Below, piece after piece: positions 1 through 64,000 of a stretch of 64,000 bases of DNA. The stretch's first letter is position 1. Each line of letters begins with the position of its first letter. A model generated the notes under the pieces. The model made no database searches. It had not been told where the DNA came from and saw only the letters and a list, made by a program, of their open reading frames with translations. The stretch lies in NCBI GenBank assembly GCA_963402885.1, contig OY727095.1:20093001-20157000 (forward strand), read 5' to 3'. The stretch comes from Antedon bifida (Eukaryota; Echinodermata; Crinoidea; Comatulida; Antedonidae). The position numbers were made by a program, and so were the translations under genes.

Positions 1-905
1 AATATAAGAATCTATGCTTTTTGGCCTAAATAGTAGTAGGCCTATGAGAATCAGGCCAACAAGCCAGCCAAAGTAAGGCCTACTACTACTAGGCCTACAT
101 ATGGTGACTTGGGATTGGTTAAAGAAGCTAGGCCTAGCTAATTAAGAATTTAATTCGTTTTGTGCCTTCAAAAGAAAAGCCTATATCATGATATAAACAA
201 TTCTGTCCTTATTCTATTGTTTTATAGATCTCGCCATCTCGTTACCAGATTATACTGTACTGTAAAGCTGTTTTTTTGCTGCGACTGTCATTGGCCAACA
301 AAGTAAAAGAGATGAACAAAACACAGAAGGTTAGCGCACAGGAGTCACAGCAGGACGAAGATACTGAATAGTTTTTATGTTTTGTATATTTTGTTGCACC
401 TTGTTATTAATTCTTTTATTCATTACTCCAACTCATAACTGACCGGTAAAGTGTATGCTGATGTGTAATTATTAGTTTTATATTTTTAATTCTAAATTAG
501 TTATTTAATTTATCCAAAACCTTGATCTTTTTATAGTGATATTATCCCTATTTCCCACAAGGTACAACCAAAACAATCCAGAATATATATATAAAAGACA
601 CCGAACTAACTACTAGTTATTTAACTGCAAAAACAATATTTAATAGTGTATAATAGTATATTTTTATGTGTATGTATACATGTGTAATTTCGTTTTTATA
701 TTGTTATCCTAAATATTTTATTGATATTTCAATAAATTGCAGTACGCACTGAAACAGATGAAAAATTGACTTTAGATTTTATTACAGTACTCTTTTCGCC
801 TAGGCCTAACAAAAGATTTGCTGTCGCATGAAAGAAGGTCTAATAGCGGACTTGTATTTAAGCTGAAGATCTCAACCACCCATAGAAAATAAACATTGTT
901 TGGCT
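1..905. other. No gene seen; AT-rich DNA with dispersed TAGGCCTA
   Basis: No convincing reading frame or splice structure is visible. The stretch holds several copies of the octamer TAGGCCTA or close variants in its first 140 bases, and otherwise plain AT-rich sequence. Confidence 0.6.
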
Positions 906-1655
906 ACTCATTTTCTATAGAAAGTTGTTGGGTTTCTATAGAAAAGTGAAACTTTTTCATGGAAGTTCTATAGAAAATGTTATAGAATTTGTATACAGCT
1001 CTATATAATTTCTATAGAGTTTCTATGGAGCTTTATATAATTTCTATAAAGTTTCTATAGACCTATTATAGTTTTTACAGAGTTTCTATAGAATTTCTTT
1101 AGAGTCTCCATAGAATTTCTATAGAGCTTTATATAATTTCTATAGAGTTTCTATAGACCTATTATAATTTTTACAGAGTTTCTATAGAATCTCTATAGAG
1201 TTTCCAAAGAATTTCTATAGAATTTCTATAGTTTCCATAGAATTTTTATAGAGTTTCCATAGAATTTTTATAGAGTTTCCGTAGAAATTCTATAGAATTT
1301 TTTATAGAGTTTCCATAGAATTTTTATAGAGTTTCCATAGAATTTTTATAGAGTTTCCATAGAAATTCTATAGAATTTTTATAGAGTTTCCATAGAATTT
1401 TTATAGAGTTTTCATAGAATTTTTATAGAGTTTCCATAGAATTTTTATAGAGTTTCCATAGAGTTTTCATAGAATTTTCATAGAATTTTCATAGAGTTTC
1501 CATAGAAATATCTATAGAATTTCCATAGAGTTTTCATAGAGTTTCCATAGAATTTCTATAGATTGTTTCTATAAAAAACTTTATAGAAAATCTATAGAAA
1601 ATTCTATAGATCTTCTATAGAATTTTTTTTTATAGAATTCTATAGAAAATTTTTG
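906..1655. repeat. TCTATAGA minisatellite
   Basis: About 750 bases made almost entirely of degenerate 10-22-bp units built on the palindrome TTCTATAGAA and its variant TTTCCATAGAAT, alternating with TTTTTATAGAG. Because the core is self-complementary the array reads alike on both strands and could fold at many points. It has no coding potential. Confidence 0.9.
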
Positions 1656-2907
1656 TAAGGGTATGAGTCATGACACAGGTAGAAGCTAATAGTTAAAGAC
1701 CCCTTCCCTGCAATTTTGGACGTTTTTTGGAAAATAATACATATATATCACTTTAAAAACATTAAACCATGTCATTCCTTGTCTTAAATGTACGTTTTAT
1801 GGTAAATTATGATAAAAAGTGAGAAACAATGCACTACCTAAGTAGCTCGCGGCGATCGACCGCTCGTGGACGGTCTTAGGCCTAGCCTAGCTAGGCTTAG
1901 TTTTGTAGGCCTAGCTTGTAAACATCGGTAACGTACGAACATCGTACGCTAGCTATATACCTAGCCTGACGTTGTATAGTTGCTGCCTTAATTGTCTTTC
2001 TATTTTTGCCAGACTCCGTTGATACAAATTGGGGAAAACCCGGTATTTTCGCTGAAAAGTTAAGAGTCTTCCATTTGTTTTGGCCTCACGATCGATCGAA
2101 AAGTGGGCGAATTACAGGTGAAAAACAAAAATATCAATCCGCGCGCAATGCATTTTGGGATTTATAGCGGGCCGCTATAATTATTAGAATCGACTTATTT
2201 TTCACATTTTTAACCGTTTAAAGACGAAAAAAGTTATCGCAATAGGACCATATAGTATTATTTTTACATTAAATATAGTTTGTGATCTTAAATTAGGTCT
2301 AAAAAACGTAGGGAAGGGGGCTTTAATACTTTGAAATTATCATGTGGGGACCGGACTAATAGGCCTAGGCCTAGTCTACGAAACGAAACTTGGCATGTAG
2401 GCTTAGCCTATGCATAAATAAATATAATCATATAAAATAAGCCTACCGGTTTTGAGTAGTCCTAGCCTAATTTATTTCTTTTTTAGCTTATACCAATACA
2501 CGATGATTCACGGCTAGAGGGTCGAATGGCTTGTGTACATGTCAGCAGCTTCATCAACAGTCCTGTCTGTGTAGTGGATTCCCTGTGTAGTGTAGTCCTC
2601 CTCCTCCTTATGGAGATTCTGTCGCGCTTTCTCTCGGATCGGATCGGAGAGGTAATTGATTATTGATATGCCAATAAGAACAAGTTTTCTTTTTATCGAA
2701 GACTGTCCTTTTAACAACAGTGGTTCAACAAGAACCCCCTTCGAAAGGCTGCTGCCTTGCCTTTTTTTTACCAAAAAGATTGTATAACTTTGCTTCAGAT
2801 CTGCACACGCGGGTTGACCCGTATGTGATTATCGCGGCATGCGGCATTAAAAGCATCAGGCAAAACATACTGTAGCCGCGCCTATGGACGGCTATTCTGG
2901 CCATAAT
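1656..2907. other. No gene seen
   Basis: Short open frames on the minus strand near 2514-2913 lack family motifs or codon bias and look like chance. TAGGCCTA-type words recur at 1877-1912 and 2359-2410. Confidence 0.5.
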
Positions 2908-2944
2908 AGTCATATTTTCGCGCCGCGGCTAGGCTTTAGCCAAC

Positions 2945-4472
2945 CATGGAGGTATAAAAATAGAAGGAGAGAGCTCGAATGTATTGTAGCGCGTTAACAG
3001 GATGTCGCCATGGTATTTTCAAAGCCAAAGCCTTGTGCCGACAGCGCGCTGCGCGGACTTTGTTACCAACGTCAGCCGCCGCGTCTAGATGGTTCAGGGA
3101 CGATTCGGCCCTGAGACGATTCGGCCCGGGACTATTCGGCCCACTTTTGGTGGGACGATTCGGCCCACTTTTGGGCCGAAACATCCCACTTTGTGGGCCG
3201 AAACGTCTCACTTTAGACCAAATTCATATTCATTTTTTTTTTATTTATCAAGTTTTTAAAGGTGTTTAACAATCCGTATTTTATTGATATTGACAAAGTT
3301 GATATAATATATATAATAAATTACTAAAAAAACGTAATTTTATATTCAATTTATTACTTCGAAAACCTTGTTTATTTCGTGCATTCGCCAAGCGGCCAAC
3401 AGAGGGCGTAACTTGTTTACATCGTTCGCGTGACTAAAAAATGATTATTTTCGACAATGTTTTCAAAATGTTTGCTTTATTGCATCTTTATCCCTAGTAG
3501 TGCTACCCCATAGTCTCTCTGAAAATAAAGTTTGGGGAAAAAAGCTTATTTTATGCTTATAAATGCTTATCAAAGCCGATAAATGTAAGTGTGCCGAATC
3601 GTCTCAGGGCCGAATCGTCCCGGGCCGAATAGTCCCGGGCCGAATCGTCCCAGGGCCGAATCGTCCCGGGCCGAATCGTCTCAGGGCCGAATCGTCCCGT
3701 TACCGTCTAGATAGCCCTCTATCGTAGAGGAGGTGAGACCTCAAATATACACAAACAAACACATATACTTTTGGCATGCGCAGTGCTATTGTTTGTGTTA
3801 TAATTGTTGCGCAATCAAATGTTTGCTTCCCGCTTAAAAAATCTCTAAATATTGATACCAAACACGTTTACATATGACATTTTAAGCGAATTTTATCAGG
3901 CTCCCATTATAGTTGTTATTGTAATTTACATGCTGTTCATGCAATTATATGTATTTCGATAAAATATTAATAAACGTCGTCATACAGCTGTAGTTTTGTG
4001 TGAAGAACACATGGTTATTACTTTGCATTCTTACGTTAGTCGTTGGGCTGCCGATGATTGCCGGCCAAAGATATTGACGAAATACATTAGGCATATTTCG
4101 CGGGTTTGTTGACAATGAATGGGGGGAGGTATTCGATTACGAAACCATGACTAGGCCTATAGTTTTAGGCTAAGGATGGAGTAGTCCTTGCACAATTATT
4201 ATAATCTAGGCTAAAAAATAATCATTGCTGTAAGCAGCCATTTTATCTCCTCTGCATGCAGAGTAAACAAACATGTGACGTCACGTCGGCGATATCAGGA
4301 GGCATGCGCAGTTACTCGGAACGCGACTAGGAAGCGACCACGCGGAGGCACACTGCGCGTAAGTCGCAGTTAACATTTGTGTAACATGCTGCGCTATATG
4401 GGGAGGCGGCGGACTACGTAATTACAAAGGCTTGTTTTCCGAGCTCTCTCCTTCTATTTTTATACCTCCATG
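2945..4472. mobile_element. Non-autonomous DNA transposon, 33-bp TIRs, 7-bp TSD
   Basis: Perfect 33-bp terminal inverted repeats begin CATGGAGGTATAAAAATAG at 2945 and end at 4472. Both sides are flanked by AGCCAAC (2938-2944 and 4473-4479), a 7-bp target-site duplication. The paralogous empty site at about 9005-9025 confirms the insertion. Short open frames inside (around 2979-3269 and the opposite strand) run through repeat sequence and are not genes. The superfamily is not identified. Confidence 0.85.
3091..3704. mobile_element. MITE nested in the 2945-4472 element
   Basis: A 614-bp element with ends of opposite orientation built from repeated GGGACGATTCGGCC words: about 4 at the left end and 7 at the right. 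It starts GGTTCAGGGACGATTCGG and ends with the complement, GGCCGAATCGTCCCGTTACC. An 8-bp duplication GTCTAGAT lies at 3083-3090 and 3705-3712. An 8-bp TSD fits hAT- or P-like transposition, but the superfamily is not settled. The middle is AT-rich and non-coding. Confidence 0.85.
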
Positions 4473-4735
4473 AGCCAACAATGTCCCAAGAGGACATACT
4501 CATTAAGAAGCTTTATTCACCGCGTTAGCTATAGTTCTAAGGCCGACAGTTTTGGGAATTTGTAAACTCGACAATAATTTATAGGTCCCAGCTGCTGGAC
4601 CCAAAAAAACGTCTAGGAAAAGAGAGTCTATGAGGGCTCACGGTTGAACGATTTTGGATTCTCGCCCTTTGATTGGTTGACGCGAATCAACAGACTGGGA
4701 AGAATTTTCTCACTTGTACCACCACCGTGAAGTCA

Positions 4736-4984
4736 TTAATTAAATTGTATATGTGTATAATATTAAGAAACATCTCTATTCTATAAAAACATGATAGGCC
4801 TAGAATCATGTCATTGTTTATTATAATAAAATTAGTTTAGTAAAACAAGTAAACTATACGATATCATGAATGAACCTCACTGAAATTAGAAAGTGGAATA
4901 CCGGTACTTCTAATCAAACATATTGTTAACGGTAATACATGAAAGGGTTCATTATAATATTGAACATGTCTCTAGTCTCTTTAG
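4736..4984. other. No gene seen; probable LINE 5' flank or leader
   Basis: AT-rich, without open frames. It may be the 5' untranslated part of the LINE that follows, but no boundary can be placed. Confidence 0.4.
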
Positions 4985-5851
4985 TTTAATGCTATACTAC
5001 AAACTGTTGTACTTGGAGGGGACATAGAAGTCAATCCTGGCCCGAATGCTACTAATTCGAATAATAAAAGTTGCTCTTTAAAGGTGTACTACCAAAACGT
5101 TCGTAGTGTAAAAAATAAAATGGAATCATATAAATCGGAATTGTTTAGTCACATGTGCACAAGATACATAGACGTTGTAGCATTAACTGAAACCTGGTTA
5201 AATTACACTGTAATTGATTGTGAACTGTCTTTAGATGGCTTTAATCTATATCGCAGGGACCGGCAAGAGGACAAGAGAGGCGGTGGAGTTTTACTCTTAA
5301 TTAACAACAAATACAGGTCGTGTCGTCTCATTAAGTTTGAAGATGAAAGTCAAGAACTAATGTGGGTCAAAATTTAACTGTCTAGAAAAAAATGTTTAAT
5401 TATTGGTATATATTATCGCCCACCATCGGCACCTAAATCTCAAATCGATCGTCTCTGTGAATCTATAAACAATGTGCAATATGAATTTCAGGGCTTCAAT
5501 CATGACGTTATGTTATTAGGAGATTTTAATCTACCTGAGATAAAATGGCGTTTGAATAGTTATAATAAGTGCAATATTGTAGAATGTGAAGCTCCCGACA
5601 ACAATGGCAAATTTTTTATAGATAATATTTTACAAGGCAATAATTTTAATCAATTTGTATATTTTCCGACATGTGCCGATCACACTCTTGATCTTGTCTT
5701 GTGCAATACTATATGCCATGAAGTTTCATTCGGTGAAGATATTTTCACTTCTGATCACTGTGCAATAAATTTTAAATATCCTATAGAGTTTAACACCTTA
5801 TCAATAATGACGATCGATTGTTATATAATTTTAAAAAACTTAACAAATTAG
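4985..5851 (+). pseudogene. LINE 2A-like leader plus AP endonuclease domain
   Basis: The frame opens after a TAG at 4982-4984. It has no ATG before the 2A-type motif GDIEVNPGP (5018-5044), where ribosomal skipping is known in related LINEs. Endonuclease motifs follow in order: YYQNVRSVKNK, TETWL, RRDR..RGGGV, then after an in-frame TAA (5375-5377) YYRPP, LLGDFNLPEIKW, HTLDLVL and SDHCAINF. The same frame continues across the TAA, so this is a single nonsense mutation, not a domain end. The domain would nick target DNA to prime reverse transcription in the nucleus. It ends at a stop at 5849-5851. Confidence 0.85.
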
Positions 5852-6254
5852 ATTTTATACAAACGCTTGAAATTTACTTGATCTTGCCGTTGATATTGAT
5901 GAGGCAGTTAATTTATTTTATGATTTTATTTTTGCTACTATCAAAGATCTCGTCCCTGTTTTCAGACCTAAGAGAAAACTCTTAAAGGTTAAATATTGAA
6001 AATTTTCGATTTGCTAGGTCAAATTTTAAACGACTTTGTAGATTTAAGTATCGAACCTATGTTAATTCATTATGTTGTAATTTAAGTTGTAATCCGAAAC
6101 GTTTTTGGTCTTGGATAAAATCCTCAAGAAAAAAATAATAATAACATTCCTTCGGAACTACATTTTAATAATCAGTCAGCTTACACTGTAAAAGACAAAG
6201 CAAACTTACTTAATCAATTTTTTTTATTCTGTTTTTAGTCCTGTTAACAACGAT
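5852..6254 (+). pseudogene. LINE endonuclease-RT linker, frame-broken
   Basis: Short frame pieces with the lysine/arginine-rich composition usual between endonuclease and reverse transcriptase, for example around 5960-6130, are split by stops and small indels. No single frame spans the stretch. Confidence 0.5.
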
Positions 6255-7241
6255 TTGGATATTCCTAATCTTCCTGAATATCCCATCGATTGCTTATCTA
6301 AACCTGAGTTTAATCAGGAGGTTATAGAAAAGCACATTAATGGAATTGATTCTCATAAGGCTTCAGGTAATGATGGTCTAAGTAATATTGCTTTGTCTTT
6401 AGCTGCCAAACCTCTTTCTTTCCCTTGTAAAATTTTATTTGAAAGATGCATTTCTGAGAAACGTTTTCCGATAAAATGGAAGCAAGCTAACGTGTGCCCT
6501 ATCTTTAAAGCTGGTTCTAAATCTGATGTACGCAATTATAGACCGGTTTCATTGTTGCCAACTATTTCTAAAGTATTTGAAAAAATTGTTCACGACCAAA
6601 TTTTTAAACATATATCACCAGTTATTAGTGACCATCAACACGGATTTTACCCAGGAAGGTCTTGTGAAACAAATTTGTCTGTTCTGTTGCCACATGCGTA
6701 TGACGCAGTAAATGCAAAAGGGCAATGCGAAGTTGTATATACAGACATGGCTAAAGCCTTTGACAGGGTCGCCAATAAGTTGCTCTTGTTTAAACTTCAA
6801 CAATTTGGTCTAAATCACGATTTAATTTTATTTTTTACAAGTTATTTATCGGACAGGTTTCAGAGAGTCACTTTTGATGGTAACGCGTCTGAATGGCTTC
6901 CAGTTTTATCTGGCGTGCCTCAGGGGTCTATTTTGGGGCCTCTTTTTTTCATTATGTTTATCAACGATTTTTCCTTTGTTCCTCGTCATTCTAATGTTCT
7001 TATGTTTGCTGACGATATTAAATTATTTAAGTCTATACAAACTTTAAATGATATGTTGTTTTTACAAGAAGACGTTGACAGACTCATTCACTGGTGCGAC
7101 ACTTGGAATATGTCAGTCAATGTCTCTAAATGCAAATCAATGTCTTTTACTCTTAAGAAAAAACCCATCTATTTTGACTTTTATATTAAGAATATTATAC
7201 TTGAAAGAGTCTCGTTCACAAAGACCTTGGTATTTTTTTAG
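6255..7241 (+). pseudogene. LINE reverse transcriptase domain
   Basis: 328 residues carry the RT blocks in order: SHKASGNDGL, WKQANVCPIFKAG, NYRPVSLLPTISKVFEK, HGFYPGRSCETNL, TDMAKAFDRV (first catalytic Asp), GVPQGSILGPLFFIMFIND and FADDIKLF (the catalytic YxDD-type pair), then WCDTWNMSVNVSKCK. All catalytic aspartates are present. The frame leaves the family pattern near 7220-7241, where the expected KDLG thumb motif lies in another frame, so a small indel is inferred. The domain copies the element RNA at the nicked target. Clade is L2/CR1-like by motif style and tail, not proven. Confidence 0.9.
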
Positions 7242-7810
7242 ATAGTTCATTAACCTTCTGTAAACATATTGATTTTATAGTCTCTAAATGCAATAGACTT
7301 TTGGGTTTTCTTTGGAGACATTGCAGACATATCAACGATAAAAAGGCATTAGTTAGTTTATACAAATCTTTAGTTAGGTCGAATCTTGAATTCTGCAGTG
7401 TTATTTTTAACTCTATTTCTCTTGCCCAGTCTTCTAGATTACAAAGTGTACAGAACAAGTTTTGTCGATTTTATGTGCGTAAATTTGGTTCTATTAGTAA
7501 AGACGTTCTTATTAATTTAGCGGATAGGCGTAAGTTATTTGATTTAATTTTTCTTTTTAAGGCTGTGAACTCAATTTTTCATGGTAATTTTGAAGTGTAC
7601 TTTCCTATTTCTGTTCCACAATATCAATTGCGTAATCCTGCTTTATTTTCTATATCAAGAGGGAGGGTAAATATTACTAAAAATGGTTTTGTTAATCGTT
7701 TGCCTAAGTTATACCACTCACTATGTAAAATTGATGGATCTGTTGATATTTTTGTTGATTCCCTTGCTTGTTTCCGTCACAAGGTTTTGTCTAATGTCAG
7801 TAATATTTAA
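7225..7810 (+). pseudogene. LINE C-terminal region after a frameshift
   Basis: The frame that resumes at about 7225 reads KDLGIFLDSSLTF, then a region with LYKSLVRSNLEFCSV, RLQSVQNKFCRFYVRKFG and LADRRKLFDLIFLFKA. These are the conserved post-RT segments of Jockey/CR1/L2-group LINEs. It stops at 7808-7810 and is followed by about 100 bases of 3' untranslated region and the A-rich tail. Confidence 0.8.
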
Positions 7811-7946
7811 ATGTTGTCTTGTTATCTGTTGATTTTTGCTTGTATATAATATGTTATATTTTACGACTTTCAACCCTGTTAATGGTGACGTTTGATCACT
7901 GTAGGGTGATGATGAAATAAAATAAAAAAATAAATAAATAAAATAA

Positions 7947-8984
7947 AGTATCTTTGTTTTAAAGACCGGTGTAACGATTACTACATGCAGAGTAAACCGT
8001 GTTCGAAATGGGGGGTTGAAAGAGGGGGAAATAGAGGAAGTCGTATTTTTGTTGACTGTCGATTGATTGGTTTAAGGAACAACTTATTTTATCAAAACAA
8101 TAGTAGGCCTATAATGTATTATCATTTTTCTTATTTGCATCCGTTATATTTTATTATCTGTCCGATCTGTCGCGACTGTGACAGCTGTGATGTAGGCCTA
8201 TACAGTACATATACATATACAGTATCAGTCCGAATGCTCCGGAACCTTGTTCAAACTACAGTGCCATCTATCGTTTCTATTAATATAACTTGTAGCCTGT
8301 TAAAAAGTTTAGATTCATCGTAATGTTGTGCAAAATCGGTACCAACTGTCCAAAATCATCCTTAAAGATCTATACCGATAATAAAAAAAAAAGGAAAGGT
8401 TCCATTATTATATAATCCATTCAAGTATAATTAGCATAGTTTTTATATTTATTATTGAAATCATAACCATTTTTTTCAGATTAAAATGATAAATTAATGA
8501 AACACTATCGGTAACTTGTTGTCATTAATCAGCTTTAGAAACAACTAGGCCTACAGTCTAACAAAACTGCACTCTCTTATTAATTTATTATTTTATAATC
8601 AATATTATATTCTTTGGCCTATTGATCCTGAATTAGAGTAATATTATTATCCTCAGAGTTGTGAAATCAGGTACTGGTTTTACTTGATGTCTTGATAGCA
8701 AGTCGCAGTGGTACAAAAATGATCGCTTTCCAACCAATATTTGTAATTATGAATTTATAACTTTTCCGCTTAGATTCCTTTAAGCAAACTAAAGATACTC
8801 TATCATGTAGACATTTTCAGTATAAATATTCAAACAATATTCAATATTAAAAATCCAAACTATTAAATCTTACGTGCATAAAATGTAAAAAACACCAACT
8901 GTATACATGACTGTGTCCTTCTTTTAATTAATGAAACCCAATCGGATAATCAGTTCTACAAGGAAATCAAACTTATTTCCTTTG
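7947..8984. other. No gene seen
   Basis: An open frame at 7985-8323 has no recognisable domain and unremarkable composition. The rest is AT-rich unique-looking sequence. Confidence 0.5.
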
Positions 8985-9268
8985 TCATTTTCGAGCCGCG
9001 GCTCTAGCCAGCTATGTCCCAAGAGGATATACTCATTAAGAAGCTTTTTCATAGCGGTAGCTATAGTATCTAAGGCCGACAGGTTTGCGACTTTGTAAAC
9101 TCAAACTATAATTTATAGATCCCAGCTGCTGGACCCAAAAAAACGTCTGGGAAAAGAGAGTCTAGGAGGGTTCACGGTTGAACGATTTCGGATTCTCGCC
9201 CTTTGATTGGTTGACGCGAATCAACAGACTGTGAAGAATGTTCTCGCTTGTACCACCGTGAAGTCACG
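8985..9268 (+). repeat. Dispersed repeat R1, copy B, uninterrupted
   Basis: Matches the two flanks of the nested insertion at 2908-4735, with scattered substitutions. It retains the empty insertion site at about 9005-9025, where CTAGCCAGCTATGTCCC corresponds to TAGCCAAC..AATGTCCC in copy A. A short (AC)n run follows at about 9318-9328. Confidence 0.85.
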
Positions 9269-11526
9269 TTGTCTCTAGAGGGTATTCAGTTGCATTCCTA
9301 CAGGTTGTTAGGTTACACACACACACAGCACATAAAGTTAAAAAATGTGTAATTAGTAGATTAATATTTGTTGGCAAATAATACATTGTTGGAAAGGTAC
9401 ATATATCTTCTTTCAAATGCTGTTGAAAATTGATTTGTATGTATTTTTGCGATTAAAGGACATCTTTTTAATAATTAATCATAAATAATATATCTGATCA
9501 GAAAGAATGATTAATTTTAAAATGTCGAGCGGCGTTTTTTCTAAGAAATATTTCTTGTTGCAACAAGTTTTCCTCCAGTAGGCCTATGCCTTTTCAAGCC
9601 TTTTAAACAGATTCACTAAACAAGAGGACTAAAAAAACAAGAAATATTTATCATGGCGTGTTTATTACTAGCAGGAGGCAGGAAAGACAGTAAGCTTTTA
9701 GAATATGGATTAATGTCATAATGCACTATTATGATTTAAACTGTGAAATCATTACTGCGCTCAATGTTATAGTGTTTCAATCACAATAGAAGCAGAATAT
9801 AGTGAAAAGTTATTAAAATTTCATTGGATCTAGCACGGCTTGATATGTTAATACCTTGTTATCAGATATGTAGGCTAAATAATTTCAATAAGATAGATCG
9901 TACAAGAATTAGTGAGGTAACAATACCATTCTCATTTGCCAGCGTTGTGAGCTTCAACAAAATTTGTTTTATTAAGATTTAAATAAAATATCATCTTATT
10001 CGGTTTTTGTAACATATGTAGGTAGGCAATTTTAAGGCGCACAACAATGTTCATGATCTAAAAAACAGTCGCAGGGCAGGAAATAAAGAAGTAATGCCAA
10101 ATGGATGGCGGATTTGCATTAGAGTTGTCTATATTTGTTGTGTTAATAACAATAAGACTCCCTCATATCAGGAAAATTGATATATTTCACAAATCTCGAG
10201 TTATCGTATCTTCAATAAATATAAACAATATTATATTATTATATCAGTGTTTTGCCAAATAGTTCGGTCAGTTCCTCAGAGCGCTTAATCGTCGTCTTTC
10301 ATTTTAAGGTCATATTAGCCGCCCATAGACAACCATACATTTTTGTTGTCTCTAGCTCTCCTCTCTCCCCACACATCACATGTGATTCACATCTCTAATC
10401 ATTTCACGAGGAGAGGGTGGTCCATCCAGCCGAAGTACAGTATGCCTCAAGAAGACGTCTGCTACCTAGGCCTAGAGGAAGTTCTTTATTGTTGTTGGAA
10501 CCAATTGATAGAGAGGAGAACTAACTAAGAATAATAAAAAACCCTCTACTGATTGTGGGAGCGGAACTGATACTGATAGTTTAGTCTAGACTGCATGATG
10601 ATGGTGCGTGCTGCTAATATTAAACACTTTAACAGGGAATGTGATACGGTAAGTTAAATTTTGGAGTAAAAATTTATTAGGCCTTAAATTTTAAGGAAAA
10701 GCAGCTTTATTTCGACATGGAATATTGTTTACAGCAAAATGAAATGCCCGACTGACTACACCATTTTTGTTGGGCCGGGGAACATGAAGTATTTGAGCCA
10801 CACATCACAGCCAAACCCTTCCTCCTCCCGGCCCTAGGGTGGCGAATTTAGTTCAAAATCACGGCTCCCCTAGATGTTGATAACCTTTTGTGAATACCAC
10901 ATCTTAGAATTGGGCCTCATACTGTAAGTACTTTTATGAAGGAAAATCACATAAAAAGTAACAAATAAATACTTTAAATTGATTATTTTACAGACTAGAC
11001 ATGTTTCTCGCATACATTTCGCGAATTTAGCATACTCGAAGTTCAATATTTTCGTTTCTATGGCCATGGATTAAAGAATAGAAGGATGCATCAGTTTGAG
11101 ATCAAAGCTTCCATGACTCTAACTGTCGTTAACATTAACAACGAATTGGTCGCGTGCCTAATATATTGTTTACTGCACATGCTCAATAACCTTTAACCTT
11201 GTTGGCTATGCTTTCGCGCGCTCTTATCTTGGTGGCATGATTAATATTTTATATTTTTAGCGCTAGCTGCTATGGCGACGAACAAAACTTTATGCGAAGA
11301 ATTTAATATAACTTTTCTGAATTCAAATTAAACGATCTCCCAGAAATATTACAAGATTATTAATAAAATCTAATTACAAGATTAAATACAAATTGTTTGT
11401 AAATTGTAGTACCCTTTGTGTTTAAAAAACATTAATTTTGCCATGTTCAAAATCTGCCGCGATTGATCTACGCTAATGTTTCTATGACCTTAAAGTAGCA
11501 TTTTATGACCTGTAGTAGCCCTACAT
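9269..11526. other. No gene seen
   Basis: Only short frames without motifs (such as 10343-10528 plus strand and 10870-11067 minus strand). No repeat or splice structure I can support. Confidence 0.5.
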
Positions 11527-11554
11527 CTGAGACAACAACTAGTTGTTGTCTCAG
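11527..11554. repeat. 28-bp perfect palindrome
   Basis: CTGAGACAACAACT followed at once by its exact reverse complement, with no spacer. It could form a cruciform, or be two fused transposon ends. No wider inverted structure is visible around it. Confidence 0.85.
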
Positions 11555-11782
11555 CCTACATGTAAAATTACAAATTCAGCAAGGATACTAGGCCCAGGCC
11601 TTCTAGGCTTACTAGTAAACCCCATGATTTGCCGACATTGATATAGGCCGAGGTAGGCCTATTGGTAGGCCAATCTTAAGTGTAGTAGCTACAACGTGTA
11701 GTAGCTACAACGTGTAATCATGATCTATATTCTCATCGTTTTCTACTTCTTGTGGGAATAATAATACAGTAATACTGTTGAA

Positions 11783-12039
11783 GTGGAGTTGTGGCTTGGT
11801 GGTTATGATGCTTGGCTGCCACTCTAAGGGTCCTGGGTTCAAGTCCCGTCACATGTCAGGATTTTTTCTAAGGACCAAATTACAACTCCACTCCCAAAGA
11901 CTTGTAATAAGACTTTGTTTATGTAGAGCATCAAGTGTATATGTTTGTATTGTGAACCTCTGAGGGTCCCTAATGATCAGCAATTGCTGGACGGATCACC
12001 CTCATTAAATATGGTGTAAAAAAAAAAAAAAAAAAAAAA
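11783..12039 (+). mobile_element. tRNA-derived SINE with poly-A tail
   Basis: The 5' part looks like a tRNA: a box-A-like TGGCTTGGTGGTTATGATGC at about 11792 and a clear box B GGGTTCAAGTCCC near 11836, the internal RNA polymerase III promoter. About 170 bases of body follow and the element ends in some 22 A residues. A second copy in the opposite orientation lies at 21757-21920. Mobilisation would depend on a partner LINE. Confidence 0.85.
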
Positions 12040-12727
12040 TACTAATAGACAAGGTACTTTTATGCTTCGTTTATTCATGGTTAAGCTTGCCTTACGAAAA
12101 CGAACGAGCGCTAGAGAGTAGTAGTAGAGTCAGTGGTGATGTATCGCAACTATACATACCAGCCAATCCCGGATCAGGGATCGCAGTTTTCATTCAATTA
12201 GGCCCAGTGATTGGATGTGATGTGGATGACATAGTCACTAGCCAATCACCAATTTAAATATAATCACATCGATAATTAAGGAGATTTATGAAGAAACCAC
12301 TTCTTAGCCATATATTAAAAACACGTTTGTTGTACGTGAGTACACAGGACACGGTAACAACATGGTCAAATGCACAATTTAATTTTCTATAGATTAACGC
12401 AATTTTTAATGGCAGCAGGTGGAAGGCCAATATGATAATTCAAATATAAAAATTGCATATTTTATTAATATTACCAACTACTTAAAATTACCTGTCATAA
12501 GAAAGTGAACTTTTCGTATTCCGATTGTGATGAAATCAATAGTAAAATTATTAATAATAATAATAATATAGGCTAGGTCTATTATTAGGGAGTCCGAGAG
12601 GCACGCGTCCCAGAGCAGTATTTTGCTTGCCAAGATTCAACTACGATACGTTACTATGCGCGCAATTTCTTTGACGTGCTATTTTTCTTCACTATGCCTA
12701 GTAAACAATTTTTGATTATCAATTACT
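12040..12727. other. No gene seen
   Basis: AT-rich DNA with an AATAAT run near 12550. No coding signal. Confidence 0.5.
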
Positions 12728-13317
12728 ATGAAAAAATGGCTTTGGTGTCTAATTATTTATAATAATAATTGTAGGCTACGATCTAATAATATAAATTTAT
12801 GGCGAAGCCTAAGAAACAAAGTAAAGTATGAAATTAACAAAGCTAAAGAGAAACATTATAAGGATAATATAGAAGGACTAAAAAATGCACAACCCGGTAA
12901 ATGGAATAAAAAAATTAAAAACATTACAGGATATAACAATAAGTCAGACAATGTTAAATTAAATAATTATGGTGAATCTGTTGAAGAACAGGCTGAACAA
13001 ATTAATGTTTTCATCAGACCAATGAAATTGAGAGGTTGCAAAAGCGAGCATGCAAAATTATACTTGGCCAGGACTATGAGAGCTATGATACGGCACTTAC
13101 TCAACTTAAAATTACCAGCCTTGCTGAATGTAGAGAAAAATTAACATTAAAATTTGGAGAAGGTATCCTTAAGTCAGAGAGACATCGTAATATGCTGCCT
13201 GCTGAAAGACCTAATATATCTAGATTACGTAACCCCAATAGATTTACATTACCTAAAATAAAAACTAACCGATATAAAAATTCAACAATTCCCAAACAAT
13301 TTAAATTCTTCCTGTGA
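12728..13317 (+). pseudogene. Internally deleted non-LTR retrotransposon
   Basis: Two overlapping frames carry opposite parts of one LINE protein. The first (12728-about 13015) is the lysine-rich linker before the reverse transcriptase, with LRNKVKYEINKAKEKHY. The second (13036-13317) is the post-RT segment, with KRACKIILGQDYESYDTAL and LKFGEGILKSERH. The reverse transcriptase itself is missing, so the parts were joined by a deletion near 13015-13036. The C-terminal part resembles the minus-strand fragment at 55838-56626, so both belong to one family distinct from the LINE at 5-8 kb. Confidence 0.75.
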
Positions 13318-13341
13318 AAAATTAAATTAAAAAAAATATAT

Positions 13342-13740
13342 AATGAATGATTGTGCAATATTACCGCCTAAAATAATCAAATGAAGAGCACTGCAGACAA
13401 CGTTTAATATTAATATATACTGTAAATTTTTTTTTTGTATTTGTATTTTCCGAAATTTAATATATTTTTGTAGATTTTTAATGTTGTGAATATTTTAGTG
13501 AATAATTGTGCAATATTGCCACCTATACTAAAAGATAATAATAATAATCAAATAAAGAACAGTGCAGATAGGTTTTAGTATATTATAATGTAAATTTTTC
13601 GTTTTTTTAAATAAAAGTGCAATTGTATTTTCAAAAATTTTGTATATATTTTAAGATTCTTAATATTTTAAATTTTAGTGAATAATTGTGAAATTTTGTA
13701 ATTGTATTTTCCGAATTTATTATTGTAGTTTTTATAGATT
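13342..13740 (+). repeat. About 160-bp tandem repeat in the LINE 3' region
   Basis: Three diverged units begin GAATRATTGTG at about 13342, 13499 and 13679. The first two share AATATTRCCRCCTA, AATAAWGARCASTGCAGA and a T-rich tract. Directly repeated 3' regions are common in some LINE families. Confidence 0.65.
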
Positions 13741-14877
13741 TCATTTCAATATTTTTTATTGTAATACAAACGTTATTAGCTATGTGCTATTGTTTTTGTA
13801 ATTTTATATATACCGTAATAAATACTTCGTAGGCTACGTTCAGAGAACAATGACCTACGATCTACCTAAAGCCTAGAATTTCTTACGATTGCGTCGTTTT
13901 TTCATTGGAAATTGAAACAAACAATGTACTGTTCGCTAATTAAAATCCTAATCTAAAGCTAGAAGACGTCAATTTTTGTAGCCGTCCTACACATCGGTTA
14001 TCCTAATTTGGCCGACGAGACGACATCGGGCATGTGGCCTTCAGCTCACGCAGAGAGTTTTGGCGGCCTACACTATAAATGATTTAATCCTACCTTGGGT
14101 TAGTGAATTATAAAAACGACACCTAGGCTAGGACACCAACAAAATATATGCAAAATAAATATATATTCCCTTTTAAGATTTAACATAGGCCTTTTAAATA
14201 ATTATTACGACATGTGTAAAGAAAAAGGCCTGACCAGAATTTGGAGGGGAAAAAAATCGTGGGAACAGTTTAGAGCAGGAGAGTACTGTTTTGTAGCCAC
14301 TCCTCGTACCGAGTTAAAAAAAACATGAGAGGTTGCGGTAAAACAGACAGTATCGCGTTTCATGCCATGTGGCCAAAAAAAAACTAGGTCTGTATTAATT
14401 ACGGTCTTCTGTCGGCAGTCTCTTTGAGCGACCGACTGAACGTTCTGATACTATATTTAGAATTAATTTTTTACGATCTGGACGTTCTCTACATTATTTT
14501 TATTAGTTGGCCTAGTTCATTGTGTTGGATCGTGTCTCTACGTTTACATCGTGGGAAATTTATATTTATATACGCCGTTGAGTAAACACGCACAAAGGAA
14601 ACGATTAAATTTATAAAATATTATATATTTCTTATTAATTTACAACTTGGTCCTCCGCCAGTCAAAATTAATTTTCACACCTTGTTACTTCACTAAAGAA
14701 CATCGTAGGGTTGTTTATTAAAGTTACGAACTCCCTACGAAGTTCAGAACGTAGCTCATTGAAAGTTGTTTATTAAGGTTTTACGAAGCTAAACAATGTA
14801 ACCTACGAAGCCAAAAACGTAGCCTACGTTCTATCTACGAAGCTACTTCGTAGGAAAATTGCAGTATTTTCTTTCTG
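13741..14877. repeat. Gene-free; words of CTACGAAG in both orientations
   Basis: CTTCGTAGGCTACGTTC near 13825 and CTACGTTCTATCTACGAAG near 14825 frame about 1 kb. Further ACGAAG and CTACGAAG words occur at 14730-14845. This may be a degraded TIR element, but the ends are too diverged to define a boundary. No gene seen. Confidence 0.4.
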
Positions 14878-15150
14878 TACTGTATAAATACGTTATTTCA
14901 AGTATCAACATCCATATATTATTTTGTTTACATTTAATTTTAACTATGTTATTTTAGGCCTATGTAACGTGTGCTTGAGACTATGCCTAGCTAGTGCGAC
15001 TTGGAAAAAATATAAGAAGCAATAATACGTTATTTCAAGTACGTAATCCATATATTATTTTGTTTATATTTAGTTTTTACTATGTTATATTGGGCCTATG
15101 TAACACGATGCTAGAGACTTGGCCAGTCCCAATGAAAACAATGGAAGCCG
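14878..15150 (+). repeat. Tandem dimer repeat R2, copy A
   Basis: Two units of about 130 bp each contain CGTTATTTCAAGTA, CATATATTATTTTGTTTA and CTATGTTAT..GGCCTATGTAAC. The same dimer lies inverted at 60655-60935. It directly abuts the left end of the 63-bp satellite. Confidence 0.8.
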
Positions 15151-15159
15151 TATATGCCT

Positions 15160-15418
15160 CACACAGCAAAATTCTGATTCTTGTTTTAAGAAAAAAAAAA
15201 CTTGTTTCAAGCAAAAGATTTCTTGAAACAAGTAAATTTTGACTTGTCCGTATTTCAATACTTTTTTGCTTACCAAGAATCGTAAAATTCTTAACAAGAA
15301 TCACACAAATTCTTATCAAGAAAATTATTCTTACCAAGAAATAATACTTTAAGAACAATATTCTTACCAAGAATTTAATTGGTTTTTTCATTCTTGTTTT
15401 AAGCAGTATCTGTCTTAA
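15160..15418 (+). repeat. Left remnant of the AAGAATTCTTG array
   Basis: Starts with CACAGCAAAATTCTGATTC and continues as irregular CTTGTTTCAAGCA and TTCTTACCAAGAA words up to the TTAA at 15415-15418 where the piggyBac element begins. The same array resumes at 27083. The CACAGCAAAATT terminus recurs in inverse orientation at the right end of the array at 53394-54397. Confidence 0.75.
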
Positions 15419-16009
15419 CACTTTGACTGCCAGGGCTTTTTAACGTTAGTAACTGCCATCGCCAGTATTTATAGCAAAAATTCAAAGTTTTTACAAGCTC
15501 CTTGAGAGTACGTATGTGATCAGATTTATATGTAAAAAACACTAAAAGAACGACAAACATTTCAGCTTTACATTGGTACCAATCTCGATATTCAAATCAA
15601 AATATATCAATCGTAATTGTAAAGTAAATTCTACCCACTTTTGGCGTTTTACGCAGTTTCGCACAACAAAGCCGAGTTATTCGCGATTTCGTGCAGGACG
15701 TCATGAATTACCCCGACCCGCCGCTGCACAATATGAAAACCAAAAACACACACTCACAGCGCGGAGAGGCGGAGCGGCGGCGATTTATCCACACACAAAC
15801 AGCGTGGAGTAAAACACTACTTACAAAAACGTAAACATGGCACAGCTAGGCCTAGGTCTAAACAAATCGCCAGCTTCATATACTTGTATTATATTTTATA
15901 AATCTTATTTCATAATATCGCAAAATAAAGAATCCACACCAGGTCTAGTCAGCACGGCCTAGTTCATTTATTTAGGCCTACAACTTTATACTGTATTATT
16001 CCGTAGTAC

Positions 16010-16090
16010 TAGGCCTAGCCTACGGGCTAGTCTGCCTAGGCCTAGCCTACGGGCTAGTCTGCCTAGGCCTAGCCTACGGGCTAGTCTGCC
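16010..16090 (+). repeat. 27-bp unit repeated three times
   Basis: TAGGCCTAGCCTACGGGCTA.. is repeated three times without visible change, so the duplication is recent. Each unit contains TAGGCCTA. Confidence 0.9.
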
Positions 16091-16326
16091 TTTTGTTGAC
16101 CCCGAAGGTAAAATTCCAATGCCAACCATAAAAGGTTCTTTCAGTGAAAATCGTCTTTCTGTGATACTAGCAAACTACTGATACATGATGGAATAAGACC
16201 AGAATAAATGAAAAAAATACCTCATTTTTAATTCAGATAATGCAATATTTTCCTATTTAAACTCAGCACCCTCCTAGGCCTAACTCTACATTAATTACAT
16301 CTGCATACATAGATATACTGAATACT

Positions 16327-16740
16327 ATTAGTTACACCCTCCTTGTTTACGGAATACGGGAAATATCTACATTCTGGTTCCATATTCCATGAGGCCGAAG
16401 ACCGAATGGAATATGGAACCAGAACGTAGATATTTCCCGTATTCCGTAACAAGCAGGGTGCAACGATTTTATCTCTTAGTGTACACATAACCAATTTTGA
16501 CCAAGAGACGTGTTCATATTCGATGGTTGAAATCACAACTACGCATGCGCTCAACGATAAAAATACAATACATAAATAACGCGCGCGTAGAAACATCAAA
16601 CAGGTAATACGGGATATATTACCCTTCTGATCCGCTTGACTAAGTAAATGGGCGTAATACAGAAATATATCTCATACATATTGACCAATCGGATTACAGA
16701 ATTCATGTACACTAAGAGATAATCGGGTATATCCCACCTC
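16327..16740. repeat. Foldback element with a long hairpin
   Basis: Arms of about 60 bp (16330-16392 and 16405-16463) containing ACGGAATACGGGAAATATCT pair almost perfectly around a 15-base loop. Further out, TTATCTCTTAGTGTACA at about 16469 pairs with TGTACACTAAGAGATAA at about 16705. A minus-strand open frame at 16291-16599 is an effect of the structure. Probably a foldback MITE inside the piggyBac 3' region. Confidence 0.7.
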
Positions 16741-18799
16741 CCACTTATTTTTTACATCCGATTTTATGAACCATAGTCTAATCTACAGTCTCGCTTCAAA
16801 AAGTAAAAAGGAGTGGGAATTACACCAAACGATACGGTATAATCTATGTATACAAATCTATAATAATAATAATAATAGTAATAAATAATAGTAATTATAA
16901 TAGTAACATAAAAAGAACAGTATAATTAACAATTTACAAAAGAACAGAATTCAATTTTTGATGTGGTCACCAGAAACCAAGAACGTCACTAAAAAATATG
17001 AAAATTTCATAAAATTATATAATAAATATTGAAAAATGAATATGGAAACACAGCAAGAGCTAACCTGACTACATGAGACTGGCTAATGGTTTTTTAAAAT
17101 TTTTTTTTTTACTTTTTTTTTAAATTTTCAATATATTTTTGTGAAACAACTGTACCTTTTATGATCTACAATTTACTTACCTTAATATTCTACTGTATTT
17201 TATCACTTTCTAATATTGATTTATATTTTTTCATACTTCAAAGGGAGAATTTATTTGATCAAACATACCTATAACAATTAATTACACCTCATACACTGAA
17301 TCAGTAATATTTTCTTAGTGAGAGGTAGTTGGTGAAGCATGCACCTTTGTGAAGGGCATGTTGCATGATCCACAGACATATCTTGTCTCACTTCTTAGAC
17401 CCTTCTTTTTACAGACTCTGCATACTCGTGTGTGATAAAGCTTATTTCCATTTCCAACTATCAGTTTAAGCGAGTGGTTACGCATAATACCATCTAGTCG
17501 TGTTACAGGGTCGTTTGTAGGCGTTCGAGGAGTACAATATTTCCTTCTTCGTCTTCCATATTTACCATGGACCTAATCACACTTGTAATGAAATCAGATA
17601 GTGATTTGCATTCTGGACTTTGAAGTTTGCATTTGTACAAAACATATGCGTTGTACATTGCGATTTGCAAAATATAAAAAAAAAACTTCTTCGTCCACTT
17701 GACCGACTTTCTGGTAAATGGATAATATCCAATGCACTGGTCCATCTTGTCTACACCATTCATATATGTGTTGTAAAGTGTAATGCAGGTTGGCTTCATC
17801 TTGGCTATTCGACCCCCCGGTACCCCTCTTTGCTTCACATTTACCTCCACCATACCATTTTCTCCTATTGTCGTGATAGCCTTCACAACATGTTTATCAC
17901 GCCAGGCAACACACAACACGTTCTCTTTGTGCAACGCAATAACATCGCCCACTTGCATATTGCTTGTACTGGCGTTGTGTGTGCCGCACACATGGGTTCC
18001 TAATTCTAAAAGTCTCTTTGATAATCTTACAGAGTTGTAGAGGTTGTCCATAAACAGATGATACCCTTTATTTGTTAGGTTACCAAGCAGAGTAAGAATG
18101 GTTTCCTCGAGAGAAGCGGCAACTCCACAATAAGTCTTAAGCTGCCAGCAGTAGCTTGTGGCTGAATCCGTTAAGACATACGACTTAATTCCGTACTTGA
18201 TCGGTTTCTCTTTATTGTAAACCTTAAAACCTAATCGGCCTCGCCACGACAACATCCCTTCGTCTATTGATATATTTTGGCCAGGAGTGTATAGCTCTCG
18301 AAATTTGGTCAGCATGTGGTCCAAGATAGGCCTGACTTTATAAAGCCTGTCTGTGCAATCTGGTGGGCGTTGGCTGTTATCGTTAAAGTGGAAATATGAA
18401 AGAATAATTTCAAAGCGATTTCTCGACATTACCTTACTGAACATTGGGGTTAAAATGAGTTCGTCAGTGGACCAATATTGCTGGAGCTCTGGTTTTGTAA
18501 TGATGACAGTTAGGAACATAAGTCCAAGAAACTTCCTTACATCTTGGACACTAACTGGTCTCCATGCCTTGGAGCGTGAATGTTCCTTCTGTGCATTAAG
18601 ACGTTGTTGTTCGATGCTTTGATCAGCGTACAGATTGGTCTGATCTACAAGTTTCAGGACAAATTCATCTGTCAAGAAAAGTTCAAAAAATCTGATTGGC
18701 TCATCACTTTCTATATTTACAGAATCTGTTGGCCCTGGTACAGAAGTGAACGGGATATATAATGGTTGCCAGTTGTTAGCTTCCCAATCACATCTTGTC

Positions 18800-20345
18800 C
18801 ACCCATGGCACCACGTCCTCCTCGCCCCACGACGTCCTCCTCGCCCACCGCGTCCTCCTCGCCCACCGCGTCCTCCTCGCCCACCACGTCCTCCTCACCC
18901 ACCGCGTCCTCCTCTGCCAACATGTCCCACTCCTGCATTGTGTCCTCCTCTTCCGCCACGTCCACCTCTGGCACCACGTCCATCTCTAACATTACGTACC
19001 CCTCTTGCAACATGCCCTCCTCTGCCACCTCGTCCATCTCTGGCATCCTGTCCCTCTCTTGCAACATGCCCTCCTCTGCCACCTCGTCCATCTCTGGCAT
19101 CCTGTCCCTCTCTTGCAACATGCCCTCCTCTGCCACCTCGTCCATCTCTGGCATCCTGTCCCTCTCTTGCAACATGCCCTCCTCTGCCACCTCGTCCATC
19201 TCTGGCATCCTGTCCCTCTCTTGCAACATGCCCTCCTCTGCCACCTCGTCCATCTCTGGCATCCTGTCCCTCTCTTGCAACATGTCCTCCTCTGCCACCT
19301 CGTCCATCTCTGGCATCCTGTCCCTCTCTTGCAACATGTCCTCCTCTGCCACCTCGTCCATCTCTGGCATCCTGTCCCTCTCTTGCAACATGTCCTCCTC
19401 TGCCACCTCGTCCATCTCTGGCATCCTGTCCCTCTCTTGCAACATGCCCTCCTCTGCCACCTCGTCCATCTCTGGCATCCTGTCCCTCTCTTGCAACATG
19501 CCCTCCTCTGCCACCTCGTCCATCTCTGGCATCCTGTCCCTCTCTTGCAACATGCCCTCCTCTGCCACCTCGTCCATCTCTGGCATCCTGTCCCTCTCTT
19601 GCAACATGCCCTCCTCTGCCACCTCGTCCATCTCTGGCATCCTGTCCCTCTCTTGCAACATGCCCTCCTCTGCCACCTCGTCCATCTCTGGCATCCTGTC
19701 CCTCTCTTGCAACATGCCCTCCTCTGCCACCTCGTCCATCTCTGGCATCCTGTCCCTCTCTTGCAACATGCCCTCCTCTGCCACCTCGTCCATCTCTGGC
19801 ATCCTGTCCCTCTCTTGCAACATGCCCTCCTCTGCCACCTCGTCCATCTCTGGCATCCTGTCCCTCTCTTGCAACATGCCCTCCTCTGCCACCTCGTCCA
19901 TCTCTGGCATCCTGTCCCTCTCTTGCAACATGCCCTCCTCTGCCACCTCGTCCATCTCTGGCATCCTGTCCCTCTCTTGCAACATGCCCTCCTCTGCCAC
20001 CTCGTCCATCTCTGGCATCCTGTCCCTCTCTTGCAACATGTCCTCCTCTGCCACCTCGTCCATCTCTGGCATCCTGTCCCTCTCTTGCAACATGCCCTCC
20101 TCTGCCACCTCGTCCATCTCTGGCATCCTGTCCCTCTCTTGCAACATGTCCTCCTCTGCCACCTCGTCCATCTCTGGCATCCTGTCCCTCTCTTGCAACA
20201 TGCCCTCCTCTGCCACCTCGTCCATCTCTGGCATCCTGTCCCTCTCTTGCAACATGCCCTCCTCTGCCACCTCGTCCATCTCTGGCATCCTAACCCTCTC
20301 TTGCAACATGTCCTCCTCTGCCACCACGTCCACCTCTAGCATCGC
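18800..20345 (-). repeat. 54-bp GC-rich minisatellite in the transposase exon
   Basis: About 23 near-identical 54-bp units occupy about 19030-20290, with degenerate RGG-coding units on both sides. The plus strand is pyrimidine-rich. Because 54 is a multiple of 3, several frames on both strands stay open for over 400 codons. The frame continuous with the conserved transposase domain reads ARDGRGGRGGHVARERQD per unit. The acidic frame MPEMDEVAEEGMLQERDR is not joined to the transposase and is probably a shadow. Units differ mainly at one C/T site (GCCCTCC or GTCCTCC). Confidence 0.85.
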
Positions 20346-20514
20346 GTCCCCTTCTGGCAACGCGTCCTAATCTGCCATCACCTCTACCTCTTGCATTGTA
20401 TACGCCTCTTGCAACACGTCCCCCTCTGGCAACACGTCCTCCTCTAGCACCAAGTTTGTTTAAAATTGGGGACCTACTGCGGGATGAATCGCTGTCGATA
20501 TCCTCTTCATCTAC

Positions 20515-21135
20515 CTATTGAGAATATAAGTGCCAAACTCAATAAATATTATGTGTGTAAAATATACAAATTCATTTTATTTTATTCATAGCAAAATGTA
20601 CATCATGATTCATAATTTAATTTTCATTTTTTTGTGTGATTATTTGAAATTGTTGTATGTAAATAAATATTTAATAAATAAAAGTACTTACTGTACATCA
20701 TATTCTAATGTACACCATATTCTAATGTACACCATGATTCCTCACACATGATCACGCATTGTGAATAATAAAAATTAAAAAATATTTTAGTAAAAATAAA
20801 ACAAATGAAACATATTATGTCTACAATTCAGGAGTGGATCCAGGATTTTTTAATGGGGCAGCGCTAACATGTAACATTCATAGTCTCTCAAAAATAGGTA
20901 CCAAATAATAATTCATAATTTTATTTTAGCTGTCAAAAGCGAGGAATGCATGAGTCAAGAACTATCACCTAGATCCGACAATTGCATTATGTTATATTAC
21001 TAATGTTACATTACTATATGTTATATAAAATATGTACTTACATTTTATTCCAATGCACATCATGATTCCATCTCACAATAATAACAAATAAAATATTGTT
21101 ATAGAAAAGAATAACACAAAAACAACATATTATTA
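20515..21135. other. Intron, no gene seen
   Basis: AT-rich intron of the piggyBac gene, with three TGTACAYCAT words at 20690-20735. No coding signal. Confidence 0.5.
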
Positions 21136-21370
21136 TTGTACTTTTTGTTATTATTATTATACTTTTTGTTATTATTATTATACTTTTTGTTATTATTATT
21201 ATTATACTTTTTGTTATTATTATTATACTTTTTGTTATTATTATACTTTTTGTTATTATTATTATTATTATACTTTTTGTTATTATTATTATACTTTTTG
21301 TTATTATTATTATACTTTTTGTTATTATTATTATACTTTTTGTTATTATTATTATACTTTTTGTTATTAC
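21136..21370 (+). repeat. TACTTTTTG(TTA)n minisatellite
   Basis: About 13 units of TACTTTTTGTTATTATTAT with a variable number of TTA triplets. The leucine-rich open frame across it is a consequence of the repeat. Confidence 0.9.
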
Positions 21371-21478
21371 TGTATTTTAAGTTTAAAAAAAAAAACGGTT
21401 GAGTTTACCAACATTGTGATAAATATACTTTGATTGTAAAAACAAAAGTAATTTTGTGTAAATAAATACTCTACTTAC

Positions 21479-21592
21479 ATCATATTCCATTTCCAAACTA
21501 CCTCCTTCATTTACATCTTCTTCTTCTTGTTCAACAACAACAACAACACCGCCACTGTCTGAATCATCGTTTTCTGCTGTACCACGATCCTC
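21479..21592 (-). pseudogene. piggyBac acidic exon, copy 3
   Basis: 114 bases, phase 0 on both sides, bounded by CAACAG and GTAAGT. The peptide starts EDRGTAENDDSDSGG and ends EGGSLEMEYD. It is homologous to the exons at 24914-25006 and 25940-26047, so the transposase N-terminus has grown by exon duplication. It contains a GTT run encoding five valines. Confidence 0.7.
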
Positions 21593-21756
21593 CTGTTGAG
21601 GATATATTTTAATATGTGTGTAAGATAGGCTACCCTACGTACTAGTAGGATGACTAACAAATTGCATATTCTCATCTCATTCAATTTTAGGCAAATTGCC
21701 AAGGATAACCATAAGTGAACTCAATCACTGTCCTTCTCTCAAAGGTGGCTCTCCTG

Positions 21757-21920
21757 TTCACAGGACAAACATATACACAAGATGCTCTACAAAAACAAAG
21801 ACTTATTACACGTCTTTGGGAGTGGAGTTGCAAATAGTCATGAGAAAAAATCCTGACTTGAACCCAGGACCCTTAGATTGGTAGTCAAGCATCATAACCA
21901 TCAAGCCACAACTCCACTCC
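21757..21920 (-). mobile_element. tRNA-derived SINE, second copy
   Basis: Inverse orientation to the copy at 11783-12039. It shares the tRNA-like head (GTGGAGTTGTGGCTTGATGG), box B GGGTTCAAGTC, and the body through AAGACTTATTAC and TGTATATGTTTGT. The two copies part ways after GTGAAC, so this copy has a different 3' part or is truncated. Confidence 0.8.
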
Positions 21921-21954
21921 AATTTCCTCTTGTATGCATTGTGAATAACAAATA

Positions 21955-24565
21955 AAACTAGATTTGAACTCGTCACTACGGACGAGTTAGGTTATCTGCA
22001 GCCCAAAAGCCACGTGCACGTCATACGTTAGAATATTACGCACAGAAAAACAATTATGCTATTGAAAAAAATGTTAGTGCGCTCTCTATTTTGCGTCACG
22101 TCAAAGTATATACAGTATACACTATATACTGTATACGTACTACATACAGTTCAGAATAGGTGAAAATTTAGTGACCAAAGTTAATGACGCTTTTGACCAT
22201 GATGACGTCATCACAATTTTAAAAATGGTAAATCATGTGAAAGATAATTGACAATATAAAAAAATGGAGGGCAATAGAATACGGATAATTGGAGATGCGC
22301 TCTATTAAATGTGATGAGCTATGACGAAAGAGACAAAAATCCTATATTTTATATTCGAGTGGCCATACGATGACGTCACAATGTCCGGTTAGCTATATCG
22401 ATTCATTATTCAATATCTACAACTTATCAACTTCCAGAATCTGTAATTAAAAAAAATTTCCCCACGTAGTTTAGAATCTATGACTTTTTTAAAAAAGGCA
22501 TAATTTTCACGAATTTTTGAACTTTTTTATGAAAAACGCGCGCGAATTGTCCAATTCTACGAGCTCGTATGACATGATTTTAAGTCAAAATTGTTTGAAA
22601 GTTGGTAAAATTACTAGAAAAGGCTGGAAAAACAAAAATCAAGCAAAAAAAAGGTGTTTTTGCGCTAAGTGCGCACACACGCGTAAAAAAATTGCGCGCG
22701 CGTGGGAATTTTTGACATGCTTAAAATGCCATGAAACGCGTAGAAAGTTGATTAGAAATTGATTTTTCGCATTTTTAAATTTTAAACGGGCGTGCGCGCG
22801 TAACTTTTTGTGAAACATGCCATTTTTAATCCATAGAAAGTTTGCGCTTGATATGACTTAAATTTTCACTAAGTTTCAAAACAAAATGACTTCTAGTTTT
22901 TAATCTATGATCAATCATTGAAATTCATAAAATGGCGCGTAAGTCACGTTGCGCAACTCTAAAATCATAAAACGAAGTTTCTTGCACATCTACAGCTACA
23001 GGTCAATCTTATGAAAAATTATACAATCATATGTTGCCCAGAGATATGCGACCAACAAAATTCGTGGAAAGAAAATAGAAAAAAAAAGAGAAAAAAAAAA
23101 ACTAGACATGAAACTCGTCACTTTGACGAGTTAGTTATCCGCACAACGACAAACGCCACGTGCACGTCATACGTTGGAATATTGCACACAGATAAAGATT
23201 ATGGCATTATGACAAGAACTGAAGAATATGATATGCTGTTAGTGCTGAATTCTGTCAATTTGTGTCATATAGTATATACATGCAAAGAGTATAATCTGTA
23301 TACATATTACATACAGTGTAGAATAGGTGAAATTACGGGGCCCGCCATTTATTCCAATTTTTAACATGGCGACGGTATCAAAATGAAACACTTAAATAGC
23401 AATTTCTGGAGGAAATTATCTCAGGAACAACATATTAACGTGTAGAAGAAATTTGAATACGTAAAATATAGATGCGCACCCTTTTAAATGTGATGAACTA
23501 TTACGCAAAATATGAAAATACAACTTTTTTTATTCAACTGGCCATATGATGACGTCACAACATCCGATTGGCAAAATGTTTACATGAATTCGTATCTACA
23601 ATCTAATAGCCTCCAGAAAACGTTTTAATCGTGATTATCACATTTTATTCTTACGAGCTATTACAGATTAAAATTTACTGTAAAGATGAAATTAATGACC
23701 CACGTAATTAACATTTTTAGGCATGATGACGTCATAAAAATTAAAATATTTTTATCTCATGCTAAAGAAAGTTGATTGACCTACACAATATATAAATTTA
23801 GGAGAAAAAGGAATACAGATAAGCATGATGCGCTCCATTGAATGTGATGAGCAATAACGAAAGAGACAAAAATCCTATATTTTACATTCGTGTGGCCATA
23901 CGATGACGTCACAATGTTTTTTTAGCCTTATCGATGCATGATCCGATATCTACAACTCATCAACTTCTAGATTTTGTAATAAAAATAAACGGTTCACGGT
24001 TTACTTTAGAAACTATGACTGTTTAAAAAAAGACATAATTTTGACGATTTTTTAAGCTTTTTCATAAAAAACGCGCACGAATTGTCTAATTCAACGTGTT
24101 CGTATGGCGTTATTTAAACTGGAAAAGGTCTAAATTGTTTTCAAAATTACTAGGAAAGACTTGAAAAATATAATTCAAGAGAAAAAAATATGTTTTTAAC
24201 GCTACGTGCGCACCGCGTGCGTAAAAAATTGCGCGCCCGTGGGAATTTTTGACATGCTCAAAATGACAAGAAACGCATAAAAAGTTGATTAGAAATTAAT
24301 TTTGCGCATTTTGAAATTTTAAATGCGCGTGCGCGCGTAACTTCTTGTGAAACATGCCATTTTTAATCCGTAGAAAGTTTGCCCCTGATATGACTTAAAT
24401 TTTGTCAAAGTGTCAATACTAAATGACTTTTGGTTTTTAATCTATAATCAATCATTGAAATTCATAAAATTGCGCGTAAGTCACGTTGCGCAACTATGAC
24501 GTCATTCAAAAATAGGAGGTGCACAACTTCACGTAAATGCCCATATGTTGTCAAAGTTATGAAAT
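21955..24565 (+). repeat. Large direct duplication R3, two diverged units
   Basis: Unit 1 (about 21955-22995) and unit 2 (about 23098-24565) both start ACTAGAY.TGAA.CTCGTCAC..GACGAGTTAG and share CACGTGCACGTCATACGTT. Both contain GTGGCCATACGATGACGTCA, CGCGCG-rich stretches, and an ending with GCGTAAGTCACGTTGCGCAAC. Unit 2 is longer by about 400 bases and has an extra GATGACGTCACAA block near 23550. Open frames at 22517-22762 and 23011-23364 lack motifs. Probably a mobile element of unknown class. Confidence 0.7.
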
Positions 24566-24664
24566 GTTATGTTTACACATTTTAGAGAAACGTGACTCAC
24601 AAAAAGGAAGGAAGGATCCAAGAATAATACAGAAAAAAACTATTGATCCCATACAATAACAAGG

Positions 24665-24745
24665 AGTTATCCGCTTGGTATACCAAGCGGATAACTAAAA
24701 AGATCCTGACAATAACAAGGGGTTATCCGCCAAGTGCGGATAACC
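24665..24745. repeat. 32-bp perfect palindrome and adjacent hairpin
   Basis: AGTTATCCGCTTGGTA at 24665 is followed directly by its exact complement (to 24696). At 24721-24745 GGTTATCCGC, CAAGT and GCGGATAACC form a 10-bp stem with a 5-base loop. Both carry GTTATCCGC, also found near the start of the R3 units (23130), so they are likely R3 ends. Confidence 0.85.
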
Positions 24746-24913
24746 AATTATTTTTATTTAGTAAAGAATAAAAAAAAAGAAACATATTACTGTATGTCTA
24801 CACTTTATAAATTTGTGGTACAAACAAAAACGGTTGAGTTTACAAACATTTTGATAAATATACTTTGATTGTAAACACAAAAGTAATTTTGTGTAAATAA
24901 ATACTCTACTTAC

Positions 24914-25006
24914 ATCATATTGCATATCCAAACTACCTCCTTCATTTACATCTTCTTCAACAAAACCACCACCAATGTCACCGTTTTCTGCTATACCATA
25001 ATCCTG
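24914..25006 (-). pseudogene. piggyBac acidic exon, copy 2
   Basis: 93 bases, phase 0, CAACAG acceptor and GTAAGT donor. Encodes QDYGIAENGDIGGG..EEDVNEGGSLDMQYD. The downstream intron sequence (24815-24913) closely matches 21385-21478, showing that exon and intron were copied together. Confidence 0.7.
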
Positions 25007-25127
25007 CTGTTGAGAATATATTTAAATATGTAAATATGTACAAAAAAAACAACATATTATATTAATTATGTTATTTTTCCTAGTATAGTAGGCTAACATT
25101 GTTTGGGTTTGACAAACAGTGTCATAT

Positions 25128-25703
25128 ACCCTTTTCACACCAAAACTCCGGAGAGTCTCCGGAGACACCCCGGGGTTTATGACCATTCAAAACGTCGAGA
25201 AACTCCGGAGATACCCCTTTCACACCAACCTAGCGCCACCGGGGTTAATAAAATAAAATTGTAAATGTCGCCCTCTATTTTTTTTGTTTACATAGCGACG
25301 ATCATTAGAATAATTTTAATTAACAATATTTTTAATTTAATAATTACTTTCAAAAGTCTCAGAAGTAATATAATGTTTTATTGATACTACTTATTATTTT
25401 TTAAACCCGCTATATATTTTGTACAAATATTTAAAGTATTTTGAAATAAAACTAAAGCAATGAGTGATCGTGTGAGGATGACCTTTTGACCCGAAACACT
25501 CCGGAGTTTGATGTTGGAACCTTTCACACCAAAACACCGGGGTGTCCCCGCAGTTCGCTCTCCGGAGAATGTTCAGCTGTTCAACCCCGCAGTTTTAAAC
25601 TCCGGAGTTGCTTGATTTTACCTTTCACACCAAACAGCGGGGCGTCAACTCCGGGGTGTCTCCGGAGTGTCTCCGGAGTTTTGCTTTTGGTGTGAAAGGG
25701 GTA
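25128..25703. mobile_element. MITE with CTCCGGAG-rich inverted ends
   Basis: The ends ACCCTTTTCACACCAAAACT at 25128 and the complement of ACCCCTTTCACACCAAAAG at 25703 are inverted. Both continue into CTCCGGAG, TCTCCGGAG and ACCCCGG words. The palindrome CTCCGGAG occurs repeatedly, and CTTTCACACC recurs internally near 25220, 25520 and 25620. No clear target duplication could be fixed (TATA-like flanks). Open frames across it are not genes. Confidence 0.75.
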
Positions 25704-25939
25704 ATATACATTTCTCAACTATCAACTGAACCTAACCCTCTAAATAACCAATCCTGCGCCTTAGTGAACATTAGCTTGTTGCGAAGATCGCCATTCGTAT
25801 TAGATGGCTATGATGTAATGACATTTACCATACTTTTAGCAATTAGAAGATATATATACATGGTATATGGTATGTGGTACCGTATTTCTAGCCAGGACGT
25901 ATATGTACTTACAGTACAAGAGGATACTACTTTACTTAC

Positions 25940-26047
25940 ATCATGTTCCATTTCGAAACTACCTCCTCCATAATTGACATTTTCTTCCATATTATCAATA
26001 ACATCTCCACTATCCGAGTCATCATTTTCTGAGGTACCATGATCTTC
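25940..26047 (-). pseudogene. piggyBac acidic exon, copy 1
   Basis: 108 bases, phase 0, same splice contexts. Encodes EDHGTSENDDSDSGDV..GGGSFEMEHD. Acidic N-termini are normal for piggyBac transposases, but tandem homologous exons are not something I recall. Confidence 0.7.
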
Positions 26048-26084
26048 CTGTTGAGAATATATATTTTTTTATTCGTCTACCTAC

Positions 26085-26680
26085 CCTAGGTAGCTAACCA
26101 AGGTCTAATAGAATAGGTCTAGCCTACTAGAGACTAGGACGACAATACTTGGCCAAGAGCTAGCTAGGCCTAGTACTAGTAAGTAGGAAGGCCTGCTAGT
26201 CCACTAAAGCAGAGCGACTAACAAGTACACTTATTAGAATGCCTACTATAGTATAGGCTATAGGCTATGTCGGAGTGTGTATAGCCTAATAGTAGGCCTA
26301 GGCATACCTACTATTAGTATTACTAAACCACAGGCTGGTATCCCTAGGCCTATAGGCTACATGTAGTATTCTAGGCCTATCTGTATCTCTCTCTGTCCTA
26401 GGCTAGCTAGGGCCAGGCCTAGTATAAGTAGGCCTAGGCCTAGTTGACGATGGCCCAAGTTTCTACAGGCCTAAGGGTATTAGTAGTAGGCCTCAGGCCC
26501 CTTACTATTAGCCTAGCCTAGGCCTATTAGGCCTAATAGCCTAGCTAATTACAGTATGCCTGGCCCGCTAGCTAGGAGCCTATCTAGGCCTAGAGGCCTA
26601 CTGCTAGACTAGGCTTAGGCCTAGCCTAGTACCCTATTATAGTAGGCCTAAACTAGGCCTAGCCTACAGTTTATATATTT
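26085..26680. repeat. Dense TAGGCCTA cluster
   Basis: The octamer TAGGCCTA and AGGCCTAG or CCTAGGCC derivatives make up much of these 600 bases. Isolated copies are scattered through the whole window. No coding signal. Confidence 0.85.
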
Positions 26681-27082
26681 TATAAAGTGTGTTTACTTAC
26701 ATCATCTGAAACTAGGATGTCATTTTCAGAGTCAGAATCAGCAAAATACGACGCGCCATGGTTATATAATACGCTGTATATAATAGCTCAGTATATAGTG
26801 ATCGGCTTGCGGCTGTATCTTCCCGCCGCTTCTTGCCGCCGACCAACCAAACAAATCGTCGTTAGGATCGTTGCAGTGTATCCATTTTTATCGTCAGGTA
26901 CTTTCAAATAGCAAAATATTTACGGTCCAGACCGAATATAGTGTCCAAATTTGTACTACTAACCAATAATTAACCAATATATCGGATTCTTTAAAAAAAC
27001 ATCAAAAACGAAGATCTTCGTGTTTGGCAGTCAAGCGTTGTATTTCCAAAAACGAAGATCTTCGTGTTTGGCAGTCAAAGTG

Positions 27083-28080
27083 TTAAAATAAGTAAAAATT
27101 TACGGATTTTTAAAAATAGAATTCTTGTTTCAAGCAATATTTTTCTCAATTTATTTGATAGAATTCTTGATTCAAGCAATATTTTTCTTAAAGTAGGTAA
27201 GAATATTCCGATTTTGCTTTTACAGAATTCTTGTTTCCAGTAATATTTTTCTTGAAATAAGTAAGAATTTACCGAATTTCATTTTATAGAGTTCTTGTTT
27301 CAAGCAATATTTGTCTTAAAATAAGTAAGAATATTCCGATTTGTATTTTATAGAATTCTTGTTTCAAGCAAGATATTTCTTAAAATAAGTAAGAATATTC
27401 CGATTTTTATTTGTAGAATTCTTGTTTCAAGCAATATTTTTCTTAAAATAAGTAAGAATATTCCGATTTGTATTTTTTAGAATTCTTGTTTTAAGCAATA
27501 TATTTCTTAAAATAAGTAAGAATATTCCGATTTGTATTTTATAGAATTCTTGTTTCAAGCAATATATTTCTTAAAATAAGTAAGAATATTCCGATTTGTA
27601 TTTTTTTGAATTCTTGTTTCAAGCAAGATATTTCTTAAAATAAGTAAGAATAGTCCGATTTTTATTTTTTGAATTCTTGTTTCAAGCAATATTTTTCTTA
27701 AAATAAGTAAGAATATTCCGATTTGTATTTTTTGAATTCTTGTTTCAAGCAATATATTTCTTAAAATAAGTAAGAATATTCCGATTTGTATTTTTTAGAA
27801 TTCTTGTTTCAAGCAATATTTTTCTTAAAATAAGTAAGAATATTCCGATTTGTATTTTTTGAATTCTTGTTTCAAGCAATATATTTCTTAAAATAAATAA
27901 GAATATTCCGATTTTTATTTGTAGAATTCTTGTTTCAAGCAATATATTTCTTAAAATAAATAAGAATATTCCGATTTTTATTTTTAGAATTCTTGTTTCA
28001 AGCAATATATTTCTTAAAATAAATAAGAATATTCCGATTTTTATTTTTAGAATTCTTGTTTCAAGCAATATATTTCTTAA
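27083..28080 (+). repeat. 63-bp satellite array, middle segment
   Basis: About 16 monomers with the order GAATTCTTGTTTCAAGCA, ATATTTTTCTTAAAATAAG, TAAGAATATTCCGATTT, TTATTTG. Each contains one TTAA and is partly self-complementary (ATTCTTGTTTCAAG against CTTAAAATAAGTAAGAAT). It is bounded by the piggyBac TTAA at 27083-27086 and the Kolobok TTAA at 28077-28080. Minus-strand open frames here are repeat artefacts. Confidence 0.9.
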
Positions 28081-28192
28081 AGTGAAAGATACAAATATGG
28101 TAATACAAACGTTGAAATGAATAAAGATATATATACAGAATTGATCTAGCGTATTTATTTTTTTTTTCAAACTCATTAAGTATGAAAAAATT
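28081..28192 (+). repeat. Left terminal inverted repeat of the Kolobok element
   Basis: 112 bases that pair with 33585-33695 almost without mismatch, apart from a T-run that differs in length and base content near 28155. Transposase binding sites and a promoter are expected here. Confidence 0.9.
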
Positions 28193-28436
28193 GCGTTTTT
28201 GTTTGTCCTTTTTGTAAGCCTACGCCCCGCCCACATTGTTTTTTCTGAATCTCAGACATTACGTCATTATGACATCGTGACGTCATTCTTGTACACTCTT
28301 TCTACTTCCGGGACTGCACACGTGTGAACCGCGATGCTGTTTTGGTATTCTTTTTCATTGCGATCCTTTCATCAACGTACCGATACATAATTCAATAGCC
28401 TAAAATATTTTCGATTAATTCTGGTCTTTATTCAAC

Positions 28437-31400
28437 ATGCGCTGTGTGGCGTATGGTTGCAGCAAAACCCATGCTGATGGGGTAAGTTTTCACATGTTTC
28501 CGAAGGAGGTAAAATTGCGGAGGGAATGGACTTTGGCTACCCAAAAAACCAGAAAGGATTGGAAGCCTAGTAAATACTCGGCGTTATGTAGCGACCATTT
28601 TGAACTCGAATGCTTCGAAGAGAAGGCCCGGTTTGGGAGTGAGCTCGGCGTAAGTGGCAAAATAAACAAACGGTTAAAGCCAAATATGAAGCCAACGATA
28701 TTTGTGAAGCCTAAAAGTAAAACATCAAGTCAAAGTATTAAAAAAAAACGAAGATCTACCGCCTATGAAAAAAGGGAGCACAACAGGGTAAGTCAATTAT
28801 ATTGTAGGCCTTTCTTCTATTGTTTTCGCCCCGTTCGGCGTTCGTAATTTTATTTTATTGTAATAAACAAGTCACATGACTGACTACATCAATCATTCCC
28901 ATCTTAAAATATTATTACTACATTATTCAAGCCTTAGCTTTACTTGACTAAATTACTAGTACTACTCACTCAGGCGAAAACTGTATTATTTAATTATTGT
29001 TAAAATTTAGTGGTGATTGTATTTGCCCATGGAGTTATAAAGCTAATTTTATAACTCCATGATTTGCCTAAGCCTACATAATTCTATAATTGTTTGGTTG
29101 GTTTTCTAGGTTCTTGAATCAATACTCATTCCCTCTATGGACAAGAGTGAAAGTTGCGAAACAGACAACGAAGTGCCGGTGATGATGGATATGCAACTTA
29201 CAGCTGAAAAAGAAACACAAGTAAGTCCTTTTTCCAAACATAATTTGGAAATTTCATTTGAGAAATAACTTTATTTTGAATTAAAATTGAATTGAAATTA
29301 TTTTTAGTTTCATTCTGGTCACATTATTATTTTAAAATTTCTTGAGAATGTACAAATTTAATATTGAATATTATACAGTACTAATAATCTGTATTTTCTT
29401 TTAGACAACCGAACTAACGGTAGTACACTGTGCCTGTTGTAGTCATGCCAAACCAAAGATAAAATTGAAGAATTCAAGCTTTCAATGGAATGGACGTCCT
29501 AAAATGATGGATAAAGGTTTGTACAACACCAGATATTTTATAAAATACCAGAATAAAAAAAAAATGTTGTTTTATAATAATTATAATTATTTCTATACAG
29601 AATAAAACACAAGATGATTTCTATTGGGCTGTCAAGTAAAGCAATCAAACAATAACTGTACAGCAACCAATTATAAATACCCTATATTCTACTAACATGC
29701 CTGTTCTATGTATTTTAAATATAGGAAATCAGATATTTCCTGTGGAAGAAGTGAGACAACTGCCTGAGAAACAAACGAACATAGAGCCAGATTCAGATTT
29801 TAATGAAGAGACGGACAGTGAGGAAGACGAAAGTGATGCTGAACCCTGTTATGATGACGAAAAGCAAGATCCTGATTACATTCCTTGTGATGATGATGAG
29901 GATGCTGACGATATTGAAATAAATGCGTAAGTAATTTTCATATTACATATTATATTGATTAAATGTTTTTATTTTTTAAAATTCTGTTGTAATACTGCTA
30001 CTGTATATATATAAAAAAAAGGCCCTCTGTTCATTTTTTTAGTACACCACCTGATGTATACAGAGGACGCAAGTACCTGGTATGTGAAAATGAATTGTTG
30101 GCCGCTTTTAATACTTGCGTAATGTGCGGTCATCCATCAACAAGCAGGATTGCATCAACAATTGGGACATTTTGTCGGGTGAAGCAGGAATGCATCAATT
30201 GTGATTTCCAACGAATATGGAGTAGTCAACCATTCATAAAGAATGTGCCAGCTGGCAATTTACTGCTCTCGGCTGCAATTTTGATGTCCGGGAGTTCTGT
30301 AACCAAGAGCTTGCGCCTTTTTAGTCACCTAAAGATGGTAGCCATTTGTAGGAAAACTTTCAACGAGCATCAAAAGATGTATTTACTGCCAAGTATCCGA
30401 CAAGTCTGGAGGAACCACCAAGAGAAGGCAATTACCAATTTGAAGGAAGATGAGAGCGTTGTTTTGGGAGGAGACGGTAGGGCAGATTCTCCAGGGCACT
30501 CTGCCAAATATGGCAGCTACACTATGATGGACCTGAAGCTAAATAAAATTATAGAGATACAAATTATTCAGGTACTTTCTCATTACATAATAGCTGTATA
30601 CAAAGATACTAACCTACAAACTTTTCCCTTTGAAACCAAATAATTAATTGAAACTATTTTTATTAAATAAGCATATTTATTCTATTACAGTCGAATGAAG
30701 TTGGTAGTAGCTACCATATGGAAAAGGAAGGACTGATAAGGGCAGTCAATTTCTTAAAAGAAAATAACATAGCAATATCAACCTTGGTGACGGACCGGCA
30801 TTGCCAAATAAAAAAATGGGTGCGGGAAAACCTACCAGATACAAAACACAAGTTTGACCTCTGGCATATTGCAAAAGGTAAATACATTTCAATAATTGTT
30901 TTTCAAAAAAGCACAACTATAATTTAATTATTCAATTTTGTTAAATTATTTATTTTATTTTATTAGGGGTTTCAAAGAAGTTGGAGGCAGTGGCAAAGCT
31001 GGTTAGTGGTAAAGATGTTAAGCCATGGATCCACAGCATAAGCAACCACATGTACTGGTGTGCAACTTCAACTGTGGATGGTGATGGCAAAATGATGCTT
31101 GCAAAGTGGAAATCAGTGGGGCAGCATATCCAAAATATACACACGGGCCATAGCGATGTGTTTAAAGAGTGTGAGCATGGCGAACTTCAGGGAAGAGAGC
31201 GAAAGAAGAAATGGATGACGACAGGTAAATTCATGACAATAATTAAACATAATTCTATTAAATAATAGACTATCAATTGTTTAACTGTTTTTAGGCTACA
31301 AATATCTGAATAGAATAGTCACCTAATATTACAACTACCTAATCAATTACCTTACTTTTTACTGTACAGGTAGCGCAGCCCTACTTAAAACATTGGACGT

Positions 31401-32187
31401 CATAAACAATCCTCGGCTATGCAAAGATATTGTTATGATGAGCGAGAAGTACCAAACTTCAAGACTCGAGGCTTTCCACTCAACCTTAAACCATTTCGCA
31501 CCGAAGATGACGCATTTTTCATATTGGGGCCAGACATGCAGGCAAGTACTTCACAAATGTTCAAAACTTAGATAGTTAACGACAGTGACACATTAATAAA
31601 ATAAATAAAAACATAAGCCAAATTTTAAAGAAATGATAGTTTTAGTCATTGAAGAGTTTGTGTGTAAACTTTAAAAAAAAAATTGTAAATAATGATTGAT
31701 ATTAATAACAATTAACTGATTACTGTATTATCTCAACAGAACATTTCTTGCAGGACTGCATTATAATGAAAATTCCGATAGAGAACAAGCAATCACTGCA
31801 GAAGGAAAAGAACGCTTTTGTGTTGCCTTCCCAAAGTTCAAACATGGTGGATACAGTGTCAAAAAAGTGTACAAAGATCCAACGTATGGTGAGTTTTAAG
31901 CAAACACATTAAAAGAAAGTCAGATCCCAAAATAGAACAAATGTATAAATTTATTACTTAACACCAACATACTATACATAACATTCAGTGTTTTGATTTG
32001 AGTAGTTTCTTAATATGTACATAATTGTTTCACAGACTATGTTGATGAAATCATCCATCTGGTCGTAGCTTTCTGTCAAGAAGGAAATAAGAAACCCCTA
32101 CAAGAAACGCCTGGTGCATTATGCAGCGAATTCATCCACCCTGAAAAGGACGAAGCTGTTGCTCAACACAGTTCAAGATTTTGCTAA
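28437..32187 (+). CDS. THAP-domain Kolobok-type transposase, 10 exons
   Basis: Exons 28437-28787, 29110-29220, 29405-29516, 29725-29926, 30043-30571, 30691-30877, 30967-31224, 31370-31541, 31740-31888 and 32036-32187 join in compatible phases into 740 codons without a stop. Introns are GT-AG except the eighth, which starts GC (31542). Residues 1-85 form a THAP zinc finger (C3, C8, C-S-D-H, then PTIF) for DNA binding. An acidic linker follows at about 195-258 and a Cys cluster at about 284-312. The catalytic part has GDGRADSPGHSAKYG (Asp about 403), VTDRHCQIKKW (Asp about 470), FDLWHIAKG and SRLEAFHST (Glu about 616), a plausible DDE triad. The start is the first ATG, immediately before the THAP cysteine. 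It stops 15 bp from the end of the convergent gene. Predicted to move the element at TTAA. Confidence 0.85.
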
Positions 32188-32202
32188 TGTGATAGCAATA
32201 AC

Positions 32203-33433
32203 TTACAATTTAGGGTATTTAAAACCTACATACTGTGTTGATGGAAATTTATCTCTAATTGCTTTAACAACATATGCGGGTAAAACAACACGATTGTTTT
32301 TTCCCAAGTAGCCCCATATCCACTTAGTGCAATTCCTGTAACCTGTGTGACGATACCTCCTGTAAATAAAAAAATATAGTTCATGTACATAATAAATAAA
32401 GCACTGTTGTTGTTCTTTTACAGTATAAACAATTGCTTTGTTCTTATTTTCAGCTTTTCTTTTTGATATGCAAATGAGTAAATCAAACATGTTTCAGTAC
32501 AAAAAGCATTCATACAAAGAATGGTGGTTTGCAATTGTGTGTAAATATAAATAAAATGACTTACTCGTTAACTGTTGCATTAGCTTTTCTATACTTTTTC
32601 GGAGTGTTTTCATATGCCATTTGGAGGGCCCACACATCAAGGCAGTTGGTAGTGAAGCCTGGGTGTTCCACGATGCATTGCAAATGGCCTGTTATTGGAG
32701 CATCAGTTTCCTTTGGTGTTTATAGGACCAATTTCCTTACAACACACACACTCCTCAAATGCTTCTGCAGACACACATTTTCCACATAAACACCTATAAA
32801 ATCCAATTTAAAACATTTATAAACACTGTAGTGTATTGAGACAGCATTATGAACTTATTTATAAAATTGCATGAAAGCTAGGGCAAGTCTATTTTTGTGG
32901 TTCAGACAGCCAAGCCTCTTCATTTGTGCTACACCACTAGCCTAGACCACTAGTAGTACTGTAGTAAATAGTGTATGTGTGAAAAATTCAAGCGTTTTTT
33001 CCTACAGTTAGCTCTCTCTCTACAACACAAGACAATGCTTAGGCCTAGTGTATATCGTTACATGTCCCTGGGCTGCATGTGCCTACAAAGCAGTGAATTT
33101 CAGGTTAAAACATATTATAATTAATATATATTATTAAATACTAAATTAAACTAGGGTATATAACAATATTACAATTTACTGTGCGAGACAAATTCGTGCG
33201 AGGCGGACGGCCAAAAGTATCGTGGCTACTCTTGCGCGCGAGTAGCCTACTGGCATGGCACTGGCCTAACTACGAAATAGAGCCTTAATTTACAATACAA
33301 AACTTTACCAATTTGTGTTTCCTAGACGCATTTGTTGAGCATTTAGCTCTGCTTCCTCTTCACTATCCCCACTGGTACTATCGTCATCCGTAGAAGAAGC
33401 ATACGGTTCGTACATGTAAGGTTGTATATCCAT
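32203..33433 (-). CDS. P2X7 C-terminal-domain-like protein, 3 exons
   Basis: Exons 33433-33309, 32793-32565 and 32359-32203, with GTAAAG and GTAAGT donors. Exon 1 starts MDIQPYMYEPYASST, is acidic, and ends RLGNTNW. Exon 2 continues CLCGKCVSAEAFEECVCCKE, then CIVEHPGFTTNCLDVWALQM. Exon 3 has YRHTGYRNCTKWIWGYLG and IRDKFPSTQYVGFKYPK. This order of cysteines and the final RHxxYR..W..G / IRxxFP..QYxGFK block match the cytoplasmic 'ballast' domain of P2X7, a zinc-binding module, without any channel part. In exon 2 the frame shifts by one base near 32705 (A-rich AAAGGAAAC), so the gene is broken here or the base is a sequencing error. An alternative start lies at 33487. The function in the transposon is unknown. 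Confidence 0.8.
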
Positions 33434-33584
33434 CGTGCATAATAACAAAGCTACAGAACTGTCAGAATTGTACTGCCAGCGCTCCACACTACTGACAGGA
33501 CTAGTACTAAAATGACGTCACGGTCTAATCATAGCCTGAGGCGACAAAACTCGGGGGCGGGGCTTAGCTAATATAGAAATTCTT

Positions 33585-33695
33585 AATTTTTTCATACTTA
33601 ATGAGTTTGAAAAAAAAAAAAATACGCTAGATCAATTCTGTATATATATCTTTATTCATTTCAACGTTTGTATTACCATATTTGTATCTTTCACT
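33585..33695 (-). repeat. Right terminal inverted repeat of the Kolobok element
   Basis: 111 bases, reverse complement of 28081-28192. GC-rich CGCCCCGCCC and GGGGCGGGGC motifs lie just inside both repeats. Confidence 0.9.
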
Positions 33696-35590
33696 TTAAA
33701 ATAAGTAAGAATATTCCGATTTTTATTTGTAGAATTCTTGTTTCAAGCAATATTTTTCTTAAAATAAGTAAGAATATTCCGATTTGTATTTTTTAGAATT
33801 CTTGTTTCAAGCAATATTTTTCTTAAAATAAGTAAGAATATTCCGATTTGTATTTTTTAGAATTCTTGTTTTAAGAAATATTTTTCTTAAAATAAGTAAG
33901 AATATTCTCATTTGTATTTTTTGAATTCTTGTTTCAACCAAGATATTTCTTAAAATAAGTAAGAATATTCCGATTTTTATTTTTTGAATTCTTGTTTCAA
34001 GCAAGATATTTCTTAAAATAAGTAAGAATATTCCGATTTTTATTTGTAGAATTCTTGTTTCAAGCTATATTTTTCTTAAAATAAGTAAGAATAGTCCGAT
34101 TTGTATTTTTTAGAATTCTTGTTTTAAGCAAGATATTTCTTAAAATAAGTAAGGATATTCCGATTTTTATTTGTTGAATTCTTGTTTCAAGCAAGATATT
34201 TCTTAAAATAAGTAAGAATATTCCGATTTTTATTTGTAGAATTCTTGTTTCAAGCAATATTTTTCTTAAAATAAGTAAGAATATTCCGATTTGTATTTTT
34301 TAGAATTCTTGTTTTAAGCAATATTTTTCTTAAAATAAGTAAGAATATTCCGATTTGTATTTTTTGAATTCTTGTTTCAAGCAATATATTTCTTAAAATA
34401 AGTAAGAATATTCCGATTTTTATTTTCAGAATTCTTGTTTCAAGCAAGATATTTCTTAAAATAAGTAAGAATATTCCGATTTTTATTTGTAGAATTCTTG
34501 TTTCAAGCAATATTTTTCTTAAAATAAGTAAGAATATTCCGATTTGTATTTTTTAGAATTCTTGTTTTAAGCAATATTTTTCTTAAAATAAGTAAGAATA
34601 TTCCGATTTTTATTTGTAGAATTCTTGTTTCAAGCAATATTTTTCTTAAAATAAGTAAGAATATTCCGATTTGTATTTTTTAGAATTCTTGTTTCAAGCA
34701 ATATTTTTCTTAAAATAAGTAAGAATATTCCGATTTGTATTTTTTAGAATTCTTGTTTTAAGAAATATTTTTCTTAAAATAAGTAAGAATATTCTGATTT
34801 GTATTTTTTGAATTCTTGTTTCAACCAAGATATTTCTTAAAATAAGTAAGAATATTCCGATTTTTATTTTTTGAATTCTTGTTTCAAGCAAGATATTTCT
34901 TAAAATAAGTAAGAATATTCCGATTTTTATTTGTAGAATTCTTGTTTCAAGCTATATTTTTCTTAAAATAAGTAAGAATAGTCCGATTTGTATTTTTTAG
35001 AATTCTTGTTTTAAGCAAGATATTTCTTAAAATAAGTAAGGATATTCCGATTTTTATTTGTTGAATTCTTGTTTCAAGCAAGATATTTCTTAAAATAAGT
35101 AAGAATATTCCGATTTTTATTTGTAGAATTCTTGTTTCAAGCAATATTTTTCTTAAAATAAGTAAGAATATTCCGATTTGTATTTTTTAGAATTCTTGTT
35201 TTAAGCAATATTTTTCTTAAAATAAGTAAGAATATTCCGATTTGTATTTTTTGAATTCTTGTTTCAAGCAATATATTTCTTAAAATAAGTAAGAATATTC
35301 CGATTTTTATTTTCAGAATTCTTGTTTCAAGCAAGATATTTCTTAAAATAAGTAAGAATATTCCGATTTTTATTTGTAGAATTCTTGTTTCAAGCAATAT
35401 TTTTCTTAAAATAAGTAAGAATATTCCGATTTGTATTTTTTAGAATTCTTGTTTTAAGCAATATTTTTCTTAAAATAAGTAAGTATATTCCGATTTGTAT
35501 TTTTTGAATTCTTGTTTCAAGCAATATATTTCTTAAAATAAGTAAGAATATTCCGATTTTTATTTGTAGAATTCTTGTTTCAAGCAATAT
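33696..35590 (+). repeat. 63-bp satellite array, right segment with higher-order repeat
   Basis: About 30 monomers. The block 33782-34668 recurs almost base for base at 34669-35555, a period of 887 bp or about 14 monomers. Rare variants such as TTCTTGTTTCAACCAAGAT and ATTCTTGTTTTAAGAAATA are shared at the same offset. Confidence 0.9.
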
Positions 35591-35650
35591 TTTTATTAAA
35601 TATTGCTTGAAACAAGAATTCTATAAAATAAAAATTTGTAAATTCTTACT
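35566..35650. repeat. Inverted junction ending the satellite array
   Basis: GAATTCTTGTTTCAAGCAAT is followed within about 15 bases by its complement ATTGCTTGAAACAAGAATTC. The array turns round here, then decays into AT-rich sequence by about 35700. Confidence 0.85.
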
Positions 35651-36476
35651 CATATTAAGAAAATATTGCTTAAATAGATTAAATAAAAATCATTAAAAAT
35701 TAATTTTAAGAATAATACCAATAATTGTTATTAAAAACTCATTTTAAGTAATATTTTCGATAAACAAATAAATTTAAGAATTTATACAAAATAATATTAA
35801 CAATACCGTTATTTTCATTAACAACTACAATTTACCTAAAAAATGACAATAATTAATAACAATAATATGTACAACTTCACATACTGTAAACTTGTTTTAA
35901 TTAACAATAAAATGCCAGAATGACAGAAAAACGTATAAAGTAAACGCTATTATACAGTATGCTTTATAAAAAAATATTTCTTATGCATATAGAAATTAAA
36001 TACACTATATTGTGAAGTAAAACTAAGTATTTATATTTCGAAAACGATAAAAAGAGGCCATAGATATAATCTATTGTACTTTACATGGGTTAAAGGTTGT
36101 ATTCAAGCATTCATGACTGCATAAAAGGTTTTTTTCCCGGATTGTGGGTTAAGAATTTGCACGTATAAGTAAATTCATAAGCAGATACTAAAATTATGAA
36201 AATAAAAGTAATATTTTATATAGTAAATATTAAAGTAAAATGTATTAATCTGAAATTCTGAAAGTTTTAAATGAAATAAAACTACACCCTTCTGTTTTTA
36301 CTAAACTAATTCATTATCAATTAATTATTGATTTAACATTAAGTAACATACATTAAGCGGATACTAAAATTATGAAAATAAAAGTAATATATAGTAAATA
36401 TTGAAGTAAAATGTATTATTCTGAAATGCTGAAAGTTTTAAATGAAATAAAACTACACCCTTCTGTTTTTACTAAA
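35651..36476. repeat. Gene-free, with a direct repeat of about 130 bp
   Basis: The segment starting near 36179 (GCAGATACTAAAATTATGAA) is repeated near 36355 (GCGGATACTAAAATTATGAA). Both run through CTACACCCTTCTGTTTTTAC. The second copy overlaps the stop codon of the SAMD3-like gene. Confidence 0.75.
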
Positions 36477-37146
36477 CTAATTGCTGGATTTGAACTTGTT
36501 GTAATCTACCAATGATAGTTCAACTGCCTTTGCTAAGTGAACAGGTGTTGATGTATCACCTAGCACTAGCTGTTGGAGTATTGTGAGGCCTACTTCTTGA
36601 GCTTTTGGATAGTCAATATCCAACAAGTAAAATGTGGCGAGGAAAGTGACTAGAGCTTCATCTAATTTTGTTATTTCCATTGTAGTAACGATTGCTCTCC
36701 CAACTACAATATACGACATTTCTTTGGTTAAAAGAAGTACAGGAACATTGCCGGATCGGCGTGAGGCCCAGGTCTCTGGATCTTCATGGTCCTAAACAAT
36801 AAAAGAGATAAATATAGTTTATTTATATTAGTCTATTATTGAAGTATTTTGTTACATCATTTAATAATTGGGTATGGTGTTTAGAGTCCTATATCTGGGG
36901 CGGTGACCTCAAAATTCTGACAGGCTGCACAATATCAGAGCAGTGATAAGAAGAATTTTACATTATAAGACATCAGGGTGTGTGGATTTATATTTTTTAA
37001 TCACAAAACTTTATCTATTATTCTTATTAGTACTGTAGTTAAGTTAATAGGGTCTAAATATATTTTTAATATGACTTTACTTTAAAAAGGAGGACAAATG
37101 TGAAACGGGTGCTTCATCCTGATTGATGCTTTTATTCCGGATCAAT

Positions 37147-37232
37147 ATGTTTACAATAATAATCATACAATTAAACGATTGGAATGTAAATTTTCGTTTA
37201 ATTGTATGATTTTAATTATTGTAAACATATAG
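37147..37232. repeat. Hairpin in an intron
   Basis: ATGTTTACAATAATAATCAT..TTAAACG pairs with CGTTTAATTGTATGATTTTA..TAAACAT over about 34 bp around a 16-base loop. Likely a small foldback MITE. A miRNA precursor is less likely, given the AT content. Confidence 0.75.
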
Positions 37233-37479
37233 GATACTTTAAATGTTAAGCTATGATAAATTTGACATTCAATGTTCAAAAAACACTAAAGAGACAATTA
37301 AATAATATTTTTTGTATGTACAAAAATAATAAATGTTATTTAAAATTTTAAAAACACTAAATACCTTCAAGTTGTCGACAAGGTCGGCACTCTTTTTAGT
37401 TGATTTTTTTCCAACAAATATCGTTGACAGATTTGTCAGAATATGGGTTATCTTTGAACCTAAACAAAAATAACAAATT

Positions 37480-38360
37480 GAGAACATAAATGAGTGTAAT
37501 AATGTATGAACATAAATTTAGTAAAGCTCAAGTCTGTAATGTAGTCTACAGTATTAGGTAGTGTAATATAGTGTTATGAGGTTTCTGACTTGTAAGGAAG
37601 ACTCTACTCGCTTGACTGTCGTAACACATATATTGTTTATTCAGTATAATACTTGATACAATAATACAACTATAAGTATAAGGATAAGGATAAGGAACGG
37701 AGGATCAGTGATGCTGTCGGTGAGATGTGAGTGTAGGTCTGCTTCTGGAGAAGTGGCTGTGAGGTGTGTCTGGGCTCTTCTGAAACTTGGGGGTATATTG
37801 GCTTCGGTTCATTTGCATATGTCACTACGTAATCTCAGAAGCTAATGATTGGTCCTAAGTTGGTGCAGGGGTGTTTAAGTGGGAGTGATTGATCTTATCT
37901 GGGGAGGTTACAATGATGAATTGGCCCTGTCGAATCTTTGCTTAAAACTGTCAATATCTAATTGTTTTACGATGGGAACAGTTAGAGAGGTCAAATAAAC
38001 TGTTTACTTTTGGGATTTAATTGAGCTAAATGGACTAAATGTACTTTTGAAACATCTGGACAAACTCTCCTCTGGTCTTCTGGGTCAAGTTTGTGAACTT
38101 ATTTGAATTCTGATACAAAGGTTGATTTCTAAATTATAAATGAATATCATTATATTACAGTAGCCAAGGCTACAGGGTGGGAGGTCCAGGAGAGCATTAT
38201 TCTGCCAAAAATAAAAGTAATTTCTAATTCAATTTTAGGTGTCAATAGGAGGAGTCAAACCTAGAATTAAGAAACATTTGCTTTGCAAATTGTTGACAAT
38301 ACATACACAGGTCAAACTGTACAAAATACTTATGAATAAATTAAGGTGTGTAAAAACATA
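37480..38360. other. Intron, no element recognised
   Basis: Holds a more GC-balanced block (37575-38175) with AAGGATAAGGATAAGG near 37680. It might be a solo LTR or an old repeat, but neither terminal motifs nor a duplication could be shown. Confidence 0.3.
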
Positions 38361-39232
38361 TAAACTTACCAGATAGAGGACTGGTATTTTTTTTGGACAT
38401 ACCAAAATATACAATTACTGTCTTTTTCTTTAGACAGACTTGCCAAGCGTTTTTTTAAAAAGCTTTCCCTCGCCTTTCCTTCTCCTATGCCTAAAATCCG
38501 TCTAAATTCTTCAATTATCTAAAAAATAAAACAATAAATTGAACATAACAATTTTCGTATGGAGTATAATGTTTTTGAATCCCTCATAGATATTTCATGG
38601 TTACATTGCAAAATAATTGTTAAATTTTATTATTTTTTTATTTTAAAAAATACCTCCACATGGTCCTTGAAGCAAGGATACTTCGTTAGCAATTGAGAAC
38701 ACCGGCTCTCTGCTGATGTCTCCGTAAGCCATGCACGCCTGGCTACGAATTCTTTATTTAGGTAGGAATTTATAATTGCCACTGAGGGTTTGCTCTTGCC
38801 ACATTCTTTGAATAATGCATTATAATGCCTTTCCATCATGCTTTTGTTGTCTGATTCTTCTTTAAAAAATAATAAAAATTGTTATCCATACGTGACAAAG
38901 CCAAAAGCAGGGATGTAAAAACTTTTTAATAACTGAAATATTTGTTTAGGACCCACATTTTAGAAACAACAATGTCAATACATGATCATCTCATTTTCAT
39001 CTCTCTTGTAAATTCAACTTTTAAACTTGAAATGGAATTTAATATTTATACATTATATTTGAAAACAATTTAGAAATAATGTTTATATTTGAATGTAAAT
39101 TTGATGCAATTCAGTTTTTTTTTTAAAAGCAAGAGACAAATAATTAATTAAAAAAAAATTCATTCAAATGATCTAGCTACAATACATTACCAAATAAAAC
39201 TAGAACTTAATTCGTCACTTTGACGAATTATA

Positions 39233-39421
39233 GGTGATCATTTTAAAAATTATAATGTAATTGTAATGACATTTAATTTTCAAAAACAATGGACGTACGT
39301 TAAAATACAAAATGTTGATGTATGCCATCCTACGACCTGATGCATACGATTATAGTGCTAAGTTGTACCTCTATATATATATCTCTATATACAGTGTAGC
39401 ATTTTATTCTAAATGATCACC
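39233..39421. mobile_element. Short MITE with TA duplication
   Basis: GGTGATCATTT at 39233 and AAATGATCACC ending at 39421 are inverted, each flanked by TA, as for Tc1/mariner-type MITEs. Just outside, AATTCGTCACTTTGACGAATT (39209-39229) is a short hairpin resembling the start of R3 units at 21955 and 23098. The true left boundary may therefore be further out. Confidence 0.55.
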
Positions 39422-39997
39422 TAATAAGCTCATTCAACCCCTGTGACAGTAGTAGCCAATTTTTGAATACTGTATTTCTTACCATCAATAATCAGTCAAT
39501 CGTCTGTATCTGTTTCTATCTTTGTCTGTGTTTGTGCACCAGATTCTAACTTCTCTGCTCCTCCGCTGAAACCATCATCAGTTTTGCTTGACTTTTTGTT
39601 TGTTTTTTTTAACCCCAAGGTTTAACGTTATACATTCTTTTTTTCAATTGCTTATATATCAGGCCCTAAAATAATAGAAAAAAAGCCTTGTTACAATTCG
39701 CTAATGTAGAAAACGCCTGCTATTGTCGTAATAACCGTTAATGTAGTAATAGATATACCTCTAGCTTAATGTAGAAACAGTAAATTTAGAAAATGTATAC
39801 AGTATTTTACAAACCTATGTCTAAACATGTGCAAATGCATCTTTTTACTTAGCTATCAGTATTAGTGGATATAGCTAAGTTGAGCTAATCTAAGTTGATA
39901 ACTAAGTAAAGTAACTTTAACAATCTTGATGACATTACATTTTTGCAAAATATATTAACATTTTATATTGTATTTATAATAAGTTTGGCTAGCCTCA

Positions 39998-41566
39998 GGG
40001 TCTGTTTCTGCTGCATAACGCAATTTAACAGGTTATTTTAAAATAGATTAAAAATAGATAACAATAACAAGACCGCGTTTCTGCTCAATTTGTGCTCCGA
40101 AATAACCGGTTAAATCTATGGGTGGTCGTCGAGCAAAACGTCATCATTACCCAAAATGCAATACACTCAGACGGAAGTAGTAAGTTGGCTGTTTGTTTAC
40201 ATCGACGTCAGTACACACGTGTGTGATATCGCCGAACATCTCAAACATGTTAACATAATAAAATGATGTCTCCAGGTCTACAAGTTTTGTTTTTTTGTAA
40301 AGCCTACTTACCATCGCTAATAAAATTAATTCTCATGCCGCCTTCAATAACATGGGGAGGGTCGTGCAGCGCCCGATCGCCTATGATAATTATTATCTAG
40401 CCTAATTCCTCAAAAAGGCGATGTCATACGGCCCTTCCCATGTGAACGACTGTTGTCTTTTGCGAGCGCGGTCCTACTAAACACCAAACGGAAACAAAAA
40501 CGAGACTCAGAATGTTGCAATACCTACCAAACGAGAGTATATAATTGTTAATTAATTATGAAAACCCAACTTTTATAGCAAAAATCGTCCGAATTTATGT
40601 TAAAAACGATGAGTTTAGCCGCAAAAACTTAAATCAAACGAGAGTATCCAAGTCATAGAATATCGCACGCACATAGTGCCTTTAATAGAATAATGAGTGT
40701 TAAGAACATTATTTCGTATATTTATGTACTAACATAAATAATAACACATTTCTATGCTTAATAAAATCATATTTAATATATTATCAAAGGCTCTGTCTGA
40801 TAACCTTTGTTTTCGGTCGATGTGATGTTTTTCTAAAAAATGATATTATGTAAAACGATCAAAGTAAGATTGTTCATTGTTCTCCTATTAAAGGCACTAA
40901 GGGCGTGCCATAAATACGCTCGTTTGGTTTCAGTTTTTGTTGCTAAATTCATCGTTTTTAACATAAATTCGGACGATTTTTGCTATAAAATTTGGTTTTT
41001 CATAATTAATTTACCATTATCTATTCTCGTTTGGTAGGTATTTGCAACATTCTGAGTCCCTTTTGTTTCCGTTTTGGTGTTTATAGGACCATACCCTTCG
41101 CGAGCGTGTATTAACGCCTCAAATTGTTTAGCTTGGGTTGTCCGGAACTCCACCCCGAATTCCTCTTTTACTTTCGCAAAAATGCTTTTATATATCTGTG
41201 AATCTTTTCTATTGCCTGCCATCCTTCCCCGTACTTTCTCTTCCCACCCACAACTAAATAACATATCTTGTGATTTCATTCATCCACATACATGTTCACT
41301 TCTTTGTTCAACTGTCAAAACCACGAGGAAAACATGGTACGCGACGGTATCTGACCCGAGGTCACAACTGTCAATCAAATAACCGTTATTTCGTGTTGCA
41401 GCTAAGAATTGCTCAGCGATAACCGGTTAAACGGCGTTCTAACACCGATTTGAATTGGTGTTTTTAACCGGTGATTTTGCGCTGCCTTTTAACCGGTTAC
41501 CACAAATTTGTCCTGTTTCTGCTGCCAAGAAAATGGAGTTATTTTTTAAGCAGCAGAAACAGGCCC
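39998..41566 (-). mobile_element. PIF/Harbinger-like element with internal foldback
   Basis: The ends GGGTCTGTTTCTGCTGC (39998) and GGGCCTGTTTCTGCTGC (complement, ending 41566) are inverted, and TCA occurs directly outside both (39995-39997 and 41567-41569). A 3-bp TSD and GGG-type ends fit PIF/Harbinger. Inside, about 200-bp arms (about 40455-40690 and 40885-41105) are inverted copies of each other, both containing TTTAACATAAATTCGGACGA or its complement. It lies in an intron of the SAMD3-like gene. Confidence 0.75.
40983..41279 (-). CDS. Myb/SANT-like DNA-binding protein fragment of Harbinger
   Basis: 98 codons, starting MKSQDMLFSCGWEEKVRGRM and continuing NRKDSQIYKSIFAKVKEEFG. The spacing of W, basic residues and hydrophobics suggests the Myb/SANT-like accessory protein that PIF/Harbinger elements carry beside the transposase. 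The last third lies in the foldback arm and may not be native. No DDE transposase is present, so the element is non-autonomous. Confidence 0.45.
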   Translation of the reverse strand: MKSQDMLFSCGWEEKVRGRMAGNRKDSQIYKSIFAKVKEEFGVEFRTTQAKQFEALIHAREGYGPINTKTETKGTQNVANTYQTRIDNGKLIMKNQIL

Positions 41567-42096
41567 TCAATAACTTTTCTTAACCAACCAATCACATGTG
41601 GATATAAAGCAAGACTAACCTTGATGAATGTATATACTGTCTGTCAAATATTTAAAATATTTAACAATGGGTTCTGGCTTGAAATTCACACTGACAAACC
41701 ATAGTAATTTGATATTTGATTAGTAGATTTTTCAGGATTTTAAATATTCATATTCATTCAAAAAAAAAATTAACTTTTTAGTTTACAAACTAATAACTGA
41801 TACTGAGTGACCGTAATCTAATAATTATTAATTCATTTTTATAAATTTAGTGTTTATCCAGTTTACAGACAGACACATCAAAGCATTTAACTTGATTGAT
41901 TTATCAATTCTACAACATGATAAATGCTTATTGATATTAGCGCCATAAAAAAAAGGTTTAAAATATATATACAGTAATTATAATAAACAGTGCAAAGTTA
42001 CAAAAACACAAATTAATGTTTCATTAGCAATGATAGATACACTTTTAAAGAAAAAAATATAATGTTGTTTGTTGCCACTTTTCTTATTTTTTTTTA

Positions 42097-42192
42097 CTTA
42101 ATTAAATGATTGTCTTGTTAATGTTATGGACAGACATAAAAAATGCGTTGTGTGTATTATATGTCAGACACACAATCATTTAATTGGGTTAA
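42097..42192. repeat. Short foldback
   Basis: TTAATTAAATGATTGT near 42099 pairs with ACAATCATTTAATTGGGTTAA near 42173. Intronic. Confidence 0.55.
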
Positions 42193-43934
42193 CAAAAATA
42201 ATTATTTATTTTTAGTAACTATTATTATTAATGTTGATGTTATTATTAAATGAGATATTTAAATGTGTCATTGTCAGGATCATGATATAACAACTAATTG
42301 TTTTGTTTTTCAAACACAATTTCAGTATATAATTTTGCAATTTTCATTTTTATTCCTACTTCCGAAATCCGAGTGTTTATTTATTTACTTATTTCAATTT
42401 AAAGTTCTTGTGAAATGTTCATCCAGAACGCTCTGATTTTAGAGAACTTAACTTTTTAATTTGGTATTAATTAGATAATTCCAGTAATTTACCAACAAAT
42501 GTTCTTACTTATCGTTGGGTTGCTCATTTTGGTAGATTTGTACATAACATAAATACAAAACTATTTCTAGCCTAGTTAATTTTAAATAATAATTCAAACA
42601 AATGTTAAGATCTAAATGGCTAAAGCAAAAAAATATTTAAATGAAACTTACATGTTTTGTTTCCTGATCCTTCAAAGAGGGATAAGTAATTACCACACTT
42701 TTGGCCAATTCCATGATTTCATCATTGGTTGGCAATCTATTCCACGGAGAATTGTGTGCAATGGAAATCATGTTATTGATAGTACCCCGTATTATCCTGT
42801 GGCGCAGCTCATTGGGAATTTGCCCAGAATTGGAAGCGTTTGATACATCCTTATCCTGATAAACTGTATATTCAGGTGATTTCACTTTAGACACCCATTC
42901 TCTTGTTCGAAATTCAGATGTAGATGGTCCAGGTAGTGATACTGAAAAATCACTTTTCCTTTCAGAATATTCAACACTTTTCTCCTCATGAAATTCCTAA
43001 GAAAAATAATTTACAAAAATTCAATTAAAAAACCTAGAGAATAATGCTACTGTAGGTACATGCAGTGACATGCCTCTGGATTTCTTGGTGTGCAAATGTT
43101 TTCTACAGCTGTGATTTTCTTTTAGTTTTACATAGAAAATTAATATCACATGTGTGATGAGCATTTCAAAATAACGTTTTTTCACCAGAAAAAAACTTAG
43201 TTCATTATTTTTTCCATAACATTAACAATAAACATTTTAGATTATTATAATACAATGCCTGTTATATAAATTATGTGTTACATAATTAAAATCCATTTTT
43301 GTCATTGATTGTCAAATTGCATTGTATTTGTAATGAATAGCAATTTTGGTCCAGTGTCTGGATGTATTTTAACGCATTATTTTTATGCAATGTATTTTAA
43401 AATAATTGCATACATATAATAAGATTGTTTTCTTAGTGTCATACACTATTGTGTACCTTCTTACCACTAAAATACCTATTCTTAAAACAATATATCGTAA
43501 CAACTTATAATTCATTGCATTGACCAATTCTTTTGATTTCTTTTCTTTTTTGAATTGCAAGTGATTTTCTGACTTTTTTATGTATAATTTACTGTTTGAA
43601 AATTTGAATTTAAATACACAATACGAATAGGCGAAATATATATAAAACATATTTTTGACAGTTCAGTACTGGATAAAACTTTCCAAATTTTGGACCTTAA
43701 AAAGATGCCTTTTATCCCTGGCGTTGGGATTAGTTCGCCTAATGCCTCCTAGCAGATGTCCTTCATGTCTTCGTTAGTCACACCACCATCTATGAAAAAA
43801 AACATTAAACATAAATATAGCGCCATGCTATTAGTAATAAAGTTAAATTAAATCAAATCTATTCTAGGCCTACGTAGGACCAACCCATTCATTTAATTTA
43901 CAATGCACGCCCACAATACAAGTTCTAAATTAAA

Positions 43935-44285
43935 TATAGTACTACTACTACTACTACTTCTACTAACGCCACGTATTGTACACCCACATACAGTAGCCCC
44001 GACAATTTTTTCCTCTGCCAAATGTTTGAACTAAAATAATAAAAAATGTAATGTTCTAGCAAGCCTATCTTATTCTTACACTCTGGGTGGATTAGAGACA
44101 GACATATAGGCCTATAGGCAAACCTATTGTGTTAATCAAAAATAATATGCTATACAGCGAGGCCTAGCCTGGGATACTAGTACTAGTAGTAGTAGTACTA
44201 AATAGTAGCAGTAAGCTATTATTATAACATAATACTAATAGGCCTATACCTACTACTACTACTACTCTACTACTACTATACTAGC
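43935..44285. repeat. (TAC)n / (TAG)n microsatellites
   Basis: Runs of TACTAC or TAGTAG at 43939-43965, 44178-44200 and 44249-44283, set among TAGGCCTA words, inside the first introns of the SAMD3-like gene. Confidence 0.8.
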
Positions 44286-44922
44286 CTAGGCCTACTATGT
44301 ACTATCAACATTTCTTTGTATTTTTATGAAGACGAATATTAGTTTCTTGTATCTTGTACTAGGCCTAGTCAGGCTTATTAGAGGCTAATTCCCTCCTCTA
44401 GCTAGGCTCATTAGCCTTTATATTAGGCTATTATTATAATACAATTAGGCCTACAAAAAATACACATTTTAATAATTATTAATAAATAGGCCTAGGCCTA
44501 TATATTATTATTATTACGCACCTGTTAAAATGTTGGCCACATCTTCATCTATCTCTCGGATTTTCGACAACACGTCCTTCGACATTATAATATTAGAACC
44601 ATAAATTGCGATGAAAAAATTGAACCTTTTGATTGAAACGAACTCTGGATTTTGAATGATTAGTTTAAAAAAAAAACCGTTGGCCTATAATCATGACCAC
44701 CGTGAGTGGGTCATCAACCGAGTGTTGTTTTAAAAGTTATTGCCAGCCTTGTACCCCAGAATGTATAAGGTCAGTACACGGCTCATTGTTAAAGCAAATC
44801 TATAAAACATCTGGACCAACAGTAAACAATGACACATGTTGCTGTTGCATGCAGTGTTGGGAAATTTTCTTATAAACAGAAAATCAAGTGGGCCTAGACA
44901 GTATACGGATGTCCTTGCATTT

Positions 44923-45130
44923 GTGTATTGTGATGTCATTTGCGCGATGAAGAACAGGAGCTAGGAAGCATAGAAAAGATATTTATCGTCGAAAAATGCG
45001 ACAAGTTGGTGCTAGTAAACCAAGGTAGGTATTGTGGTGTCATTTGCGCGATGAAGAACAGGAGCTAGGAAGCATAGAAAAGATATTTATCGCCGAGAAA
45101 ATGCGACAAGTTGGTGCCAGTAAACCAAGG
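44923..45130 (+). repeat. 104-bp tandem duplication
   Basis: TTTGCGCGATGAAGAACAGG and the bases around it occur twice, 104 bp apart, with a few substitutions. It sits directly before the X transposase frame, so the protein start is uncertain. Confidence 0.85.
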
Positions 45131-47468
45131 TGGTATTGAGCATGTCATAAGACGCCATAAAGATGAGTATAACAATCGGCACCTTCCTGCAGCTGACGAC
45201 GTTAACATCAGTAGGCCTAGAGAAAAGGTGCCAATTGAGGATGAAGTAGAACTGGTAGGCCTAGAGCTAGTTAATGAAGAAAACAATGACGATGAAGACA
45301 CTTTTGCTGATGAGGATAGCAATGTTGTTAGTGTTAATGATGATTTTGATGTACAGCAGCAAGAAGGCCTACTACTACTACTAGAGGATGAACATGCAGA
45401 TAGGCCTGGCCCTAGTACTAAAAAAAATGCTGCTTTCTTTCTACTTAAATTAAAGGAAAGAAACAAGATTCCACAGGTAGGCTATTTTTCTTTAAAATTA
45501 CAACAATTATGCATATGTTGACATTTCTATTGGAGAAACAATTCTATTTTTTAGGCCTAGCTGTTACTGTATACCAGTAGGGCTACTAACTAGGCCCTCC
45601 TGCCTAATTATACAACTTAATTGTGCTTTTGCAAGCATTTTTTGTGACTAATTACAGATAATATTGAGAGATCACAATAGTATTTAAGTGTTATATTATA
45701 GCCTCCTAGGCTGTATACTGTAGGCCCCCAACTAAAAGCACAACTTATCAGTTATTTAATATTAATAACAATATTAAAATCAATATTATTTTTTTAGGCT
45801 GCAGTGCAGTCAATTATTCAAAGTACAAACAGCTTGATTACCCAGATTCTTTCATCAGTTGAAACTGAAGTGCTAACTGCCCTACAGTTATGTGAACACA
45901 AGGAGATGGTAAAAGATATTTTTAGTTCTGTACCAGATCAATTTGATGGTATACACACTGAGGCTTTGCAATCGAGTTACATAAAAGAAAATTTTAATTA
46001 TGTAGAGTACAAGGAAATTGTGCTTGGAACAAAGTTCATTCGAAAAAAAAAAAGGAGCAAAAAGAATTATTTTTGAAAAACCAGACATTTATATACATTC
46101 CTCTTCTAGACAGTTTAAATCAGCTTCTTTCAAATACAAGGATATCGGCTATGTTTGTTAAAAAACCAGACGTATGTAAACCAGGCGTGTTTTATGATAT
46201 CCAGGATGGCAGTCTTTACCAAAACAGTGACTATTTTGATAAGCACGAAAACGCATTTTTATTGATACTATATCATGGTGAGTTAGAAATTTGTAATCCT
46301 TTGGGAAGCAAGGCAGGTGTCCACAAAGTCGATCTGTATTATTACACAATTGGCAACATCAACCCAAAATTCAGATCCAAGAGATGTGCAGTTCGTTTGC
46401 TGGCAATTGCTAATGCTAATTTAGTAAAAAAGTATGACATAAATCGTATCATGAGTCCAGTCGTAGATGATTTACAAAAACTGTATAATGGACATACAAT
46501 GGAAATTCATGGGGTAAACCAAAAGGTTTATGGAAAGGTTTTAATGTGTGCTGGTGATACACTTGGGCAGCATACATAGGTGGTTTTAAAGAAGGAGTCG
46601 GAGTATCTTTTAAAAAATGTCGGCATTGTATGTGCGAATTTGATGAAATGCAAACTAACTATCTTTCAACCCGAGAGCAAAGCAAAACTATGACAGACAA
46701 TGCTCTGAAATTGAAAGGGCAACAACAAAAGCTGTAAAAAAAGATTTGCAAACCACATATGGTATTAATGTAAGAAGTGAATTATGTAAGCTACCAACGT
46801 TTGATGTCACACAACAGTTGCCTCAAGATATAATGCACACTTTGCTGGAAGGAACTGTGCAATACGAAATCAGATTGGTTCTTCTACACTTCATTAAAAC
46901 TGGCAAAATTACACTTAATCAAATCAATGGAGCAATTGTTAATCATGCTTATGGATACTCTGAAATCTCTGATAAACCTGGAGCAATGAGGGATTCAGTA
47001 TTTAATGGTGACGAGAAGTACAAACTGAAATACAAAGCAGCTCAAGCTCACCTATTTGCGCGATTGTTGCCATTTATTATTGGACCTTTATTAGACACAA
47101 GTGATAACTACTATACATTTCTTGTTGAACTGATTCAAATAGTTCAATTGGTATTTGCACCTCTAATCAAAATTGAAAGCATTCAATATTTGAAACAACT
47201 AATTAATGAACGTTTATCTAACTTCAAAGTGTTATTTCCAGATGTAAATATTACACCAAAACAACATTATCCATATTCCTTCTGCAATAAAAGCTTTAGG
47301 ACCAATGGTTCGTTCATCCTGTTTCAGTTTTGAATCTGCGCATAACTATTTTAAAATAGTAGCTAGAAAACAAAACTTTAAAAATTTGACAATGTCACTG
47401 GCTAAACGACACTAGATAAAGTAAGCACTGATAGCTTGCAGAATATGTTTAACAAATCAGGACTGTTA

Positions 47469-50400
47469 GGCCAAAAAAAATAAATAACCGGTCTCTGGTC
47501 AGACCTGATTTTCAGAAATGATGCGGCGATGCGGTTTTTTTTTTTTTTTTTTTTTTTTACAGATGGTACAGAAAAGGTAAGGGTTAGGGCTTTTTAGTTA
47601 ATTTAGTATGCTAAAAATCAATATGCGAGGCGAATTGTCTGTAGTGGAGCATTTTTAAATGATTCAACTTCAACTACTACTTTACTTAAAGTCATATATG
47701 TTTTAATATACATTCATTTAAAACTGACAAGTAGACATTTTATATGTATGTATGATCATACTGTAAGTATATATAGAAAATTAAAACTACCAGCAATGAT
47801 TCATTTAGTCAATTTATACATTATATTGTGACTGGAATAAAGATGTGTGTTAATCTATTTATTGTTTGTCTAACTTTCTTTTTCTTTTAACAATGGTCTG
47901 CTTATTTGGAATTGCTTTGCAAGTGTGACATATTGGGTAAATGTTTTGAACTTGGGGTCCAGTCAGTAAATCATCTCCCGATGCACAATGACAGCAAACT
48001 GCTGCAAACACCCCAGAAGAATAGTAGGTAACCTCAACTGGCTGAACACATTGCAAATCTTTCCTGATGAATACTATCTTCAAAATGGACTCTTCCTCAG
48101 GCTCTAAATTATCTGGTACAAAGTCTGCAAGATCTGTTCCACAAGTGTAGTCTAGTTGACTTAGAGCTGCTTCCAACTGATCTAGCTGCTCCTTTTTTAG
48201 CTTTCGTGCTGCATGCATGACTCTTGGTTTACTGCACTCTTGACAAGAAACAGTTTTTTTCACACGTGCCGATGTCTGTGCCGATGGATTAAATGGTAAT
48301 CCATGGCCTGTCTTTTTACCTTCTTTGAGTGACGGGCGGTCACATTCAGTTGTTGGAGTTCCATAGATCTCTGTAAACCCCTTGTAGTGTATTCCATCAG
48401 CTGCCATGATAGGATCAGGCAGAAAGTGAAGGTCTTTAAATACACTTTCTGTGAGCCTTGGGGGTTTGTGGAAACCACATTCAGGATCCGAACATTTGAG
48501 AACACAAAAACTGTAGTGTCTTAGTTGGCAGTGCTTTTCAAAAAAGTTTTTAAGACTATCAGATTTTTTCAGGTCCTTCATGGTAGCATTTTGAGGCAAC
48601 TGTGCATCGATTTTGAGGACATGGTTGTGATGGCCATCCATATCATCTGTTGTGGCAGGTGTAAATGATCTAAATGGAACACCCTTTAACTTTAATTGCC
48701 TGAATAATGATGATATTAGGCTGCATCAAAATCACCTTCAAGAAAAGCTGAAATGAGTGATAGTTGTACAGAGAGGTAATTTACTCGGTGGTCAGGACCG
48801 CCATCTGAATACAAAAACAACACTTCCTTCAATGGTTTTTCGCCTTCTTTGAGCATACTCATAAGCTCAGTGGCATGGCGTAAGGGCGAAGAAGACTGAA
48901 ATACTGAATCCTTCAAGGCAGTGTAGACTTGACCTTGGTAAAAACTTCCCTCTATAGTCTCAGGGATGTCAAGTCGAAGGGCTACACTTGGTGTTAAAGT
49001 TTGCTTTGTAAAATCATGATCAGACACTTCGAAAGACTGATTTAGGCCTATCAAAACCTTCTTCCCCCTCTCAACGGCAGCGACTGGGTGTCCTGGCTCA
49101 CCTACTTTTATTTTGTGTTTATCGTCAACACACAGCATTTCTGAGTGATCTCGCAGCTTAACAGCCATCTCCTTTTGATATCTAAAAATAGCAGATGCAT
49201 AATGAGTGTCTTGATGTTCTTTGCGCAATTGCCTTTGCTGTATCATGAATTTAATTTTGAGGCGTCCTGTGTACTGCAGTGATGCCTTTGATGTTGGGTT
49301 TTTTGGCCAGAACTGTAAGCGAAGCCACTGTGGTGATGGTATGGGTACTTCTGGAGGACACACCTTTGAAACACATTCAAGTAAATTTGGAACAGACATG
49401 GCTGTTGCCAAGTATGTTACAGTTCCATGTCGTCTCTCCTGTACTGCAGTTTCTACAACATTCTCCATATATTTTTCAACTTCATTCCAAAAGGGCTCAT
49501 ACTTGGATGGTCTACCTGGATTGTGTTCCCTGAGGTCAGTTACAATATCTGGATCACCAAGCTGAAGAAACTGTTTCCACCTGGAGAATGTGTGAACAAC
49601 ACAGTAGGATATGAAAGCCCATGCTCTTTCAAAAGTGTCAATTCTTCATATTGCATCTTTCTATCAAGTGATAAAAAATCATTAACAAAAACAGGAACAA
49701 ATCCAGGCAGATCCCTGATTTTGTCGAGCAATGACTGAAATTTCCGAACAACAAATGGTACTTGTGATGTATTTGATGGCAGGACTACCATACTTGTACA
49801 TTCTTCAGTAGAACGAACCTACAAGGAAATTAAAAATTTTTTTATAGTTTTGATAAATTAGTTTTAGTTTTTAAATACACCACCTTGAACTGTTTTTTTT
49901 ATTGACTACAGAAAAATTACCAGGTTTCACTATCATAAACATTCTGCTGTATCCATGAATTCCAGGCCAAATCTACACTTGAATTCATGGATTCACTCAA
50001 TTGTTTAAAGAGATGGTAAAAAGTTTAATAGTGCAGTGTAGAGCTTTATACATACCGGTTTTAAAAGACTTTGATTCAAACTTTTTTCTTCACTCTTCTT
50101 TGTCAAATACTCAGCATACTTGTTCATTGCCAGTGTCAGAGATTTCAAATTAGTAAACACCTCACTCCATTGATTCATTTTCAACCATGGCTATTAAAAA
50201 ATAAATATATTAAGAAACAAAGATTTAGAATATTTTTTGTGGTCTGTATCTTGATTGGAAAAAGGATGTTGTTAATTTACATTTGTGGTGGCCTAATGAT
50301 CATAGAAGATTGGCTATTTCAAGAGTTTTTTCACTTTTTATTGTCCATTTAATACATTCTTATGAGCCATAATAAAAAAATATATAGCCTAGGCTAGGTT

Positions 50401-51640
50401 TAAACTTCATAAACAATCAGAGTAAATTGGGATCATAAAGCCTAGCCTAGGCCATCAATGCATGAAATAGGACTAGGCTCACACACATAACGACTAGGCC
50501 TGGCCCTGGCCCTAATTCGTTTTTTGTAGTATGTAAATCAATACTGAATGACTAATGAAGTATATGCTAGGCCTATCCTATTTACCTGTTCTAAAATGTT
50601 AAACAGCAGTTGAGACTTTGTTTCTAACTCATCATGTCTGAGTCACTGTATCAAATGCTTATGCTTCCCTGGATTATTGTATCCAGTATATAAATCAAAA
50701 ATAGCAGGAATTGCACATTGTTGCTGTTCCATTTTAGGACGATGTGGATCAAGCATCCACAAAACATCACACAAGACGCCAACAAAATGTTCTCCGATAT
50801 TAATGTTTGCTTTTGACCATCCTAGGCCACCGGCTCGTAAGAAAGCAATTATAGAATTATAAAGCTCAAACTTTGCATTTTTTCGTGTTGTGTCACGGCA
50901 GCTGGGCAGGCACTTTTCTTTTGCATTGTTCATCAAAAGTTCAAACGCATTCGTTGCCTCAACAGCAGGCGTATTTTCTTGGATAATTTCTAAAACAAAT
51001 TTAAAATATTTACCAAACTCAAGACAATCGGTAACGTTAACATTGAGAGGTATACTTTGGAAAAATCCGACCGGTGACGATCCGACCATCGCTATGACTT
51101 TCGATCTAGGTGTAGTAGGCCTAGCAGTAGCAGAATCAAGATCGTCATCAGTAGTACATTTGGCTATTTCAGATTCGTAAATACTTCCCAAACTTGCCGT
51201 GCCATCACATGATATGATGCCAAAAGGTTTAATAATTTTAATGCCACAGACAATCGAAACAGAAATAAGTGGCATTTTATTGTTTTTCTATACTGTAGGC
51301 CTAGCCTACTTCAATGTCCATTTCACAAACAGCACTGTGATACGACACGCTGCTCCAGCAGTCTGTCACACATACTCTCACCGACCGGCGCGTCATGTCA
51401 CCGCGTTCCTAATCCTAGAGCATGCATGCAGCAGATATAGCCGGCCGACCCTCCCAATCAAGTCCAGGCTCGTCCAGTCCCCGCCGCCGGGACGATAGAC
51501 AGTTGTTGCGCGAACGATTGATAAAAGTTTAGAAAATTTCATGGATAGGTGGCGCTGTTGTATGAAAAAAAAACGTTGACGCGCAAGGTCTAAATCGACG
51601 CGCGCGCAGACCAGAGACCGTTTATTTATTTTTTTTGGCC
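47469..51640 (-). mobile_element. DNA transposon Y inserted in gene X
   Basis: Termini GGCCAAAAAAAATAAATAA..CGGTCTCTGGTC are inverted over 32 bp with one mismatch. TTA occurs outside both ends (47466-47468 and 51641-51643). Removing Y and one TTA joins SGLL and PGI of gene X in one frame, so Y inserted after X was a gene. A T22 run at about 47537 follows the left end. Its minus-strand gene is described separately. Confidence 0.85.
47859..51275 (-). pseudogene. Transposase of element Y, with deletion
   Basis: Minus-strand exons: 51275-50591 (ATG at 51275, in-frame TGA after HKHLIQ at 50643-50645, then on to donor 50585), 50191-50058, 49818-48716, and a C-terminal part 48641-47859. Motifs: WLRLQFWPKNPTSKA, VDDKHKIKVGEPGHPVAAVE, DHDFTKQTLTPSV, FQSSSPLRHATELM and YSDGGPDHRVNYLS, then a C-terminal Cys-rich part with GHGLPFNPSAQT, CQECSKP and CHTC. 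The two Asp motifs look like an RNase H-type core. The expected NPVERIMS segment with a Glu, seen in the relative at 58.5-60.4 kb, is deleted near 48700. There is also a frameshift near 49600 (HSPGG against RWKQFLQLGDPD). The superfamily is unknown to me. Confidence 0.7.
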
Positions 51641-52016
51641 TTACCTGGAATCAAGTTGGAAAACGTTTTCGAAACAAGTTGGCACAACATACAAAAAGGG
51701 GGCCGTCATTGCTGTTGGAACTGTTGGAAATCCAGAACTTCCTGTTTTTGGTATTATATCAAAAATATGGTCAATAAGTGAATACGTGTATTTTGGAGTA
51801 GATTTATTGAAATCTGTCAACTTTGATTATACCCATCAAGCCTACCTGGTTAGATTTATTGATCATTTTTCAATTTACTCAACTGAAAGGTTAGTTGACT
51901 ACAACATATTCCATGTAAAATAGGATAGATTTGGAAATAAATATGTTCCAGTAAAATATGACATTGATGACATCATGGAAGAATATGCCGAGGGAAGGAG
52001 TTATATGAACATATAA

Positions 52017-52957
52017 ACTTTTGTGTAAATTACAACATTGTAAAAAGTAGGAATGCAATATTAAATATTTAACACTGATTTATTTTTAATGTCATAATTT
52101 TGTACATTGAACATTTCTGTACATTGAAAATTGTGTTTTTACATGATTATGTATTGTAATAATTTAATTATTTTAAATAATTTAAATTTGTAGCATATTG
52201 CATTGGTTTTTCAAGACTATTCCATAATCTAGCGCCACGGTTTGGGTTTTATTATCCAATTTTAATATCCTTTGATATTCTATTGTATGTATCTATTTTG
52301 GGTGTAAATAGCTTGTTTAGATAATATTGTGGCACTTGGTTTATTTTATCCAACATTTTGGCTTCATTGTTTATGCAGTTGAGAGTCAAGGTTTATTCAG
52401 TTTAAGTTTTGCAGGGCTTGTGTATTGGAGTCATATTTCCTTGTTTATGTAAATATTTTGGCTACTCTGTTTTGTAGCATTTGTAGTGTATTTTTTTATT
52501 TTTGATCTGCCCCACACAATATTACAATTAGTTAAACTGTGGGGAGATAAATCTATTATACATTAGAAAAATACATGTTTTGGAACAAGACTTAGTACAA
52601 GCCTGGCAATACTTTATTTTAACATTATCTATTTATTTATCACACAGATTTATCTACTGTAGATGTTTACTGGTTTTTACTTTTTGCAGCCGAACAGAAT
52701 TTTCTATATTTAATAATAACAATTTATTTGGAAGTTACAATTTTGAAACAGTGAATTTAGATCAATTTGCTAATTTTTCAAGCCTTTATTGGGTTGTTGT
52801 GTTTTATTAGGCTATGTTTTTTAATTGCTAGACATGTTTTGATATTTTGTAAATATTCATGAATTTTTGCAAGCACTTCATTTAGTGTATATCAGAAGTT
52901 CTGTATCATCTGCATACATACTATTATCTGTACACTATTTACATGCTTTTGTAGATT
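52017..52957. other. No gene seen
   Basis: AT-rich 3' flank of gene X. The open frame at 52580-52810 has no motifs. The right end of the X transposon could not be placed. Confidence 0.5.
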
Positions 52958-53393
52958 GGGTCTGTTTCTGCTGCATAACGCAATTTAACCGGTTATTTTA
53001 AAATAGATTAAAAATAGATAACAATAACAAGACCGCGTTTCTGCTCAATTTGTGCTCCGAAATAACCGGTTAAATCTGTGGGTGGTCGTCGAGCAAAACG
53101 TCATCATTACCCAAAATGCAATACATTCAGACGGAATTAATAAGTTGGCTGTTTGTTTACATCGACGTCAGTACACACGTGTGTGATATCGCCGAACATC
53201 TCAAACATGTTAAAATAAAAAAATGTTGTCTCCAGGTCTACAAGTTTTGTTTTTTGTAAAGCCTACTTACCATCGCTAATTTACATTAATTCTCATGGCG
53301 CCTTCAATAACATGGGGAGGGTCGTGCAGCGCCCGATCGCCTAATTCCCTTCCCACCTGAACGACTGTTGTCTTTCGCGAGCGCGGTCCTCCT
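52958..53393 (+). mobile_element. Truncated left end of the Harbinger-like element
   Basis: Starts GGGTCTGTTTCTGCTGC and follows 39998-40475 closely, with a few substitutions and a short deletion around the GCCTAATTCCCTTCCC segment. It breaks off at GAGCGCGGTCCT, where the satellite-type array begins. Confidence 0.85.
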
Positions 53394-54397
53394 AAAATAA
53401 GTATTTACAAGAATATCGCGATTCTTGATTCAAGCAAAAATATTCTTGATAAGGATATTATGATATTAACATCTTATTTTAAGTAAAATATTTCTCAAAA
53501 TAAGTATTTATAAGAATATCGCGATTCTTGATTCAAGAAAAATATTCTTGTTTAGGATAGTATGATAACATCTTATTTTAAGTAAAATATCTCTCAAAAT
53601 AAGTATTTACAAGAATATCGCGATTCTTGATTCAAGCAAAAATATTCTTGATAAGGATAGTATAATATTAACATCTTATTTTAAGAAAAATATTTCTCAA
53701 AATAAGTATTTACAAGAATATTGCGATTCTTGATTTAAGAAAAATAGTCTTGATAAGGATATTATGATATTAACATCTTATTTTAAGTAAAATATTTCTC
53801 AAAATAAGTATTACAAGAATATCGCTATTCTTGATTCAAGCAAATCTATTTTTGATAAGGGTAGTATGATATTGACCTCTTATTTTAAGTAAAATATTTC
53901 TCAAAAAAAGTATTTACAAGAATATTGCGATTCTTGATTCAAGCAAAAATATTCTTGATTCAAGCAAAAATATTCTTGATAAGGATAGTATACGATATTG
54001 ACATCTTATTTTAAGTAAATTATTTCTCAAAATTAGCATTTATAAGAATATCGCGATTCTTGATTCAAGCAAAAATATTTTTGATAGAAATAGTACAATA
54101 TTTTTTCTTATTTTAAGTAAAATATTTCTGAAAATAAGTATTTTCAAGAATTTGCACAACTTGTTTTAAGCAAAAACAAAATCTTAATAAGGATAGTTTT
54201 ATAATGACTTCTTAGTTTAAGTAAAATATTTCTTAGAATAAGTAAAACTGCAAGACTTAATTCGAGAAACTTTTTCTTGTTTCTTGTTCTTGTTTTAAGT
54301 AATTTTAAATCTTGACAAGAAAAAAATTACTTATTTCAAGAAATAAATCTTAGAACAAGAATTTTTTTTCTTGCTAAGAATTTGAAATTTTGCTGTG
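53394..54397 (+). repeat. About 100-bp satellite-type array
   Basis: Eight or nine units of GCGATTCTTGATTCAAGC, AAAAATATTCTTGATAAGGA, TATTAACATCTTATTTTAAG, TAAAATATTTCTCAAAATAA. The CTTGATTCAAG and TTTTAAGTAAAATATTTCT words relate it to the 63-bp array. The right end AAATTTTGCTGTG (to 54397) is the inverse of CACAGCAAAATT at 15160. Confidence 0.8.
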
Positions 54398-54639
54398 CAT
54401 AACAACAATGAAGACATAAATGGAAAGCTTTGTCCATTATCTAGCCAATGAGTCATGAATCAATGCCCTATAATTTTAGTAATGTGTACATAGATCCTAT
54501 AATTTTACAAGATCTTTTTAGAAGGTCTTCTACAGTATGTACACATTTCACAAAATAATTGAAACACACATCTTTTCTCCTATACACCGTTCCCCGAAGT
54601 TCTTTACATGTTTTTCATCTATATTGACACTGGAGTCCT

Positions 54640-55545
54640 TCTTGACAAAGACGAAGTGGCAGGAGTGGTTGACGGTGCGGTGACTCTCGATTGTTGTAAA
54701 TTTTTATTCTCAATCTTTTAACTAACTTTAATAATGTTTTTATTCTTAAATTCTTAAAATAATTGTTATTGTCAATCTTTTAACTATTAACAACAATGTT
54801 TTCATTCCTAATGAATATGCTTAAACTAAAACTTAGGCTTGGGGATACATTTCAGCGATATGCGCCAATATATTGTCAAACGCGGTCTATTCTTGCCGTG
54901 TTCCTCACGCCACATAAACTCATCCAGATATTCTCGTTTCACGCTTCGCATATTCTTGAACTTCGAATTCGCTTTACACCAGTATGATTCAACGTTGTGA
55001 GTGTGTGTACCGTCTGCAGGGTTGACGAAGTGGCGGGAGTGGTTGACGGTGCGGTGAGTCTCAATTGTTGGTATCTCCCCAACACGACGATATACAGCCC
55101 ACTGGTCCTAATGAATTATAGTTCCAGGTCAAGTCTTTTCCTCGATGATTGTTGCAGCAGATCGGTTTGGTACAATTTCCATGTGTCCTTTTGCTGGAGT
55201 TGTGGTCGTGTCTACTAGTCCGAACACCCAGACTTCTTCGGCTGGTGCATGGCCTCTACCATTCTGAAAGACTAATAATAAAAACGCATACAATACACAT
55301 ATAAAAATTGAAAAATAAAAATGAAAAAAAAAAGAAAGCTGTTGGTTAAAAATCTCCATAGTTAAGAGATGGAGAAAAGATATGCCAAAGAGTAAGTAAG
55401 CATGTCACATAATAATTATGTCAAGTCAATGTTAAAATTTTAAAAAAATGCAATAGTTAGAAGCAGCTCTCATTAATTTGAACAACAACTCCAGGTCCAC
55501 CAAGAAGAGTCGGCATGTCGATTAGTTTACGAGAGCAGACATCTC
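54640..55545 (-). pseudogene. Merlin (ISXO2-like) transposase remnant
   Basis: Minus-strand pieces in order: MPTLLGGPGVVVQINES (about 55530-55465), GRGHAPAEEVWVFGLVD and MEIVPNRSAATIIE (55265-55130), then DQWAVYRRVGEIPTIETHR, HSRHFVNPADGTHTHNVESYW and REYLDEFMWREEHG (55107-54870). These are the D, D and E regions of the ISXO2-like/Merlin domain. The usual IDES aspartate reads INES here. A stop and frame changes lie between pieces, and about 180 bases of AT-rich DNA split the first two. A duplicated piece (GACGAAGTGGC..TGACGGTGCGGTGA) recurs near 54650. Confidence 0.75.
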
Positions 55546-55568
55546 GCAGGTACCGAAGTTGTTGTATT

Positions 55569-56626
55569 ACCTGTTTTATTTATTTATTTATTCAGGTTTA
55601 TACAATAAAAAACATGCAGCCCGAAGGCTGAAATTGTTGATTTACAAAAATATATATATAAATATATGGAAACAGAAACATTTAAAAAAATACAAAAATT
55701 TATACAAAACATTAAAAAATTTGAAAAAATCAGTTAAAAAAATAAAATTATGTTATGCTAAAAAGATTACAAAATTTATATACAAATGCATAGGCCAATA
55801 TATGTAAATATTTATAACATAGCCATCTTCAGCGTGATCAGGTACTGTTTGAATTAAGGATTCTACTTATGGTAAGGGCAGGCGAAGTCTTAAGACGGTT
55901 AGTTCTGCAAACAGGTATATTAATTAGGGGTTTATCTACCGTGGTTGATCTAAGCTCTCTATTAATAATGCGGTAGTCGGGCAAAATAGTTCTGTACAAT
56001 TCCGATTTCAAGAGCCTTTCTCCAAATTTTTGAATCAACGTCTCTCGTCTGGATGCGAGAGTGGTCATATCAGTAAGCTCAAGAGCTGAATCATACGTAC
56101 GGAAAGCGGGGCCCAGAATAATACGTAAAACTCTCTTTTGCACTCTTTCAATGGTCAATATTTGGGCCTTATTGATGCTTCCATGCCACACAGGGCAGGC
56201 GTATTCTAAGATTGGGCGAATATAACAAACATAAACGGATATCATATCATGAACTGGTACATTGGCCCTTCTAAGGATATATAACGTATACAACCTTTTG
56301 GATGCTCTTTTTAGCATGTCACTGACATTATTATCCCATTTCAAGTCATCCTGGATTATAAGTCCAAGGAGCTTCATATACGAAACAACATTAAGTGTTG
56401 TACCGCTAAGGTAATAATTAGGAGGGGGAATATTTCTTTTCAAAAAATTAACTCTCATGATATGACACTTAGAGGGTTTAGGGACCATGTGATTTGTATC
56501 ACACCACTCAGTAAGGTCATCAAGACAAGATTGAAGTTTAGGGGCATTACCATGTTTAACAGTGTCACATGTTTCAGCTTCAGTCCTGTGAGTACCGTAG
56601 TCTAAAAGATAATAATAATAATACAT
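55569..56626 (-). pseudogene. 5'-truncated LINE, C-terminal RT region
   Basis: 262 codons: LTEWCDTNHMVPKPSKCH, LGLIIQDDLKWDNNV, LRRANVPVHDMI, RPILEYACPVWHGSI, VQKRVLRIILGPAFRTYDSA and FGERLLKSELYRTILP. This is the thumb and C-terminal region of a CR1-like non-LTR retrotransposon; the polymerase core is missing through 5' truncation near 56600. The 3' region ends in AATAAATAAATAAAT (55571-55590, minus strand), a typical tail. Closest relative here is 12728-13317. Confidence 0.85.
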
Positions 56627-56880
56627 AAGAATGCATGTTTATTTTAGTAATATTGCAGGGGTATTATCACAATTTTTTGTTATGAGCTGTACAAACTGCA
56701 GGATAGCAGACCTCCCAACTTGGATTGACAAAAAATAGGGAGATTTATATTTATTTAGTTATGCGACGCGCGTTACACAACAAAGATATACAAAAATAAA
56801 TTATCTCTGTTTTTCAAAATGCTACAATACAATATTTTATTTTCATCTTTCATCTTATGTACATTATTAACATAACACAT

Positions 56881-57261
56881 TTAGTGCCTTTGAGCATTTA
56901 GCTCTGTAAGTTGTTTTTTGGTTGCTTTCTTTGCGTTAGTAAGCACATCTTTACTTGGTTTAAAATTGTAACATTTCATCATTGACAACATATTAACAAG
57001 TGTTTTATGACACATACTAGCTCTATATTGCGTCCTAATGTGCCCCATGACACTGAAACATCTTTCCACATCACAGTTTGAGTGTGGTAAAATTAACAAG
57101 AGCTTCATTAATTTGGCTAGCTGTGGAAATCGAGGTTTGCGTGCTGCGTAATGGCGAATAGAAGATTGTGTTCTACAATATACGATGTATAAAGCACCTC
57201 CGCGTTTATAACCTTTTCTGCTATTGGATCTCTGTTTATATTGAACAACAAAGTCTGGCAT
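56881..57261 (-). pseudogene. hAT transposase C-terminal dimerisation fragment
   Basis: KPRFPQLAKLMKLLLILPHS, NCDVERCFSVMGHIRTQYRA and TLVNMLSMMK form the hAT C-terminal dimerisation domain, usually LAxxxLxIP.S...ER.FS......R..L. The frame has no stop, but no upstream hAT domain is visible, so it is a 5'-deleted fragment. The last 25 residues are lysine-rich. Confidence 0.75.
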
Positions 57262-58059
57262 TGGTTCACAGCTCTTGCAACTTTTTCATGCATCTTTGTC
57301 TGTAAAAAATATCAATTTCAATAACTAATTACAGATCTAGGCTAAATATTTTTTTTTTTTAGGCTAAATATTATATTTAAAAAAAAATAGATAGATAACA
57401 TACAGTTTTGTACCTAGACGTACGTATGACCACCACCAGGCCTAGTAGCCGAATCGACAGGCCAACTACAGGCCTAGCCTATCTAAGGTTCACCAATCCC
57501 TAGGCCTGGAGTGACTGAATGACGGCGTTTAGTAACCTACTGGCACAAGCTTTACTGGTATATCAAGTGACCAAAAATACACCTGTAGCCATTGATCCAT
57601 AAGTATTTTCATCCCAGATAGAAAAGTTCCCTGTCGCAAATAAACAGTGTGGCTGCATCTATGGCGTCGCCAGGTCAAGCCGTCAGACCCTTACAAAAAA
57701 TTGTTTCAATTAGTAATTTTTCATTAGGACAATATAAACAGAACATCATATATTTAAAATATTACAATATACCGTATGACATGCTCAGTTATCAATTTGC
57801 TTCGTTGTGTCGGTAACAAGTAAACTAATAAACATTTTTATGTAAAATAATCCGTAAAGTATCAAAATATCATTACAATTCCATTATTATTTATTTAAAA
57901 AACTTTTTATGGTGTATTTTTGCGCAATCACCGCCTTTTCAGCATTTCTGCTAGTACAAAGTATATTAATGAACAATTACATCATTTAAAACCTTCAGAA
58001 AACATTTATTGAATTAATGTTTGGTACTGGTCATTATTACACTATATATGATTATAGTT
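57262..58059. other. No gene seen
   Basis: A TAGGCCTA-type block at 57430-57510 is followed by AT-rich DNA without motifs. Confidence 0.5.
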
Positions 58060-58345
58060 TCTCATAAAATATTGCAAGTTTGCATGATAGTTGATTGTAA
58101 GGCACCATTTCATAAAAATACTGTATGGTATGGTAAGGTAGAGCAGTGAATAAGAAGTTGTAAAATATTGCAAGTTTGCATGATAGTTGATTGTAATGCA
58201 CCATTTCTTAAAAATACTGTATGGTAAAGTAGAGCAGTGAATAAGAAGTTGTAAAATATTGCAAGTTTGCATGATAGTTGATTGTGTTTCATAAAAATAC
58301 TGTATGGTAAGGTAGAGTAAGAAGTTGTAAAATATGACTAAATAT
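58060..58345 (-). repeat. About 95-bp minisatellite, three units
   Basis: TAAAATATTGCAAGTTTGCA..GATAGTTGATTGT is repeated at about 58066, 58160 and 58253, each followed by CATTTC.TAAAAATACTGTATGGTA. A fourth, weak relative lies at 58392-58460. Open frames across it are artefacts. Confidence 0.85.
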
Positions 58346-58532
58346 ATAAACAAAACAATTAACATATTTACACAGATATTTTTTTTTTAATATTGCAAGT
58401 TTGTATTTGGTAAGATGATTGTAAAGCAGCAGCAAAGTGTGGTATTATTTACAGTATGTATTGCAAGGTACTGTTTAATAAAGTAGAACATCAATGTTGA
58501 CAGACTAAAATCTGATTCATTATTTTCTATGT

Positions 58533-60395
58533 TTACTTAAATTTTCTTCCTCTCTTCTGCACCTTCTTACATCCCTGCTCATTACAACCTGAACACTGGG
58601 GGTAGTATTCATCCACTAGTTGCAACTCATCTAGTGTTCTGCAGTGGATGCAGACATCTTCATAACCTGCCGAATAAAAAGTTACCTCGATTGGAGTATT
58701 ACATGTTAAGTTTTCTCTAACATACACTTTTTTAAGTGGATCGTCATCTGCCATTTCAATAGTTGTCAGGGTTGCCCCACAACTATAGAGTGCTGTTTCC
58801 ATTAACAATTCCAGTGCGTGTCTTGTCTTTTTTGTCAACTTCTTCTTTGCATACCTCCACTTTTCGCACCTCCACTTTTCGCATTCCTTGCACTGTATGA
58901 TCACGCCAGCATTCTTAGCCGTTTGGGCTGATGGATTGAAAGGGCATCCATGTCCTGTGGCTCTAGTAAATGTCAAAGAACGCCTGTAATGTTTTGTAGT
59001 TTTCTGTGAAAAAAATTCCGTGGTATCATCACTTCACCTTTAAATAAGCTTTTACAATTGCTTTGATAAATTCTCCATGTTCTCTTTCAGATATTAGCCT
59101 GAAACCAAATACTCATAAAAGCAATGAACACAAAGTTTATCTTTCTATATAGTTCCTCAAATGTGTAAGATCAAAATTGGAAGTCTGGAGGCTTACATAC
59201 ACTACACTCGAGGCGAGGTACACTTTAATATCGAGAACATGTAGTTTTAGCAATGGTTGTCTATAAACTGCTTTAGCTGCTCTTGGTTCTTTAGATGCTG
59301 TTGGGTTTTAACTTCTGGAGTCAAGGAGTCATCAACCTTTAAAAGAAATTTAAAAAGTCAATATAGATAGTTGAAACAATTAAATAACAGAATAACAAAA
59401 TTAATTTCATATAGAGACAAGAGTATTTATTTGAAAAAATATCATTTACCTGTAAAACATTACTCCATAAGTCAGCCATTTCATCAACATCAGCAGGACC
59501 AAAAGTTTTAAAGCCCTGATCCTTCAATTTGAGATGCTCCATAACATGTCGCAGTAACTCGATGCAGGGCTGCACTGACTCTAGTACCTCTTCTTTGAGC
59601 TCTGTGATAGTTTTAGCCATTTCCCGAGTATCTTTTAGGCCTCCACACATAGTTAACTTGTCCTCCTGTATTATTGCTTTCTCCCTCATCACACCAACAC
59701 CCTGTAGTCCAACATCAATTATTGACATTATGCGCTCAACTGGGTTTTTCCAACTGTGTTTTGGGGGTGTTCTCACAGCACGGAGGAAGTTAACAAACAT
59801 GGCAATCAGTGATAACAGAAAGGTATGTAGCTCTATGGTCTGGACCTCCATCTGTATAGGCCAAAAGCATCGGCTTGTTCAAGTTCAAGGTGGTCATCTC
59901 CTGTCTAAGTTCAGTCATGTGCCGTATAGGTGAAGATGGCTGGAAGCAGTTCTCTTTAAATGAAATGCAAACTTTACCTACATGAAACGAGTCATCGATA
60001 TGGTCAGGAACGTCAATAAACAGATTAACACTTGGTGTTAGACTCAGCCGTGTGAAGTCATGGTCTGCCACAACAAACTTTTTCCCCATGGCTACAAGAA
60101 CTTTGCCATGCTCAACAGCTGCCACTGGACAACCTGGCTCACCCACCTTGATAGCTGACAAATACTAGATGCTCTTTGAACTGGACACTAATTTCTTCTG
60201 GTAACGAAAAAGTGCTGAAGCATAATGGGAGTCTACATGATAAGCTCGAAATTGTCTTGCCTGAACCATAAACTTGATCTTTAACTTTCCAGTGAAACGA
60301 GCAGCAGCCTTAGCAGTTGGTCTGCGTGGCCAAAACTGTAACCTCAACCATTGAAGACTTGGTATTTTGGTACAATTTTTTGGTTCAATACAATA
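58533..60395 (-). pseudogene. Second Y-family transposase, truncated
   Basis: Motifs match the gene at 47859-51275: PSLQWLRLQFWPRRPTAKA (60370), IKVGEPGCPVAAVEHGKV, DHDFTRLSLTPSV, FQPSSPIRHMTELR, YTDGGPDHRATYLS, then KHSWKNPVERIMSIIDVGLQ (59770-59710), and a Cys-rich C-terminus GHGCPFNPSAQT, CKECEKW, CIHC and CSGC (58976-58533). It keeps the NPVER segment that the first copy lost, but the VDDKHK motif is missing (60162-60185) and the 5' half is absent. Frame changes lie near 60165 and 59840. A 15-bp duplication gives KWRCEKWR. Confidence 0.75.
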
Positions 60396-60654
60396 AACTT
60401 GTGTTTATGAGGCCCACTCTTGGCTTCGTCCCCCAGCAGAGACACAAAATGAATAAGTAATTAGATACGCGCACGCTGTCATTCTCACATGGTTAATAAA
60501 CCGCCACACAGCTAGTGGAGAAAAGATAAACAACAAACATTTTGAACTTGCTGGAGCGTGTTTTATTCTGGTTCCCGGTCGCGAGCAGGCTAATGTTTCA
60601 ATTGCCAGTTGTTCGCAGTAGAATATTAAATAAACAAGAGAAGAGAAGTCTCCA

Positions 60655-60935
60655 TTGTTGTTACGAGGCCTATACGGTTTCCATTGTTTTCATTGGGACT
60701 GGCCAAGTCTCTAGCATCGTGTTACATAGGCCTACTATAACATAGTAAAAATTAAATATAAACAAAATATATGGATTACGTACTTGAAATAACGTATTAT
60801 TGCTTCTTATATTTTTTCCAAGTCGCACTAGCTAGGCATAGCATAGCCTCTAGCATCGTGTTACATAGGCCTAATATAACATAGTTAAAATTATATATGG
60901 ATGTTGATACTTGAAATAACGTATTTATATTGCTT
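60655..60935 (-). repeat. Tandem dimer repeat R2, copy B, inverted
   Basis: Reverse complement of 14878-15150, including both internal units (TCTAGCATCGTGTTACATAG twice) and the flank TTTCATTGGGACTGGCCAAG. Some substitutions and a short deletion in the second unit. Confidence 0.85.
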
Positions 60936-62511
60936 CTTATATTCTCTCTATAGTTTGATTCTACAATAGCCTCAAGTTTGACCTCAAAATTAAGGGTGCG
61001 TCTTATACACCGAACATAAATGCCTCACCACACAGATTGTACATATCGTCACCTCGTTGGCTAGGCCTGAGTAGGCTAGGCCTAGCTACAGTGTACTAAC
61101 GTAACGGCAACCTGCTTCTGCCTAGTTTTCAAGGCATTTTAGCGTGATGTTATACTAAATATGATGAAAAGATTTGTTCATTATGGAGCTGTTTTAGGCG
61201 CTCCGATAAAATTTTATTTGTAAACGTTTACGATTGGAATAAGCCTAGGCTAGTATTTATTTATAGTTATACGCACGACCACCGTACCCCCAGCGCAAGC
61301 CCTTCTTGGCGGCCACATGGTGTACGGTATTCGACTAGTATATTCTCCAGTTGATTTAGCATGGACCTAGCGTACACACTTCTCGGATACATAGATACTA
61401 ATCGAATACGATTGTCCGTGAAAACGTGCGCCCTCTCGAAATGATCGAGCGAGGCTAGCCCACACACGTGCGTGTTACACACACGGTCATGCACTCGATG
61501 TTGCGGGTGCGAAACTCATGAATAACAAGTTAGAAAGAACTTGTTGAGGCTGGGCGCGGCTGAGCCTAGGTAAGAAAAATCCTAAATAAAGGACGCCGTT
61601 GTAGATATAACAAAATATATTATTACAATAATATTGATTACAATTTAAAAAAACATTGTTTTGATGAAATGTAAAGTGCGTCTTATACATCGACGATATA
61701 AAAAATACCGATATTTTACTCTCAGTTAGGGGGTGCGTCTTATACACAGGTGCGACTTATACCATGGAGTAAAGAATAAGAGGAGACACAACTTGAATAG
61801 TTCAATCAGTTCACCGTATTTACCGCTTCCTTAAGGCTATGCTTGTAATGAGTATTTAATAGGTGCTAAACACTGCCGTTACGTAACCCAATTAGTAAAG
61901 ATTACAATGTTTACTGCCCGCGGACAATTTTGGTGTAAGTACACATGCGTATTAGGTCGTGTTAGGACGTCATAATACTCTTGCTAGGCGATGTGCGTTC
62001 AAGTGTGAAAGGTGTACTATACTGTTTGTAGGCCTACTGAACTTGTATTCCGACCTTGTTTATTTTATAAAAAAGCAGCGCTATTCTACTGGATAACTTT
62101 TATTAATAAATAAATAATACGAGTTTTATACGGCACCGATTAAGGAATTATATTTATACGGTTTTAATGAGTATTTATGTTGGTAATTTCTCCAGACAAC
62201 TTATTAACATGATGGATTAATGAGTTTAATAAAGACGTGTTTTTTTAAGGCCTACGGTGTAAAATTAGGCCTAAATGGTAGAGTACGATCGTTGTAGATT
62301 AATCCTAATCTTGGTTGTGTTTTATATGTTTTCAAAAATAAAAAAATACTTAAATATTGCAATGCTATAGGTAAAGTACCGTATTCATGATCGCAAAGGC
62401 TGAATTGTATACGGTAGTCTATAGCTTTTGTTGTCTGTTAAATAACAATTTATATCTAATTGTTTGTAAGCGATAAGGTGTCAAATACAGTTTATATGCG
62501 TCCAAGATGTT
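60936..62511. repeat. No gene seen; three GTGCGTCTTATACA words
   Basis: GTGCGTCTTATACAYCG occurs at about 60996, 61676 and 61734 in the same orientation, with a related GTGCGACTTATACC at 61751. They may be remnants of a repeat, but boundaries are not visible. Minus-strand frames at 61267-61747 have no motifs. Confidence 0.45.
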
Positions 62512-62574
62512 ATGAATAATGCAGGTAGGCCTAGTATACAGTACTGCAATCAGTTCAATCCAACATTCATCAGA

Positions 62575-64000
62575 ATGACGCGTCCTAAGAAAACTGCACA
62601 AGACGACTTTTACTACGAGTCCGACTTTTCCGATTTAGATTTTGAATTAGAAGAGTTAAGCTTTAACTCCGGTGACGAAGATGTGACAGACGAGTTTAAT
62701 TGTGTTTGTAAAGAAAAAGATGATGCAGAAATGATAGGGTGCGAAAATCCCAAATGTTTGAAATGGTACCATTTTCGTTGCGTTGGAGTAACACAAGACT
62801 CTCTACCGAAGGGCGAATGGAAATGTCACGTTTGCACCGAATCCGCTGTTTGCACAGATAATTTGCACACCCAAAAACTAAAAAAAGGTAAGCTTTTATG
62901 ATTGTAAAAAAGTAATGAATTCACCAACAGTGTTCTGTTTAGCAGAAATATACAAAACTCTGCAAATGTTGATATAAAACAATTAATTAGGCTTATATAT
63001 TTTATTTTAAAGTTTAAAAAAAGTGTATTTAAAAATAATTTTAATGGCTAATGTCTAGCATAATAATGGGGTGGTAAAACATAAGTGGGATAAGTGTAAG
63101 CGTACCGATTTCCACTAATGTTTTGTGAAGCCTATAATTTATTTTTCTGTACATTTATTTAGGAAGTAAAATGAAACGCCCCAAAAACGGGTATAGCGGG
63201 GACGAGGCATTGGAGTTTGCAAACGAAAATTTACGAACGTCTGTATTCTCAATCAAATCACATCCGATGTTCAGTGGCTCGTTTCCTAACGCCGAAATAG
63301 CGCAAGAAATAGCGGCACAGATCTTAACAGCAAATATGTCAACATTTACAGAATTCGCTCGGCAGACAACAAGAAAGTTGTGGACTGTGGTCACCAGCGG
63401 TGACAATACATTTTTAGGACCAGAAGCTAATGAATGCATGTTCAGGGAATTGAATTCACTTATATCTAAAGATGAAGACATTTTTCAACATTGGAAAACA
63501 TTATGTGACAGAAAATGTAGAGTATCAGATATACTTTACAGTTATGTGATAAGGACAATGTACGCCAATATTGTGGCTGAACGAAACGGATAACCAGGAT
63601 GAAGATCTTTTGACTTCCAAAGATGAACAAGTTGTTCGGTATGTTGCTGGCTATATTCCATTCGCGTTGATTAAACGGTTTAAAGGCACTAAAGCCTCTT
63701 CTCTCTGCCATATGCTATCATCGTGGAAGGAAGGAGTTGAACCGGACGGCGATAACTTCTATACATATTCAAAAAAATGGATTGACAAACAAAGTAGAGG
63801 GGGGCTGTTTAAGGTCAACCATAATGTTTATATCTTCTTTAGGAGGGTAGAAGTTTTGACTAGACGAGTACTACATGTTTCGAAAATATTAACATTCAAA
63901 TCATTAAGCATGAGTGACGAGATAATAAACATTGTTATTAACGACGCTATGATACAACAGTTGTGGTGCGCACTTGTCGACGGAAAGCTCCACGGTGCAC
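62575..64000 (+). CDS. PHD-finger protein, transposon-like family, 3' end off window
   Basis: Exon 1 62575-62887 and exon 2 from 63163, joined in phase across GTAAGC/TTTAG. Acidic residues (DDFYYESDFSDLDF) precede a PHD finger, CVCKEKDDAEMIGCENPKCL, KWYHFRCVGV, EWKCHVC, a complete C4HC3 set for binding histone tails. Exon 2 begins GSKMKRPKNGYSGDEALEF and continues through FSGSFPNAEIAQEIAAQIL. The frame stops at 63591-63593, but one base further on the family continues as NQDEDLLTSKDEQVVRYVAGYIPF to the window end, so a one-base frame change is present. An upstream ATG at 62512 is possible. Such PHD plus VVRYVAGYIPF proteins are multicopy in marine invertebrates. I would guess a transposon gene, but no terminal repeats can be seen. 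Confidence 0.65.

Follow-up and report, generated by a model that had tools for sequence, protein, structure and literature searches.

A Kolobok transposon of Antedon bifida with a second gene related to the cytoplasmic tail of P2X7

A gene for a protein that resembles the cytoplasmic tail of the P2X7 receptor, with no channel, lies inside a transposon of the crinoid Antedon bifida. Does this module belong to the element or to its host, and what could it do for a transposon? We addressed these questions in a stretch of 64,000 nucleotides (contig OY727095.1 of assembly GCA_963402885.1, positions 20,093,001 to 20,157,000 of the forward strand), hereafter the window, and in the rest of the genome. 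A preliminary description, made from the window sequence alone, had proposed that the P2X7 'ballast' module is, or once was, borne by transposons. The link itself is not new and has been in print since 2022. The available sections of Kojima & Bao 2022 (PMC9587614) name the protein KolX, tie it to Kol0 Kolobok elements and state that it shares the cytoplasmic ballast of P2X7. According to the same sections, a P2X4-like gene fused with KolX to give rise to P2X7, zebrafish nanor is a likely domesticated KolX, and the invertebrate ballast proteins are Kolobok parts. Rump et al. 2020 (PMC7016195), in the part available, reported ballast-domain genes whose linkage is conserved in animals ranging from sponge to molluscs, arthropods and echinoderms; the stem 'transpos' is absent from that part of the text. 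A full-text literature search that paired Kolobok with P2X7 or with KolX returned no relevant paper beside PMC9587614.

The element and its two genes

The element spans positions 28081-33695 of the window, has long inverted ends and, as the preliminary description had stated, is flanked by TTAA. The inverted arms (28077-28166 and 33610-33699) measure 90 nt including the TTAA and are 99% complementary; a gapped alignment extends them to about 112 nt. The element starts with AG and ends with CT, that is, 5'-RR ... YY-3'.

28077..28080, no strand: left TTAA target-site duplication (the same ends at TTAA, with different flanks, in five further copies)
28081..28166, plus: left terminal inverted repeat, ungapped part (5'-AGTGAAAGATAC..., 5'-RR; about 112 nt with the gap)
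33610..33695, minus: right terminal inverted repeat, ungapped part (...CT, YY-3'; complementary to the left arm)
33696..33699, no strand: right TTAA target-site duplication (shared element ends at TTAA)

The insertion splits a 63-bp tandem array, of which 27150-28081 and 33696-35600 lie to either side. The same TTAA context recurs in its units, and the empty site can therefore be read from the flanks. Most units of this array carry TTAA, and a TTAA-rich array would be a favourable target. TTAA and shared termini were found at both ends in 16 of 18 loci from families A-E, the alignment having stopped short of the left end in L016 and L028; these families start with AG or AA. Both the 4-bp TTAA target duplication and the RR/YY termini, the latter unlike piggyBac, are features of the Kolobok superfamily.

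The plus strand carries a THAP/DDE transposase gene of ten exons (28437-32187), whose spliced model of 741 codons, stop included, has an open frame. The THAP transposase of the preliminary description is thus borne out, with a Pfam THAP match of 4e-13. Exon boundaries below are those of the spliced model, and catalytic positions in exons 5 to 7 are also from alignment.

28437..28787, plus: exon 1, THAP domain
29110..29220, plus: exon 2
29405..29516, plus: exon 3
29725..29926, plus: exon 4, acidic (by eye)
30043..30571, plus: exon 5, GDGRADS holding the first catalytic D; CxxC pairs (by eye) close to the exon start
30691..30877, plus: exon 6, second D in TDRH; DLWH is the C/DxxH motif
30967..31224, plus: exon 7, Cys/His positions between the second D and E
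31370..31541, plus: exon 8, catalytic E in TSRLEAFHS, GC donor at its end
31740..31888, plus: exon 9
32036..32187, plus: exon 10 with the stop codon

The intron after exon 8 must use a GC donor (GC-AG), since the frame then reaches the stop, which it does not from the GT donor four bases on. The motifs GDGR-DS, TDRH/SDRH, D-x-WH and E-x-(Y/F)-HS align across the transposases of three lineages. In Pfam, the window transposase matched MULE (0.0015) and DDE_Tnp_ISL3 (0.004), both under the cut-off, and no Kolobok-named family; the transposase of another locus, L031, matched PF20700 'Mutator' at 1.9e-10. A motif search of the window transposase and six KolX proteins found no [DE]HxY, the HCF-1-binding motif. 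The DDD/E triad with C/DxxH between the second D and E, a Kolobok feature in the available sections of PMC9587614, is present. The Kol0 pattern of section 10 of that paper, as available, is likewise seen by eye: a zinc finger lies between the second D and E, and the CCHC after the first D is absent, the window transposase having no Cys between its first and second D.

The KolX gene lies on the minus strand:

33309..33433, minus: exon 1 (MDIQPYMYEP, acidic; from translated frames and the spliced model)
32565..32793, minus: exon 2 (CLCGKC ... CVCC ... C), with a frame change in the window copy; it reads through in L030 and L032-L035
32203..32359, minus: exon 3 with the stop (RYRHTGYR ... IRDKFP ... 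QYVGFKYP); the seventh zinc-site Cys is Y (Pfam P2RX7_C, 6.3e-6)

The two genes are convergent, with the transposase stop ending at 32187 and the KolX stop at 32203, leaving 15 bp between them. The preliminary description had reported this arrangement and spacing, together with an order of motifs that we find as quoted, but it had taken the gene for an intact one. In the window copy KolX is broken. The three exons total 511 bases, a multiple of three plus one; the frame of exon 2 shifts near 32712-32719; and exon 3 has Y in place of the conserved Cys of its (L/I)P(S/A)C motif, a residue that L030 and L032 retain. Six of the seven zinc-site cysteines are left in this copy, compared with all seven in L030, L022 and L029. 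L033-L035 are identical to L030 in the KolX codons compared. The introns are GT-AG.

The proposed kinship with the P2X7 tail held in profile searches. Exon 3 alone matched P2RX7_C (PF20478) at 6.3e-6, the three joined exons at 1.9e-12 when X was placed at the frame change, and the KolX copy of L030 at 2.1e-14 (26.7, 47.9 and 54.3 bits against a curated cut-off of 23.5). The window gene is absent from the whole-genome P2RX7_C matches listed at E <= 0.001. A PDB search with E up to 10 matched four sequences, all of them P2X7 (best 3.9e-6); matches under 0.01 were P2X7 chains only. The lack of a channel was confirmed as well, no P2X_receptor match being found among the window proteins with E up to 10. 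We infer from its seven cysteines that KolX binds zinc.

KolX and the P2X7 ballast, or ZCD, have in common the pattern WCxCxxC ... CC ... C ... (I/L)PSC, R(H/Y), IRxx(F/Y)P and YxGF; KolX differs in its separate first exon and in having no channel domain. By our own reading of the five residues named as contacting GDP in rat P2X7 (PMC7016195, in the part available), all nine lineages keep R546 and R578, four of the nine keep H547, and none keeps R574 or K583. The available part of that paper says that H547 is not found in invertebrates; here an H547-like histidine is present in lineages W, D, G and A.

We are therefore highly confident that the element is a Kol0-type Kolobok, its plus-strand gene a THAP/DDE transposase and its minus-strand gene KolX, with the zinc-cysteine 'ballast' module of the P2X7 tail. 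With Kol0 of the Kolobok-1_XT type, as given in the available sections of PMC9587614, it shares TTAA, RR/YY ends, a DDE domain with C/DxxH and zinc finger, and a second protein resembling the P2X7 tail. The Kol0 lineage encodes KolX, which is found here in broken form. These sections do not spell out the Kol0 gene order; here it is convergent, with the stops 15 bp apart. KolobokP, described in the same sections, also carries a second gene on the opposite strand. That gene is a His-Me finger nuclease, whereas the second gene of the window matches P2RX7_C only in Pfam and the ends of its element are inverted.

KolX in other copies and lineages

The preliminary description had suggested looking in related genomes for other TTAA-flanked copies with both genes. 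We found KolX in further copies of the same family and in other families of this genome. A DNA search with the window element (all 14 candidates scored, the counts still being lower bounds) recovered at least a second full-length copy on C7 (98%), four internally deleted copies and one truncated piece on C14. The four deleted copies, or 3.3-kb derivatives (L030, L033, L034 and L035; on C10, C11, C12 and C14; 99%), lack element positions 688-2999.

28768..31079, plus: stretch missing from the four 3.3-kb derivatives (query 688-2999 unmatched; the joint was read in L034, and L034 and L030 were translated)

These derivatives are TTAA-flanked, nearly identical to each other and keep KolX open. Their break points are common to all four, which probably reflects one deletion event. 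In the two derivatives translated, L030 and L034, the THAP exon runs on in frame across the deletion into exon 7 and the C-terminus of the transposase, a joint expected by chance in one case out of three. In the C7 full-length copy (L032), transposase exon 7 lies in two frames and the C-terminus of KolX differs. The two genes may have parted in this family: the window copy has an open transposase and a broken KolX, the C7 copy frame changes, and the derivatives an open KolX. If KolX is needed, the window copy would depend on KolX from another copy.

The derivatives recall the P element of Drosophila, which encodes a THAP transposase and whose internally deleted KP copies keep the THAP part in frame. 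The likeness lies in the THAP transposase and in an in-frame deletion that retains THAP; the P element belongs to a different superfamily. That a 3.3-kb derivative serves as a trans-acting partner or KP-like repressor, with KolX and the truncated DNA-binding protein forming a regulatory pair, is a speculative idea to which we give little weight.

In the whole genome (315.6 Mb), the P2RX7_C profile gave 42 matches at E <= 0.001. Among 10-kb stretches taken round 20 of these places, 18 contained a transposase match on the opposite strand downstream of KolX, the exceptions being L014 and L015. Conversely, a search with the L031 transposase produced at least 96 matches in at least 43 clusters (88 of 136 candidates scored). 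A P2RX7_C match lies within 6 kb in 27 of the 43 clusters listed, always convergent and downstream (27 of 27). Seen from KolX, 33 of the 42 matches are at most 6 kb from a Kolobok transposase cluster among those listed; the other nine are four derivatives, L015, two in L014, C16:18903122 and C8:23533881. The last of these does have a transposase by tblastn.

Sixteen of the 43 listed clusters have no profile match within 6 kb. Ten of them cover 77-146 of 483 residues, and the other six were inspected. The window cluster and C13:5629889 (in pieces, by tblastn) hold KolX sequence despite the missing profile match, and the cluster at C14:9801980 is cut off before KolX. No KolX was found in the stretches inspected at C8:20390021, C8:20724518 and C13:5096476. 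The clusters at C8:20390021-20391073 (L039) and C8:20724518-20725541 (L040) resemble each other and are remnants of a Kolobok transposase that contain stops.

As copies do not represent independent events, lineages were counted alongside. The convergent order holds in nine of nine lineages compared and in a tenth, partial one (L043). Transposase p-distances among the nine KolX-bearing lineages are 0.51-0.72, with one pair at 0.31. Hence the ballast-like module is borne by transposons in at least nine lineages of this genome, which upholds the central reading of the preliminary description.

Several loci showed further peculiarities. In L014:1880-3339 the last exon of KolX is present twice in tandem behind a first exon, with no transposase match in the stretch. 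Just upstream of a KolX gene in L031, an ORF (1929-2402) resembles by eye a LINE-type endonuclease. The first exon carries a Y-x-F/Y-E-P motif in L022 (IPYNFEP), L027 (QAYMFEP), L029 (QPYQYEP), L030 (QPYMYEP), L012 and L014 (both HGYAFEP) and L038 (QGYAFEP), accompanied by acidic stretches in L022, L027 and L030. By eye it could not be made out in families A, C and E, where the assignment of the first exon is provisional. This motif is a possible docking peptide.

Family C includes four full-length copies, the query among them, shown as 100%, and one shorter copy at 99%. In family B, the C-terminal half of KolX is hardly basic (net +1) and the first exon is neutral. This family also has short derivatives with both ends kept, which match the element only up to about query position 600 and again from about 4949 (40 of 61 candidates scored). 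In two of them, C10:18412939-18413907 and C7:6796372-6797503, KolX is missing beyond roughly its first 50 codons. We had considered that non-autonomous copies always retain KolX, and these copies led us to reject it; they indicate that the whole of KolX is not needed in cis.

Constraint on KolX and its possible roles

Between families C and E, KolX has a pN of 0.153 and a pS of 0.796 over 111 codons, and the transposase a pN of 0.225 and a pS of 0.843 over 498 codons; pS being saturated, the pN/pS ratios are upper bounds only. The comparison of KolX from L012 and L014 gave a pN of 0.178 and a pS of 0.71 over 60 codons. The duplicated exons of L014, with no transposase match nearby, show pN above pS (0.153 and 0.088), as expected of unconstrained sequence. 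To judge from these substitution patterns, KolX is constrained between families C and E. Within families, KolX shows 10 synonymous and 16 non-synonymous differences, too few to show selection. We also considered co-divergence as proof that KolX and the transposase are inherited together and discarded it, as the correlation of their distances (r 0.71) lost significance, at 0.31 or 0.24, when one close pair was thinned.

Could the gene be a host passenger captured by a single copy, as the preliminary description had allowed if other copies proved to lack it? Its GT-AG introns are like those of host genes. However, KolX is carried by the second full-length copy and four derivatives of the same family, sits in the same convergent place in eight further lineages, accompanies 27 of the 43 transposase clusters listed and is constrained between families. 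Moreover, about 490 kb separate the two P2X loci, both on C7, from the closest P2RX7_C match listed at E <= 0.001. We reject the one-copy passenger as extremely improbable. In the opposite direction of transfer, an ancestral Kolobok would have taken up an animal ballast gene; the linkage reported from sponge to echinoderms (PMC7016195, in the part available) would suit such an old host gene. We consider this direction unlikely. No P2X locus found in the genome carries the module, and a transposase cluster is present within 6 kb for 33 of the 42 P2RX7_C matches, with one more match beside a transposase seen by tblastn only (L027) and four in derivatives of the window family. Section 16 of PMC9587614, as available, also treats the invertebrate proteins as Kolobok parts. 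The direction from transposon to P2X7 rests on Kojima & Bao 2022, in the sections available.

Because KolX is constrained, and convergent with the transposase gene in every case where the two were found together, it is probably a working part of these elements. The explanation that we favour as a whole, and hold to be quite probable, is a Kol0 Kolobok whose KolX is made by the element and acts with the transposase as a zinc-bound accessory. According to this model, KolX would form a folded, zinc-bound module whose N-terminal tail is acidic and whose C-terminal half is basic in most lineages measured. It would act in trans, assisting the transposase at some step such as end binding, complex assembly or protection of excised DNA. 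Many lineages retain KolX at the same place and under constraint, which makes such assistance the most likely role; association and constraint are what point to it. Taken by itself, the assignment of KolX as an accessory protein of transposition is tentative, with a somewhat less than even chance of being right. Almost equally likely is a role in regulation or against the host: KolX might regulate transposition of its own element or antagonise DNA repair or silencing in the host, without being a cofactor of the transposase, and we regard this as a serious if slightly weaker candidate. A zinc module joined to a Y-x-F/Y-E-P first exon, seen in several lineages, could be a docking protein, and the vertebrate module, having joined a receptor, works without a transposase (PMC9587614 and PMC7016195, in the parts available). 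The short derivatives without a whole KolX fit a trans-acting factor of either kind. However, nothing in our analysis separates a regulator from a cofactor, and a regulatory KolX is putative.

The ballast module and its original function

The P2X channel family of the host is represented by 12 exon matches in two places on C7 (29.63-29.66 and 31.88 Mb). The nearest P2RX7_C match being about 490 kb away, exon-wise profiles indicate that the module belongs here to transposons and not to the receptor. Zebrafish nanor, likened here by its description in the available sections of PMC9587614, is a stand-alone protein with the same module, encoded by a host gene without a transposase.

Beyond what is in print, our results make small additions: the convergent order wherever both genes are found, the constraint on KolX, the H547-like histidine and the 3.3-kb derivative, of which the last, with KolX open and a THAP fusion, is mildly new. 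Nine lineages within one genome lend independent support to the view that the P2X7 tail module lives in transposons. Near-identical copies occur in several families, and an element with KolX could therefore serve to explore the original function of the P2X7 ballast.
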